Below are positions 1 to 56,495 of a DNA stretch of 56,495 bases, in pieces. Position numbers and translations under genes: made by a program. This stretch comes from Halorubrum californiense DSM 19288 (GTDB lineage: Archaea; Halobacteriota; Halobacteria; Halobacteriales; Haloferacaceae). Under the pieces are notes generated by a model. That model was not told the DNA's origin. It saw only the letters and a list, made by a program, of their open reading frames with translations, and made no database searches. Position 1 is the first letter of the stretch, and each line of letters opens with the position of its first letter. Where the stretch lies: contig NZ_AOJK01000015.1 of NCBI RefSeq assembly GCF_000336875.1, positions 1 to 56,495 on the forward strand, written 5' to 3'.

Positions 1-185
1 GTATGTATAGCCTCCCGGCTGGGGCTTTGGAGGCGTTCACCGTCGATCTTCGGTCAGGTATGTATAGCCTCCCGGCTGGGGCTTTGGAGGCGTTCACCGT
101 CGATCTTCGGTCAGGTATGTATAGCCTCCCGGCTGGGGCTTTGGAAGTGTCTTCCGTCATGACCTCCGCAGATATTCATAAGCGA
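1..185 (-). repeat. Tandem 57-bp promoter-like units (upstream end of interspersed element, fifth copy)
   Basis: Three units begin at 1, 58 and 115. The first two are identical over 57 bp and the third diverges after about 30 bp. Read on the minus strand, each unit carries a TATA-like box (CTATACATAC), then about 27 bases, then a block ending CCAAAGCCCCAGCCGGGAGG. A further TATA-like box (CTTATGAATA, near 170-180) precedes the outermost block. The same TATA-spacer-block order starts the elements at 11848-12270, 44327-44740 and 56145-56402, so this is probably the promoter end of a copy whose body lies to the left of the window. The open reading frame across it (MYSLPAGALEAF repeated) is a by-product of a period divisible by three. 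Confidence 0.7.
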
Positions 186-309
186 GCGGCGGCGGATCTG
201 GTGGATTCTCTCACCTCGCCGCATCAGAACTGAACGTCGTCACCCGCTCCACATCCCGAATAAACCTCCGCAACGACCGCTTTTCACCCATCCCGCGGCC
301 ACCCGTCCC

Positions 310-1095
310 ATGCCGCAACGACTCCGCGTACTCGCAGGCGACTGCGTCGTGACCGACCGCGGCGACCGCACCCGCACCCATCGGGGGCGCGTCGTCGTCC
401 TGATCAAACCGGACGACACGACGCTCGTCCACGACGCCGACGGCTACCAGCCCGTCGCGTGGCTCACCCGCCCGGAGAGCGTCGTCGTCGAGGGCGACGG
501 CGACGGGTTCACCGTCACCGCCCGCGACGGCTCCCGGCGGCTCCGCGTCGTCGCCGAGGAAGCGACCGCGAGCCGCGCCCTTCCCGTCACCGAGGCGGGC
601 GTCCCGGTCGGGACCTGCCCCGACGACGGCGGCCCGCTCGTGCGGTCGCGCGGCGACGTGGTCTGTCTCGACTGCGAGACGCGCCGGGGGCTCCCGGCGG
701 GCGCGAGCGTCACGGACGCGACCTGCGACGACTGCGGGCTCCCGAAGATCCGCGTCGAGCGCGGCGAGCCGTTCCACCTCTGTCTCGACCCGGCCTGCGA
801 TCCGATGGACGACGCCGTCAGCGACCGGTTCGACAGGGCGTGGGAGTGTCCGGACTGCGAGGGCGACCTCCGGGTCCGCTCGGCGCCCGGCCGCGTCTAC
901 CTCGGCTGCGAGAACTACCCGGACTGCGAGACCACGTTCTCGTTCCCCGCCGGCGTCGTCGTCGACGAGTGCGACTGCGGGCTCCCCGTCTTCGAGACGG
1001 CGGCCGGGCTCGGCTGTCTGGACGGGACCTGTCCGATCGACGGGCGAACGACAGAGGGCGAAAAGACCGAATCTCCGGATCCGAACGCCGGCTAA
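310..1095 (+). CDS. Zinc-finger DNA-binding protein with NucS-like N-terminal domain
   Basis: 261 aa. Residues 1-75 (RLRVLAGDCVV, RGRVVVLIKPDDTTLVHDADG) resemble the N-terminal DNA-binding domain of archaeal NucS/DUF91 proteins, but no nuclease domain follows. The rest carries repeated Cys4 fingers of the topoisomerase C-terminal type: CPDDG..CLDC near 115-133, CDDCGLP..CLDPACD near 150-175, CPDCEGDL..CENYPDC near 190-217 and a last CDCGLP..CLDGTC. A DNA-binding or repair accessory role is inferred; the enzymatic part of NucS is missing. The ATG has a TATA-like CTTTTCAC about 25 bases upstream, which fits a leaderless mRNA. It converges on tyrS with a 6-bp gap. Confidence 0.8.
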   Translation: MPQRLRVLAGDCVVTDRGDRTRTHRGRVVVLIKPDDTTLVHDADGYQPVAWLTRPESVVVEGDGDGFTVTARDGSRRLRVVAEEATASRALPVTEAGVPVGTCPDDGGPLVRSRGDVVCLDCETRRGLPAGASVTDATCDDCGLPKIRVERGEPFHLCLDPACDPMDDAVSDRFDRAWECPDCEGDLRVRSAPGRVYLGCENYPDCETTFSFPAGVVVDECDCGLPVFETAAGLGCLDGTCPIDGRTTEGEKTESPDPNAG

Positions 1096-1101
1096 CGTCG
1101 A

Positions 1102-2088
1102 TTACTCCGCGAGCTGCTGGCGACCCGGCGCGATGAGGCGGTCGAGGTACTCGGCGAGCGCGCCCTTCGCGTCCGCGGGGTGGAGCTCGCCGGACTCCAA
1201 GTCGGCTTCGAGGTCGTCGTAGGCGTCGTACTCCAGGTCCCCGCCGTACTCCTCGGGGCGCTCGACGGTCACCGCGTCGAACCGCGGGAAGACGTGGTAC
1301 TCGAACACCTGGAGGACGGGGTTCTCGCGTTCCGCGCCGTCGTCGGTCGGCTCGGGGTCGGCCGTCGGCGGGCAGTAGGCGTCGTTCACCTTCGACTCGA
1401 TGTCCTCGCGGGTGTCCTCCATCGAGATGGTGACGCCCTCGCTGGAGGACATCTTCCCGCGGCCGGTGCCGAGGTCGGCGATCAGCGGCGTGTGGAGGCT
1501 CGTCGGCGGCTCGCGGTCGATGCTCGGGAGCACGTCTCGCGCGAGCATGTGGACCTTGCGCTGCTCCATCCCGCCGACCGCGATGTCGACGCCGAGGTAC
1601 GGGATGTCGAGCGCCTGCATCAGGGGGTAGACGGCCTGCGACACCTTCACCGAGTCACCCGAGCTGATCTCGGCCATCGCGCGCTCGGCTCGCGCGAGCG
1701 TGGTCTCCAACTCCAGCGCGTGGAGGTCGAGGGTGTAGTCGTCGTCGAGCTGGAAGTCGGAGCCGAGGACGAACTGGGTGTTCGACTCGTCGAGCCCGTA
1801 GGCGATGAACTGGTCGCGCATGCGCTCCGCGGTGTGACGGATATCCTCGAACGAGCCCTTGTCGTTGAGGTAGGCGTGGACGTCGGCCAACAGTACGGTC
1901 ACCTCGAACCCCGCCTCCTGGAGGTCGATGAGCTTGTTCGCGGTGAGCATGTGACCGATGTGGAGCACGCCCGAGGGCTCGTAGCCGACGTACGCCCGCT
2001 TGCCCTCGGGGTCGTCGGCCAGCGCCTCGATCTCCGACTCGGTGACCACCTCGGCCGCGTTCCGGGTGATCAGCTCGTGAGCGTTCAT
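1102..2088 (-). CDS. tyrS: Tyrosyl-tRNA synthetase
   Basis: 328 aa class I aminoacyl-tRNA synthetase that charges tRNA-Tyr in the cytoplasm. The HIGH motif is intact at residues 43-46 (LHIGHM) and the KMSSS loop at 212-216 (GKMSSSEG). YVGYEPSG at 33-40 and the QAVYPLMQALD segment near 151-161 are typical of the archaeal/eukaryotic TyrRS branch. The length is normal for that short branch, which lacks the bacterial C-terminal S4-like domain. The start ATG is the only good one in frame, and an AT-rich CATATG sequence lies about 27 bases upstream. Nothing looks damaged. Confidence 0.96.
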   Translation of the reverse strand: MNAHELITRNAAEVVTESEIEALADDPEGKRAYVGYEPSGVLHIGHMLTANKLIDLQEAGFEVTVLLADVHAYLNDKGSFEDIRHTAERMRDQFIAYGLDESNTQFVLGSDFQLDDDYTLDLHALELETTLARAERAMAEISSGDSVKVSQAVYPLMQALDIPYLGVDIAVGGMEQRKVHMLARDVLPSIDREPPTSLHTPLIADLGTGRGKMSSSEGVTISMEDTREDIESKVNDAYCPPTADPEPTDDGAERENPVLQVFEYHVFPRFDAVTVERPEEYGGDLEYDAYDDLEADLESGELHPADAKGALAEYLDRLIAPGRQQLAE

Positions 2089-2171
2089 ACGTGCGACTGT
2101 ACGTTACCGGACATATGACTTCTGGAAGCGTGCGGGGGCGTGGCGAGGGGTCACGCGGCGGCCTCGACGCC

Positions 2172-4223
2172 CTACTCTTCCGTCTCGGGCAGCGTCCGTC
2201 CCGCCCGGTGTTCCGAGATGATCCGGTCGATCCGCTCGGCCTTCTCGTCCCGCCGGCGCTCCTCGGCGCGCTCCTCCCAGTCGTCCACGGCGGCGGCGAG
2301 GTCCTCCTCGCCCGCGACCGCCAGCTCGTCCACCTCGCGGACCGGCACCGCGTCGGCGGGCACCACCGGAACCGAGCGCTCGAACAGTACCGCGTCCGCG
2401 ACGTCCGAAAGGTTCCCCTCGCCGCGGATCACGGCCCGCGGGTCCGCCTCCGCGAGCCGCTCCGCGGTCCGGCGGCCCGCGCCCGACGCGTCCCGGAGGA
2501 AGACCACGTCGCCGGCGACGAGCCCGTACGCCTCGTCGGCGGCGTCGAGCGCGTCGAGCGTGAACTGCTCGACGACCTTCACGCTCACCAGCCCCCGTCC
2601 CTCGGCCACGTCGCCGAAGTTCGAGTGGTCGAGCCGCCACAGCTCCTTCAGCGTCTCCACCTTGCGTTCGAGGTCCTCGACGCGCTCCTGCGCCTCGTCG
2701 CGCTCGCGCTCCAGGCGGTCCGTCTCGCGTTCGAGCCGCGACACCGCCCGCCGCGTGCGCGCCTCGATGCGCTCCTCCCGTTTCGCCTCCTCCAGTTCGC
2801 CCTCCAACTCCGCGATCCGGTCGTCGCGCTCGTCGAGGTCGTCCTCCAGCGACTCGGCGTGCGACTCCAAGCGGTCGACGCGTTCGCGGAGCCGCCGGAT
2901 CGTCTCCTCCTCCTCGGTGCGCTCGGGCTCGGTCGGGTCGCCCTCGGCGTCGTCCCCGCCGCCGTCCCCCTCGTCGCCGTCGTCCTCGCTCAGGTCCTCG
3001 ATGACGGCCTCGACCGACGACTCGCCCGCGACGACACCGGCGATCACGGCCCCCCGGTCGAGCCGCGGCGGCGTCTTCGCCGCGATCCGCTCGAACTGGT
3101 CCTCGTGGTCGTCGTAGGCGTACAGCGCGGCCGCCAGCGCGTCGCGCTCGTGGTCGTTCGCGTAGCTCGCCTCCCGGGTGCGGTGGAGCTTCTCGTCGAC
3201 CGGGAGGTCCGTCGTGGGCCGCCAGCCGGCGGCGTCGAACGAGCGCCGGAACTTCTCGACCGTCTCCGGCATCGGCTCCACGTCGGCGGCGACGATGATC
3301 GGGCGGCCCTGCTCGACGATCCATTCGGTCACCTCAGCGGTGTCGCCGGTTCGGGAGGAGTACAGCGCGTGGACGGTGCCGTCGAGGCCGACGACCGCGG
3401 CCGCGGTGGTCGTCCCGGGGTCTATGCCGACGATGACGCGGTCGCGCCGCTTCACGAGCGGCTCGTACTCGATGCCGTCGCGGCGCTCGCGCTCGACCTC
3501 GACGCGCACGTCGCCGGCCCGCGAGTTCGAGACCGGGATGTCCTCGGGCCGGGCCTCGACCGTGAACGTCGCGTTCGCGTAGCCGCCGTACTTCTCGGTC
3601 ACGTCGCGCTCGAACTCGAGGTTCGACTCCTTCAGCTTCGACTGGACCTGTCGCGTCCGCTTCCTGACGTTGCCGTGGATCCGTCGGGTGTAGCGGTCTT
3701 GGCTCCACCCGCCCTTTCCCGTCGAGCGGCCGCGGGACACCTTCACTGTCGTCTCGTCGGTGAACGCGGTCACCTCGTGGCCGACGTTCGCGGCGGCGAG
3801 CCGCGCCGACGCCTCCGCCTCCTTCATCGGCTTCTTCCCGTAGGGGATCCCGTGTCGGGAGGCGACCCGCGAGAGCGGCTCCGGGCGCTCCGCCCCGGTC
3901 ACTTGGACGAGTCGGGTCCCGTCGGGCAGCGACCGGAGGAAGTTGACGAGCTCGCCCTTGTCCGCCGCCAGCTCGTAGGCGTTGTCGGTGGCGACGTAGA
4001 GGGGCTCGCGGTCGTCTATCAGTCGGCAGAGCTTCCGGAAGGAGACCACGTCGCGGGTGATCCGGGCCATCGGCCCGTCGGCGTCCGGCGCGTCCGGGTC
4101 GTCCTCGTCGACGGGGTCCAGGATGACGAGCGCGTAGGAGGGGCTGTCGCCGCGGACGTCCCCGCTGTGGACGTCGACGCCGAACACCGGCCGGTCGCGG
4201 GCGCGGATGGTCCGGGTTGTCAC
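2172..4223 (-). CDS. DUF460 RNase H-like fold protein
   Basis: 683 aa if started at the GTG at 4223. This start is preferred because TATATA sits at 4248-4253, 25 bases upstream, as in leaderless haloarchaeal genes; a longer frame from GTG 4259 would run through the TATA box. Two RNase H/actin-like segments are visible: an N-terminal one with PVFGVDVHSGD and a central one with VIVGIDPGTTTAAAVVG. Between them are basic stretches (RKRTRQVQSKLKESNLEFERDV). A long charged coiled coil (about 400-520, RLRERVDRLESHAESLEDDLDERDD) follows, then a C-terminal domain. DUF460 proteins are conserved in archaea and predicted to act on nucleic acid; the exact substrate is unknown. Confidence 0.85.
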   Translation of the reverse strand: MTTRTIRARDRPVFGVDVHSGDVRGDSPSYALVILDPVDEDDPDAPDADGPMARITRDVVSFRKLCRLIDDREPLYVATDNAYELAADKGELVNFLRSLPDGTRLVQVTGAERPEPLSRVASRHGIPYGKKPMKEAEASARLAAANVGHEVTAFTDETTVKVSRGRSTGKGGWSQDRYTRRIHGNVRKRTRQVQSKLKESNLEFERDVTEKYGGYANATFTVEARPEDIPVSNSRAGDVRVEVERERRDGIEYEPLVKRRDRVIVGIDPGTTTAAAVVGLDGTVHALYSSRTGDTAEVTEWIVEQGRPIIVAADVEPMPETVEKFRRSFDAAGWRPTTDLPVDEKLHRTREASYANDHERDALAAALYAYDDHEDQFERIAAKTPPRLDRGAVIAGVVAGESSVEAVIEDLSEDDGDEGDGGGDDAEGDPTEPERTEEEETIRRLRERVDRLESHAESLEDDLDERDDRIAELEGELEEAKREERIEARTRRAVSRLERETDRLERERDEAQERVEDLERKVETLKELWRLDHSNFGDVAEGRGLVSVKVVEQFTLDALDAADEAYGLVAGDVVFLRDASGAGRRTAERLAEADPRAVIRGEGNLSDVADAVLFERSVPVVPADAVPVREVDELAVAGEEDLAAAVDDWEERAEERRRDEKAERIDRIISEHRAGRTLPETEE

Positions 4224-4361
4224 GTACCGCGATAGGTCGTTGCCGCGTATATACCCCACGCCGGGGGAGACCCGCGCCCGGCGCCGTGTCGCCGAGCGGG
4301 CGGGCGGTCAGCTGATCGCCGTCAGCGGGGAGCGGTCAGCGGGCCACCGTCGATCGAGCGG

Positions 4362-5546
4362 TCAGAGGATCCGCGGCTCGTCGCCCGCCTCCCCTCGCCG
4401 GCCGCCGATCATCCCGGGCGTGCCGCCGGTCTGGATGATGTTGAACGCGGTCATCAGGTCCGACCGCGAGATGAGGCCGACGAGTTCGCCGTCGGCGTCG
4501 ACCACCGGCAGCCGTCCGACGCCGTGTTCCTGCATCGTCTGAAGCGCGGTCAGGGCGTCGGCGTTCGGATCGGCCGCGACGAGGTCGGTCGCCATCACGT
4601 CGTCGACGGTGTAGGCGTCGCGCTCGACCTCGCGGACCGACCGGGCGTCTTCGAGGGTGACCATCCCGACGAGTTGGTCGCCGTCGAGGACCGGGTAGCC
4701 GGTGTGACGCTCCTCGAACATCCGACTCATCAGGTCGGCGACGGAGGTGTCCTCGGTCACCGTGTGGAGGTCCTCTTGGCGGGTCATGATGTCCGTGACG
4801 GTGACGCCCTCGAAGGCGGCCTTCAGCGTCGTCTGCTGGGCCTCGCCGGAGGCGGCAATGTAGATGAAAAAGGCGAGCACGATGAGCAGCAGCTGGAAGG
4901 AGAACAGCCCGATGATCCCCATCAGGAACGCGAACACCTTCCCAACGGCGGCGGCCCGCTGGGTCGCCTGCGCGTGCGGCTGGTTCCGCGCGAGCAGCGC
5001 CCGGAGGACCCGCCCGCCGTCCATCGGGAACGCGGGGAGCATGTTGAACACGGCGAGGACGACGTTCAACAGCGCGAGGTAGCCGAACACGAAGAGGAGG
5101 GCGTCGGAGCCGCCCGCCCCGACGAGGACGACCCCGTAGCAGGCGACCCCGACCGCGACGCTGACGAGCGGGCCGGCGATCGCGATCCAGAACTCGTGTT
5201 TCCAGTCCTCGGGGAACTCTTTGAAGCTGGCGAGCCCGCCGAGCAGCCACAGCGTGATCGACTCGATCTCGTAGCCGTAGCGCATGGCGACCAGCGAGTG
5301 GCCGAACTCGTGGAGCAACACCCCGACGAACAGCCCCACCGCGGCCGCCAGTCCGAGCAGGTACGGGGTGTTCCCGGCCGCGACCGCGCCGGCGTCGATC
5401 CCGAGCCCGGCGACCTGGTTCATCACCTCGGCGATCTCTCCCACCTGTCCGCCGATGAGGTACGCGAAGAGCGGTAAGACGAGCAGGAAGGTCCAGTTGA
5501 GCCGGATCGGAATGCCGAACGCGCTCCCGACCTCGATTCCACGCAT
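4362..5546 (-). CDS. Site-2 protease family (M50) metalloprotease with two CBS domains
   Basis: 394 aa intramembrane zinc protease. The membrane segment near residues 15-33 is followed by the catalytic HEFGH at 79-83. A later segment holds NMLPAFPMDGGR, the third zinc ligand region of M50 proteins. The C-terminal third carries two CBS repeats (VTDIMTRQEDLHTV.. and VDDVMATDLVAADP..), which usually bind adenine nucleotides and gate activity. The start was chosen at the ATG at 5546 (MRGIEVGSAFGIPI), because the upstream in-frame extension crosses a TATA-like box. It is divergent from the cupin gene, with 55 bp between the starts. Confidence 0.92.
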   Translation of the reverse strand: MRGIEVGSAFGIPIRLNWTFLLVLPLFAYLIGGQVGEIAEVMNQVAGLGIDAGAVAAGNTPYLLGLAAAVGLFVGVLLHEFGHSLVAMRYGYEIESITLWLLGGLASFKEFPEDWKHEFWIAIAGPLVSVAVGVACYGVVLVGAGGSDALLFVFGYLALLNVVLAVFNMLPAFPMDGGRVLRALLARNQPHAQATQRAAAVGKVFAFLMGIIGLFSFQLLLIVLAFFIYIAASGEAQQTTLKAAFEGVTVTDIMTRQEDLHTVTEDTSVADLMSRMFEERHTGYPVLDGDQLVGMVTLEDARSVREVERDAYTVDDVMATDLVAADPNADALTALQTMQEHGVGRLPVVDADGELVGLISRSDLMTAFNIIQTGGTPGMIGGRRGEAGDEPRIL

Positions 5547-5601
5547 GCCCTCGGGTTCGGCCGGTGATCGGTTAAATACACGGGCCCCGTCACTGACGCC
5601 C
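5547..5601. promoter_or_regulatory. Shared divergent promoter, single TATA region
   Basis: The 55 bp between two divergent start codons contain one AT-rich stretch, GTTAAATACA at 5571-5580. Read rightward (TTAAATAC) its centre is about 27 bases before the cupin ATG. Read leftward (TATTTAA) it is about 29 bases before the protease ATG. Both distances fit leaderless haloarchaeal transcripts. The same bases may therefore serve as TATA box in both directions. Confidence 0.6.
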
Positions 5602-5982
5602 ATGAGCGATACAGCAGATCCCGACCCGGTCGTGAAGGGCGGCGACGAAATCGCGTACGAACCCGTCGACGCCGCCGAGGGACTCTCGAAGGGCGTCCTC
5701 ATCGACGAGTCCGACGGCGCCCCGAACTTCGCGATGCGTCGGTTCGAACTCCCCCCGGGCGCCGAGGTCCCCCGTCACACCAACGCGGTCGAACACGAGC
5801 AGTACGTCCTCACCGGTGAGTACGTCGTCGGGGTCGGCGACGAGGAACACACCGTCTCGCCCGGCGACGCCCTCCTGATTCCCGCGGGCGTCGAACACTG
5901 GTACCGGAACGAGGGCGACGAGCCCGGGGCGTTCCTCTGTGCGGTGCCGAACGGGGACGATACGATCGAACTCGTCGAGTAG
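5602..5982 (+). CDS. Cupin domain protein
   Basis: 126 aa single-domain cupin. The conserved motifs are present: PGAEVPRHTNAVEHEQYVLTGEY (cupin motif 1, with His and Glu metal ligands) and PGDALLIPAGVEHWYRNEG (motif 2, with the last His). Small cupins of this kind bind a divalent metal and act as sugar isomerases, dioxygenases or ligand sensors; the substrate cannot be read from the sequence. The ATG at 5602 fits the TATA box at 5572-5579. Confidence 0.88.
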   Translation: MSDTADPDPVVKGGDEIAYEPVDAAEGLSKGVLIDESDGAPNFAMRRFELPPGAEVPRHTNAVEHEQYVLTGEYVVGVGDEEHTVSPGDALLIPAGVEHWYRNEGDEPGAFLCAVPNGDDTIELVE

Positions 5983-6032
5983 GAGACGGGGATCCGGCTG
6001 CGCTCGAAGCGGTCGGGGAGGACGGGAGTCGG

Positions 6033-6836
6033 CTACTCCAGCGTCCCGACCCGGTCGGCGACGTAGCCGAACTGGTCGCGGTAGCCGTTCGGCGACAGCA
6101 GCACGGGGTAGAAGGGCTCGTCGGCGAGCAGCGGCTCGCCGTCGGCGGCCGCAAAGCGCTCGCCGGACTCGACGCGCTCGAAGTTGCGCGCGAACACCTC
6201 GTACGCCTCCGCCTCCGGCTTCGGGATCCGCTCGCGGAGCCGAAACACCGAGACGTCTTCGCGGCCGCCGGCGTCGAGGACGTCGTCGGCGCCGGGCGCG
6301 GAGATGGCGCCGGTCGCGGCGAGGAACGCGCGGGCGAGCCAGTAGGCGTTGTCGGCGGCGGCGTCGGAGCCCTGGAGGCCCGCCTCCACTTCGAGCGTGT
6401 GCGGGTGTTCGATGAGTCGCCCCTCGGTGAACGCGTCCGTCTGGATCACGGCGTCGACGGGAAGGTGCGGCGCGACCGCGCGGGTCACCTCGTCCATCGA
6501 GTCGATGACGGCGAACGGCTCCGCGTACGACTGCGTCGAGTGGATCGCGAGGATGGTACACCCCTCCAGCGCGTCGACGAGTTCGGCCGCGAGCCGCACC
6601 TCGTGGGCCTCCGCGTCCGGGTTCCCGGGGAACACGCGGTTGAGGTCGGCGTCGAGGTACCGCTCGCCGGCGTCGAGCGCCGGCTCGTTGGCGACTATCA
6701 GCCGCACCGGTCGCTCGGGGTCGAGGTCGGCGTCGAGGAGGCGCTCGACGGCGCGGGCGCCGCAGGGCTCGTCGCCGTGGATCGCGCCGACGACGGCGAC
6801 CTCGGGCTCCCCGTCGCCCAGATCGTGGACTTCCAT
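6033..6836 (-). CDS. Succinylglutamate desuccinylase/aspartoacylase family protein
   Basis: 267 aa zinc-dependent deacylase of the AstE/AspA group within the M14 fold. GAIHGDEPCG near residue 17 gives the His and Glu zinc ligands. DLNRVFPGNPDA near 65-77 is the family's conserved substrate-binding stretch, and AIHSTQSYAEPF near 100 gives the second His. The length is normal for the compact archaeal form. The start at 6836 has an ACTTATCC box about 25 bases upstream. The acyl substrate is not predictable. A distant paralogue lies at 47646-48707. Confidence 0.85.
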   Translation of the reverse strand: MEVHDLGDGEPEVAVVGAIHGDEPCGARAVERLLDADLDPERPVRLIVANEPALDAGERYLDADLNRVFPGNPDAEAHEVRLAAELVDALEGCTILAIHSTQSYAEPFAVIDSMDEVTRAVAPHLPVDAVIQTDAFTEGRLIEHPHTLEVEAGLQGSDAAADNAYWLARAFLAATGAISAPGADDVLDAGGREDVSVFRLRERIPKPEAEAYEVFARNFERVESGERFAAADGEPLLADEPFYPVLLSPNGYRDQFGYVADRVGTLE

Positions 6837-6889
6837 ACGACACCCAGGCGGGCGGCGGATAAGTGGCGTTCGGATCCGGGACGATTCGC

Positions 6890-7211
6890 TTAGTGGCCCT
6901 CGTCGACGCGCTCCGCGTACTCGTAGTCCGCTGGGTACGCCGGCGGGCGAGCGTCGTCGAGGACGATCTGCCACCCGTCGACCGCCGCGGGGTCGTCGAG
7001 CGCGGCCCGGAGGGTCTCTCGGACGTCGTCGACGTCGACCCCGTAGAAGTCGCCCGGGACGCCGTCGAGGTACTGGAGCGCCGTCTCGAACAGCGACCGC
7101 ATCCCGGCGTCGTTCTCGAAGTCGACGCGCTTGTACGCGCCGGCCGCGACCTGGACCATCCCGTGGAGGAAGGCGCTCTCGACCGTGCCGCTCCCGTAGT
7201 TGTACCACTTG
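6890..7211 (-). pseudogene. DUF309 gene, 3' fragment cut off by the integrated element
   Basis: From GACAAG TGG TAC AAC TAC onward this reads [32 protein letters not shown] and on to a normal stop, which is the C-terminal two thirds of a DUF309 protein. There is no start codon of its own at the break; upstream reading enters element DNA. Base composition is host-like (very GC-rich). Joined to 9209-9459 it would restore an open frame across ...HDW-DKWYNY... It is very similar to the 3' half of the intact copy at 8702-9196 but is on the opposite strand. Confidence 0.8.
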
Positions 7212-7293
7212 TCCCTCAAACTGATTGAGTAGGTGTAAACAATCTTTAGATATAAGCAACTGGCCCGAGTGGGTTCGATAGAGGCGTGCCACC

Positions 7294-8589
7294 ATGGCGA
7301 AATCAATGCGGGAGCGGTACGAAACCGCCCGAGAACGAATCAAGAACGACGAGGACGTGAGTGACGAGGAGAGGCGACTAATACTCGAATTTTTGAACGC
7401 AAACGACCCTCGTCAGAACACCTACCAGATGCCCGACGGCAAGACCAAGAGCGACGGGACGCTCGCGCGCTACGCCCGTGGACTCTGTCGCGTGGCGAGG
7501 GATTTGGATCCGGATCTTACCGAGGCCACAGCCTACGACATCAACTCCCTCATGGACGATTACCTCAATGGCAACGTGGAAGGGATCAAGGACGAGGGAT
7601 TGGCAAGTGGCTCTGTGCGGAACTTTCAGGGTCCGACGCGCCGGTTCTATCTCTATCACGACGGCCTGGTGGTTAATCGTGAGGAGATTCATTTCGCCGA
7701 GCAGAACGATTCTCCGGTCGACGAACGGGATATGTTCTCCAAGGAAGACGTCCAAGCACTTCGTGAGGAAGCGAAACGTCGCGGCTCTCGTGACGCTTGC
7801 CTCGTGGACCTCCTCCTCTACACCGGGCAACGCCGAAGTGCAATACTCAATCTCCGACTCAAGGATGTGAACCCAGAGGACGGAATATTTTATCTCAACG
7901 AGGACGACGGAGACCTCAAGGGGGCCAATGGGAAGCGGCCGCTCTTGGGAGCTAACAAAGCCGTTCGAGATTGGAAACGCCAACATCCGACGGGAGACTC
8001 CGAGGACTACCTCATCACCCACAAGCACGACCAGAGTAACCGCGACGGTGTGCGACCGGGGGACAAGTTGGATCCGAGTACGGTGTACCGTCAACTCAAG
8101 CGTATCGGGAAGGGAGCAGACGTTGACAAGCCGGTGAATGCTCACAACTTCCGGCACTACTTTGTGACGGTCTGTAAGCGGGACTACGGAATGGACAACG
8201 ATACGATCAAACACCTGATCGGCCACGAACCCGACAGTAAGGTAATGGAGCGAACCTATGCCCATCTCACCGACGAGGACCACATCGAGGCGGCCGAGGT
8301 GGCCCAAGGGCTCCGTGATCCTGAGGAAGATAGCCCACTCACACCGCCGGTGTGCGACCGTTGCGGAGAGCCGTTAGAAGGTGAGTGGAAGTCGTGTCCC
8401 TACTGTGGTTTGGTGTACTCTCCGGACGCTCAGGAGGCGAAGGACAAGATGACAGACGACCTGAAACGAGAGTACTTTGACACCAACTCCGGGGACATAG
8501 ACACTCAAAAAAAGATCGACACGCTCGACGAACTACTCGACGATCCCGAGGTGAGGACCGTATTGCTAGAGAAACTTTCTGATAGCTAA
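7294..8589 (+). CDS. Tyrosine recombinase/integrase with C-terminal zinc ribbon
   Basis: 431 aa. The N-terminal part (about 1-130) looks like a SAM-like core-binding domain. The catalytic set is recognisable: Arg in [12 protein letters not shown] (about 180), H284-N-F-R287, His311 in LIGHEPDSK and the probable nucleophile Tyr322 in [11 protein letters not shown]. After the catalytic domain comes a zinc ribbon, CDRCGEP(10 aa)CPYCG at 354-371, then a charged tail; this extension is seen in some haloarchaeal integrases. A TATA-like TAGATATAAG lies near 7245-7254, giving a short leader. It catalyses site-specific strand exchange and presumably integrated this element into the DUF309 gene. Confidence 0.93.
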
Positions 8590-8701
8590 CTCCTCTATGG
8601 GGAACCGCCACCCTATCCAAACACGTCGTGTGTCTCTATAGTGTATTGTTCCTACTCATCAGTCCGACGCGGTTAGGTGGGTTGGAGTAGTAGTTGCCTC
8701 T

Positions 8702-9196
8702 ATGGACGATCACACCCGAGATGACACCGTGGGTCCTCCAACTTCGGGGAACCCAACCGGGTGGGATAACAGTCGCAGACCGTCTAACGGGTGGGAACAC
8801 GGGACGCTCCGCAAGGCTGTAATTCACGGCGTCCGCCTCTACAACGCCAAAGAGTACCATGAGGCGCATGATTGTTTTGAAGCAGAGTGGTACAACTACG
8901 GTAGCGGGACCACCGAAAGCGCCTTCCTCCACGGGATGGTCCAAGTCGCGGCCGGTGCGTACAAGCACGTCGATTTCGGGAACGACGACGGCATGCGGTC
9001 GCTGTTCGAGACGGCCCTCCAGTACCTCCACGGCGTTCCCGGCGACTTCTACGGTGTGAACGTCGATAACGTGCGATCGGCGCTCCACACCGCGCTTGAC
9101 GATTCTACTGTGATTGACGAATGGAAAATCGAACTTGACCAGGAGTATCCGGTTGCGGTGGATTGGGACCGCGAGTATGTCGAGCGACTAGAGTGA
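8702..9196 (+). CDS. DUF309 family protein, intact copy carried by the element
   Basis: 164 aa complete DUF309 protein. The key run [15 protein letters not shown] is followed by [21 protein letters not shown]. Its N-terminus ([13 protein letters not shown]) matches that of the disrupted resident gene ([13 protein letters not shown]), so it is a homologue rather than a fusion with host sequence. The first about 190 bases are less GC-rich than the 3' half, which closely resembles the host gene. It lies 112 bp after the integrase on the same strand, with its own upstream AT-rich stretch. It probably replaces the function lost when the resident copy was split. The molecular function of DUF309 is unknown. 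Confidence 0.88.
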
Positions 9197-9208
9197 TTTA
9201 ATGGCACA

Positions 9209-9459
9209 TCCCAGTCGTGGCTCTCGTGGTAGGCGCCGTCGTTGAACAGCCGCACGCCGTGTTCGGTCGCGCGCCGGAGCGTCGCGTGCTCCCAGTAGCC
9301 GCCGGCCACCTGTGCGTCGCGCGGGCCGCCCGACGAGCCGCCCGTTGACCCGTCCTCGTCGTCCGCCGCGGACGGGTCTGGGGCGCGGTCGCCCGCGTGC
9401 CACCCGGTCGGGTCCCCGAGCGGCGGGGCGACGCCCGGGTCGCGGGTGTGGTCGTCCAT
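9209..9459 (-). pseudogene. DUF309 gene, 5' fragment cut off by the integrated element
   Basis: It reads [20 protein letters not shown] at the start, then [25 protein letters not shown], and runs into element sequence (DVPLNHS..) immediately after the His-Asp-Trp. It keeps its own start codon, so a truncated peptide could still be made from the original promoter. The missing remainder is at 6890-7211. The insertion of about 20 extra residues rich in D, S and G ([20 protein letters not shown]) between the N-terminal motif and the conserved domain is peculiar to the resident copy. Confidence 0.8.
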
Positions 9460-9546
9460 GTGGGCGGTGTTCGCGGGGGAGGGACCTAACCGTTTCGCGG
9501 GCCGGATCGAACCCTTCTTTTCGCCGGTCGCGCTCGGGGCGAACGA

Positions 9547-10428
9547 ATGGACGCCGGACTCCTCTTCGCGCTCGCCGCCGCCGTCGTCTGGGGGGCGTAC
9601 CTCTTCGTCCTGAAGCGGACCTTCGCCGAGTATCCGCCCGCCGCGTTGACGGTGGCGATCAACGCCGCGGCGCTCGGGTGGTTCCTCGCGGGGACCGGGC
9701 TCACGGTCGGCTTCGGCGACGCCGCGGCCGGGCTGGCCGGGCTCGTCGTTCCGCGGCGCTTCGCGGTCGTCGCCGTCACGAGCCTCGCGACGGCCGCCGC
9801 CTTCGTCCTCTTCCTGCGCGCCATCGAGGACGGGGCGGTGTCGTACGTCGCGCCGATCAACAAGGTCGTCCCGATGTTCGTCCTCCCGCTGGAGGTCGGG
9901 CTACTCGGGCAGGTGCTGGCGCCGATTCAGGTCGCCGGCGTCGTCGTCACCACGCTCGCGGTGTACGTCGCGAACTACGAGCCGGGCAGCTTCTTCGCGC
10001 CGTTCGCGCGGGCCGCCCGCTCGCGCCCCGCTCAGCTGGCGCTCGCGAGCGCGGCCTGCTACGCGGTCGGCGACGTGGGCAAGCGGGTCGCGCTCCAAGA
10101 GCTCGCGATCCCCGGCACGCTCTGGGTCCCGCTGCTGCTCGCCGGCGTCGCCGTCGTGCTGCTCCCCGCGGCCGCCCGGAACCCCATCAAGGCGAGCCGA
10201 GGCGACCTCCCGAAGTTCCTCGCGGCCGGCGCGCTCGTCGCGCTGGGCGAACACCTGACGACGGTCGCGTTCGCGACGCTACCCGCGAGCGTCGCCTCCC
10301 CGGTGATCAACACGCAGGCGATCGTCGCGGTGGTCCTCGGGGGCGTGCTGCTCGGCGAGCGCCACTTCCGACTGCGGCTCGTCGCGGCCGTCCTCGCGGT
10401 CGTCGGCGTCGCGATGATAGCGGGCTGA
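9547..10428 (+). CDS. EamA/DMT family transporter
   Basis: 293 aa integral membrane protein with about ten hydrophobic segments arranged as two repeats of five, as in the drug/metabolite transporter superfamily. Typical features are [11 protein letters not shown] in the first helix, [22 protein letters not shown] closing the first repeat and [25 protein letters not shown] near the end of the second. The direction is probably export; the substrate is unknown. It stands alone, facing away from the split DUF309 gene. Confidence 0.88.
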
Positions 10429-10546
10429 GGCGGCGTGTGCGGCGAGTCGGGGGTGCCGGGATCCGAGAAACACTTTACCGCTCACCCCCTCAACGCCGCA
10501 TGGAACTCCCCCGGAATCGGCTCCGATCGACCACGCCGAGTCGATC

Positions 10547-11551
10547 GTGAACGCCCTCGGCGACGGCGCGTACGTCCTCGACGCCGACCGCAACCGCGTG
10601 TTCGTCAACGACCGCCTCCGCGAGGTGACCGACTTCGACGAGGCGGTCCTCCACGACGAACACCCGGAACGGCTCGTCGAGACGGGGCACTGGAGCAAGG
10701 AGACGGGGGACCGCTACCGGGCCGCTGCCGAGCGCGTCCTCGCGGGCGAGGTCGACGACGAGCGGGTCCAGATTGCGATGACGCTCGGCGACGGCGACGG
10801 GATGACCGTCGAAACGCGGCTGACTCCCGTCGAGCGCGGCGGCGACATCGTCGGCGCGGTCGGGGTCATCCGCGACGTCACGGACCGAGTCGAGCGCGAG
10901 CGCGAACTGGAACGGCTCAACGAGCGGCTCGAACGGCTCGCCGGCTTCCTCTCGCACGACCTCCGGAACCCCCTGTCGGTCGCCCGCGGCTACGTCGACC
11001 TCGCGCGAGAGACCGGCGACACCGAAGGGTTGGCCGCCGCCGAGAGCGCGTTCGGCCGGATCGAGTCGATGATCGAGGAGGCGCTCGTGATGGCCCGCGA
11101 TCCCGAGGCGATCGAGACGGCGGACGAGGCGGTCGACCTCGCGGACCTCGCGGCCGACTGTCTGGACTCCGGCGACTTCGGCGAGATACCGGCCGACGCC
11201 GACCTCGTCGTCGAGGACGCCGGTCCCGTCGTCGGCGACCCGACGCTGCTCCGGCGCGCGGTCGGGAACCTGATCGGGAACGCCTTCGACCACGGCCGCG
11301 ACGCACCCACGGTCCGGGTCGGCGTCGACGAGCGTGGGATCTACGTGGCCGACGACGGCCCGGGGCTGCCGGTCGACGAGCGAGAGCGCGCGGGGCTGAC
11401 GGAGTTCGGCGTCGACCGCGGCGGCGGCACCGGGATCGGACCCGCCATCGTCGAGCGCGTCGCGGCCGCGCACGGCTGGACGCTCGATATCGTCGAGTCC
11501 GCCGAGGGCGGGTTCCGTGCGACGCTGGTCGGCGCGGAACCGACGGGATAA
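10547..11551 (+). CDS. PAS-domain histidine kinase, 5' end frameshifted
   Basis: 334 aa in the open frame from GTG 10547. A PAS sensor (about 1-115: DGAYVLDADRNRVFVND..VGVIRDVTDR) is followed by a coiled linker, a HisKA H-box FLSHDLRNPL with phospho-acceptor His137, an N-box NLIGNAFDHG and G-boxes ADDGPGLP and GGTGIGPAIV. There is no membrane segment, so it is cytoplasmic. The true start is probably the ATG at 10500, which has CTTTACC 21-27 bases upstream. That frame stops at 10548-10550 unless one C is added to the C5 run at 10508-10512, which would give MELPPESAPIDHAESIVNALG. So there is either a real frameshift or a base-calling error. No response regulator is adjacent, as is usual for haloarchaeal kinases. 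Confidence 0.85.
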   Translation: MNALGDGAYVLDADRNRVFVNDRLREVTDFDEAVLHDEHPERLVETGHWSKETGDRYRAAAERVLAGEVDDERVQIAMTLGDGDGMTVETRLTPVERGGDIVGAVGVIRDVTDRVERERELERLNERLERLAGFLSHDLRNPLSVARGYVDLARETGDTEGLAAAESAFGRIESMIEEALVMARDPEAIETADEAVDLADLAADCLDSGDFGEIPADADLVVEDAGPVVGDPTLLRRAVGNLIGNAFDHGRDAPTVRVGVDERGIYVADDGPGLPVDERERAGLTEFGVDRGGGTGIGPAIVERVAAAHGWTLDIVESAEGGFRATLVGAEPTG

Positions 11552-11581
11552 AGGGCGGGCCGATCCAAGGCCAGTCCGCGT

Positions 11582-11665
11582 GCGAGGGTAGCCAAGCCCG
11601 GAAACGGCGGCGGATTCAAGCTCCGCTCCTGTAGAGGTCCGTGGGTTCAAATCCCTCCCCTCGCA
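11582..11665 (+). tRNA. tRNA-Leu (anticodon CAA)
   Basis: 84 nt. The acceptor stem GCGAGGG pairs with CCCTCGC (11658-11664), and A is the discriminator at 11665. The D-stem is GCC/GGC. The anticodon stem GCGGA/TCCGC holds the loop TTCAAGC, so the anticodon is CAA. A long variable arm (CCT GTAG AGG) confirms a class II Leu tRNA, and the T-loop is TTCAAAT. The T-stem GTGGG/CCCTC has one T-T mismatch. CCA is not encoded and no intron is seen. Its 3' end is repeated downstream (11669-11756). Confidence 0.95.
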
Positions 11666-11668
11666 TGA

Positions 11669-11756
11669 GCGCGTCCACAACGCGCGAATGCACACGAGGG
11701 AGGGTTTGAATCAGGGAGCGCCTCTGGCGCGACCGTGGTTCAAATCCCTCCCCTCG
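11669..11756 (+). repeat. Hairpins downstream of tRNA-Leu built from copies of the tRNA 3' end
   Basis: Three base pairs after the tRNA is a small perfect hairpin, GCGCGT-ccaca-ACGCGC (11669-11685). Next comes an inverted copy of the tRNA T-arm/acceptor strand (CGAGGGAGGGTTTGAA, 11695-11710), then a loop with an inner GCGCC-tct-GGCGC hairpin. A direct copy of the tRNA 3' end follows (about 11733-11759), identical to 11644-11666 over 23 bases. The inverted and direct copies pair to make a second hairpin with two one-base bulges. Direct copies of tRNA ends normally mark integration sites, but the flanking inverted copy is not explained by that. The same order follows tRNA-Val at 26154-26307. 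Confidence 0.7.
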
Positions 11757-11847
11757 CATCGCCGGGGTCCGCCCCCCGTGATGCGGGAAGACGCTCTCGG
11801 AGCGCTCTTCCCTCGCAAAACTTCACTCGAACGCCGCGAGCGACTGC

Positions 11848-12270
11848 TATTTATAAACAGACGCGGTGGCGCGTGCCTGCGAGCGGCCGCCCTCGGCGGC
11901 CGCGAGTCAGCACGCGCGAGGGAGTCGCTGGCGGCCAAAGCGGAGCGAAGGCCGCCAGCGACGAGGTTGGGGAGGTGTGAGGCTGCGGCGCTGTGCGGTT
12001 GGGTGGGAGTCAAAGGGCGGCCGGGAGGCGTGCGCAGGCGTTCACGAGAGCGAAGCTCTCGTGAGCCAATCAGAACGCAGAGCGTTCTGATGACGACGGA
12101 AGCACCACAGCGAGTGAGCGAAGCGAACGAGCGAGGAGCGCAACGAGCGTGCGCACGCCTCCCGGCCGGGGCTTTGGCGGTGTTCTTCGCGGACGCAACG
12201 ACGTACAGCCGAGCGGTCGGGGCTTTGGCGGTGTTCGCCGCTGATCCGCTGTCGACAGTTTATAAATAAC
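11848..12270 (-). repeat. Interspersed structured element, copy A (candidate non-coding RNA)
   Basis: Read on the minus strand it begins with TTTATAAAC near 12259-12268, and 27-30 bases later starts GAACACCGCCAAAGCCCC. A second such block lies 51 bp on. Stem 1 is TGCGCACGCCTCCCGGCC (12150-12167) with its perfect complement at 12019-12036 (18 bp). Between the arms are two extra hairpins (around 12043-12063 and 12070-12088). After stem 1 come CCCTTTGACTCCCACCC and CCTCACACCTCCCC, then stem 2 (TCGCTGGCGGCC, 11925-11936, with 11950-11961, 12 bp perfect), a third stem and TTTATAA at the far end. Its reading frames are not protein-like. I do not recognise the family. Confidence 0.7.
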
Positions 12271-12410
12271 CGTTTTGATACCACGGAAAATAGTACCACG
12301 CCCACGCGGTACACCTCTCCATAGCGACCTGACACGTCTCGAAACGACACGAACGTCCAGCGAACTGCGGGGTCCGAAACGGTTTTGCCCCGGCCTGCCG
12401 GACGGTCGAT

Positions 12411-14066
12411 ATGCCAGCAGATCCCGACACGGGGTACGACCCCTCGATGGGTCGGAAGTTCGTGTTCGTCACGGGCGGTGTGATGTCCGGGCTGGGCAAG
12501 GGCATCACGGCCGCCAGCACCGGGCGCCTTCTCGCCAACGCGGGCTTCGACGTCACCGCGGTCAAGGTGGACCCCTATCTCAACGTCGACGCCGGAACGA
12601 TGAACCCGTACGAGCACGGCGAGGTGTACGTCCTGAAGGACGGCGGCGAGGTCGACCTCGACCTGGGCAACTACGAGCGCTTCCTCGGTACCGACATGAC
12701 GTTCGACCACAACGTCACCACGGGGAAGACGTACCAGCACGTCATCGAGCGCGAGCGCGCCGGCGACTATCTCGGGAAGACCGTCCAGATCATCCCGCAC
12801 GTCACCGACGACATCAAGCGCCGCATCCGGGAGGCGGCCGAGGGGAGCGACGTCTGCCTCGTCGAGATCGGCGGGACGGTCGGCGACATCGAGTCGATGC
12901 CGTTCCTCGAAGCCCTGCGGCAGTTCGCCCACGAGGAGGACGACGAGGATATCCTCTTCACCCACGTCACGCTCGTCCCCTACTCGAAGAACGGCGAGCA
13001 GAAGACGAAGCCGACCCAGCACTCCGTGAAGGAACTGCGCTCGATAGGCCTCCAGCCGGACATCCTCGTCGGGCGCTCCGAGGACCGGCTGGACCCCGAG
13101 ACGAAAGAGAAGATCGCCCTCTTCTGTGACGTGCCCACGGACGCCGTGTTCTCGAACCCGGACGTCGAGGACATCTACCACGTCCCGCTGATGGTCGAAG
13201 ACGAGGGGCTCGACGAGTACGTGATGGAGCGGCTCGGCCTCGCCGAGGAGGCGCTCCCGAAGGAAGAGCGGTCGACGGAGTGGCGCGACCTCGTCACCCG
13301 CGACCGCGACGAGGAGATCGACGTGGCCCTCGTCGGCAAGTACGCGCTCGAAGACGCCTACATGTCGATCCACGAGGCGCTGAAACACGCCGGCATCCAG
13401 ACCGGCACCGAGGTGAACGTGCTGTGGGTCGACGCCGACGAGACTCGCGAGGAACACGAGCAGCGCCTCGCCGAGGCGGACGGGGTCGTCGTCCCCGGCG
13501 GCTTCGGCTCCCGCGGGATCGACGGGAAGATCGAAGCGATCCGCTACGCCCGCGAGAACGACGTGCCGTTCCTCGGGCTCTGTCTCGGCTTCCAGATGGC
13601 GGTCGTCGAACACGCGCGCAACATTCTCGGGCTCGACGGGGCTCACTCCGCCGAGATCGACCCCGACACGCCACACCCCGTCATCGATCTCCTCCCCGAG
13701 CAGTACGAGACGGAGGACATGGGCGGGACGATGCGGCTCGGCGCCCACGAGACCGACATCGAACCCGACACGCTCGCGGCGCGGGTGTACGGCGCCGACG
13801 CCTGTACGGAGCGCCACCGCCACCGCTACGAGGTGAACCCCGAGTACATCGACGCGCTGGAGGCGGACGGTCTCGTCTTCTCCGGGCGCGCCAACAACCG
13901 GATGGAGATCCTCGAACGCCCCGATCACCCGTTCTTCTTCGGGACGCAGGCACACCCCGAGTTCCGGTCGCGGCCGGACCGCGCGAGCCCCCCGTTCGTC
14001 TCGCTCGTCGAGGCGGCGCTGGGATCGACGGACACAACCGAGCGGAACGCGGACGTGAGGCTATAG
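12411..14066 (+). CDS. pyrG: CTP synthase
   Basis: 551 aa. It converts UTP to CTP using glutamine nitrogen and ATP. The N-terminal synthetase domain begins [16 protein letters not shown], with TGGVVS-type P-loop sequence, and carries [20 protein letters not shown] and [11 protein letters not shown]. The C-terminal class I glutaminase domain has the oxyanion strand PGGFGSRG, the nucleophile Cys391 in GLCLGFQ and the His-Glu pair in THPEF-type sequence ([11 protein letters not shown]). The length is normal. It heads an operon: its TAG stop is immediately followed by the ATG of guaAb. Confidence 0.97.
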
Positions 14067-14984
14067 ATGGTCGAGACGGAGGAATTCATCGCGGAGGCGA
14101 AAGCGGAGATCCGGGAGGCGATCGGCGACGCGAACGCCGTGATCGCCCTCTCCGGCGGGGTCGACTCCTCGGTCGCGGCGACGCTCGCGTACGAGGCGGT
14201 CGGCGACCAGCTCACCCCCGTCTACGTCGACACGGGGCTGATGCGGAAGGGGGAGACCGACGAGATCCGCGACACGTTCGACTTCATGGAGTCGCTGCGC
14301 GTCATCGAGGCCCAAGACCGGTTCTTCGACCGACTCGAAGGCGTCACCGACCCCGAGGACAAGCGCCACGTCATCGGCGAGGGGTTCATCGACGAGTTCG
14401 AGACTGTCGCCCGCGACGTCGACGCCGACTTCCTCGTCCAGGGGACGATCTACCCCGACCGCATCGAGTCGGAGGGGAACATCAAGTCCCACCACAACGT
14501 CGGCGGGCTCCCCGAGATCGTCGACTTCGAGGGGATCGTCGAGCCGGTCCGCGACCTCTACAAGGACGAGGTCCGCGAGGTCGCCCGCGAGCTCGGCCTC
14601 GAGGAAATCATCTCTGAGCGCATGCCGTTCCCCGGGCCCGGGCTCGCCGTCCGGATCGTCGGCGAAGTGACCCCCGAAAAGGCCGACGTCGCCCGCGAGG
14701 CGACCCACGTCGTCGAGGAGGAACTGGAGGAGTACGACCCGTGGCAGGCGTTCGCCGCGGTCCTCGGAAAGGCGACCGGCGTCAAGGGGGACAACCGCGT
14801 CCACGGCTGGGTCGTCGCCGTGCGCTCGGTCGAGAGCCGCGACGGGATGACCGCCCGCGCGCAGGAGCTCGACTGGAGTACGCTCCAGCGGATCCAGAGC
14901 CGGATCACGGGCGAGAACGAGAACGTGGCGCGCGTGGTGTACGACGTGACCCACAAGCCGCCCGCGACGATCGAGTACGAGTGA
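14067..14984 (+). CDS. guaAb: GMP synthase, ATP-pyrophosphatase subunit B
   Basis: 305 aa. It adenylates XMP and aminates it to GMP with ammonia from a separate glutaminase subunit, as in archaea with split GuaA; that subunit is not in this window. The PP-loop SGGVDSS is at 29-35. The C-terminal dimerisation domain is clear ([17 protein letters not shown], and the final TIEYE, the family's conserved end). The start directly abuts the pyrG stop. Pairing CTP and GMP synthesis in one transcript makes sense, as both amidate nucleotides. Confidence 0.96.
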
Positions 14985-15382
14985 TGGTGGGGACCCCCGC
15001 CCGCCCCGACGGCGGTCGCGCCGAGGGCACGCTCGCCATTGTCGCCGGTCCCGACGAGAACGGGCTCGGCGAGGAACTCGCCGCCCTCGGCGTCGAGATC
15101 CGCCGGATCGAGGGGCTCGTCACGGCGTCGAAGCTCGAAACTGCCGGTATCGACGAGGCCGACTTGTTCGTCCTCACCGACGTCGAGGAGGCGACCGGTA
15201 TCCCCGTCGCCAAGGAGCTGAACCCCGACGTCCGGATCGTGACGTACGCGAACCGGTCGCTGCCGGGGTTCGTCGCGACGGTCGCCGACCTCGCGATCGA
15301 CCCGGACCTGCTGGACGCCGCGACGGTCGCCGAGGAGCTGACCGGAGACGCGGACGCGAGCGACGATGCCGACCGAGAGTGA
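14984..15382 (+). CDS. Conserved haloarchaeal protein downstream of guaAb
   Basis: 132 aa. The start overlaps the guaAb stop by one base (TGATG), so translation is probably coupled. After a short variable leader the protein reads TLAIVAGPDENGLGEELAALGVEIRRIEG and LFVLTDVEEATGIPVAKELNPDVRIVTYANRSLPGFVATVADLAIDP. This alternating pattern resembles a small Rossmann-like or NAD-binding TrkA-N-type domain. It lacks a clear GxGxxG, so any nucleotide binding is uncertain. Similar proteins sit next to guaAb in other haloarchaea as far as I recall (family name possibly DUF7126). Function unknown; a link to nucleotide metabolism is inferred from position only. Confidence 0.75.
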   Translation: MVGTPARPDGGRAEGTLAIVAGPDENGLGEELAALGVEIRRIEGLVTASKLETAGIDEADLFVLTDVEEATGIPVAKELNPDVRIVTYANRSLPGFVATVADLAIDPDLLDAATVAEELTGDADASDDADRE

Positions 15383-15701
15383 CGACCCCGCCGCCGACGG
15401 CCCGACTGGCGATGACCCGACTGACGACGACCCGACTGACGACCCCGCGACCGTCCCCGTCACCCTCTACACCCGCGAGGACTGCTCGCTGTGCGTCGTC
15501 GCCCGCGAGACGATCGAGTCCGTCGCGGCCGACCTCGACGGCGTGACGGTCGCCCTTGACGAGGTCGACGTCGACACCGATCCGGAGCTGGCCGAGGAGT
15601 ACGGCGAGCGCGTCCCGTACGTGCTGGTCGACGGCCACCCGGCGTTCAAGTACGAGGTGGACGAGCGCGACCTGCGGCTGAAGATCTTGGCGGCGACCTG
15701 A
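15366..15701 (+). CDS. Glutaredoxin-like protein
   Basis: 111 aa thiol-redox protein of the glutaredoxin/DUF836 type. An acidic, repetitive N-terminus (GDDPTDDDPTDDPA) precedes the fold, which starts VPVTLYTREDCSLC with redox cysteines at 40 and 43. The conserved cis-Pro segment is ERVPYVLVDGH. It overlaps the previous gene by 17 bp and is the last gene of the pyrG operon. It probably reduces disulfides with small thiols (gamma-glutamylcysteine in haloarchaea); the partner is unknown. Confidence 0.85.
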   Translation: MPTESDDPAADGPTGDDPTDDDPTDDPATVPVTLYTREDCSLCVVARETIESVAADLDGVTVALDEVDVDTDPELAEEYGERVPYVLVDGHPAFKYEVDERDLRLKILAAT

Positions 15702-15755
15702 CTCGGAAAAAAAACGCGACCGACCGCGAGGACCGCTTCCGTCCGCGCGACGCCG

Positions 15756-16607
15756 CTACTTCTCGACCGTCTCCGCGCCGGGCGCGTTCGCCTTCACGCG
15801 GGTCACGGCCTCGACGGCGTTCGACCGGGAGGCGTACCCCTCGCCAGAGTCCGCGAGGACGTTGCCGTTGCGGTGGCGGAGCCGCCAGCGCGGCTTCCCG
15901 CTCGCGTCCTCGAACAGCCCGAACCGGGCCTTGCTCTCGCGCAGCGACGCGGCCGCGGCCTCGGCGGCCGTCAGGTCCTCGCGGGCGGCGTCGAGCGCCG
16001 ACTCGGTCGTCTCCAGTTCGGCCTCGGTCTCCGAGAGTTCCTCGCGAGCGGTGTCCAGCTCGGACTCCATCGCCGCCAGCTCCTCGCGGGTCGTCGCCAG
16101 CTCTTCGGTCGTCTCCTCGGTCGCCGCCGTCGCGGCCGCGGTCTCGTCGCGCATGCGCTCGTAGTCCTCGTAGACGGGGTCGGAGAGCAGCGGCACGACC
16201 GTCCCGGCCAGTCCGATGAGGAGGAGCCCGACCCCGTACAGCGTGATCACGGTCGGATCGCCGGACGTCGTGAACCACCCGCCCAGAAAAATGTTGACGA
16301 ACCACACGACGCCGAGGACGCTCACCGCCGTCCCGAGGTAGCCGAGGTACGTTCCGGTCCGGCGGAGCGGGAAGCGGATCACGGCGCCGAGCATGATGAA
16401 CGGCGGCGCCAGCGCCGCCAGCGCGTACCCGATTCCCCGTGTCGTCGTGGCCGAGTCTGTGAGGAAGAACACCGCGACGCCGGCGAGGCCGAGCAGCACG
16501 CCGAAGCCGAACAGCCAGTAGCCGTTCACCTCGTCGTTCGTGGTGGGCGTGCCGATCCGCCGCTCGTACAGGCCACCGTCTCCGCCAGATTTGTTATCTG
16601 TTCTCAT
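15756..16607 (-). CDS. Membrane protein with coiled coil and C-terminal DUF1508 domain
   Basis: About 283 aa. Four hydrophobic segments lie in the first half (WLFGFGVLLGLAGVAVFF, ALAALAPPFIMLGAVI, LGYLGTAVSVLGVVW, LYGVGLLLIGLAGTVVPLL). A long Glu/Ala-rich coiled coil follows (EETTEELATTREELAAMESELDT and on), then a DUF1508/HVO_2922-type domain (FGLFEDASGKPRWRLRHRNGNVLADSGEGYAS). The start at 16607 (MRTDNKSGG) is preferred; the next ATG, at 16637, lies inside the TATA-like TATTTATG at 16635-16642. It shares its C-terminal domain with the protein at 35010-35660. The role is unknown, possibly a membrane-anchored sensor or scaffold. Confidence 0.8.
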   Translation of the reverse strand: MRTDNKSGGDGGLYERRIGTPTTNDEVNGYWLFGFGVLLGLAGVAVFFLTDSATTTRGIGYALAALAPPFIMLGAVIRFPLRRTGTYLGYLGTAVSVLGVVWFVNIFLGGWFTTSGDPTVITLYGVGLLLIGLAGTVVPLLSDPVYEDYERMRDETAAATAATEETTEELATTREELAAMESELDTAREELSETEAELETTESALDAAREDLTAAEAAAASLRESKARFGLFEDASGKPRWRLRHRNGNVLADSGEGYASRSNAVEAVTRVKANAPGAETVEK

Positions 16608-16726
16608 ATCCGGGGGCGACTCCGGCCATCCGGTCATAAATAGGGGCGACGGGGCACGGTTCGACGCGGGAGTTCGCGACTACCGCGACCCGAGCGTTTA
16701 CCCGTTCGTCCGTCCCTCACACTGGC

Positions 16727-17926
16727 ATGGCACACGCAGACGCGTACCTGTTCACCGGGGGTCGAGTGGCCGACGCCGACGGAACGCGGACCGCGGACGT
16801 CGCGGTCGTCGACGGCGAGATTGCCGCCGTCGGCGACCCCGACACGGTCGAGCGCGCGGTCGAGGACGTCCCAGACGAGCACCTCGAACGCGTCGACGCG
16901 AGCGACCGCGTGGTCGCGCCCGGGCTGATCGACGCGCACGTCCACGCCATGATGGACGGGCGCCCCGACGTTTCGACGGCGGTCTCCGACAGCGATTACA
17001 CCGCGAGCTACCGGGCCACGAGCAACCTCGAAGCCGCCGTCTCGGCCGGCGTCACGACCGTTCGCGACCTCGGCAGCCGCGGGACGCTCGCGCTCGACGC
17101 GGGCGAGGCGGTCGCCGCGGGCCAGATCGACGGGCCGCGCGTGCTCGCCTGCGGCCGCAACGTGATCATGACCGGCGGCCACGGCAACTGGTTCGGCCGC
17201 GAGGCCGACGGCCCCGACGAAGTGCGGAAGGCGGCCCGCGAGCAGCTGAAGGCCGGCGCGGACGTGCTCAAGTGTATGGCGACCGGGGGCGTGCTCACCG
17301 AGGGCGCGGTGACGGGCGCGCCGGAGCTCACCCCCGAAGAGCTCGCCGCGTTCACCGACGCGGCCGCGCCCACCGACACGCCGACCGCGGCCCACGCCCA
17401 CGGCGAGGCGGGGATCAAGAACGCAGTGGAGGCCGGCATCTCCAGTGTCGAACACGGGACGTTCATGGACCGCGAGGCCGCCGAGATGATGGCCGAGCGC
17501 GGTACCTACTGGGTACCGACCGCGAGCGCGCTCCGCGGCATCGTCGACAACGGCGTCGAAGCCGGCATCCCCGAGGACGCCGTCGCGAAGGCGGAAGACG
17601 CCGCGGACCGCTTCGACGACGCGTGGGACCACGCGCTCGACGCGGGCGTCCCCATCGCGATGGGGACCGACGCGGGAACCCCGTTCAACTTCTTCGAGGA
17701 GATCCCCCAAGAGATGGCGTACATGGTCGACTACGGGCTCCCGCCGGAGCGAGCGCTGGAGGCCGCCACCGTCAACGCCGCGGACCTGCTCGGGCTCGAC
17801 AACGTGGGGCGCGTCGCCGAGGGGTATCAGGCGGACCTCGTCGTCCTCGACGCCGACCCGACCGAGGACGTCGAAGCGTGGCAGGACCCGGACGCGGTGT
17901 TCGCGCGCGGTGAGCGCGTGGAATAG
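16727..17926 (+). CDS. Metal-dependent amidohydrolase
   Basis: 399 aa imidazolonepropionase/prolidase-like amidohydrolase. The metal ligands are present: H71-V-H73 in GLIDAHVH, the bridging Lys182 in DVLKCMATGG, H225 in AAHAHG, H243 in SVEHGT and Asp in AMGTDAGTP near 308. Family members of this clan cleave dipeptides ending in Pro, Arg or Lys, or hydrolyse cyclic amides; the substrate is not set by sequence here. It is single, with no obvious operon partner, and is followed by the interspersed element. Confidence 0.88.
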   Translation: MAHADAYLFTGGRVADADGTRTADVAVVDGEIAAVGDPDTVERAVEDVPDEHLERVDASDRVVAPGLIDAHVHAMMDGRPDVSTAVSDSDYTASYRATSNLEAAVSAGVTTVRDLGSRGTLALDAGEAVAAGQIDGPRVLACGRNVIMTGGHGNWFGREADGPDEVRKAAREQLKAGADVLKCMATGGVLTEGAVTGAPELTPEELAAFTDAAAPTDTPTAAHAHGEAGIKNAVEAGISSVEHGTFMDREAAEMMAERGTYWVPTASALRGIVDNGVEAGIPEDAVAKAEDAADRFDDAWDHALDAGVPIAMGTDAGTPFNFFEEIPQEMAYMVDYGLPPERALEAATVNAADLLGLDNVGRVAEGYQADLVVLDADPTEDVEAWQDPDAVFARGERVE

Positions 17927-17949
17927 GGGAGATTCGGTTTCGGTGTGGC

Positions 17950-18410
17950 GGTTTATAAACAAGCGAGCGAGCGGTGTCGCAGTCGAGTGTTTCTCACCGG
18001 ACGACGACTCCGGGGCGAAGGCTCCTGAAGCCTCGACCGTTCGGTTCCGGACCGCTGTCACCGAACTGACGGCGAACACCGCCAAAGCCCCAGTCGCGAG
18101 GGCGTCGCACGCTCGCCGTGCTCCTCACTCGGTCGCTCACTCCGTTCGCTCCCTCGTTGCGGTGCTTCCATCGCCTGCGACGCCCTCGCGACAGCGTGGC
18201 GCTACGCGCCACGGGCAACCGGCGGCTCCGCCGCCGGTGACTGCCCCTTTGTGTCCCACCCGACCGCACCGCAGCCTCACACCTCCCCAGCCTCGTCGGT
18301 CGCCCGTCGCTCCGCTCTGGGCGACCGACTCCCTCGCGGGCGGTTCGCGGCCGCCGGTGGCGGCCGCTCACCGGCGCGCCGACCGCACTGCGCGTTCGTT
18401 GGTTTATAAC
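17950..18410 (+). repeat. Interspersed structured element, copy B (candidate non-coding RNA)
   Basis: It starts with TTTATAAAC at 17952-17960 and ends with TTTATAA at 18403-18409. The conserved block AACACCGCCAAAGCCCCAG is at about 18075-18093. Stem 1 GTCGCGAGGGCGTCGCA (18093-18109) pairs perfectly with 18176-18192 (17 bp). Two GC hairpins specific to this copy follow (GTGGCGC..GCGCCAC and CCGGCGG..CCGCCGG). Then come CTGCCCCTTTGTGTCCCACCC, CCTCACACCTCCCCAGCC and stem 2 TCGGTCGCCC (18296-18305) with 18319-18328. It fills almost all of the 600-bp gap before ligA. No promoter-like box was found just before the conserved block in this copy. Confidence 0.7.
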
Positions 18411-18527
18411 TGGCAGTCGTCGTCCCACGCAGATCTTCAATTCTGGCCCGCCGCCGTCGGTCCGCGCTCCCGGCGCCGAACGCGACGAACGGTCGCCTTT
18501 AACCCGAGCAGACGCAAGGATCGGCTG

Positions 18528-20708
18528 ATGACGAGCGCGCAATCCGGGTCGTCGACCCGGCACGCGGACCCGGCCGAGAACCCCTACGTCGAGGACCCGC
18601 CGACCGACTTCGACCCGGTCGACGGACTCTCCGAAGCCGAGGCCGGCGAGCAGGCCGAACTGCTCCGGGCGGCGGTCCGCGAACACGACCACCGGTACTA
18701 CGTCGCGGCCGACCCCCTCGTCTCGGACGAGGCGTACGACGCGCTGTTCGCTCGGCTGGCGGAACTCGAAGCCGCGTTCGATCTCCCGACCGAGAACTCG
18801 CCGACGCAGCGCGTCGGCGGCGAACCGCTCGACGCGCTGGAGACGGTCGAGCACGTCGCCCCGATGCTGTCGATCGACAACGACACCGACGCCGACGCGG
18901 TCCGCGAGTTCGACGAGCGCGTCCGCAAGGGGCTCGCGGACGCTGCCGAGTCCGGCGACCGCCCCGGGTTCGACCCGGACGACCTCGCGTACGTCTGCGA
19001 GCCGAAGTTCGACGGCCTCTCGATCGAGGTGATCTACGAGGACGGCGAGTACGTCCGCGCGGCCACCCGCGGCGACGGCCGCGAGGGCGACGACGTGACC
19101 GAGCAGGTCCGCACGATCGGCTCGGTTCCCGCCCGGCTCCGGGGCGACGACCATCCCGAGCGACTCGCGGTCCGCGGCGAGGTCTACATGCCCCGCGACG
19201 CCTTCGAGGCGTACAACGACGAGCTGATCGAGCGCGGCGAGGAGCCGTTCGCGAACCCGCGCAACGCCGCGGCGGGCACGCTCCGCCAGCTGGACCCGGC
19301 GGTCGTCGCCGAGCGCCCCCTCGACGTCTTCTTCTTCGACGTGCTCGCGTGGGAGACGGGCGCGGACGGCCCGGAGCGCCCCGCCCGCCACCGCGACGCG
19401 CTCGACGCGTTTGCGTCTCTCGGTCTCCGCCGGAACGACCGTGTGGAGATCGTCGACGACGTCGAGGCCGCGATCGACTACCGCGACGAAATACTGGCCG
19501 AACGCGACGACCTGAACTACGCGGTCGACGGCGTGGTGATCAAGGTCGACGCGCTCGCGCACCGCGAGGCGCTCGGGAGCACGTCGCGCGCGCCGCGCTG
19601 GGCGTTCGCGCACAAGTTCCCCCCGCGCACCGCGACGACCACGGTCGAGGGAATCACGGTTCAGGTGGGCCGCACCGGGCGGCTCACGCCCGTCGCCGAA
19701 CTCGACCCCGTCGACGTCGGCGGCGTCACGGTCTCGCGCGCGACGCTCCACAACCCCGCCGAGATCGAGGCGCTCAGCGTGAACGTCGGCGACCGAGTCC
19801 GGATCTACCGCGCCGGCGACGTGATCCCGTACGTCCCAGCGGTCGTCGAGAAGCGGAGCGAGGGGACGTACGCGTTCTCCGACGCCTGCCCCGTCTGCGG
19901 GGCCGAGATCGAACGCGACGGCCCGCTCGCGTTCTGTACCGGCGGGCTCGGCTGCTCCGCGCAGCTGGAGCGCGCGGTCGAACACTGGGCGCGCCGCGAC
20001 GCGCTCGACGTGGAGGGGCTCGGGCCGGAGCGGGTCGAACAGCTCCGCGAGGCCGGCCTCGTCGAGTCGCTGCCGGACCTCTACGACCTGACCGCCGACG
20101 AACTCGCCGCGCTGGAAGGGTGGGGCGAGACGAGCGCCGAGAACCTGATCCGCGAACTCGACGCGACGAAGCGCCCGCCGCTCGACGACTTCCTCGCCGG
20201 GCTCGGTATCCCCGACGTGGGCGCGACGACGGCCCGGGCGCTCGCCGCGCACTTCGGGACGCTCGACGCCCTCCTCGACGCCGACGAAGCGACCCTCCGC
20301 GAGGTCGACGACGTCGGCCCCGAGGTGGCGGCGTCGATCCGGACGTTCCTCGACCGCGAGGAGAACCGCGCCGCGATCGAGGGGCTCCGCGAGCGCGGCG
20401 TCGACCCAGAGCCGTTCGAGACCGACGCGGGCGACGGCTCGGCCGACGCGCTCGACGGGCTCACGTTCGTGTTCACAGGGTCGCTCTCCGTCCCGCGGAG
20501 CGAGGCGCAAGCCCACGTCGAGGCGCGCGGCGCGAACGCCACGTCGAGCGTTTCCGGGAACACCGACTACCTCGTCGCGGGCGAGAACCCGGGGCGGTCG
20601 AAGCGCGAGGACGCGGCCGCCGAGGACGTGCCGGTCTTCGACGAGGACGGGTTCGGCGACCTGCTCGCGGACCGCGGCGTGCCGTGGCCGCCCGAGGGCG
20701 ACGAGTAG
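18528..20708 (+). CDS. ligA: NAD-dependent DNA ligase
   Basis: 726 aa. It seals nicks using NAD+. An N-terminal Ia domain (HDHRYYVAADPLVSDEAYD) precedes the adenylation domain, with the nucleophile Lys160 in CEPKFDG. The OB fold (VQVGRTGRLTPVAELDPV), a Cys4 zinc finger (CPVCGAEI..FCTGGLGC), helix-hairpin-helix repeats and a C-terminal BRCT domain (GLTFVFTGSLSVPRSEAQAHVEARGAN) follow in the bacterial order. Haloarchaea are known to have acquired this bacterial-type ligase by transfer. The ATG at 18528 is supported by CTTTAAC about 27 bases upstream; the longer frame runs into the repeat element. Confidence 0.97.
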   Translation: MTSAQSGSSTRHADPAENPYVEDPPTDFDPVDGLSEAEAGEQAELLRAAVREHDHRYYVAADPLVSDEAYDALFARLAELEAAFDLPTENSPTQRVGGEPLDALETVEHVAPMLSIDNDTDADAVREFDERVRKGLADAAESGDRPGFDPDDLAYVCEPKFDGLSIEVIYEDGEYVRAATRGDGREGDDVTEQVRTIGSVPARLRGDDHPERLAVRGEVYMPRDAFEAYNDELIERGEEPFANPRNAAAGTLRQLDPAVVAERPLDVFFFDVLAWETGADGPERPARHRDALDAFASLGLRRNDRVEIVDDVEAAIDYRDEILAERDDLNYAVDGVVIKVDALAHREALGSTSRAPRWAFAHKFPPRTATTTVEGITVQVGRTGRLTPVAELDPVDVGGVTVSRATLHNPAEIEALSVNVGDRVRIYRAGDVIPYVPAVVEKRSEGTYAFSDACPVCGAEIERDGPLAFCTGGLGCSAQLERAVEHWARRDALDVEGLGPERVEQLREAGLVESLPDLYDLTADELAALEGWGETSAENLIRELDATKRPPLDDFLAGLGIPDVGATTARALAAHFGTLDALLDADEATLREVDDVGPEVAASIRTFLDREENRAAIEGLRERGVDPEPFETDAGDGSADALDGLTFVFTGSLSVPRSEAQAHVEARGANATSSVSGNTDYLVAGENPGRSKREDAAAEDVPVFDEDGFGDLLADRGVPWPPEGDE

Positions 20709-20774
20709 CGACGGCGCGGTCGCTGGCGCGGTGCGATCGCCGAAAAAACCGCTCCGAAAAACGGGTCGCTCGCC

Positions 20775-22093
20775 TCAGGCGAGCGGGAGGACCGTCGACA
20801 AGATTAGCACGGTGATCAGTCCGGTCACCGAGATGATCGTCGTGAGGGCGGTCCACGTCTGGAGCGTCTCCCGCTTGGTGAGCCCGCCGATCTCGCTGAC
20901 GAGCCAGAAGCCCGAGTCGTTGAACCACGAGAAGATGTTCCCGCCGGCGCCGATGACCATCACCAGGTAGGCCGGGTGGACGGTCAGCTGGCCGGTGAGC
21001 GGCGCCATGATTCCCGCGGCGGTCAACATCGCGGCCGTGGCCGACCCCTGAGCGATGCGGACGATCGCGGCGATGAGCCACGCCGTGACGAGCAAGCCGA
21101 TACCGACCTCCTGAAGCGCGTTAATCAGGTAATCTCCGATGCCGGACGCGGCGAGCAGCGCGCCGCACGCGCCGCCGGCCGCCGTGATCGCGGCGATGTT
21201 CCCGCCGCTTTTCAGCGCCTCGGTGAGCTCGTCGCTCCACTCGCTTCGGGTCATGTCGTCGTAGCGGTAGAAGGTGTACGCGGCCGCGAGCGCGGCGATC
21301 GTCAGCGCGACGTTCTTGTTGCCGAGGAAGTCGGTGGCCGGCTGGAGCGAGGCGAGCGCCGGGAGACCTCCTGAACGTGTTGACGGCGGTCGACGAGGCG
21401 ATCAGCAGGACGGCCAGCAGGATCGGCGCCAGCGACTCGACCACGCCCGGCAGCTCGCTGGTCGGCCGGTCCGCGACCTCCTGTAGCTCCTCCGTCGAGG
21501 TCGCCATCGTGTCGCGCAGCGGGATGTCGAGCCGGCTGTTGATCTGGCGACCGCCAGCGGGCCGGGCGTGGGCGGGACGAACACGTGCGTCGTCGCGGCC
21601 CCCGCGCCGACGACGACGATGAACAGCGTGTAGTCGCGGCCGACGCGCGCCCGCACGGAGCGCGCGAGCGGCGCCATCAGGTAGAACACGCTGTCGAAGA
21701 ACACCGGGACCGCGAGCACCGAACTGCTTCCGAGCAGCGCCACGTCGGAGTTGCTCTCGCCGAGGAGGCTCTGGAACCTGCGGACGACCGCTGTGCCGCG
21801 CCGCTCTCCAGCATCCCCTTGCCGATGATCGCGGCCATGAGGATCGGGATCCCGATCCCGGCCATCCCGTTGCCCAACGCCGTCGCGACTTGGCTCCCGG
21901 CGTCGGCCGCGGTGAAGTCGGCGACGAACACCGTGTTCACCACGCCGACCAGGAACGCCGAGATGATCAGCCCGATGAACGCCGGGAGGTCCGGCCACAC
22001 GAGCAGCGCGACGACAAGCATCAGACCAATTATGAACGTTAGTAGCGGACTGTGCGCAAACTCAACAGCTGCTTGAAATGATACCGGTGCCAT
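20775..22093 (-). pseudogene. GntP family gluconate/carboxylate permease, decayed
   Basis: The N-terminal part starts at 22093 (FAHSPLLTFIIGLMLVVALLVWPDLPAFIGLIISAFLVG) and the C-terminal part ends at 20775 (GGNIFSWFNDSGFWLVSEIGGLTKRETLQTWT). The frame breaks near 21787, where AQRSSAG should read AQRVVRRFQSLLGES. It breaks again near 21555, where GPLAVA jumps directly to QINSRLDIPLRDT, apparently losing a stretch of coding sequence. Near 21368 two single C residues seem to be missing around TFRRSP. No single frame covers the protein, so transport is presumably lost unless the small indels are sequencing errors. The internal deletion is harder to explain that way. Confidence 0.85.
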
Positions 22094-22363
22094 ACTGGCC
22101 GATATGTCAGAAATTTCACTTAATTTTCACGCGGAATAATCTCTATACAGGGTCTAAACGGCCAAAACTGTGTTTTTCTTTCGTTTGTTGGATCATTTCG
22201 CTCGAACAAAACGGTCGGAGAACTGGGTGTTATTTTTATTGCTTTTGGACAAACTCTTCTGGTATCAGAGAAAATATATGTTATTCGACATACTTGTCGA
22301 ACGGACGGACGTTCCGCGCTTCGACCCGCAACCCTTTATCGAGCCACGCCGGTATCGAAGGAT
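22094..22363. promoter_or_regulatory. AT-rich intergenic region with 18-bp palindrome
   Basis: This 270-bp gap is the most AT-rich stretch of the window. On the left it holds the presumed promoter of the decayed permease (AAATTAAGTG about 27 bases before its ATG). On the right is the promoter of the ABC exporter (CCTTTATC, 24-31 bases before ATG 22364). Between them is a perfect inverted repeat TTCGACA-tact-TGTCGAA at 22284-22301, preceded by AAAATATATG. It sits about 30 bases upstream of the exporter TATA box, where an archaeal repressor or activator could act. A 65-aa frame crossing it (22170-22367) overlaps the next gene and is not credible. Confidence 0.6.
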
Positions 22364-23347
22364 ATGACCGCCATCGAGCTACGGGGCGTGACCAAGGAGT
22401 TCGCCGAGGTCACGGCCGTTCGCGACCTCGATCTCACCGTCGAAGACGGCGAGGTGTACGGGTTCCTCGGCCCGAACGGCGCCGGCAAGTCCACGACGAT
22501 CGACATGCTCCTCGACCTCGTCCGGCCGACCGCGGGGACGGTCCGCGTCCTTGGCGCCGACGTCGCGACCGACGGTGTCGAGATCCGGCGTCGGACCGGC
22601 GTGCTCCCCGACGGCTTCTCGGTGTACGACCGCCTCTCCGGGCGGAAACACGTCGAGTTCGCCGTCGAGTCGAAGGAGGCGGACGACGACCCGGACGCGC
22701 TGCTCGACCGCGTCGGCCTCGCCGACGCCGCGGACCGGGACGCCGGCGAGTACTCGAAGGGGATGCGTCAGCGGCTCGCGCTGGCGATGGCGCTCGTCGA
22801 CGACCCCGACCTGCTGATCCTCGACGAGCCCTCCTCCGGCCTCGACCCGGCCGGCGCCAAGGAGATGCGCGAGATCGTCCGGGCGGAGGCCGAGCGCGGC
22901 GCCACCGTCTTCTTCTCGTCGCACATCCTCGAACAGGTCGACGCCGTCTGCGACCGCGTCGGCATCCTCCGCGACGGCGAACTGGTGGCCGAAGACTCCG
23001 TCGAGGGGCTCCGCGAGGCCGTCGGCGGCGAGGAGACGCTGGAGGTCGCGGCCGCGGGCGCCGACGACGACGCGGTGGCGGCGGTCCGCGCGCTCGACGG
23101 CGTCTCGGGCGTCACCCGCGACGGCGACGAACTGGTGGTGAACTGCGACAGCGACGCGAAGACCGCCGTCATCGCGGCCTTGGAGGACGCGGGCGTCGAT
23201 GTCGCCGACTTCCACACCCGCGAGGCCTCGCTGGAGGACCTCTTCTTGGCGTACACGGAGGGCGAAGCCGGTAGTCCCCCGGACGGCGACCACACCGACG
23301 CCGACCCGACGAACGACGACCCGACGCCCGAGGGGGTGGACCGATGA
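22364..23347 (+). CDS. ABC transporter ATP-binding protein
   Basis: 327 aa ATPase of an ABC-2 type exporter. Walker A GPNGAGKST is at 36-44, the signature YSKGMRQRL near 129-137 and Walker B LLILDEPSSGLDP near 149-161. The C-terminal region (about 220-300) is a regulatory extension common in the CcmA/NatA group, followed by an acidic tail (DGDHTDADPTNDDPTPEGVDR). The stop overlaps the start of the permease (ATGA). Cargo unknown; this group exports copper-related substrates, Na+, drugs or peptides. Confidence 0.92.
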   Translation: MTAIELRGVTKEFAEVTAVRDLDLTVEDGEVYGFLGPNGAGKSTTIDMLLDLVRPTAGTVRVLGADVATDGVEIRRRTGVLPDGFSVYDRLSGRKHVEFAVESKEADDDPDALLDRVGLADAADRDAGEYSKGMRQRLALAMALVDDPDLLILDEPSSGLDPAGAKEMREIVRAEAERGATVFFSSHILEQVDAVCDRVGILRDGELVAEDSVEGLREAVGGEETLEVAAAGADDDAVAAVRALDGVSGVTRDGDELVVNCDSDAKTAVIAALEDAGVDVADFHTREASLEDLFLAYTEGEAGSPPDGDHTDADPTNDDPTPEGVDR

Positions 23348-24159
23348 GCCTCGCCGCGATCGCCCGGAAGGACCTACAGGAGACGGTCCAGTCGCGCGGC
23401 ATGATCGCCTTGGTGGCGCTGTTCTCGCTGCTCGTCTCGGTGCTCGCGTTCATCGTTCGCCCGACCGGACAGAACGAGCAGTTCGCCACGGAGGCGCTGT
23501 TAAGCTTCTTTGTCGGCCCGGTCCTCGTGACCTACCTCGTCCCGCTCGTCGGCGTCGTCGTCGGCTACAGCGCCGTCAGCGGCGAACGCGAGTCCGGGTC
23601 GCTGAAACTGCTCCTCTCGCTCCCCCACTCGCGGGCCGATGTGGTGTTCGGGAAGGTGGTCGGCCGCGGCGCGGCGCTCGCGCTCGCGGTGTTCGCCGGC
23701 TTCCTGCTGCCGGCGGCCGTGCTGATCGTCGCGCCCGTCACGTTCAACGCCGGGTCGTTCTTCGGCTACACCGTCTTCGCGGCCGCCCTCGGCGTCGTCT
23801 TCGTCGCCATCTCGGTCGGTTGTTCGGCCGCCTCCGCGACGCAGTTGCGCGCCCTCATCGGTAGCATCGGTATCTACGTGCTGTTCGTCCTCCTGTGGGG
23901 CATCATCACCGGGCGACTGATCGGCGCCGCCGGCCCGCTCGTTGACGCGCTCCCCCTCTCGGCGACCCAGATCGAGGTGTTCCTCCGCGTGTCGAACCCC
24001 ACGACCGCGGTCGAGGTGCTGTCGAACGCGTTCCTCGGCGGACAGCTCTTCAGCGGCGACAGCGCGAACCAGCAGCTCTCCGCGGCCGCGATGCTGGTGT
24101 TCTGGACGGTCGCGCCGCCGCTCGCCGGCCTGCTGAAGTTCGACGCGGACGACCTGTAA
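23344..24159 (+). CDS. ABC-2 type transporter permease
   Basis: 271 aa with about six membrane segments. It starts MSLAAIARKDLQETVQSRGM, the typical cytoplasmic N-terminal helix of NosY-like permeases, followed by MIALVALFSLLVSVLAFIV. The GYSAVSGERESGSLKLLLSLPHSRADVVFGK loop is the family hallmark. Together with the preceding ATPase it forms a complete minimal exporter; the 4-bp overlap indicates coupled translation. Confidence 0.92.
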   Translation: MSLAAIARKDLQETVQSRGMIALVALFSLLVSVLAFIVRPTGQNEQFATEALLSFFVGPVLVTYLVPLVGVVVGYSAVSGERESGSLKLLLSLPHSRADVVFGKVVGRGAALALAVFAGFLLPAAVLIVAPVTFNAGSFFGYTVFAAALGVVFVAISVGCSAASATQLRALIGSIGIYVLFVLLWGIITGRLIGAAGPLVDALPLSATQIEVFLRVSNPTTAVEVLSNAFLGGQLFSGDSANQQLSAAAMLVFWTVAPPLAGLLKFDADDL

Positions 24160-24255
24160 GCGACTCGTTCGCGGCGGATCGCGAGCGGTTTGGGGGATTC
24201 GTCAGCACTACGCGAGTCCGACATACCTCCGGTTCCATGCTATTGACTCCGTAGC

Positions 24256-24285
24256 CATGTGCTTTTCACATGTTGACATGTACAT
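24256..24285. promoter_or_regulatory. Inverted repeats before the restriction-modification genes
   Basis: CATGTG (24256-24261), ctttt, then CACATG (24267-24272) form a 6-bp inverted repeat. ATGTACAT (24278-24285), directly before the start codon, is a second palindrome. They occupy the expected promoter region of the endonuclease gene, so they could be operator sites that keep endonuclease expression low. No controller gene is seen. Confidence 0.4.
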
Positions 24286-24288
24286 CGA

Positions 24289-24960
24289 ATGATGTCTGAC
24301 AGAGATGAGTTCAGAATTTCTGTGGAAGAGCGTGACCGGCTGGTCTCTGAAGAAGTCGAGGACTTTCCGGTCGACAATCCGAAGTACACGACGTACCTGC
24401 TGCGGCCCGCGGTCAACCTCTCACAATCTAATCGTCCGAAAGTCGTCGGACAGATGAGCGATATCATCGAAGAGTTCCGGCAGAAGCACCCCGACGGAAC
24501 GTTCGAGGATTGGGTGACTTACTACAAAACAGAGTACGACGGCGACGATCGGCTCGAAGAAGCGACCGACATCGCCTACCCGATGGTCGAGAAGATGCGG
24601 CAGGCGTTCGAGCAGATCGACGAGGAGATGACACACGACTTCCTCCGCGATCTGGTCCTGTTCAAAACCTACGAGGGGTTCGACATTCAGGAAGCGGTAC
24701 TGCGCAAATTGGGTGAACTGTACGACGAAGACGCAACTCGCGCGACCGCTGCGGACGAAAGCAAGGGTATTGACGGATACATCGGCGAGCAGCCCGTCCA
24801 AATCAAACCGACCACGTACCCGGACGACCTTCAGGAGGGGATCGACGTTCCGATCGTCACCTACGACGAAAATAAGTCGAACAAAGCGATGCGAGTCGAC
24901 GCATCCGAAGTAACCGACGAGATAGGCGTCGAACCCGTATACGGGGGCGACTCGCGCTGA
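24289..24960 (+). CDS. MjaI-like type II restriction endonuclease
   Basis: 223 aa. The N-terminal half (FRISVEERDRLVSEEVEDFPVDNPKYTTYLLRPAVNLSQSNRPKVVG, read in parts) and the later GIDGYIGEQPVQIKPTTY resemble MjaI-family enzymes, which cut at CTAG. D162 and Q171-x-K173 fit a PD-(D/E)xK catalytic core with Gln in place of Glu. The N-terminal MM makes 24289 or 24292 equally possible starts. Composition is a little less GC-rich than its neighbours, suggesting transfer. The methyltransferase follows 44 bp later on the same strand. The CTAG specificity is inferred from family resemblance. Confidence 0.75.
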   Translation: MMSDRDEFRISVEERDRLVSEEVEDFPVDNPKYTTYLLRPAVNLSQSNRPKVVGQMSDIIEEFRQKHPDGTFEDWVTYYKTEYDGDDRLEEATDIAYPMVEKMRQAFEQIDEEMTHDFLRDLVLFKTYEGFDIQEAVLRKLGELYDEDATRATAADESKGIDGYIGEQPVQIKPTTYPDDLQEGIDVPIVTYDENKSNKAMRVDASEVTDEIGVEPVYGGDSR

Positions 24961-25004
24961 ACGCCACCAATAACTACAAACGCCCGCGTGAGTAGCTTCC
25001 TCGT

Positions 25005-26117
25005 ATGAAAACTGCCCACGATATTTTCATCGGAAACTCGAACTCGCTCTCGGAGATCGAAGACGACGGCGTCGAACTCGTCGTCACTTCCCCTCCGTAC
25101 CCGATGATCGAGATGTGGGACGACCTCTTCTTTTCGCTCAATTCGGATATCGAAACGACACTCGACGAGGGCGACGGTCGGCGGGCCTTCGACCTGATGC
25201 ACGAGGAACTCAACGAGACGTGGGACGAGGTGAACCGCGTCCTCGTGGACGGCGGCATCGCGTGCATCAACATCGGCGACGCGACTCGGAAGGTGGACGA
25301 CAGTTTCAGAGTGTACCAGAACCACGCGCGCATCACCGAGTACTTCGACGAACTGGGGTTCGAACCCCTTCCGGACATCCTCTGGCGAAAGCCCGCCAAT
25401 TCGGCGGCGAAGTTCATGGGGTCGGGGATGATGCCGCCGAACGCGTACGCGACCCTCGAACACGAGTACCTGCTCGTCTTCCGTAACGGGAAACAGAGCC
25501 GGGAGTTCCCGTCCGGGACCGACGTCCGATACGAGTCGGCGTACTTCTGGGAGGAGCGCAACGAGTGGTTCTCCGACGTGTGGGAAGACGTTCGCGGCGC
25601 GTCCCAAGCGCTGACGGACGCGGACAGCGAACTCAGAGACCGCTCGGCCGCGTACCCGCTGGCGGTACCGTACCGGCTCATCAACATGTACAGCGTCTAC
25701 GGGGACACGGTCCTCGACCCGTTCTGGGGAACCGGGACGACCTCTCTGGCGGCGATGATCGCCGCTCGGAACTCCGTCGGATACGAACTCCGAGAGGAGT
25801 TCGTGGAGGTGTTCGACACGGAGGTCGCCGACGTGGCGGAACTCGCTCACGCCACGGTGTCGAAACGAATTCGCGACCACGAGGCGTTCGTCGAACAGCG
25901 CTTGGCGGACGGCAAGGAGTTCAAATACGACGCCGAAAACTACGACTTCCCGGTGACGACGAAACAGGAGAAACCCCTCCAACTCTACACGATCGACGGC
26001 GTCGAGCAGACGGAGACCGGATACGCCGTCACGCACTCTCCGTACAACGAGTCGGAGCCGATCGACGGGGGCTCGGACGGTCAAGAACAGGCAACCCTCG
26101 GGAGTGGGTTCCAGTAA
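25005..26117 (+). CDS. DNA (cytosine-N4 or adenine-N6) methyltransferase, probably CTAG-specific
   Basis: 370 aa beta-class methyltransferase in the permuted order. The catalytic motif IV TSPPYPMIEMWDD (28-40) is near the N-terminus, and the AdoMet-binding motif I DPFWGTGTTSLAAM lies near 238-251. An SPPY motif is typical of m4C enzymes. The overall sequence resembles the CTAG methylases widespread in haloarchaea, so with the preceding endonuclease it forms a type II restriction-modification pair. The last about 90 residues, rich in D/E/Q, form an extra tail. The gene ends 36 bp before the hairpins that flank tRNA-Val. Confidence 0.9.
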   Translation: MKTAHDIFIGNSNSLSEIEDDGVELVVTSPPYPMIEMWDDLFFSLNSDIETTLDEGDGRRAFDLMHEELNETWDEVNRVLVDGGIACINIGDATRKVDDSFRVYQNHARITEYFDELGFEPLPDILWRKPANSAAKFMGSGMMPPNAYATLEHEYLLVFRNGKQSREFPSGTDVRYESAYFWEERNEWFSDVWEDVRGASQALTDADSELRDRSAAYPLAVPYRLINMYSVYGDTVLDPFWGTGTTSLAAMIAARNSVGYELREEFVEVFDTEVADVAELAHATVSKRIRDHEAFVEQRLADGKEFKYDAENYDFPVTTKQEKPLQLYTIDGVEQTETGYAVTHSPYNESEPIDGGSDGQEQATLGSGFQ

Positions 26118-26153
26118 CCGTCCTCACCTCTACCCGCACCCTCAAACACGACG

Positions 26154-26307
26154 TTGCTGTCGCTCGCGAAATTGCTCGCGACAGCAATAGTGGGCTCGGG
26201 CGGGTTCGAACCTCACTCACTCCGCTCGCTTCGCTCGCTCCGTTCCCTGCTTCGAACCCGCCCTCGAACAGTCACAGCGGCGCCGCTCACGAGTTGTTCG
26301 CGGCGCC
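26154..26307 (-). repeat. Hairpins downstream of tRNA-Val built from copies of the tRNA 3' end
   Basis: Going away from the tRNA on the minus strand: a perfect 8-bp hairpin GGCGCCGC/GCGGCGCC (26279-26286 with 26300-26307) starts 5 bases after the tRNA. An inverted copy of the T-arm follows (26251-26266), then a 40-base loop, then a direct copy of the tRNA 3' end (26189-26211, identical to 26311-26333 over 23 bases). Last is a 10-bp hairpin TTGCTGTCGC/GCGACAGCAA (26154-26163 with 26178-26187). The inverted and direct copies pair over 14 of 16 positions. The order matches that after tRNA-Leu at 11669-11756. Confidence 0.7.
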
Positions 26308-26312
26308 GAAAG

Positions 26313-26386
26313 TGGGCTCGGGCGGGTTCGAACCGCCGATCTCAGCCTTGTAAAGGCCGCGTCATAACCAGCTAGACCACGAGCCC
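26313..26386 (-). tRNA. tRNA-Val (anticodon TAC)
   Basis: 74 nt. The acceptor stem starts GGGCTCG at 26386 and closes with CGAGCCC; A is the discriminator at 26313. The anticodon stem CGGCC/GGCTG (one G-T pair) holds loop TTTACAA, giving anticodon TAC. The T-arm is GGCGG-TTCGAAC-CCGCC. CCA is not encoded and no intron is seen. Confidence 0.95.
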
Positions 26387-26447
26387 TCACCCGTCTGAAC
26401 CCGCCGAGAGCGGAAAACGATTTCCTTCCGCGACGCGAACCCCGACC

Positions 26448-26936
26448 GTGAACCGCCGCCTCGTCGGTGTCGCGGCCGCGCTCGCGCTGTTCGCCCTCGT
26501 CGGCGTCGCCGTTGCCGCCGCGAATCCGGCCCTCCTGATCACCGGCTACGACACCGTCACGGTCGAGGCCGTCGACGGTGACACCGGCGAGTCGCTCGCG
26601 ACCGTCGAGGCACGGGTCGCCGACGGGTTCGTGAAGCGGTACGTCGGACTCTCCGCGACCGACGACCTCGACGCGGGCGAGGGGATGCTGTTCGTCCACG
26701 GCGACTCCGCGGAGCGCGCCTACGTGATGCGCGACATGGCGTTCGCGCTCGACATCGTCTTCTCCGACGCGAACGGCACGGTCACGACGATCCACGAGGC
26801 GGAACCGGAGTCGCGGCCGCTCACCCGCTACGAGGGGACCGGCCGCTACGTTCTCGAAGTGCCCCGGGGGTGGAGCGACCGCCACGGCGTCGACGCGGGC
26901 GATCGACTGGTGATCGAGGGCCGCGCGGCCGCGTGA
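26448..26936 (+). CDS. DUF192 family secreted or membrane-anchored protein
   Basis: 162 aa starting at GTG. A hydrophobic N-terminal segment (LVGVAAALALFALVGVAVAAA) is a signal peptide or anchor, so the domain lies outside the membrane. The DUF192 core is recognisable: RVADGFVKRYVGLSATDDLDAGEGMLFVHG, then YVMRDMAFALDIVFSDANG, and near the end RYVLEVPRGWSDRHGVDAGDRL. The function of DUF192 is not established. The gene is the first of three same-strand genes of unrelated families. Confidence 0.88.
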   Translation: MNRRLVGVAAALALFALVGVAVAAANPALLITGYDTVTVEAVDGDTGESLATVEARVADGFVKRYVGLSATDDLDAGEGMLFVHGDSAERAYVMRDMAFALDIVFSDANGTVTTIHEAEPESRPLTRYEGTGRYVLEVPRGWSDRHGVDAGDRLVIEGRAAA

Positions 26937-27003
26937 GGGCCGCCTCGCCCCGCCGCGGGCCGCCGACGAAACCGCTTTGGGCCTCGCAGGCGTCGCCTCG
27001 ACC

Positions 27004-27420
27004 ATGACCGCACTCGCCCGCCGGCTCGCGTGGAACCTCCGCCACCGCTGGCGGCGGATGTTCGCGCTCTGCGTCGTCGGCGCCGGCGTCGCCGCCCCGT
27101 TCCTCACCAACCTCTGGTGGACCCTCCCGCTCGTGTGGTTTTTCGGCCTCGTCATCGCCCTCCCCGTCCTCCACACCCTGACGAAGCCGGTCCCGGACGA
27201 CGACCCCGACGACCAGGACGACGCGACCGGCGACCCCGCGCTCGACGCCCTCCGCGAGCGGTACGCCAACGGCGACATCGACGAGCGGGAGTTCGAGCGC
27301 AAGCTCGACCGCCTGCTGGAGACCGAAGACGCCGAGACGGTCGCCGACCCGGGAGACGGCGACGTCACCGACCGCGTCCGCGAGGGGGTCCGACGCGAGA
27401 TGGAGCGGCTCCGAGAGTGA
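27004..27420 (+). CDS. SHOCT domain membrane protein
   Basis: 138 aa. Two hydrophobic segments near 18-58 (FALCVVGAGVAAPFL, LPLVWFFGLVIALPVL) are followed by an acidic linker (DDDPDDQDDATGDP) and a SHOCT motif, ALDALRERYANGDIDEREFERKLDRLLE. SHOCT is a short oligomerisation module often found at the ends of membrane proteins. The start at 27004 fits the CTTTGG sequence about 27 bases upstream. Function unknown. Confidence 0.85.
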   Translation: MTALARRLAWNLRHRWRRMFALCVVGAGVAAPFLTNLWWTLPLVWFFGLVIALPVLHTLTKPVPDDDPDDQDDATGDPALDALRERYANGDIDEREFERKLDRLLETEDAETVADPGDGDVTDRVREGVRREMERLRE

Positions 27421-27552
27421 CCGACCCGCGCTCCGCGCGGCGGGCGCGACCGACACCGTTTTGCGGACCGACGGCGACGCGGTCGAACGTGTTCGAACCG
27501 ACCGACAGCCGGCGGGCGCGCGGCACCGCCGGGCCGCCGCGGGGTGCGTGAA

Positions 27553-28233
27553 ATGTTCGTCGAGGCCCTCCGCTCTCCGGTCGCCGACCGGACGCGGCTG
27601 GACGGCACCGCGACGTGCCTCGCGGCGCTGTTCCTCGGCGGCGCACTGCTTCGGATCGCGGCCCGCCTCTGGCCCGACTGGGCGCTTTTGGCCCCGCTCC
27701 TGCTCGCCGTCGGCCCGCTCGCCGCGTTCCTCGGCCTCCTCGGGGGCGTGCTCGCGGGCGAGGGGTTCCCCGCGGTCCTGACGAGCGCCACGGCACGGCT
27801 CGCTGCGCGGCTCTTCGGCGCCGCCGCCGTATACCTCTCCCCGGCGGCCGTCACCCTCGCCGGCGTCGGCTACGCCGTCGCTGCCGGACAGGTCCCGAGC
27901 GCGCTGAGCGGCGTGGGCCTCGCGACACTTTCGACCGTCGCGCTGCTCGTCACGGTCGTCTGTGCGTACCTCTTCCCGTCGGCGGCCGCCGTGAGCGTCC
28001 GCGAGGGGCTCCGGGCCGGCCTCCGGCGGGACGCCCTCGCCGGGACCGCCTCTAGCTCGTACTTCCTCGCGTGGGTCGGCGCGACGGTCCTCGTCGTCGT
28101 CGCGTGGACCGCGCTCGCGGCCACGGCCACGCGGAGCGTCGCGGCGCTCGTCGCCCTCTGCTGGAGCGCGTACGCCCACGTCGCCGCCGCGGCGCTGATC
28201 GCCGACGGCGTCGACCGGACGAAGTACTGGTGA
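27553..28233 (+). CDS. DUF4013-like integral membrane protein
   Basis: 226 aa. It begins MFVEALRSPVADRTRLDGTATCLAALFLGGALL, the usual opening of haloarchaeal DUF4013 proteins, and has about six hydrophobic segments. The last third has the pattern VSVREGLRAGLRRDALAG and SYFLAWVGATVLVVVAW. A GTG at 27544 would add three residues (MRE) and cannot be excluded; the upstream region is too GC-rich to show a clear TATA box. Function unknown. Confidence 0.75.
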   Translation: MFVEALRSPVADRTRLDGTATCLAALFLGGALLRIAARLWPDWALLAPLLLAVGPLAAFLGLLGGVLAGEGFPAVLTSATARLAARLFGAAAVYLSPAAVTLAGVGYAVAAGQVPSALSGVGLATLSTVALLVTVVCAYLFPSAAAVSVREGLRAGLRRDALAGTASSSYFLAWVGATVLVVVAWTALAATATRSVAALVALCWSAYAHVAAAALIADGVDRTKYW

Positions 28234-28283
28234 GTCGGGGCGAGAGGACGATTAAAAAAATCCGCGCCGACGCGTGGCGCCGG

Positions 28284-29429
28284 TCAGAGGTCGACTTGGT
28301 CGGCCGCGTCCTTCATCGACCGGTTGTGGAGCGCCTCGCCCGTGCTTCGGTCGAAGAGGTGGATCGCGTCCTCCGGGATCCGCGCAGTCACCGTGTCGCC
28401 CTCGCTGACCCGGTTGAACCCGTCTATCGTCGCGACGAGCACCGACGCGTGTTCGGGGGCGGCGTCCGGGTCGAAGTGGAGGTACACCGTGTTCTCGTCG
28501 CCCATCGGCTCGACGACGTCGACGGTCGTCTCGAACTCGTGGTCGCCGGCCTCGTCGACGAGTTCGACGGCTTCGGGGCGGATCCCCAAGACGAGGTCGC
28601 TCGCGTCGCCGAGGTCTGCCCGGACGTCCGCATCGATCGGGTACTCGAACTCGTCCCCGACGAGCCGGTCGTCCTCCAGCGTCACGTCGAAGAAGTTCAT
28701 CGACGGTTCGCCGAGGAAGCTCGCGACGAACTGGTTGGACGGCTCGTGGTAACACTCCAGCGGCGTCGCGATCTGCTGGAGTTCGCCGCCGTCGAGGATG
28801 GCGATCCGGTCGCCCATCGTCATCGCCTCCGTCTGGTCGTGGGTGACGTACACCGTCGTCACGCCGAGGTCGTTCTGGAGCCGCTGGAGTTCGGTCCGCA
28901 TCTCCGCGCGGAGCTTCGCGTCGAGGTTGCTCAGCGGCTCGTCCATCAGGAACACCTCGGGGTCGCGGACGATGGCGCGGCCGAGCGCGACGCGCTGCTG
29001 TTGGCCGCCGGAGAGGTCGCTCGGCTTCCGGTCGAGCAGGTTCGAGATGCCGAGCATCTCGCCCGTCTCCGAGACCATCCGGTTGATCTCGTCGTCCGGG
29101 AGGTCCGTCGACTCCTCTAGGCCGAACGACATGTTCTGTCGGACGCTCATGTGCGGGTAGAGCGCGTACGACTGGAACACCATCGCGATGTCCCGGTCCT
29201 GTGATTTCACGTCGTTGACGACGCGGTCGTCGATGCTGAGCGTGCCGGCGGTGATCGTCTCCAGACCGGCGACCATCCGGAGCGTCGTGGACTTCCCGCA
29301 GCCGGACGGACCGACGACGACGAGGAACTCGCCGTCGTCGATCGACATCGAGACGTCGTCGACCGCGACGATCTCCTCGTCTCCGTCCTGGAACGTCTTC
29401 GTTATCGAGTCGAGTTCAAGCGTTGCCAT
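28284..29429 (-). CDS. Sugar ABC transporter ATP-binding protein (UgpC/MalK type)
   Basis: 381 aa. Walker A GPSGCGKST is at 40-48, the Q-loop FQSYALYPHM near 85-94, the signature LSGGQQQ at 139-145 and Walker B VFLMDEP at 159-165. After the nucleotide-binding domain is a C-terminal TOBE-type regulatory domain (LVLGIRPEAVEL, TVTARIPEDAIHLFD), as in MalK. It energises the importer encoded by the next three genes upstream; a 111-bp gap separates it from the permease gene. Confidence 0.94.
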   Translation of the reverse strand: MATLELDSITKTFQDGDEEIVAVDDVSMSIDDGEFLVVVGPSGCGKSTTLRMVAGLETITAGTLSIDDRVVNDVKSQDRDIAMVFQSYALYPHMSVRQNMSFGLEESTDLPDDEINRMVSETGEMLGISNLLDRKPSDLSGGQQQRVALGRAIVRDPEVFLMDEPLSNLDAKLRAEMRTELQRLQNDLGVTTVYVTHDQTEAMTMGDRIAILDGGELQQIATPLECYHEPSNQFVASFLGEPSMNFFDVTLEDDRLVGDEFEYPIDADVRADLGDASDLVLGIRPEAVELVDEAGDHEFETTVDVVEPMGDENTVYLHFDPDAAPEHASVLVATIDGFNRVSEGDTVTARIPEDAIHLFDRSTGEALHNRSMKDAADQVDL

Positions 29430-29540
29430 GTCTTTGTGTTGTGGTCGGTGTCGTGTGGTCGTTCGCGCGCCGCGCCGCCTCGCAGTCCGGCCGCCGTCGC
29501 CCGGGGCGACGGCCGCCGCCGGCCGATGCCGGCGTCCGGG

Positions 29541-30479
29541 TCACGCCGCCACCCCCTCGGCGAACTCCTCGCCGAAGAAGATGTACACCGCCAGCGTCGG
29601 CAGCGCCGCGAAGAACGCTCCGGCCATCCGGAGCGCGAAGTCCTGCCCTTCCAGCGAGGTCCCGAGGCCCGCGAGGATCAACACGACGGGCGCCGCGGGG
29701 CTCGACTCGGTCGAGACGAGCACCAGCGTGAACAGGAGGTCGTTCCAGATCTGGGTGAACTGATAGATGAGGACGACGGCGAACATCGGCCCCGACAGCG
29801 GGAGGACGATCCGGCGGTACACCCGGCGGAGCGTCGCCCCGTCGAGGCGGGCCGACTCGATCATCTCCTCGCTCATCGTCTTGTAGTACGTCCGGAACAG
29901 GAGCGTACAGATCGGGATCCCGTAGGCGACGTGGGTGATCACCAGTTCGACGATGCCGGCGTAATCGTTCGAGATGCCGAGCGCCCAGACGAACGACAGC
30001 AGTTGGTCGAGCTGGGCCCACTGCGACCAGAACTGGGTCAGCGGCACCAGCACGGCCTGATACGGGATGAAGATCCCGGCGATGATGAGCATCAACACGA
30101 CCGCCTTGTACGACTTCTTCCAGGTCGGGATCGTCAGCCCGTACGCCGTAATGCTCCCGACGACCGCCGAGATGACCGTCGCGGGCACGGCGTACAGCAG
30201 GCTGTTCCCCATTCCGCGGAGCAGGGCGTCGATCGCCGTCTGCCACTTCTCGAAAGTGAACCCGGACGGTCCGGGCGGCGCGAACGGCGCCGTCTCGATG
30301 ATCGCGGTTCCGGTCTTGAACGACGTCACCAGCCCGGATTCGATCGGGACCAGGTAGAACACCGCCGCGAAGGCCAAGACGAGGTACAGCGCGGCGTCTT
30401 CGATCGTCACTCCCCCGAGGTTCCACCGGGTGTCCGCCGTCGCGCCGCCGCCGTCGGTTCGAAGTTCTTCGTCGCTCAT
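29541..30479 (-). CDS. Sugar ABC transporter permease (MalG type)
   Basis: 312 aa with six membrane segments. The EAA loop that contacts the ATPase is visible as EEMIESARLDGATLRRVYRRIVLPLSGP. The N-terminal tail before the first segment is longer than usual and acidic. The start overlaps the stop of the partner permease by 4 bp (ATGA). It forms the channel half of a carbohydrate importer. Confidence 0.93.
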   Translation of the reverse strand: MSDEELRTDGGGATADTRWNLGGVTIEDAALYLVLAFAAVFYLVPIESGLVTSFKTGTAIIETAPFAPPGPSGFTFEKWQTAIDALLRGMGNSLLYAVPATVISAVVGSITAYGLTIPTWKKSYKAVVLMLIIAGIFIPYQAVLVPLTQFWSQWAQLDQLLSFVWALGISNDYAGIVELVITHVAYGIPICTLLFRTYYKTMSEEMIESARLDGATLRRVYRRIVLPLSGPMFAVVLIYQFTQIWNDLLFTLVLVSTESSPAAPVVLILAGLGTSLEGQDFALRMAGAFFAALPTLAVYIFFGEEFAEGVAA

Positions 30480-31537
30480 AGGTTATCCCTCCGGTATTCG
30501 TAGACGAGGTACGGGCCGATGACGCCGAGCGCCATCGCGAACAGGACGATCGCGATCGCCGACCCGTACGCCCAGTTGAGGTTCGCGTACGCCTCGCGCA
30601 CCATCTTCGTCGCGAGGATGTCGGCGCCGTTCGGCGGTCGGTACCCCCCCACCAGCGAGTAGAGGAAGTCGAACGCCTTCATGCCGAACACCATCAGCAC
30701 GACGGCGGCGCTGATCGTCGCGCCCTTCAACTGCGGAATGATCACGCGCCAGTACATCTTCAGGCTCGACGCGCCGTCGACCTTGGCCGCCTCGTAGTGT
30801 TCCCGCGGAATCGCGCGCAGGCCGGCGAGGTACACGACCATCGCGTACCCCGAGAACTGCCACATCAACGCGAAGATGATCGCGTAGAGGACGATATCCT
30901 GATTACCGAGCCAGCTCACCGGACCGAGACCGAACGTCCCGATGACGCTGTTGGCGATCCCGTTGTTGTAGTTGTAGATCCACAGCCAGAACTGGGCGGT
31001 GACCACGAACGAGAGGCTCATCGGCAGGAGGTAGATCGTCCGGAACGAGTTCTCGAACCGGATCCCCCTGTCGATCAGGATGGCCAGCAGCAGGCCGACC
31101 GCGAGTGTCCCCATCGTGAACAGGACGAGCAGGATGAGCGTGTTGACCGCGGCGTCGATGAACCCGGAGTCCGCGAACGCCCGGGTGTACATCTCGAAGT
31201 CGAGGTTCGAGTAGTCCGGCGCGTTCTCGAAGCGCTCGTAGTCGGTCAGCGAGATGAGGAGGTTCCAGATGACCGCACCGTAGACGAACAGTCCCATCAG
31301 CAGGAACGGCGGGAGCCAGAATATCGACGACTCCATGAAGTCGCTCCCGAACCGACGGTCCAAGGCCGCCTTGAGGCGCGCCGTCGCGCCTTGGTCCGGC
31401 TCCGTCGGCGAGTCGGCCGCGGGGCCGTCGCTCACGACGCCGCCGTCGGCGCGCACCTCGCCGTCATTCGGGCGTGGCTCGTCGTCCCCCGAGGAGGGCC
31501 TGATCGTCCGGTACAATCGACGATAAAAATCGAGCAT
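30476..31537 (-). CDS. Sugar ABC transporter permease (MalF type)
   Basis: 353 aa with six or seven membrane segments. A 90-residue acidic N-terminal extension (DDEPRPNDGEVRADGG..) precedes the first segment, SSIFWLPPFLLMGLFVYGAVI. The EAA loop is REHYEAAKVDGASSLKMYWRVIIPQLKG. It pairs with the MalG-type gene, translationally coupled, and lies 10 bp after the binding-protein gene. Confidence 0.93.
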   Translation of the reverse strand: MLDFYRRLYRTIRPSSGDDEPRPNDGEVRADGGVVSDGPAADSPTEPDQGATARLKAALDRRFGSDFMESSIFWLPPFLLMGLFVYGAVIWNLLISLTDYERFENAPDYSNLDFEMYTRAFADSGFIDAAVNTLILLVLFTMGTLAVGLLLAILIDRGIRFENSFRTIYLLPMSLSFVVTAQFWLWIYNYNNGIANSVIGTFGLGPVSWLGNQDIVLYAIIFALMWQFSGYAMVVYLAGLRAIPREHYEAAKVDGASSLKMYWRVIIPQLKGATISAAVVLMVFGMKAFDFLYSLVGGYRPPNGADILATKMVREAYANLNWAYGSAIAIVLFAMALGVIGPYLVYEYRRDNL

Positions 31538-31547
31538 CGCGTGGTGC

Positions 31548-32867
31548 TCAGTTCGACACGGCGTCTAGGAAGCCCGTCGTCGCCGCGTCGACGTTGTACG
31601 GGCCGGTGAACTCCGAGGAGATGACCTCGTTGAGCGCCGTCATCGTCTCGGAGGCGACGCCGAGTCCGTGCTGGAGGTTCGGCGGCCGGTACTCCGCGTT
31701 CGCGAAGTCTTCGGCCGTCTCCTGCAGGTACGGACCGAACTCGTCCATGCTCACGTCGGTACGGGTCGGGATCGACCCCTTGAACTGGTTGAAGGCGATC
31801 TGGGCCTCCGGACTGCCGACGAACGCTTCCCAGGTCTTCGAGGCCTCGGGCGTCGGGTTGTTCGCCGGGTAGATGAACGAGTCGAAGTGGAGGGGGTACA
31901 TCCCCTCCGTGCCGGGGAACGTCTTGAAGCCCCAGTCGTCGCCGTACTCGAAGTCCTCGGCGTTCCGGAACGCGCCGGCCGCCCAGTTACCTTGGTGGAT
32001 GAAGGCGGCGTCGCCGTTGATGATGTTCTGGTTCGACTCGGTCAGCCCGATCGAGGACGCGTCCTCGCTGACGTAGTTCTCCAGCATCTCCGCGGTCCGC
32101 TCGAACGCGGCGCGGACGGCCTCCTCGTCGCCGTCGCCCGCGAGGAAGTCCATGTACGGCTGGTAGCCGTTCTCGCCGAGCATCACGGCACCCCACAGCT
32201 GGGTCGTCGTCCAGGTGCCAGACATCCCGTGGGTCATCGGGATCGCGTCGGTCTCGCTGGAGACCGTTTCCAAGGCGTCGATGAGCGCCGAGGGACTGTT
32301 GAGCGAGTCGACGTCGATGCCCGCGTCCTCGACGACCGAGGTGTTATAGAACAGGCAGTTCAGCCGGTGGGAACCGAGCGGCACGGCCCGGTAGCTGCCG
32401 CCCTGCTGGTGGAGTTCGACGGCCTCGTCGACCATCGCGTCCTCGAACCCGTTCTCCTCCCAGACGTCGTCGACGCTGCCGAGGACGCCCTCGTAGCGCT
32501 CGAGGTTCGGACCGGGCCAACCGGCGAACGCCCCCGGCGGGTCGTCGCTCTGAAGCCGGTTCGCGACGACGGCGTCGAGGTTCTGGTTGCCGCCGCCGCC
32601 GATGGCGTTCATGTTGAGGCCCGTGTCGGAGTGCGCCTCGTTGAACGCCTCTTCGAGCGCCTCGGCCGCCGCGGCGCCGTCGCCGCCGGTCCAGCCGTGT
32701 AGCACTTCGACGGGGTCACCGCTGCCGCCGTCGCCGCCATCGCTGCCATCTCCGCCGTCGCCGCCGGAACAGCCGGCGATCCCCACGGTTGCGAGGCTCC
32801 CGGCGCCGGCCACATAGTGGCGACGGGTGAGTCTGCTCTCCGAATCGGCACTGTTGTCACGTGACAT
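31548..32867 (-). CDS. Extracellular sugar-binding lipoprotein of ABC importer
   Basis: 439 aa family 1 solute-binding protein. The N-terminus carries a twin-arginine signal (SRLTRRHYVAGAGSLA) and a lipobox GIAGC, followed by a Gly/Asp linker (SGGDGGDGSDGGDGG); it is thus exported folded by Tat and lipid-anchored. The mature part has the expected VEVLHGWTGGDGAAAAEALEEAFNEAH and GDAAFIHQGNWA segments. It is the first gene of the four-gene importer; a TTAAGTA box lies 25-31 bases before the ATG. The substrate is not predictable beyond a carbohydrate. Confidence 0.93.
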   Translation of the reverse strand: MSRDNSADSESRLTRRHYVAGAGSLATVGIAGCSGGDGGDGSDGGDGGSGDPVEVLHGWTGGDGAAAAEALEEAFNEAHSDTGLNMNAIGGGGNQNLDAVVANRLQSDDPPGAFAGWPGPNLERYEGVLGSVDDVWEENGFEDAMVDEAVELHQQGGSYRAVPLGSHRLNCLFYNTSVVEDAGIDVDSLNSPSALIDALETVSSETDAIPMTHGMSGTWTTTQLWGAVMLGENGYQPYMDFLAGDGDEEAVRAAFERTAEMLENYVSEDASSIGLTESNQNIINGDAAFIHQGNWAAGAFRNAEDFEYGDDWGFKTFPGTEGMYPLHFDSFIYPANNPTPEASKTWEAFVGSPEAQIAFNQFKGSIPTRTDVSMDEFGPYLQETAEDFANAEYRPPNLQHGLGVASETMTALNEVISSEFTGPYNVDAATTGFLDAVSN

Positions 32868-33171
32868 GTGTCCACGGATTCGGCTGGCCAGTACTTAACG
32901 ATTGATGTTCATTTACTCGAAATCCTATTAAAAACTCAATACGGATGAGGATGCCGAAGAACTTCTCTAACCGATTTTGTGGGAGTAATGTCGGCTACTT
33001 GCGTACCGGCAACACCCAATTTCTAAACGGCCCACACGGGGGTGATCGTAACAAAATGGCGCTCGATCGGCACCGGCTCGGGATTCCTCTCCCCGTCGAT
33101 ACCGGCGGCGACTCCCCGTCTCGGCGCGCCGACCGACCGATTCTTGAGCGCCCGGACCGGACCAACACGGT
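32868..33171. other. Intergenic region between sugar importer and RFC gene
   Basis: The left half is AT-rich and holds the importer promoter (TTAAGTA at 32892-32898, minus strand). Further upstream are ATTTACTCG and CCTATTAAAAACTC, possible activator sites. The right half returns to high GC and includes GATTCTTGAG about 30 bases before ATG 33172, the likely promoter of the RFC gene. Short open frames here have no protein-like composition. Confidence 0.5.
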
Positions 33172-34221
33172 ATGGACGGACCGCTATGGATAGACACGCA
33201 CGCGCCCGAACTCGACGAGATCCGGCAGGACGAGGCCCGCGACCGCCTGCGCCGGGCCGTCGACGAGCCGATGAATCTCGTCGTCCAAGGACCCCCGGGG
33301 GTCGGGAAGACGGCGGCCGCGCGGGCGCTCGCCGACGCGTCGCACGCCGACCCGGACGCCGACCTGATCGAGATCAACGTCGCCGACTTCTTCGGCCGGA
33401 CGAAAAAGGAGATCCGGACCGACCCGCGGTTCGAGGGGTTCCTGGCGGGGCGGAGCGGCATGGCGAAACGCGACATGATAAACCGCGTGCTGAAGGAATC
33501 GGCGTCGTACGCGCCGATGTCCGGCGAGTACAAGACGATCCTCCTGGACAACGCGGAGGCGATCCGCGAGGACTTCCAGCAGGCGCTGCGCCGCGTGATG
33601 GAGAAGCACCACCGGACCACCCAGTTCGTGATCGCGACTCGCCAGCCCTCGAAGCTCATCGCCCCGATCCGGTCGCGCTGCTTCCCGGTCCGCGTGCGCT
33701 CGCCGACGACGGACGAGACGATAGACGTCCTCGCGACGATCTGCGACCGCGAGGGCGTCGACTACGACGGTGACGGGCTGGAGTTCGTCGCCAGCGCGGC
33801 CGGCGCCGACCTCCGCGAGGCGATCCTCTCGGCGCAGGCGACCGCGGTCGAGGGCGACGAGATCACCATGTCGACCGCCTACGAGACGCTCGGCGAGGTG
33901 GGCGACGACGACGCGCTCCGCGAGGCGCTCGCCGCCGCCCGGAGCGGCGATCTGACGGACGCCCGCTCGACGCTCGACGACCTCCTCGACGAGGGGTACG
34001 ACGGGGGGGAGCTGCTCCGCGAGACGCTCCGCGTCGCCCGCGCCGGTTCCGAGTACGGCGGCGACGACCTCGCGCGGCTCCACGCGCTCGCGGGCGGGGC
34101 CGACCTCGACATGTCCGACGGGCTCGACGACACGACCCACCTCGTCCACCTGCTCGCGGCGTGGGCGGCGGGGCGGACCGAGCTGTCGCCCGAACTGCGG
34201 GACGCGGAGGCGGCCCCGTGA
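33172..34221 (+). CDS. rfcC: Replication factor C small-subunit paralogue (AAA+ clamp loader)
   Basis: 349 aa AAA+ ATPase. Walker A GPPGVGKT is near 40-47; Walker B is degenerate (ILLDNAE rather than DEAD/DEAE). The clamp-loader SRC motif is present in IAPIRSRCFPVRV. Haloarchaea encode two small RFC subunits; the LDNAE Walker B suggests this is the second, specialised one. It works with the large subunit to load PCNA at primer ends. The psd gene overlaps its stop. Confidence 0.87.
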   Translation: MDGPLWIDTHAPELDEIRQDEARDRLRRAVDEPMNLVVQGPPGVGKTAAARALADASHADPDADLIEINVADFFGRTKKEIRTDPRFEGFLAGRSGMAKRDMINRVLKESASYAPMSGEYKTILLDNAEAIREDFQQALRRVMEKHHRTTQFVIATRQPSKLIAPIRSRCFPVRVRSPTTDETIDVLATICDREGVDYDGDGLEFVASAAGADLREAILSAQATAVEGDEITMSTAYETLGEVGDDDALREALAAARSGDLTDARSTLDDLLDEGYDGGELLRETLRVARAGSEYGGDDLARLHALAGGADLDMSDGLDDTTHLVHLLAAWAAGRTELSPELRDAEAAP

Positions 34222-34862
34222 GCCGGAGCCCGCCGCTCTCACGGCTCCTCCCGTTCCCGGTGGTCGACGCCGCGTGGAACTTGGCGCTCGTCCCGGCGCT
34301 CGCGGGCGCCGTCGCGCTGCCGTTCGTCCCGCCGGTCGGCGCCGCGCTCGTCGCGACCGCGCTCGGGATCCTCTGGTTCCACCGCGACCCGGAACGCGAC
34401 CCGGCGACGGGCGACGAGACGGTCGTCTCCCCGGCCGACGGCACCGTCTCCGTGGTGCGCGAGGAGGGGTCGCGGCTCCGCGTCGGCGTGTTCATGAACG
34501 TCACCGACGTCCACGTCAACCGCGCGCCGCTCGCCGGCGAGGTCCGCGAGGTCCGCCACCGGCCCGGCGCGAACCGCCCCGCGTTCGACAAGGAGTCGGA
34601 CCGCAACGAGCAGGTCGCGATCGACTTCGGCGAGTACGAACTGCTCGTCATCGCGGGCTGGTTCGCCCGCCGGATCCACCCGTCGGTCGAGGCCGGCGAC
34701 CGCGTCGAGCGCGGCGACCGCGTCGGCCACGTCTCGTTCGGCTCCCGGGCGGACGTGGTGTTGCCCGCGGACGTGACCCGAGCGGACCTGCTGGTCACCG
34801 AGGGCGACAGCGTGCGCGCGGGCGAGACGATCATCGCGGAGCGACCGCGCGACGACGAGTAA
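34218..34862 (+). CDS. asd: Phosphatidylserine (archaetidylserine) decarboxylase
   Basis: 214 aa, starting at GTG and overlapping the RFC stop (GTGA). Two hydrophobic segments anchor the N-terminus (LALVPALAGAVALPFVPPVGAALVATALGILWF). The conserved stretches VVSPADGTV, VFMNVTDVHVNRAP and HVSFGSRADVVLP are present; Gly175-Ser176 is the self-cleavage site that makes the pyruvoyl group. It produces the ethanolamine-type archaeal lipid. Linkage to replication genes reflects position, not function. Confidence 0.92.
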   Translation: MSRSPPLSRLLPFPVVDAAWNLALVPALAGAVALPFVPPVGAALVATALGILWFHRDPERDPATGDETVVSPADGTVSVVREEGSRLRVGVFMNVTDVHVNRAPLAGEVREVRHRPGANRPAFDKESDRNEQVAIDFGEYELLVIAGWFARRIHPSVEAGDRVERGDRVGHVSFGSRADVVLPADVTRADLLVTEGDSVRAGETIIAERPRDDE

Positions 34863-34866
34863 CCGC

Positions 34867-34957
34867 GCCGCCGCGCGACGACAGCCGACTTCCCGCCGCG
34901 GGACGACGGACGGCCTCCCGCCGCGGGACGACAGTCACCCTCCCACCGCGGGACGGA
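34867..34957. repeat. 25-bp GC-rich tandem repeat
   Basis: The unit TCCCGCCGCGGGACGAC recurs at 34892, 34917 and 34942 (the last with one change), giving a 25-bp period; a degenerate partial copy precedes it. Each unit contains the palindrome CCCGCCGCGGG/CCGCGG. It lies between psd and the next gene's promoter (TTTTGTTT near 34981), so it could act as a terminator-like or protein-binding array, or be simple slippage. Confidence 0.6.
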
Positions 34958-35009
34958 TTCCGCCGAGTCGGGCATACGCTTTTGTTTCACGCGCGAGACC
35001 GTTTTCCCG

Positions 35010-35660
35010 ATGGCAGACGAGACACTCCACGAGTCGAGCCGACCGCGGACCCGACAGGGACTGGCCACGTACCTTCGCCGGATCGCCCAGGCTCTCGGGC
35101 GCGGCGACCCGGTACCGGTCGACGAGGCGGGCGCGGTGACGGTCGACGCGGCCGGGACCAGCGACGTCGAAGTCGAGCTCGAACGCGAGGACGGGACGGT
35201 CCACTTCGAGGTCGAGATGGAGTGGCCCGACGAGGAGGCCGCGGTCGACCTCGACGCGGCCGCGAGCAAGGCGACGTTCGAGCTGTACGCCGACAGCGCC
35301 GACGACTACCGCTGGCGGCTCCGCCACGACAACGGCAACATCATCGCCGACGGCGGCGAAGGGTACACCGACAAGCGCGACGCCCGTTCGGGGATCGAGA
35401 GCGTCCAGCGGAACGCGCCGGGCGCGCACATCGTCGACGTCTCGCGCGACGAGGCGGCGCCCGACGAGGGCGGCAGCGACGCCGTCTTCGAGCTGTTCCG
35501 CGACAACCAAGAGAAGTACCGCTGGCGGCTCGTCCACGAGAACGGGAACATCATCGCCGACAGCGGGCAGGGGTACGCCTCCAAACAGAAGGCGAAACAG
35601 GGGCTCCGCAGCGTCAAGTCGAACGCGCCGGGCGCGGCGGTCGAGGAGCCCGAGGAGTAG
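35010..35660 (+). CDS. HVO_2922-type protein with two DUF1508 domains
   Basis: 216 aa. An N-terminal amphipathic region (ESSRPRTRQGLATYLRRIAQALGRGD) is followed by an acidic beta-rich section. Two repeats then share the pattern FELYADSADDYRWRLRHDNGN and FELFRDNQEKYRWRLVHENGN, each ending IIADxGxGY. Tandem DUF1508/YegP domains are small homodimer-like folds of unknown role. The start has TTTTGTTT about 27 bases upstream. Confidence 0.88.
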   Translation: MADETLHESSRPRTRQGLATYLRRIAQALGRGDPVPVDEAGAVTVDAAGTSDVEVELEREDGTVHFEVEMEWPDEEAAVDLDAAASKATFELYADSADDYRWRLRHDNGNIIADGGEGYTDKRDARSGIESVQRNAPGAHIVDVSRDEAAPDEGGSDAVFELFRDNQEKYRWRLVHENGNIIADSGQGYASKQKAKQGLRSVKSNAPGAAVEEPEE

Positions 35661-35750
35661 CTCGCGGCCGCGCCGCGGTCCGCCTTCGTCTCGCTCGACC
35701 GACCGCGGACCGCACCGCTTATTCGCCGGCCCTCACTACCTCGGGCCGAC

Positions 35751-36932
35751 ATGGACGCGCTCGACGCCAAGTACCCGTTCTTCGGGAGCGCCCGCGAGGC
35801 GGTCGCCGAGGCCGCGGTGTCGCTGCCGGAGCTCGTCGCGGCCGACGCCCCGGCCGTCGAGCGCGCCCGCGAGCGCGTCGAGCGCGCCCTCCTCGAAGGG
35901 ACCGTCGCCGCCGAGAGCGGCGCGTTCCCCGGCGAGTCGGCGTCCGACACGCAGGCGGAGCTGCTCTCGTACCCCATCGCGCGGATCCTCGTCTCGCTGC
36001 TCGACTCCGACCCCGCCATCGAGAAGTACGCCGCCGCGGAGGCGGCGACCGCCATGGAGCGGGTCCGCCGCGACCTCGAAACGGACGACGAGCTGCGGTC
36101 GGTCTCGTCCGCGACGGTCGGGCTCGACGACCTCCTCGCGGAGTTCGACCTCGCGGACGCCGTGCGCCCGGACGCGACCGCCCCGGCCGGCGTCCGCGGC
36201 GGCCCGGGAGCCGGGACCGCAGCCGGCGCGAGCGGCGGAACCGGGGGCGGCCGCGACCCCGACCACTACCGGATCGACGTCGGCCCGTACCTCCGGCTGA
36301 CCTCCCCCGAGTGGGGGGACTCGTGGCGGCTGGTCAACCGCGCGCTCGCCGACGGCGCGGTGCGCGTCTCCCGCGAGGAGCTGCTGGCGGCGCTGGAGGC
36401 CGCCGTCGAGGCGCGGGTCGCCGAGGGGCTCCCCTTCGAACTGGGCGCCGACGAGGAGATCGCCGCGGCGCTGGAGTCGCGCGTCGCCGACCTCCGACGG
36501 CTGCTCTCCGAGCGGACGTACGCCGAACCGCCGGACGTCGTCGCTCCCGCGCTGTTCCCGCCGTGTATGACGAACCTGATCGAGAAGGCCGAGCGCGACG
36601 CCGCGCTCTCCGCCGCGGAGTCGTTCGCGCTGATGTCGTTCCTCGTCGGCATCGGGATGACGCCCGACGAGGTCGTCGCGTTCTGCGCCGACACCAGCCT
36701 CGACGCCGAGGGGATCCGCTACCAGACCGAGTTCCTGACCGACGACCGGGGTACCCAGTACCCGCCGCCGACCTGCGAGACGCTCGCGAACTACGAGATC
36801 TGCCACAACGAGGACGACCACATGCAGGTCGCGGCCGACCCCCTCTCGTACTACGAGAAGCGGGTGGCCGCCGCCGGCGACGTGACCGACTGGCGGGACG
36901 GCCGCGAGACCGACGGGGCGAACGAGGCGTGA
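35751..36932 (+). CDS. priL: DNA primase large subunit
   Basis: 393 aa. It partners the catalytic small subunit (not in the window) to make replication primers. The four conserved cysteines of the C-terminal 4Fe-4S domain are at 272 (PPCM), 312 (FCAD), 342 (PTCET) and 351 (EICHN). A Gly/Ala/Thr-rich linker (APAGVRGGPGAGTAAGASGG, about 145-165) separates the two domains and is longer than usual. It is near the RFC gene on the same strand, so replication genes cluster here. Confidence 0.94.
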   Translation: MDALDAKYPFFGSAREAVAEAAVSLPELVAADAPAVERARERVERALLEGTVAAESGAFPGESASDTQAELLSYPIARILVSLLDSDPAIEKYAAAEAATAMERVRRDLETDDELRSVSSATVGLDDLLAEFDLADAVRPDATAPAGVRGGPGAGTAAGASGGTGGGRDPDHYRIDVGPYLRLTSPEWGDSWRLVNRALADGAVRVSREELLAALEAAVEARVAEGLPFELGADEEIAAALESRVADLRRLLSERTYAEPPDVVAPALFPPCMTNLIEKAERDAALSAAESFALMSFLVGIGMTPDEVVAFCADTSLDAEGIRYQTEFLTDDRGTQYPPPTCETLANYEICHNEDDHMQVAADPLSYYEKRVAAAGDVTDWRDGRETDGANEA

Positions 36933-37023
36933 ACGCCGCCGGTCGGACGAAACCTCTCAATGCGTGAACGCCGTGCGGCGGACGCGGAAAACGGGTTAAA
37001 AGAGCGGTGACGGGCCGAGCGGT

Positions 37024-37239
37024 CTACGGCTCGTCTTTCGCCCGCATCAGGTACGTCCCGACGCCGGCCATCAGGAGGACGAACCCGGCCAACAGCGCGA
37101 CGAGCGCGATCGCTCCCGACGCCGGGAGGACCGTCGACCCGCCGAAGGTGACCCCGATGGCGACCAGCCCGACGATGAACACCGCGGCCGCCGCCAGCGA
37201 GACCGTGATCTGCCGACGGAGCTCCGCGTCGATTTCCAT
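37024..37239 (-). CDS. Small two-helix membrane protein
   Basis: 71 aa. MEIDAELRRQ is followed by two hydrophobic segments (ITVSLAAAAVFIVGLVAIGV and GAIALVALLAGFVLLMAGVGTYLM) and a charged end (RAKDEP). It resembles a widely conserved haloarchaeal hypothetical family (possibly DUF7472). No function can be assigned. Confidence 0.75.
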   Translation of the reverse strand: MEIDAELRRQITVSLAAAAVFIVGLVAIGVTFGGSTVLPASGAIALVALLAGFVLLMAGVGTYLMRAKDEP

Positions 37240-37297
37240 GTGTGCGGCTTCCCGTCGCCGCTAAAAAAGGACTTCGATGGGCTTCGCACCCGACCGC

Positions 37298-37489
37298 TCA
37301 GTTCGCGAGGTGCGTGATATCCCGCCGTAGGGTGTATCCGCGCGGCACGCCGACGATCTTCAGACACTCGCCGCACAGCACCCGCTCGTAGTTGCGGTTG
37401 GTCTCCTTCTCCAGCAGTGAGACGTCCCCGAGCGGGAACACCGACTCGCATCGGTCGCACTCCGCCTTGTCGCCGTCGACGATCTTCAT
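37298..37489 (-). CDS. Small zinc-finger protein
   Basis: 63 aa from ATG 37489 (MKIVDGDKAECDRC). Two Cys pairs, CDRC and CGEC, about 27 residues apart suggest one zinc site, as in the many haloarchaeal zinc micro-proteins. The start is strongly supported by TTTATATG about 25-30 bases upstream. A longer in-frame start at 37540 would pass through that TATA box. Function unknown. Confidence 0.8.
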   Translation of the reverse strand: MKIVDGDKAECDRCESVFPLGDVSLLEKETNRNYERVLCGECLKIVGVPRGYTLRRDITHLAN

Positions 37490-37603
37490 CGGCTCTCCGT
37501 TGCCGAGATCGGCATATAAACTCGCGGACGGCGTTATCACTCCGGATACTGACGCGTCGCGAAAAATTGGTGGTCGGTCGGGGTCTGCGTCGGGGACGCC
37601 GGC

Positions 37604-37948
37604 TCAGCCGAAGAGCTCGCCGAGCCCTTCGCCGCCGTCGCCCTCTTCCTCGTCGTCGTCGTCCGCCTCGTCGTCGGCGTCGGCCTCGTCGGCCTCGTCG
37701 TCGTCGTCCGCCTCGTCGGCGGACGCGTCGGCGTCCGCGGAGCCGCCCGAGGCGGCGCCGGCGGCGGGGGCCGCGGCGGCCGTCTCGATGGCTTCCTCGA
37801 TGTCGACGTCCTCCAGCGCGGCGACGAGCGCCTTGACGCGGGACTCCTCGACGTCGACGCCGGCGGCTTCCAGCACGCCGGTGACGTTGTCTTCGTTGAT
37901 CTCTTCGCCAGTCTCGTTCAGGATGAGCGCAGCGTAAACGTATTCCAT
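37604..37948 (-). CDS. rpl12: Ribosomal protein P1 (L12)
   Basis: 114 aa stalk protein of the large ribosomal subunit that recruits elongation factors. The N-terminal dimerisation domain is intact ([32 protein letters not shown]), followed by the Ala/Gly hinge and a very long acidic tail ending EGLGELFG, the factor-binding tip. It is the last gene of the L1-P0-P1 operon, 16 bp after P0. Confidence 0.97.
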
Positions 37949-37964
37949 TGGTGTGTACCTCGTG

Positions 37965-39011
37965 TTATCCGAACATCGCGCCGAGTCCGTCGCCGCCGTC
38001 GTCGCCGTCGTCGTCGGCTTCGTCGTCGGTGTCGGCCTCCTCGGCGTCTTCCGTGTCTTCGTCCGCCTGTTCCTCCTCCTCGTCGGCGTCGTCCGCCGCC
38101 GGCTCCGCGGCCGGCGCGGCCTCGACGCCCTGGAGCTCCTCGGGGAGCGCCTCCTCGTCGTCGATCTGTGCCGCGAGCGCGCGCAGCTGGGCGTCGGCCT
38201 TCCCGATCAGGTCGGGCACGACGTCCGGGCTCTCGATCTCCGCGAACAGGCCGACGGACTTCGCCTCGCCGGACGCCTTCGCGAGAAGGGCGCCGGCGGT
38301 GGCGGCCGTCGGGTACGCGGCGTTGACAGAGAGGTTACGCGCGGCAGCCGCGGCCGACTGGATGTCCGCCTCGTACTCGTCGACGTCGAGTTCGAGCTCG
38401 TCGGGCTCGAAGAGGACGCCCTCGGAGTAGACGGCCCGCAGGTCGAGTCCGACTTCCTTGGGCTCGATGCCGAGCTCGACGAGGACGTTCGCGAGGTCGT
38501 CGTCGACGACCTCGCCCTCCTCCAGCACGGTCGAGTCCTCGGTGACCTTGATCGAGCCGTCCATGATGCGGGCGGACGCGCCCACGGTCTGGAGCTCGCC
38601 GACGAACGGTCCCGGGTCGACGCCGGTGTCGCCCTCGGGGATCACGATGTCGTTGGGGGTCACCTCGCCCGCGTTGATCGGGGCGGGGGTCTTCGAGGCT
38701 TCGAGCTGTTTGAAGAGGCCGAACGGGTTGTCGTTGGTGCCGACGAGCGCCACTTGGCCGCTGACGTACTCCGTCAGCGCCTCGACGCCGTCGTCGACCT
38801 CGTCGAGCGCCCGGTTCGTGAGCGTGTTGCGGCTCATGCGAACGGCGGCCGAGCCGTGGAGCTCCCGGCGCATGGCCTGGAGCTGTCGGCTCGGGATGCC
38901 GGCCACGCCGACGATCCCGATGGACTGGTAGGAGTCGATGAACTCGACGAGTTCGGCGACCTCCTCGCGTTTCCACTCGGGGATCGTCTCGGTCTTGCGG
39001 ACCGAGCTCAT
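37965..39011 (-). CDS. rplP0: Ribosomal protein P0 (L10)
   Basis: 348 aa base of the ribosomal stalk. It begins [21 protein letters not shown]; the rRNA-binding domain has [18 protein letters not shown], and the C-terminal helices bind P1 dimers. It ends with the same acidic tail as P1 (DGLGAMFG). The start overlaps the L1 stop by 4 bp (ATGA), so translation is coupled. Confidence 0.96.
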
Positions 39012-39646
39012 ACGGGCACCTCCTTCGCGGGACCCATCGTGGTCTTCACGTAGATCCCGTCGATGTTGAGCGGGCCCTTCTCGAGGTCTGCTTCGAGCCG
39101 CCGGATGATGACGTCGATGTTGTCCGAAATCGCGTCGGCGCCCATGTCCTCGGCGCCGACGCGGGTGTGGAACGTGCGCCGGTCGCGCGACCGGAGCTGC
39201 ACCGTGTTCTTCATCCGGTTGACGGTCTCGACGATGTCGTCGTCCGGCTGTAGTGGGGTAGGCATTTTCCCGCGCGGACCGAGGACGGTACCGAGGTACC
39301 GACCGATGTCCTGCATCAGGTTGGCTTCGGCGACGAAGAAGTCGGTCTCGTCGGCCAGATCCTTAGCGCGGTCGTCGTCGTCTCCGAGGTCTTCGAGGTC
39401 GTCGCTGTCCAGCACTTCGTCAGCGACCTCCTCTGCGCGGACGGCGGTTTCGCCCTCCGCGAAGACGACGATCTGTGTCTCCTGCCCCGTTCCAGCCGGC
39501 AGCACGACGGACTCGTCGATACGGTTCGACGGATCGTTGAGGTCGAGGTCTCGCAGGTTGATCGCGATGTCCACGGTCTCGCGGAAGTTCCGCTCGGGCG
39601 CATCGTCGAGTGCGAGAGTTACGGCCTCTTGTATTGTGTCTGCCAT
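39008..39646 (-). CDS. rpl1: Ribosomal protein L1
   Basis: 212 aa from ATG 39646 ([17 protein letters not shown]), which is preceded by the Shine-Dalgarno GGAGGTG. Typical L1 segments are [16 protein letters not shown] and [17 protein letters not shown]. It binds the 23S rRNA L1 stalk and in archaea represses its own operon by binding its mRNA leader. It heads the L1-P0-P1 operon; a 26-codon upstream extension of the frame is leader RNA, not protein. Confidence 0.96.
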
Positions 39647-39738
39647 TTTCACCTCCGTAGTACGCAGGTCGCTCCTACGGGTCAGTGAAACAGGCGAAGC
39701 CTGTCTCATCGGAGAGTGGTTCATCGGAGGTTTAAAAG
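39647..39738 (-). promoter_or_regulatory. Promoter and structured leader of the L1-P0-P1 operon
   Basis: CTTTTAAA at 39731-39738 is the TATA box, so transcription should start near 39707 and give a leader of about 60 bases, unlike most leaderless genes here. The leader contains a hairpin ACAGGC-ttc-GCCTGT (39690-39704) and ends with GGAGGTG before the ATG. In Halobacterium and Methanococcus the corresponding leader mimics the L1 site of 23S rRNA and mediates autoregulation. Confidence 0.75.
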
Positions 39739-39936
39739 CGTCGAACCGCCCGTCCCCGTGTGAACCGGAGGCAGGGCCGCTCCGGGTCGATCGCGTCGTC
39801 GAGCGCGGTCATCCGGGCACCGCCTCGCCCTCTCGCCGTCCCGCCGCCGACTCCGCGACGCGGCTTCGACGCGCGTCGAACGCCGAAACGTCGGATAGGG
39901 GAACCCTTTTGGCGTCGGTCGCCGACCCACGAGGTA

Positions 39937-39960
39937 ATGACGCAGGGTGGTCCGCCGTGA
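39937..39960 (+). other. Seven-codon upstream ORF before pccB
   Basis: ATG at 39937 reads MTQGGPP and stops with TGA at 39958-39960. The stop overlaps the GTG start of pccB (GTGA at 39957). CTTTTGG at 39906-39912 is about 27 bases before this ATG, so the transcript would start on it. The pccB start could then be reached by reinitiation. It may be chance. Confidence 0.4.
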
Positions 39961-41507
39961 CGATGGACGACCGTATCGAGGATCTCCGGGAGCGCCGCGA
40001 GCGGGCGGCGAAGGGCGGGGGCGAAGACCGGATCCAGTCGCAACACGACAAGGGGAAGATGACCGCCCGCGAGCGGATCGACTACTTCCTCGACGACGGG
40101 ACCTTCCACGAGTTCGATCGATTCCGCACCCACCGCAACCACACGTTCGGGATGGAGGAACAGCAGATCCCGGGCGACGGCGTGGTCACCGGCTACGGAG
40201 AGGTGAACGGCCGGAAGACGTTCGTCTTCGCGCACGACTTCACCGTCTTCGGCGGGTCGCTCGGCGAGGTGTTCGCCGAGAAGGTGTGTAAGGTGATGGA
40301 CAAGGCGATGGACGTGGGCGCGCCCGTTGTCGGCCTCAACGACTCCGCGGGCGCCCGGATTCAGGAGGGGGTCGCCTCGCTCGGCGGCTTCGCGGAGATA
40401 TTCCGGCGCAACACGGAGGCGTCTGGCGTGATCCCCCAGATCTCGGCGATCATGGGGCCGTGCGCCGGCGGCGCGGTGTACTCGCCCGCCATCACCGACT
40501 TCACGTTCATGGTGAAAGACACCTCACACATGTTCATCACCGGGCCGGACGTCATCGAGACGGTCACCGGCGAGGAGGTGAGCTTCGAGGAACTCGGCGG
40601 CGCGGTCACTCACTCCTCGACCTCCGGCGTCGCGCACTTCGCCGAGGAGAGCGAGGAGGAGGCGCTCGACAACATCGCGCGGCTGCTGTCGTACCTCCCC
40701 GCGAACAACGTGGAGGACCCGCCGCGCGTCGAGCCGTGGGACGACCCCGAGCGCGCGGACGACGAGCTCGCCGAGATCGTCCCCGACGCCCCTCGGAAGC
40801 CGTACGACATGAAGGACGTGATCGGGAGCGTCACCGACGAGGGCTCCTTCTTCGAGGTGCACGAGAACTTCGCGAAGAACATCGTCGTCGGCTTCGCCCG
40901 GCTCGACGGGCACTCGGTGGGGATCGTCGCGAACAACCCCCGCGTGAACGCCGGCACCCTCGACATCGAGTCGAGCCAGAAGGGCGCGCGGTTCGTCCGC
41001 TTCTGCGACGCGTTCAACATCCCCATCCTCACCTTCGAGGACGTGCCCGGCTTCATGCCCGGCACCGATCAGGAGCACAACGGGATCATCCGTCACGGCG
41101 CGAAGCTGCTGTACGCCTTCTCGGAGGCGACCGTCCCGCTGCTCACCGTCATCACCCGGAAGGCGTACGGCGGCGCCTACTGCGTGATGTCGTCGAAGCA
41201 CATCGGCGGCGACGTCAACTACGCGTGGCCCACCTCGGAGATCGCGGTGATGGGGCCGAAGGGCGCGGTCAACGTCCTCTACCGCGAGGAGTTGGCCGAG
41301 GCCGACGACCCCGACGCGCGCAGACAGGAGCTCATCGACGAGTACCGTGAGGAGTTCGCGAACCCCTACACCGCCGCGGACCGCGGTTTCGTCGACGACG
41401 TCATCGAGCCGACCGAGACGCGCGCGCGCCTCGTCGAGGACCTGAAGATGCTGAAGGGGAAGAGTACGGACCGGCCCGCGAAGAAGCACGGCAACATCCC
41501 GATCTGA
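39957..41507 (+). CDS. pccB: Propionyl/acyl-CoA carboxylase carboxyltransferase subunit
   Basis: 516 aa. It transfers CO2 from biotin to propionyl- or acetyl-CoA. Both crotonase-fold halves are seen: [17 protein letters not shown] and [18 protein letters not shown] in the first, [28 protein letters not shown] and [15 protein letters not shown] in the second. The end KKHGNIPI is typical. Start GTG 39957 gives [18 protein letters not shown] 39963 is an alternative. It is followed directly by pccX (overlap TGATG); pccA is 0.9 kb away. In haloarchaea this complex feeds the methylmalonyl-CoA route and polyester precursors. Confidence 0.95.
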
Positions 41508-41848
41508 TGGCGGCCGACGACGAACCGAGCCACGTCGAGACGGGTGTCGACGACGAGCCGTTCGACGGGGACCGACCCGCCGCGGACGCGGCCACGCTCG
41601 CCGGCCTCTCGATCCCGGACGACGCCCGCGACGACGAGGCGGCCGCCATCGCCGCCGCGGTCGCCGCCCATCTCCGGGACGGCGAACTCGCCGCCGCGGC
41701 CGCCGCGAGCGACGCGGACGAGGGGCGCGACGAGGACCGCTGGGCGTTCGCCGGCCGGATCGACCGGCTCCACAGTCGCCGGGTGCGCGTCCCCGCCGAC
41801 GCGCCCGCCGACCCGTGGACCGCGGCCGGTCGCAGCGACCGGTTCTGA
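41507..41848 (+). CDS. pccX: Small acyl-CoA carboxylase subunit, PccX-like
   Basis: 113 aa acidic, Ala-rich protein overlapping the pccB stop. Its C-terminal [35 protein letters not shown] resembles the C-terminus of the small epsilon-like subunits found beside carboxyltransferases, including PccX of Haloferax. Such subunits support assembly or activity of the complex. The N-terminal half is low complexity. Confidence 0.75.
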
Positions 41849-42081
41849 GCCGCGGGCGCGTCACTTCTTGCTTCCGTCCGGACGCTCACCCGCTTGACCC
41901 ACCGCTGGTCGGGTAGCCGACACGTCGAACGGAGCCGCCGGACGCGGGGGCGTCCGGCCGCGTACATTCCCCCGACAGCGCGGCGTCGAACCGCTCCGCC
42001 GTCGACCCGGCCCCGCCGCAGGGCGCGTTCGATGATACGTCCGCTGACATATATACCTGTGGTAGCGACTCCCGCGGTCGC

Positions 42082-42333
42082 TCAGCGCGCCCCGTCGTCG
42101 CCGGCGTCCTCCCCGGCGGTCGCGGCGGTCGACTCGTCTCCGTCGTCGAGGCTCGTCGGCCCGCCCCGGTCCCCGAGCAGGCGGTTGAGCACGACTGGGA
42201 CGACGGCCACGAAGGCCAAGAGCACGCCGACCCGAATTAGCAGCGACGCGTCGGTCGCGACCGTCAGTCCGAGGTAGACGGCGGCGCCGACCAACACCGA
42301 GGGCAGCACGTACGGGTTTCCGGCGTCGAGCAT
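42082..42333 (-). CDS. Small hypothetical membrane protein
   Basis: 83 aa. Two hydrophobic segments (YVLPSVLVGAAVYLGLTV and LLIRVGVLLAFVAVVPVVL) precede an acidic tail (DDGDESTAATAGEDAGDDGAR). It lies on the opposite strand between pccX and pccA. Not recognised; codon use looks like that of its neighbours, so I believe it is a gene. Confidence 0.65.
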   Translation of the reverse strand: MLDAGNPYVLPSVLVGAAVYLGLTVATDASLLIRVGVLLAFVAVVPVVLNRLLGDRGGPTSLDDGDESTAATAGEDAGDDGAR

Positions 42334-42442
42334 GCCTCAACGTGGCGCCCGCGACCCCCTTAATCGTCTCGGCACGAGCCGATCACTCGTCTCGACACGG
42401 ACCGACAGAGTTTGGTAGCAGTTGGTGGAAGAACCGACAGGA

Positions 42443-44302
42443 ATGTTCGATAAGGTTCTCGTGGCGAACCGCGGCGAGATCGCGGTCCGCGTGATGCGCG
42501 CCTGTGAGGAGCTCGGCGTCGACACCGTCGCCGTCTACAGCGACGCCGACAAGCACGGCGGCCACGTCCGGTACGCGGACGAGGCGTACAACGTCGGGCC
42601 CGCCCGCGCGGCGGACTCGTACCTCGACGGCGAGGCGGTCGTCGAGGCGGCGCGCTCGGCCGGCGCCGACGCGATCCACCCCGGCTACGGCTTCCTCGCG
42701 GAGAACGCCGACTTCGCGGCCCGCGTCGAGGCGGCCGACGGGATCACGTGGGTCGGCCCCGCAAGCGACGCGATGGAGCGGCTCGGCGAGAAGACCCACG
42801 CGCGCCGCGTGATGGACGACGCCGACGTGCCCATCGTCCCCGGGACGACGGAGCCCGTGACCGACGTCGAGGCCGTCACGGAGTTCGGCGACGAGTACGG
42901 CTACCCCGTCGCGATCAAGGCCGAGGGCGGCGGCGGCGGCCGCGGCATGAAGGTCGTCGAGAGCGCCGAGGAGGCCGAGGAGGCGCTCGAATCCGCGAAA
43001 CGAGAGGGCGAGGCGTACTTCTCGAACGACTCGGTGTACCTCGAACGCTACCTCCAGACCCCGCGCCACGTGGAGGTCCAGATCGTCGCGGACGACCCGG
43101 GCGGGTCGGTGACCGAGGGCGACGTCGTCCACCTCGGCGAGCGCGACTGCTCGCTCCAGCGCCGCCACCAGAAGGTGATCGAGGAGGGGCCCTCCCCCGC
43201 GCTCTCCGACGAACTGCGCGAGAAGATCGGCGAGGCCGCCCGCCGCGGCGTCGCCGCCGCCGACTACACCAACGCCGGGACGGTCGAGTTCCTCGTCGAG
43301 GAGGACCCCGACCGGGACCCCGCGGAGCCGCTCGGCCCCGACACGCCGTTCTACTTCCTCGAAGTGAACACCCGGATTCAGGTCGAACACACGGTCACGG
43401 AGGAGCTGACGGGGATCGACATCGTCAAAGAGCAGCTCCGGGTCGCCAGCGACGAGGGGCTCTCCGTCTCACAGGACGACGTGGAGCTGGAGGGCCACGC
43501 GATCGAGTTCCGGATCAACGCCGAGAACGCCGCGAACGAGTTCCAGCCCGCCAACGAGGGGTCCTTAGCGACGTACGACCCGCCGGGCGGGATCGGCGTC
43601 CGCGTCGACGACGCGCTCCGGCAGGGCGACGAGCTCGTCACCGACTACGACTCGATGATCGCGAAGCTGATCGTGTGGGCCCCGGACCGCGAGGAGTGTC
43701 TCGCCCGCTCGAAGCGCGCGCTCGCGGAGTACGAGCTCGACGGGGTCGTCACCATCGTCCCGTTCCACCGGCTCATGCTCGACGATCAGCGGTTCGTCGA
43801 CGGGACGCACACGACGAAGTACCTCGACGAGGAGCTCGACCGCGAGCTGGTCGCCGAGGCGCAGGAGAAGTGGGGCACGGAGTCCGCCGCCGCGGGCGAC
43901 GACGACGACGAGGTGACCGAGCGAGAGTTCACCGTCGAGGTGAACGGCAAGCGCTTCGACGTGGAGCTTGAGGAGCGCGGCGCGCCCGCGATTCCGGTGC
44001 CCGAGAGCGGCGGCGGGGGCGGCCAGCAGCGACCCCCGCAGGCGACATCCGACGACGGCGGCGACGACGCGGTCGACGTCGCCGAGGGCGGGGAGGCCAT
44101 CGAGGCGGAGATGCAGGGGACGATCCTCTCGGTCGACGTCGCGGAGGGCGACGAGGTCGCCGCCGGCGACGTGGTCTGCGTCCTCGAAGCGATGAAGATG
44201 GAGAACGACGTGGTCGCCGAGCGCGGCGGCACCGTCGCGAGCGTCCGCGTCGGCGAGGGCGACAGCGTCGACATGGGCGACGTGCTGATCGTACTGGAGT
44301 GA
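42443..44302 (+). CDS. pccA: Acyl-CoA carboxylase biotin carboxylase/biotin carrier subunit
   Basis: 619 aa. It starts [20 protein letters not shown], the usual biotin carboxylase opening, from ATG 42443. The ATP-grasp domain has the Gly-rich loop [14 protein letters not shown], plus [15 protein letters not shown] and the R-containing RRHQKVIEE. After a Pro/Gly/Gln linker near 530-545 comes the biotin carrier domain, with the biotinylated Lys585 in LEAMKMEND. It carboxylates its own biotin for pccB. Carboxylase and carrier are fused, as in other haloarchaea. Confidence 0.95.
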
Positions 44303-44326
44303 GATCGGGCGCTCTTCGGACCTGAT

Positions 44327-44740
44327 AGTTTATAAATAACAGGCGGGGCCGCGGTGCGTAGCGCCGAACACTCGGCCGATTACTTATAAATAGTTGCTGG
44401 CGGATCGGCGGCGAACATCGCCAAGGTCCCAGTCGATCGGATATAAACAGGTGCCAGCAGATCGACCGCAGACACCGCCAAAGCCCCAGTCGCGAGGCGG
44501 GCGCACGCTCGCTGCGCTCCTCAGTCGCTCGCGCTGCTCGCTCCTTCCGGTGCTTACGTCGGGGTGCTTCGCCTCGCGGCTGCCCGTTTGAGTCCCACCC
44601 GCACCGCTCCGCACCACACCTCACACCTCCCCAGCCTCGTCGCTCACTCCGTTCGCGACTCCCTCGCGCGTGCGACTCACGGCCTCCGCTTCGCTCCGGC
44701 CGCTCGCAGGCACGCGCCACCGCATCGTTTTATAAGTAAC
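44327..44740 (+). repeat. Interspersed structured element, copy C (candidate non-coding RNA)
   Basis: Three TATA-like boxes (TTTATAAATAA 44329-44339, CTTATAAAT near 44385, ATATAAAC near 44441) each lie 27-30 bases before a start-like block (CGAACACTC, GAACATCGCCAAGG, AGACACCGCCAAAGCCCCAG). Stem 1 begins GTCGCGAGGC (44489-44498) and pairs with 44571-44580 through nine pairs and one G-T. Then come CTGCCCGTTTGAGTCCCACCC and CCTCACACCTCCCCAGCC, a short stem 2 (TCGC/GCGA), stem 3 (GCGCGTGC with GCACGCGC) and TTTTATAAG at the end. It fills the gap between pccA and the BKACE pseudogene. Confidence 0.7.
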
Positions 44741-44804
44741 CGTCGCCGCCTCCTGCGTCATTTAAATGCCATATCGCGACCGAGGTTCCCGGTCCGAAAT
44801 CCCA

Positions 44805-45648
44805 TCATCGCCCGCGCAGCCCCAGCAGCTCCCGCGTCTGGTCGGGCGTCGCCACGGGCCGACCGAGCTCCTCCGCGATCCGCGCCGCCCGCGCTACGAG
44901 TTGTTCGTTCGTCGCCAGTTCCCCGCGCTCGTAGTACCGGTTGTCCTCCAGTCCGACCCGGACGTGACCCCCGAGCAGCAGCGACTGGGTCGTCATGGGG
45001 AGCTGGTGCGGGCCGAACCCGATCACGTTGAACTCGACGCCCTCGGGCAGCGCCGCGACCCGATTGATCAGGTTCCGCGGGTGCGGCGGCGACGTGGTCC
45101 CGCCGCCGAACAGGAAGTTGAGGTACGGGGGGCCGTCGAGGTCGTCGAGGATCGCCAGCGACTCGTTCAGGTGGCCGTCGTTGAACACCTCCAGTTCGGG
45201 CTTGATTCCCCGTTCTTTCATCTCCGCGTGGAGCGACGCGACGAGTTCGCGGGTGTTCTCCGAGGTGAGCCGGTCGTAGCGGTTGAGCGGCCCCATGTCG
45301 AGCGACGCCATCTCCGGGGCCGGGTCGGTCCGGAGCGGCTCGTGCCGCAGGTCGTCAGGGGCCGCCGTCCCCCCGGTCGAGTGCTGGAGGACGGCGTCGT
45401 CGGTGGCCTCGCGGACCGCGTCGGCGACTTCCTGAAAGCGTTCGGCCGAGAAGGCGCGCTCTCCGTTCTCGCGGCGCGCGTGGAGGTGGAGTACGCTCGC
45501 GCCGGCGTCCTCGCAGGCGGCCGCGGCCGCCGCGATGCTCTTCGGGCGTCTCCGGGAGGTCCGGGTGCGCCTCCTTCCCGTGGACGCCGCCGGTGAGCGC
45601 CGCCGTGACGATCGCCGGCTTCCCGTCGAGGTAGTCGTCGTAGGTCAT
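44805..45648 (-). pseudogene. Beta-keto acid cleavage enzyme (BKACE, DUF849), frameshifted
   Basis: The frame starts MTYDDYLDGKPAIVTAALTGGVHGKEAHPDLPETPEE and then goes out of phase. The correct continuation (IAAAAAACEDAGASVLHLHARRENGERAFSAE, read in parts) appears if one C is removed at about 45543 (GAAGAG-C-ATCGCG). From there the protein is intact to the end (LEVFNDGHLNES, FGGGTTSPPHPRNL, GGHVRVGLEDNRYY). The zinc ligands GGVHG-type and HLHAR are in the split region. Either the gene is inactivated or one base is miscalled. Family members cleave beta-keto acids with acetyl-CoA, as in lysine fermentation. Confidence 0.8.
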
Positions 45649-45908
45649 CGGTCGGCGTCGGGCGCGTCGCGCTCGGCCGACGCCGCGTCCGGCGCCGTCT
45701 CCGACTCGGTGTCCGACGCGACCGCCGACTCGGTGTCCGCGTAGAACTCGCAGTCCGTCGCGGGGTCGAGGTCGTATCGCGCGTTACAGATGTCCGCGCG
45801 CATGGGCTGAACGAACGACTCCGTCACCGTACAGAACGCGCGGGCCGTGTCGAACGACTTCCCGTCGCCCGCCTCGCGGTATGCCAAGTGCTGGCACGTC
45901 TCGTCCAT
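45645..45908 (-). CDS. Small Cys-containing conserved protein
   Basis: 87 aa from ATG 45908 (MDETCQHLAYREAGDGKSFDTARAFC). Four Cys (C5, C26, then in DICNARYDLDPATDCEFY) could hold a zinc ion or iron-sulfur cluster. The tail is acidic and low complexity. Its stop overlaps the start of the BKACE gene (ATGA), so they were probably co-translated. Not recognised beyond resemblance to haloarchaeal hypothetical proteins. Confidence 0.7.
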   Translation of the reverse strand: MDETCQHLAYREAGDGKSFDTARAFCTVTESFVQPMRADICNARYDLDPATDCEFYADTESAVASDTESETAPDAASAERDAPDADR

Positions 45909-46018
45909 GGGGGCGGAGGCGGGGAAACGGCTTGAAACCACGCGTCGAGGGCCCCGCCCCGACTCGACGGTCCGATCTGACCGACGCTGTTTAACCGAAC
46001 GCCCGAGAACGGGCGGAC

Positions 46019-46366
46019 ATGGAGCCGGTCGACGACTGGCGGTCGGCTATCGCCGAGGCCGAGGAGCTGACCGGCCCGATCGCCGCGGCCATCGTCGAGG
46101 CCCACGGCGACCGCGGGCAGCGCGCCATCGAGGCCGTCGGCGAGGGGCGCGTGAAGCGCTACCGCGACTTCACCGTCGTCGTGGGCCACGAGGACGAGTA
46201 CGTGGTCGAGGACGGGGAGTGTAACTGCGCGGACGCGACGTACAACCTCGACGCCGACGACCCCGGCCAACGCTGCTGGCACGCCATCGCGGTCGACGTC
46301 GCGGACGCGCTCGGCGCCGTCGACCACCACGACATGTGGTACTCCGAGGTCCGCGAGTTCCTCTGA
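46019..46366 (+). CDS. SWIM-like zinc-finger protein
   Basis: 115 aa. CNCADATYNLDADDPGQRCWH fits the SWIM pattern CxC-n-CxH, a DNA- or protein-binding zinc module. The N-terminal half has an amphipathic helix (AIAEAEELTGPIAAAIVEAHGDRGQRAIEAV) and RYRDFTVVVGHEDEYVVEDG, the beta-hairpin that usually precedes SWIM fingers. Small stand-alone SWIM proteins are common in haloarchaea; the role is unknown. Confidence 0.78.
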   Translation: MEPVDDWRSAIAEAEELTGPIAAAIVEAHGDRGQRAIEAVGEGRVKRYRDFTVVVGHEDEYVVEDGECNCADATYNLDADDPGQRCWHAIAVDVADALGAVDHHDMWYSEVREFL

Positions 46367-46526
46367 GGCCGCCGCCCGCGTCGTCCGCGCCGCCCGCGCC
46401 GCCGCTGCGTTGCCGTCGGACCGCCCACCGAAACAGCCGCCGTTCGCCCGCGTGAGTCGACGTTTTTGGCGAACGTCGGTCTGAGAGTCGAAAACGTTTA
46501 CAACAGCGGCCGGTCTCCCCTACGGT

Positions 46527-46997
46527 ATGGCGGACTGTCCACTCGCCGACGACTGCCCCAGCTTCGACGAACGGATCCAGGGGATGGGGTGTCAACACTA
46601 CGGCAACAAAGGCGGCGCGGAGTGGTGTAACCACTACGACATGCCGATCTACGAGCTGAAACAGCAGCCGGTCCAGCCCGGCGAAGGGGTCGTCGTCGAG
46701 GTCGACGACATCCACGAGAGCGGCGCCGGCGTCGGGCGCACCGACGACGGGTTCATCGTCCTCGTCGACGGCCTCCTCCCGCCGGCGCGCGCCGAGGTCA
46801 AGATCCACCGCGTGAAATCGAGTCACGCGACGGCCCAAGAGGTGATCGAGCGCCTCCCCGACGACCCGGACGCGGAGGAGGGAGACGACGAGGCCGCCGA
46901 CGGCGACGCGGCGGACGACGAGGACGACGAGCGGAGTCGCCCGAGCCGCACGGGCCGCGAACGGCTCGGCAGCCGCGAGAACTTCTGGGGCAAGTGA
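46527..46997 (+). CDS. TRAM-domain protein with N-terminal Cys cluster
   Basis: 156 aa. The N-terminus has CPLADDCPSF and GMGCQHYGNKGGAEWCNHY, a likely zinc site. It is followed by a TRAM RNA-binding domain (PGEGVVVEVDDIHESGAGVGRTDDGFIVLVDGLLPPARAEVKIHRVKSS, read in parts) and an acidic disordered tail. Archaeal TRAM proteins can act as RNA chaperones. CGTTTACAAC about 27 bases upstream supports the start. Confidence 0.85.
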   Translation: MADCPLADDCPSFDERIQGMGCQHYGNKGGAEWCNHYDMPIYELKQQPVQPGEGVVVEVDDIHESGAGVGRTDDGFIVLVDGLLPPARAEVKIHRVKSSHATAQEVIERLPDDPDAEEGDDEAADGDAADDEDDERSRPSRTGRERLGSRENFWGK

Positions 46998-47129
46998 CGG
47001 CGTCTCGGGGGAGCCCCACCCCACGGACAGTCCGGACGCCGTCGATCCGCCGCCCGCGCCGCCGTCCGCGCGCCGCACCCCACCGCGCGAAACCGCCGTT
47101 TTTTGAGCGACCGGCCCGTCGGTGACCAC

Positions 47130-47615
47130 ATGGCCGCAGACGACGGGCGACCCGACCCCGCCGACGTCGATGCCGACTCGATCCTCGAAGGGGCCGGCTT
47201 CGACGCCGACGAGAGCGTGCTCACGCGCCGACAGGCGGAGGTGTTGGCGCTCCGCGAGCGCGGGCTCCGGCAGTCGGACATCGCCGACCGGTTCGGCACC
47301 TCGCGCGCGAACGTCTCCAGCGTGGAGGCGAGCGCCCGCGACAACGTCGAGCGCGCCCGCGAGACGGTCGCGTTCGCGGAGGCGCTGTCCGCGCCGGTCC
47401 GCGTCGAAATCGAGTCGGGCACCGACCTCTACGACGCGCCGAAACGCGTGTACGACGCCTGCGACGAGGCGGGCGTGAAGGTGAACCAGACCGCGCCCGA
47501 GCTGATGAAGTCGATCGGCGACCGCGCGGGCGACGCGGTCCACGGCCGCGAGGTCCGCAGCCGGCTGTTCGTCACGGTCGCCGCCGACGGACGGATCCGC
47601 GTCCGGCGGCCGTAG
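47130..47615 (+). CDS. Tfx family transcriptional regulator
   Basis: 161 aa. The DNA-binding helix-turn-helix ESVLTRRQAEVLALRERGLRQSDIADRFGTSRANVSSVEASARDNVERAR (in parts) is the Tfx/LuxR-like recognition domain, preceded by an acidic arm. The C-terminal domain (VRVEIESGTDLYDAPKRVYDACDEAGVKVNQTAPELM) is specific to Tfx proteins. The family was first described as an activator near molybdoenzyme genes in Methanothermobacter; a molybdo-oxidoreductase lies at 49722 here. The start follows a GTTTTTTGA box at about -27. Confidence 0.85.
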   Translation: MAADDGRPDPADVDADSILEGAGFDADESVLTRRQAEVLALRERGLRQSDIADRFGTSRANVSSVEASARDNVERARETVAFAEALSAPVRVEIESGTDLYDAPKRVYDACDEAGVKVNQTAPELMKSIGDRAGDAVHGREVRSRLFVTVAADGRIRVRRP

Positions 47616-47645
47616 CCCCGCCACACACCCCGGCTCTCGCCCTCT

Positions 47646-48707
47646 TCACACCCCGTCGATCCGCTCCGCGACGCCGACCAGCGTCGCGCCCGCGGTGACG
47701 GTCGCCTCCCGCGCGACCGAGTACGCGATCCCGTCGCGGTCGGCGCGCGCGACCTGGATCGTCTCGAACGTCGTCGGGTCGAACACCTCGCCGACCCGCT
47801 CCCCCTCAGTCACCCGATCCCCGACGGTGAGGTCGGGCTCGGGGACGAACAGCCCGGAGTCGTCCGCGGTCACCCGTCCGAGGTGGTTGCGCGCGACGAC
47901 CCCGTCCCACGGCTCGGGCTCGCCGTCGAGCAGCCCCTCGTGCCGCAGCGCGCCGACCATCCCCGCCACGCCGGCCTCGACCGCCTCGGGAACGACCTCG
48001 CGGCTGTGGGCGAGTTCGGGCGTGATCGTCGGGATCCCCTCGCGCGTGGCGGCGACCCGGAACTTCCCGCCGAACCCGCGCTCGTCCCACTCGGTGTCGG
48101 CGTCGTCTCCGGCGGCCTCCGCGAGCAGGAGGTCGGTGCCGAACGCCTCCGCGAGCCCCCGGCAGGCGTCGTCGTCGCGCATGTACACCGCGTGCGTCGC
48201 CATCGACGGCGACCCGGTGTGGAGGTCGACGACCGCGTCGGCCTCGCTCGCGAACGCCCAGAGCCGAGCCGCCATCCGCTCGTGGAGCGACCCCTTCCTA
48301 TCCCCGGGCCAACAGCGGTTCATGTTCGGCTGGCGCGAGTCGAGCGACTCCGGGGTCGTGTACGAGACCCGATCGAAGGTGAGCGGGTCGGCGACGGGCA
48401 CCGTTACGAGCGTCCCGTCGAGGTCGGCGGCGGTCGGACCGCTTCCGGACCCGCTCTCGGCTCCGGACTCGTCCTCCGCGTCGCCCCCGACGAGCCGGTC
48501 GTGGAGCCGCCGGAGGACCGCGGTCCCGTTCACCTCCCGGCCGTGCTGGGCGGCCTGCGCGTAGATCACGGGAGTGTCTCCGGGCGCGTCGAGTTCGAGG
48601 CCGTCGTCGCCGTCGACGAGTTCCCCCTCGCCGTAGGCGTGGACGGTCGTCCGGATCGGCACGCCCGACGGGAGCCGCGCGAGTGTGAGGGTCCGACTGG
48701 TGTGCAT
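47646..48707 (-). CDS. Succinylglutamate desuccinylase/aspartoacylase family protein
   Basis: 353 aa longer member of the M14-like deacylase clan. IYAQAAQHGREVNGTAVLRRL gives the His/Glu zinc motif, PNMNRCWPGD the substrate-binding Asn-Arg and VVDLHTGS the second His. A C-terminal biotinyl/lipoyl-like domain follows (DLTVGDRVTEGERVGEVFDPTT). An acidic Ser/Gly insertion (AEDESGAESGSGSGP) is near 80. Substrate unknown; distinct from the shorter paralogue at 6033-6836. Confidence 0.88.
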   Translation of the reverse strand: MHTSRTLTLARLPSGVPIRTTVHAYGEGELVDGDDGLELDAPGDTPVIYAQAAQHGREVNGTAVLRRLHDRLVGGDAEDESGAESGSGSGPTAADLDGTLVTVPVADPLTFDRVSYTTPESLDSRQPNMNRCWPGDRKGSLHERMAARLWAFASEADAVVDLHTGSPSMATHAVYMRDDDACRGLAEAFGTDLLLAEAAGDDADTEWDERGFGGKFRVAATREGIPTITPELAHSREVVPEAVEAGVAGMVGALRHEGLLDGEPEPWDGVVARNHLGRVTADDSGLFVPEPDLTVGDRVTEGERVGEVFDPTTFETIQVARADRDGIAYSVAREATVTAGATLVGVAERIDGV

Positions 48708-48832
48708 GCGTGCGGCTCGGGTCGGCTCGGGGTTATACGTCCGGGGTGTCGCCGCGGCGCGGCCGCGGCAGTCCCCGATTGCTACCGCCCCCGACCGCGG
48801 ACGCTAAGGCCGTGGCCCGCGCACGACGTTCC

Positions 48833-49660
48833 ATGCGGGTCACCCTCCTCGGGACGGGCGACACGACGGGGACGCCGACGGTCGGCTGCGACTGCGACAC
48901 CTGCGAGACGGCCCGCGAGCGCGGGGTGTCGCGGTCGCGCTTCTCCGTCCACGTCGCCAACGAGCGCACCGGCGAGTCGCTGCTCGTCGACTTCAGCCCC
49001 GACTTCAGACAGCAGTTCCTCGCGGCCGGCGTCCCCCTTCCGGACGCCGGGCTGGTGACGCACATCCACTTCGACCACCTCGACGGGCTGGGGAACGTCT
49101 ACCGGCTCGTCGACGGGCTTCCCGTCCACGCGCCGTCGGAGACCGACCCCGCGACCGACGAGAGCGTCGCCGAGACGATCCGCGACAAGTACGACTACCT
49201 CGAAGACCGGATCGGCGTCCACGCCCGCGACCCCTTCGAGTCGTTCGAGACCTGCGGGTTCGAGGTGCGATTCGTCCCGGTCGACCACCCGCCGCTGCTG
49301 TGTTACGGCGTCGTGATCGAAGACCCCGAGACGGGGGCGAAGCTCTCGCTCACCGGTGACACCAGCTACGACGTCCCCGAGCGCTCCCGCGAGGCGCTCG
49401 CCGGCGCGGACCTGCTGCTCGCCGACGCCATCGTCCCGGCCTCGCTCTGTGAACACCACCCGATCGGCGGGCGCCACGAGGGGCCGGACGGCGTCCCGCG
49501 CACCTTCGGCACGAAGCACATGACCCGGGAGGGGGCACTCGCGCTCGCGGACGAACTCGACCCCGACCGGACGCGGCTCGTCCACCTCGCGCACTACTAT
49601 CCCGCCGACGAGGCGTTCGAAGAGCCGCTCGCGGTCGACGGCGAAGTGTACGACCTGTAG
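48833..49660 (+). CDS. MBL-fold metal-dependent hydrolase (PhnP-like)
   Basis: 275 aa from ATG 48833 (MRVTLLGTGDTTGTP). The metallo-beta-lactamase motif THIHFDHLDG is intact, with further ligands in LSLTGDTSYD and the final LVHLAHYY. The N-terminal CDCDTCETARERG resembles the structural zinc loop of PhnP phosphodiesterases. GCTAAGG at about -27 supports the start over the upstream ATG at 48710. Confidence 0.88.
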   Translation: MRVTLLGTGDTTGTPTVGCDCDTCETARERGVSRSRFSVHVANERTGESLLVDFSPDFRQQFLAAGVPLPDAGLVTHIHFDHLDGLGNVYRLVDGLPVHAPSETDPATDESVAETIRDKYDYLEDRIGVHARDPFESFETCGFEVRFVPVDHPPLLCYGVVIEDPETGAKLSLTGDTSYDVPERSREALAGADLLLADAIVPASLCEHHPIGGRHEGPDGVPRTFGTKHMTREGALALADELDPDRTRLVHLAHYYPADEAFEEPLAVDGEVYDL

Positions 49661-49721
49661 CGAGCGCGACGACCCGCCGCGGACTGTATCCTTTTGTCTC
49701 GGTAGCACGTACCACGCGTAG

Positions 49722-50840
49722 ATGGCCCCGACGGACCGACTCCGGACCGCGCTCGACCGCTTGGAGCCGCCGCCGCGCGCGGTCGACTGGTCGCTGTTCG
49801 CGTTCGTCGTCGCCGAGGCGGCGACCGGCCTGGTCTCGTTCACCGTCGGCGTCCCGGAGGGGTGGCCGCTGTTCTGGCTCCATCGCGCGCTCGGCGTCGG
49901 CATCGTCGCGCTGCTGGCCTGGAAGCTCGCGCGGGTCCGCCGCCGGCTCACCGACCCCGCCCTGTGGCGGCGGTCGACCGCGCTGTCCGTCCTCACGCTC
50001 ATCGCCGCGCTCGGCGCGCTCGCGACGGGGGTCGCGTGGGTGTTCGGACTCGACGTGCGGCTCTCGTACTGGACTCTGCTGTCCGTCCACGTCGGCTTCG
50101 GGCTCGCGCTGGTGCCGCTCGTGGCCGCGCACGCCGCCACCCGGTTCCGGCTCCCCCGTCGCGTCGACTTCGAGCGCCGCCGGACCACCGTGCGCTACTT
50201 CGCGCTGCTCGCGGCCGGCGGCGCGACCTACCGGCTCCAGCAGGGGGTCAACGACGCGCTCGACACCGCCGGCGCAGACCGGCGGTTCACCGGCTCGCAG
50301 CCCCGCGAGGGCGACGGCAACGGCGCGTTCCCGATCACCTCGTGGGTCGCCGACGACCCCGACCCGATCGACCACGACGCGTACCGGCTGACGGTCGACG
50401 GCCTCGTGAGCGACCCCGTCGAACTGACCGCGAGCGACCTCGCCGGCGGCCACGAGACGGAGGCGCTGCTCGACTGTACGAGCGGCTGGTACACGGTCCA
50501 AGAGTGGAGCGGGATCCGCGTCGGCGACCTGCTCGACGCGGCCGGCGGGGTCCGGGCGGAAGCGACCGCCGGCGACGCCCCCGACCGCGAGGCCGCCTAC
50601 GTCCGGTTCACCTCCGTCACCGGCTACCGGTGGAGCCTCCCGCTGGCGGAGGCCGAGGACGCCCTGCTCGCCACCCATGTCGGCGGCGAGCGCCTGAGTC
50701 ACGGCCACGGCGCGCCCGCGCGCTTGGTCGCCCCCGACCGCCGCGGCTTCCAGTGGGTGAAGTGGGTGACGCGCGTGGAGGTCCGGTCCGGGTACGACTT
50801 CGGGCAGTGGGTCGTGACGCTGGTGAGCGGGTTCGACTGA
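49722..50840 (+). CDS. Molybdopterin-dependent oxidoreductase with membrane anchor
   Basis: 372 aa. The first about 140 residues form four hydrophobic segments with His in the second and fourth (FWLHRALGVGIVALL, LLSVHVGFGLALVPLVAAHAA), as in cytochrome b561-like anchors. After a linker comes a sulfite oxidase-like molybdopterin domain, with Cys in LLDCTSGWYTVQEWSGI and the end VAPDRRGFQWVKWVTRVEV. It probably oxidises or reduces a small substrate outside the membrane and passes electrons through the anchor. No twin-arginine signal is seen. Confidence 0.88.
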   Translation: MAPTDRLRTALDRLEPPPRAVDWSLFAFVVAEAATGLVSFTVGVPEGWPLFWLHRALGVGIVALLAWKLARVRRRLTDPALWRRSTALSVLTLIAALGALATGVAWVFGLDVRLSYWTLLSVHVGFGLALVPLVAAHAATRFRLPRRVDFERRRTTVRYFALLAAGGATYRLQQGVNDALDTAGADRRFTGSQPREGDGNGAFPITSWVADDPDPIDHDAYRLTVDGLVSDPVELTASDLAGGHETEALLDCTSGWYTVQEWSGIRVGDLLDAAGGVRAEATAGDAPDREAAYVRFTSVTGYRWSLPLAEAEDALLATHVGGERLSHGHGAPARLVAPDRRGFQWVKWVTRVEVRSGYDFGQWVVTLVSGFD

Positions 50841-50849
50841 ACCCTGGAG

Positions 50850-51074
50850 TTAGCGTTCCGAATCTCGCATGTCGACTCCGGATTTCAGTTCCTGACCCGT
50901 TTCCCGAGCGCGCTCGGGTGCGTCGCTCCCTTCCCAGAGACCGGCCCCAGACCGACGGCCCTCGTGGTGTTCGCTGAGCAACCGCGCTAGCAGGTCGTCG
51001 AAGGTTTCGCCGTCGCTTTTCAACGACGCGAGCGCGGCGTACGTGTCCTCATCGACACGAATACTCTCAGCCAT
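50850..51074 (-). CDS. VapB-like antitoxin, without a visible toxin gene
   Basis: 74 aa. The N-terminus (ESIRVDEDTYAALASLKSDGETFDDLLARLL) resembles haloarchaeal VapB/DUF7557 antitoxins. The C-terminal half is charged and would bind a toxin. The position where a vapC toxin is usually found, directly after the stop at 50850, is taken by the end of the oxidoreductase gene on the other strand. It is therefore an orphan or has lost its partner. Confidence 0.75.
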   Translation of the reverse strand: MAESIRVDEDTYAALASLKSDGETFDDLLARLLSEHHEGRRSGAGLWEGSDAPERARETGQELKSGVDMRDSER

Positions 51075-51119
51075 ACGAATACGTTAGACTCGATCACAAT
51101 ACCGTTTCGCCGACCGACC

Positions 51120-53564
51120 TCACTCGTACTCGCTCCCGACGACCTCGCGGATGCGCTCCGCGGTCACCGGGCCGACGCCGTCGACCTCGAGTAGGTCGTC
51201 CTCGGGCGCGGTCATCACGGCCTCGACGGTGCCGAAGTACTCCAGTAGGGTCCGCGCGGTCACGGGGCCGATGTCGGCGATGGAGGAGACGACGTACTCC
51301 TGCTGTTCGGCGCGGGTCTTCGTCGTCTTCTCGCCGTGGACGCTCACCTCACGGTCGCGCGTCTCCTGCTCCCGCTTGGCGATGGTCGCGAGCAGTTCGG
51401 TGGTGTCCTCTTCGCCCTCCGTGCGGAGGACACTCACGTCGAAGTCGACCGCGAGCGACGCGAGCGCGCCGCGGATCGCGTTGGGGTCGATGTCGCGCTG
51501 GCCGTAGAGGTTCGTCCCTTCGACGACCATCACGGGGCGGGCGTACGCCCGCGAGAGCTCGCCCACCTGCTCGAACATCGACCGGTCGGAGTCGAGCATC
51601 GAGTCGACGAAGTCCGCCGCCGACTTGCGCTCGACCGCGACGCGGTCGGAGAGCACGTAGTCGCCGACGGCGAGCGTCTCCAGCCGGGTGACGAGCTCGT
51701 CGCGCGTCGAGAGGTCCTTCGCGATGGAGGAGTCGAGTTCGCGCTGGTCGACGACGACCTCGATGCCCTCGTCGACGCCCGCGGTCGCGACGACGCCGTC
51801 GTCGTCGGCCCCTGTGTCCGCGTCGTCCGCCTCGTCAGCACCGGTCTCCTCGTCGCCACCGGCTCGTGCTTCCTCGGCGAAGTCGGTGAGGCCGGCGTCT
51901 CCGGGCTCGTCGGCGTCGCCATCGCCTTCGGAGCTCGCCGCCTCGTCGCCCGATTCGTCCTCGCTCCCCGATCCGCTCGCGAACGCGTCGAGGCCCGCCT
52001 GCCCGTCGTCGCCGACCGTCTCCTCGATGTCGTCGGTGGCCTCCTTCAGCTCCGTGAGCTGGCTGGCCATCTTCTTCTCGCGGCGCCGGGAGATCCAGAA
52101 GAACGCCTCGTCGCGGGTGTCCTCGGCCATCAGGACGACGACCTTCCCCTCGGCCTGCCGGCCGGTCCGGCCCTTGCGCTGGATCGAGCGGATCGCGGTC
52201 GGGACCGGCTCGTAGAAGCAGACGAGGTCGACCTCGGGCACGTCGAGGCCCTCCTCCGCGACCGAGGTGGAGACGAGCACCTCGAACTCGCCCGCCTTGA
52301 ACTCGTCGAGCGTCTCCTGCTGTTGTTTCTGGCTCATCCCGTCCGAGCCGTCCTTGTCGCCCTGTCCGACGAACTTCCGCACGTCGAAGCTGGCCGAGAG
52401 GAACTCCACGAGCGCCTCGGCGGTGTCGCGTGACTCGGTGAACAGGATGGCGCGCTCGCCGCCGTCGATGCCGAGGGTCTCCGCGAGCAGGATGCGGGCC
52501 TTCGAGAACTTCGGGTGGAGCCCGTCGAACGACTCCGCCTTGCGCATCGCTTCTCTCACTTTTGGGTCCGCGACCATGCGCTGGCTCGCCTTCGACGCGC
52601 CCGACGAGCGGGCGGCCTCGCGCTGGCGCTCGAAGTAGCGCCGCACGGACTCGACGGACTGCGTCTCGACCAGTTCGGTCGCGCGCCGGAGCTTCATCAC
52701 CTCGGCGTGGGTACTCATTCCCTTGTACCCGTCCGACTGGTCGTTGTCCATCATCTGCTTCAGCTGTCCCCGCATCTTGTTGAGGTCCTTCTGCGAGAGG
52801 TCGGGGTTCGTCGTGTCCGTCACGCCCAGCTGCTTCAGCTTCTCCAGCCGGTCCGTGATCACCTCGTTGAGCGCGTCGCGGATGTCGAGGACCTCGTCGG
52901 GGAGCGTGACCTGCTCCCACCGGACGTCGGTGTCGTGGGTGTACTCGTCGACGTCGGCGTCCTCCTCGGTCATCACCTCGACGTTCACGAGTCCGAGGTT
53001 CTCGCAGACCGTCTCGATCTCCTCGGTGTCGCCGCCGGGCGAGGCGGACATCCCGGTGACGAGTGGGTCGGCCGCGTCGGCGTGGTAGCGCTCCGCGATG
53101 TACACGTACGCGTAGTCGCCGGTCGCGCGGTGGCACTCGTCGAAGGTGAGGTGCGTCACGTCGCGCAGCGAGATCCGGTTGCCGACGAGGTCGTTCTCGA
53201 CGACCTGCGGGGTCGCGATCACGATGCGCGCGTCGTCCCAGAGCGCGACGCGGTCGTCGGGCTTCACGTCGCCGGTGAACACGACGATATCGTCGTCGGG
53301 GATCGACAGGGCCTCGCGGTAGAAGTCCGCGTGCTGCTGGACGAGGGGTTTGGTGGGGGCCAAGAACAGCGCCTTGCCGCCCGCCTCGTGGAGGCGCTCG
53401 GCGGTGACCAGCAGGCTGACCGTCGTCTTGCCGAGGCCGGTCGGGAGACAGACGAGGGTGTGTTCGTCGGCGGCGGCGTCCGCGAGTTCCAGCTGGTAGC
53501 GGCGTCGCTGGAGGAAGTCGTCGACGAGCAGATCGCGGTCTATCCCGGCGGCCTCGGTCGCCAT
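51120..53564 (-). CDS. hef: Hef helicase/nuclease
   Basis: 814 aa. The N-terminal SF2 helicase has Walker A PTGLGKT at 41-47, DECH at 142-145 and motif VI QRKGRTGR. A very acidic linker (DADEPGDAGLTDFAEEARAGGDEETGADEADDADTGADDD, in parts) joins it to an XPF/ERCC4 nuclease with the catalytic ERK at 645-647 and a C-terminal helix-hairpin-helix pair (IGPVTARTLLEYF, VDGVGPVTAERI). It processes stalled replication forks; in haloarchaea it acts with Hjc. CTTTAGG about 27 bases upstream supports the start. Confidence 0.96.
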   Translation of the reverse strand: MATEAAGIDRDLLVDDFLQRRRYQLELADAAADEHTLVCLPTGLGKTTVSLLVTAERLHEAGGKALFLAPTKPLVQQHADFYREALSIPDDDIVVFTGDVKPDDRVALWDDARIVIATPQVVENDLVGNRISLRDVTHLTFDECHRATGDYAYVYIAERYHADAADPLVTGMSASPGGDTEEIETVCENLGLVNVEVMTEEDADVDEYTHDTDVRWEQVTLPDEVLDIRDALNEVITDRLEKLKQLGVTDTTNPDLSQKDLNKMRGQLKQMMDNDQSDGYKGMSTHAEVMKLRRATELVETQSVESVRRYFERQREAARSSGASKASQRMVADPKVREAMRKAESFDGLHPKFSKARILLAETLGIDGGERAILFTESRDTAEALVEFLSASFDVRKFVGQGDKDGSDGMSQKQQQETLDEFKAGEFEVLVSTSVAEEGLDVPEVDLVCFYEPVPTAIRSIQRKGRTGRQAEGKVVVLMAEDTRDEAFFWISRRREKKMASQLTELKEATDDIEETVGDDGQAGLDAFASGSGSEDESGDEAASSEGDGDADEPGDAGLTDFAEEARAGGDEETGADEADDADTGADDDGVVATAGVDEGIEVVVDQRELDSSIAKDLSTRDELVTRLETLAVGDYVLSDRVAVERKSAADFVDSMLDSDRSMFEQVGELSRAYARPVMVVEGTNLYGQRDIDPNAIRGALASLAVDFDVSVLRTEGEEDTTELLATIAKREQETRDREVSVHGEKTTKTRAEQQEYVVSSIADIGPVTARTLLEYFGTVEAVMTAPEDDLLEVDGVGPVTAERIREVVGSEYE

Positions 53565-53616
53565 CGGCGGCTCTTGGCCGGCACCGGCCTAAAGCCTTCG
53601 CGAACCGGGGTGAAAG

Positions 53617-53721
53617 TTATCTGTCGCCGGAGCGCTCCTCTCGGAACTCCTCCGGCACGTCCTCGTCGACCAGCTGCGCCCACTCCGCGAGCCGGTCGTC
53701 GGATCTGCGCTGCGTACTCAT
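53617..53721 (-). CDS. Very small conserved-looking protein
   Basis: 34 aa (MSTQRRSDDRLAEWAQLVDEDVPEEFREERSGDR, in one run of acidic/basic residues), from ATG 53721. TTAATACG at 53743-53750 is at the right distance for a leaderless promoter, which is why I accept it despite the length. A longer frame starting at 53868 would cross that box. It precedes hef on the same strand, 52 bp away. Function unknown. Confidence 0.5.
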   Translation of the reverse strand: MSTQRRSDDRLAEWAQLVDEDVPEEFREERSGDR

Positions 53722-53903
53722 TACGCGACCGATCTCCGTGATACGTATTAACAGTTGCCCCGATTCCACACGATCTGTTATCTCTCCGGGCGCGGCGGGC
53801 CCGCAGTCGACCCGGCTCGTCCCGTTCCGGTCGGCTGCGGGACGGCCCGGCTCCGCTCGGGCCGACACGCACGCCTTTTACCGCTCACGCGCCTCCGGCC
53901 GGC

Positions 53904-54362
53904 ATGAGCAACCTCGACGAGTTCCTCGCGGGCGAGCGGCTCGACGACGTGGTCTTCTACGTGAGCGACGCGTACCTCGACGACGACTCCCGGCTCCGGA
54001 ACGTCGGCACGGAGACGGACGGCGGTGTCCGGCTGATCCTCGACGGCGAGACCGGCCGGTCCGCGTTCCAGGCCGGCACCGGCATGGGCGCGATGGAGTT
54101 CGCGAAGACGGCGATGGACGCCGAGGGCGACATCGCGCGCTCGCTCGACGACGGCGCGTGTCCGTTCGCGGACGGTTCGGACGACGCCGGCGAGGGTCCC
54201 GACGACGATCACGACATCCAGTTCATCTTCGCGTTCGCGGAGGCGCAAAACGAGGAGGTCGGCGGCCTCTACGCCGAGGGCGACGTGGTCCACGCGTACG
54301 CCCACTGTACGTGCGGGGAGAGCTACTCGCACAAGTGGGTCGTCGGCGACCGCAACGACTGA
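53904..54362 (+). CDS. DUF5807 family protein
   Basis: 152 aa. It starts MSNLDEFLAGERLDDVVFYVSD and contains HDIQFIFAFAEAQNEEVGGLYAEGDVVHAYAHCTCGESYSHKWVVGD. The HCTCGESYSH cluster may bind a metal. This is a widespread haloarchaeal family of unknown function. CTTTTACC at about -27 supports the start. Confidence 0.85.
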   Translation: MSNLDEFLAGERLDDVVFYVSDAYLDDDSRLRNVGTETDGGVRLILDGETGRSAFQAGTGMGAMEFAKTAMDAEGDIARSLDDGACPFADGSDDAGEGPDDDHDIQFIFAFAEAQNEEVGGLYAEGDVVHAYAHCTCGESYSHKWVVGDRND

Positions 54363-54400
54363 AAGACCGCTGACGATCGGCGACCGCGCTCGACCCGGCG

Positions 54401-56050
54401 TTACTCCTCGGGCGCGTCGTCTTCCGGCACTGCTCCGTCGACGAGCGACTGGTCGCCGTACTGCTCGCGGAGGTCCTTCTTCGAGAACTTCCCGGTGGCG
54501 GTCTTGGGCACCTCGTCGATGAACTCCACCGCGTCCGGCACCCACCACTTGGGGTAGTCGTCGCGGAGACCGGCCTCGATCCGATCGACGAGTTCCTCGC
54601 GGTCGACGCCCTCGGCCACGACGACGAAGGCGACGGGGCGCTCCTGCCAGCGCTCGTGGGGCACGCCGACGACGGCCGCCTCGCTGACGCCGTCGTAGGC
54701 CATGATCGCGTTCTCAAGCTCGACGCTGGAGATCCACTCCCCGCCGGACTTGATCACGTCCTTCGTCCGGTCGACGAGCTGCATGTAGCCGTCCTCGTCG
54801 ACGGTGACCACGTCGCCGGTCTTCAGCCAGCCGTCGACGAACTCCTCCTCGTTGGCCTCCGGCCGCTTGAAGTACTCCTTCGTGACCCACGGGCCGCGGA
54901 TGCGGAGTTCGCCGAACGCCTCGCCGTCCCACGCGATCTCCTCGCCGTTCTCGTCGATGACCTCGAACTCCAGACCGGGCGCGACGAGGCCCTGCTTCGA
55001 GCGCTTGTTCACCTGCGTGTCGTAGTCGGCCTCGCGCAGGTCGCTCTTGAGGTGCGAGACGGTGCCGATCGGCGACAGCTCCGTCATCCCCCACGCGTGG
55101 AGCACCTCGACGTCGCGCTCGTCGTACCACTCGATCAGCGCCTGCGGCGCGGCCGCGCCGCCGATGATCACGGTGTCGAGCGTCGAGAGGTCCACGTCGT
55201 TGCCCCCCTCGATGTACTCGCGGAGCCCGAGCCACACCGTCGGGACGCCCGCAGAGATGGTAACGCCCTCCTCCTCGATCAGCGCCGCGAGGTCGGCCGG
55301 ATCCGGCGAGGGACCGGGGTAGACGTGCTTCGCGCCCGCGGCGGCCGCGGTGAACGGCATCCCCCACGCGTTGACGTGGAACATGGGGACGACGGGCATC
55401 ACCACGTCCGAGTCCTCCATCGGGATCCCCTGCGGCGTCTGGGAGGCCATCGTGTGGCTCCACAGCATCGAGTGGGTGTACTCGACGCCCTTCGGCTTCC
55501 CCGTGGTGCCGGAGGTGTAACAGAGTCCGGCGGGCTGGTCGCTACCGAGGTCCGGCCAGTCGTACTCCGTCGAGTAGTCCCCGATGAATTCCTCGTAGGC
55601 GGGCGCGTCGAGCGCGTCGATCGGCTCGGAGCCCATCGCGACGAAGTCGACGCCGTCGAACTCTTCGGCCCCCTCCGCGGCGCCAGCGATCTTCTCGGCG
55701 AGCGACGGGTCGACGAAGATGATCTCGTCTTGGGCGTCGTCGACGATGTACTGGATGTGCTCGTCGGGCAGCAGCGGGTTGATCGTGTGGAGCTGCGCGC
55801 CCGTGTTCGGGACGCCGAAGTACGTCTCGAAGTGCCGGGTGTGGTTCCAGCAGAACGTCGCAACGCGGTCGCCGCGCTCGATCCCGTAGTCGTCCAAGGC
55901 GTTCGCGAGCCGGGCCGTCCGGTCGGCGTACTCGGCGTAGGTGTGCCGCGTGCGCCCCTCGTGGGTACGCGAGACGATCTCGGTGTCGGGGTACAGTCGT
56001 TCCGCGCGCCACATGAACGGTCGCAGGGTCTGCGCGTGTCCGCCTGGCAT
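54401..56050 (-). CDS. Long-chain acyl-CoA ligase (AMP-forming)
   Basis: 549 aa ANL-superfamily enzyme. The AMP-binding signature YTSGTTGKPKGVEYTHSMLWSH is near 178. HAWGMTELSP, WLKTGDVVTVDEDGYMQLVDRTKDVIKSGGEWIS and the C-terminal catalytic Lys in KTATGKFSKKDLRE complete the family set. It activates a fatty acid with ATP and CoA. Substrate length is not predictable. A TATA-like GTTCATAGTT lies about 28 bases before the ATG. Confidence 0.93.
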   Translation of the reverse strand: MPGGHAQTLRPFMWRAERLYPDTEIVSRTHEGRTRHTYAEYADRTARLANALDDYGIERGDRVATFCWNHTRHFETYFGVPNTGAQLHTINPLLPDEHIQYIVDDAQDEIIFVDPSLAEKIAGAAEGAEEFDGVDFVAMGSEPIDALDAPAYEEFIGDYSTEYDWPDLGSDQPAGLCYTSGTTGKPKGVEYTHSMLWSHTMASQTPQGIPMEDSDVVMPVVPMFHVNAWGMPFTAAAAGAKHVYPGPSPDPADLAALIEEEGVTISAGVPTVWLGLREYIEGGNDVDLSTLDTVIIGGAAAPQALIEWYDERDVEVLHAWGMTELSPIGTVSHLKSDLREADYDTQVNKRSKQGLVAPGLEFEVIDENGEEIAWDGEAFGELRIRGPWVTKEYFKRPEANEEEFVDGWLKTGDVVTVDEDGYMQLVDRTKDVIKSGGEWISSVELENAIMAYDGVSEAAVVGVPHERWQERPVAFVVVAEGVDREELVDRIEAGLRDDYPKWWVPDAVEFIDEVPKTATGKFSKKDLREQYGDQSLVDGAVPEDDAPEE

Positions 56051-56144
56051 ACCTTACACACCATGCGGTCGGGAACTATGAACGTTATCATCATTGATCG
56101 TGACTCTTCGAGAATACTCCGCATGCGTCCGTATCGGCTCGATC

Positions 56145-56402
56145 GGTCGTTTACACACGGCTACCGGTAGATCGAGGTCGAACACCGCCGAAGTCCCAGC
56201 CACTCGGCTATACGAATCCGTTTATCGACGGCCGATCGACACAAACACCGCCGAAGCCCCAGCCGCGAGGCGGGCGCACGCTCGCCGCGCTCCTCGTCGC
56301 TCGTTTCACTCGCTCCTGCGGTGCTCGCGTCGCCTGCGCCCGCCTCGCGACTGCCCCTTCGAGTCCCGCCCCGCACCTCACACCTCCCCAGCCTCGTCGC
56401 TG
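56145..56402 (+). repeat. Interspersed structured element, copy D (candidate non-coding RNA)
   Basis: Two units with AT-rich boxes (GTTTACAC near 56149, CTATACGAA and GTTTATC near 56208-56226) precede two start-like blocks ending CACCGCCGAAGYCCCAGCC, 63 bp apart. Stem 1 GCCGCGAGGCGGGCGCA (56262-56278) pairs with 56335-56351 with one mismatch. Then CTGCCCCTTCGAGTCCC and CCTCACACCTCCCCAGCC. The copy ends shortly after GCCTCGTCGCT, lacking stems 2 and 3, so it is truncated relative to A-C. Confidence 0.7.
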
Positions 56403-56452
56403 GCGCCGTAGTGCCTAGTAGAAGTTATGAAGGTAGAGTTTGATGTGTAGCT

Positions 56453-56495
56453 ATGTCTGGGGATCGCCGTAAAGAGATCGTCCGTCACCTCAGCG
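56453..56495 (+). CDS. Start of a gene cut off by the window end
   Basis: ATG at 56453 opens a frame reading MSGDRRKEIVRHLS up to the last base. The charged opening is compatible with a small DNA-binding regulator, but 14 residues are too few to assign anything. Confidence 0.45.
   Translation, partial: MSGDRRKEIVRHLS

Follow-up and report, generated by a model that had tools for sequence, protein, structure and literature searches.

Tandem TATA-box-like units at a Halorubrum californiense contig end are best explained as the 5' end of a dispersed haloarchaeal hairpin-mosaic repeat

The tandem array at the contig end

The window (the whole stretch of 56,495 nucleotides analysed here) is the complete contig C15 of the 83-contig assembly of Halorubrum californiense DSM 19288, and its position 1 is an assembly break inside a tandem array (Table 1). 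TRF detected a perfect 57-bp tandem repeat at positions 1–145 (2.5 copies, 100% match). A sequence-only reading had described units here, each with a TATA-like box and a conserved block on the minus strand, at a strict 57-bp period. The units are real and the period is exact for two and a half of them; the two inner units are identical, and the third (115–171) matches only up to 145, where it diverges into its own spacer, which runs to ~185. Each unit reads, on the minus strand, TATA-like box, ~27–30 bases, GAACRCC, and the block CCAAAGCCCCAG, and, measured from the first base of the box, the GAACRCC motif follows at ~30 bp and the block at 38 bp. The three inner boxes (ATGTATAGC) are weak, with a score of 4.5, and the outermost box (CTTATGAAT) scored 11.2; the mean of random windows was −8.9. 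The unit spacings previously given for three of the other copies in the window agreed with the block positions (copies C and D) and with the sequence (copy A).

Table 1. Features of the array, its neighbouring gene, and the other element copies in the window.
Feature	Position	Strand	Description
Tandem unit 1, closest to the missing body	1..57	-	Block 30-19; TATA-like box 3-11 (the box of the next unit); TRF
Tandem unit 2, identical to unit 1	58..114	-	Block 87-76; TATA-like box 60-68 (ATGTATAGC on the plus strand); TRF
Outermost unit	115..185	-	Block 144-133; TATA-like boxes 117-125 and 174-182 (CTTATGAAT on the minus strand)
Neighbouring gene, divergent from the element 5' end	310..1095	+	Matches to a Top1-type C4 zinc ribbon and a NucS N-terminal PH-like domain
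Copy A	11866..12228	-	Two units at 51-bp spacing; stem 1 holds two nested double hairpins
Copy B	18082..18382	+	One block, lacking a strong TATA box; nested hairpin insert
Copy C	44380..44765	+	Two units at 57-bp spacing, with strong TATA boxes; 3' AT box at ~44720-44730
Copy D	56188..56412	+	Two units 63 bp apart; hairpin 2 interrupted by an apparent insertion at the contig end

The body of the element had been predicted to lie just left of position 1, and this was borne out in part. The last 100 bp of contig C14, in the correct orientation, contain hairpin 3 (GCGCGTGC...GCACGCGCC) and half of hairpin 2, and the C14 end also bears the gene found after the element in relatives. Stem 1 and the 18-mer CCTCACACCTCCCCAGCC of this copy fall in the gap between C14 and C15, two contigs whose adjacency we infer from synteny with relatives and not from reads; both features are present at the orthologous loci of relatives. 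The gap is expected to hold hairpin 2, CCTCACRCCTCCCC, CCCCTTTG, and stem 1. With the gene at 310..1095 as the synteny anchor, roughly half of the relatives examined carried the element at this site and others lacked it. Positions 1–185 are best explained as belonging to a dispersed, intergenic, hairpin-mosaic repeat of haloarchaea, one copy of which has its 5' end here. The element breaks assemblies, and the window itself ends in a copy. In copy D and in copies on C19 and C56 (window 56400-56495; L029; L065), a hairpin is split by a common sequence (TAGTACCTAG.., GGGGATCGCCGTAAAGAGATC) that resembles an insertion element, with contig ends close by.

A family of structured elements

With 84 occurrences in the genome, against a single one of its reverse, the 14-bp block pattern is not due to chance. 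It was found in 33 of 34 genomes of the same genus, at 7 to 225 copies, and the named matches were to Halorubrum species and one uncultured-archaeon assembly. The pattern is rare on plasmids and was not found in the viral and phage collections that we searched. Other genera carry a related block, GAAAGCCCC, with the partner GCCCCTTTCAGTCCC, in 125 of 243 genomes, at up to 67 copies, and in 45 of the 77 genera sampled; its reversed pattern was never found, and the forward pattern is almost absent from Halorubrum, where the version is CAAAGCCCC with CCCCTTTGAGTCC. The two versions differ by a lineage-wide compensatory swap of the basal pairs, CAAAG/CTTTG to GAAAG/CTTTC. All 20 listed copies of one genome (G016) have CTTCG in place of CTTTG, which suggests that a whole copy population changed together.

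The element measures ~190–460 bp and comprises three hairpins, with 21-bp stem arms on a CAAAG/CTTTG base. In Halorubrum, its parts are, in order, repeated TATA–GAACACC–block units, stem 1, CCCCTTYGAGTCCC, a linker, CCTCACRCCTCCCCAGCC, hairpin 2, TCCCTCGCG, hairpin 3, CACGCGCCACCGC, and an AT box 8–17 bp beyond. The two halves of the element are also found separately in other genera. In one genome of another genus (G180:C1; 1447052/1447102, 1799082/1799130, and 2264774/2264822), GCCCCTTTCAGTCCC pairs face each other ~50 bp apart, as a REPIN-like doublet. Only 6 of 147 elements overlap a called gene, and the elements favour gene 3' ends, with 56 in convergent and 20 in divergent gaps; the gene calls behind these counts came from our own codon score and not from annotation.

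When the window was searched with Rfam covariance models, only tRNAs reached the gathering score, and relaxed thresholds added only a sub-threshold sul1 match at copy C. Searches of the literature, mostly outside subscription journals, gave no haloarchaeal match to the motif text, and on repeats, MITEs, and sRNAs yielded only general or Haloquadratum papers. The larger finding is the family itself, a haloarchaeal mosaic hairpin repeat that has neither an Rfam entry nor a paper in the literature searched. The single RNA envisaged in the sequence-only reading is replaced by a family with tens to hundreds of copies per genome, up to ~225 block copies in a well-sequenced genus, and with relatives in over half of the sampled haloarchaeal genera.

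Pairing kept and contents exchanged at stable sites

Gap-free arms were counted directly, in place of a covariance model. Among 178 distinct arm pairs, 94.3% of the 18 pairs were Watson–Crick in register, against 65.5% (maximum 69.2% in 500 trials) when the 3' arms were dealt anew and 25–33% when they were slid. Double changes occurred at 14 of these 18 pairs, and the basal pairs covaried in step (A-T 231, G-C 35; C-G 206, G-C 64). The CCC/CCC internal loop was invariant, in part by construction of the search. Only the body-adjacent block pairs with a downstream CTTTG, and this block is kept. Replacement of an entire hairpin brings in both arms at once, so the covariation shows that pairing is kept, and not that each change was compensated singly.

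Both strands fold equally well, and the folding energy gives no strand preference. Stem mismatches of the A.C type, which are G.U on the other strand, exceeded G.U (82:27, 39:2, and 10:3), in counts that treat copies as independent although they are not fully so. A first count on 73 elements had shown no bias (27 vs 29); the larger de-duplicated sets were biased. This excess would favour the strand opposite to the TATA direction as the folded or exposed one. Mutation bias could contribute to it, because a G-to-A skew is also present in an unpaired part. Stem interiors were inverted in 4 of 159 scorable copies (stem 1 of L020, L061, L071, and L084), as if flipped between the arms.

We compared orthologous copies in three 400-kb syntenic regions (G027 vs G061/G023). 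Orientation was the same in 16 of 16 comparisons, the unit number differed in 14 of the 16 (e.g., 1 vs 3 and 2 vs 8), and stem 1 and hairpin 2 were mostly different with their pairing kept. At several sites of G023 the element was missing with both flanks aligned, leaving clean empty sites. Full and empty sites were also compared for the target duplication that, with terminal inverted repeats, characterises a MITE; none was visible, the boundaries being blurred at ~90% identity. The sites are stable and their contents turn over. Exchange between copies through the linkers would be the simplest process.

A broader possibility, which we hold only tentatively, is that the multicopy structured elements across haloarchaea form one gene-converting population, with exchangeable hairpin cassettes set in conserved linkers, a basal helix that changes in step, and self-expanding promoter arrays with a non-coding 3-bp step. 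If true, it would suggest an RNA- or ssDNA-based system, not described so far, that works with a trans-acting partner. Sister species provide, at identical sites, a natural series of promoter-like arrays ranging from 1 to 8 units, and the family also shows whole hairpins replaced in place with pairing kept. The concerted evolution of archaeal repeat families and the additivity of tandem TATA boxes thereby become testable.

Promoter-like units and competing explanations

At least two units were counted in 133 of 256 Halorubrum elements, with a maximum of six, and one relative carries eight. Across these 256 elements, a TATA score of at least 7 was reached by 52% of proximal and 51–67% of distal boxes, in comparison with 0.9% of control windows, and the strong box lay mostly at −38 from the block. 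Proximal blocks are intact by construction; the block was intact in 44% of second units and in ~25–33% of further units. This combination of decaying distal blocks and strong distal TATA boxes is as expected if the boxes, and not the blocks, are kept there. The share of elements with at least one strong box rose with unit number (47%, 66%, and 83%), and 53% of single-unit elements had no strong TATA box. From the box towards the body, the conserved run comprises the TATA box, a PPE-like AT pair ~10 bp upstream of the presumed start, and a purine where that start would fall. At the level of sequence, this agrees with the archaeal promoter layout of a TATA box at ~−27, an AT pair at −10, and a purine start. 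In the outermost units, information starts ~14 bp outside the box and continues to the body, and it does not run outward, a one-sided conservation that would favour inward transcription. The units are plausible candidate promoters, and the arrays candidate promoter arrays.

The unit spacing was a multiple of 3 in 108 of 112 intervals by block matching and, once the block definition was relaxed, in 185 of 199. Because units within a length class share descent, 9 of 12 recurring unit lengths (p ~0.004) is the fairer count. Spacing (48–75 bp in Halorubrum) and TATA-to-block distance shift in 3-bp steps. The distance from TATA box to block had been taken as fixed, which does not hold in the G021/G022 clade, with its 69-bp unit and a box ~8–9 bp nearer the block.

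The reading that we prefer, at a probability of about one half, is that the units are active tandem promoters feeding a family of structured non-coding transcripts, the array itself being a fast-changing by-product of recombination. The Halorubrum 5' end carries a promoter-like TATA-box unit that multiplies in tandem, probably when repeated blocks recombine unequally or slip; outer blocks decay while outer TATA boxes persist, and the number of promoters would change along with the array. The boxes would send transcription into the element and so produce these transcripts; a gain for the host is likewise putative. Copies are old at their sites, and their hairpins would be swapped between them via the conserved linkers in a manner like gene conversion. 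Counting against this reading are the excess of A.C over G.U mismatches, the lack of a strong box in about half of the single-unit copies, the equal folding of both strands, and the 3-bp spacing step, for which a promoter model does not account.

A repeat acting at the DNA level is an explanation that we regard as possible but doubtful. A trans-acting protein would maintain, move, or shuffle the element in the form of single-stranded or cruciform DNA, as for REP/BIME or attC-type folded sites, and the TATA boxes would be AT-rich melting or docking sites that need not be promoters. The equal pairing on both strands, the wobble bias towards the strand opposite to the TATA direction, the inverted stem interiors, the skew to gene 3' ends and convergent gaps, the second AT box beyond the 3' end, and the close inverted pairs in another genus are consistent with this explanation. 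However, the box is followed by PPE-like and start-site-like positions, no autonomous relative was found, the sites appear stable and not mobile, and the Y1-transposase/TnpB loci examined do not have these hairpins as ends, one TnpB locus merely lying near a copy. The element resembles REP/BIME/REPIN sequences (PMC3116915, PMC2817692) in its intergenic hairpins, which number from tens to hundreds in each genome, its gene-end skew, its mosaic structure, and, in one genus, its close inverted pairs. It differs from them in its larger size with three hairpins, promoter-like tandem units, archaeal host, and variable stem sequences with fixed linkers, and no RAYT-type partner was found: the genome has four Y1 transposases, none with element motifs in the loci scanned. 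Nor is the element, at 190–460 bp with 21-bp arms, a REP-type palindrome of 20–40 bp with a GTAG or CGTC tag.

The original proposal, that selection favours tandem promoters because they increase or adjust expression of one functional non-coding RNA gene, now appears unlikely. The persistence of distal TATA boxes beside decaying blocks and the promoter-like spacing speak for it, and the promoter-like anatomy that it described is retained. The comparisons do not support a promoter dose that is maintained for one RNA, because unit number changes fast and differs at nearly all orthologous sites; moreover, many copies lack a strong box, and in a relative entire elements are missing from the corresponding intergenic gap although the genes on both sides align normally. 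Promoter-bearing repeats have been described in the halovirus HF2, where intergenic repeats (58-bp class I, with AT-rich motifs) were cloned upstream of a reporter and, according to the title, carry promoters (PMC8707807). These repeats differ from the element in being viral; the abstract describes no structured body, and the element motif was not found in the phage and viral collections.

An encoded tandem peptide repeat, whose reading frame the multiples-of-3 spacing would preserve, is the least credible alternative and was rejected: no frame is open throughout, each frame of both strands meets stops in many units, the variability has no codon phase, and neither stem 1 nor the linker has a length divisible by 3.

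Descent from an IS605-type transposon as a core-deleted relic with near-terminal palindromes (a PATE) is only slightly less improbable. The palindromes, high copy number, and nested small repeats match those of Haloquadratum, whose PATEs and SMRs are transposase-free palindromic repeats with other small repeats inserted and with "switch repeats" at identical positions (PMC3119063). The element shares with them a transposase-free, palindromic haloarchaeal character with small repeats inserted, but it has no IS605-type ends and no motif in common, its sites are stable, and its hairpins are heterogeneous with constant linkers. Element motifs were absent from 33 of 34 Y1-transposase/TnpB loci, and in the remaining one (L350) the motif belonged to a coincidentally neighbouring copy. 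An IS605/PATE or REP/RAYT origin was rejected, as the 34 loci scanned had no ends in common with the element.

Small double-hairpin inserts (e.g., TCATCAGAACGC...GTGAACG; window 11866-12177, L032, L075, and L080) are nested in several copies, within stem 1, the linker, or hairpin 3. They recall the SMR elements that target PATEs in Haloquadratum.
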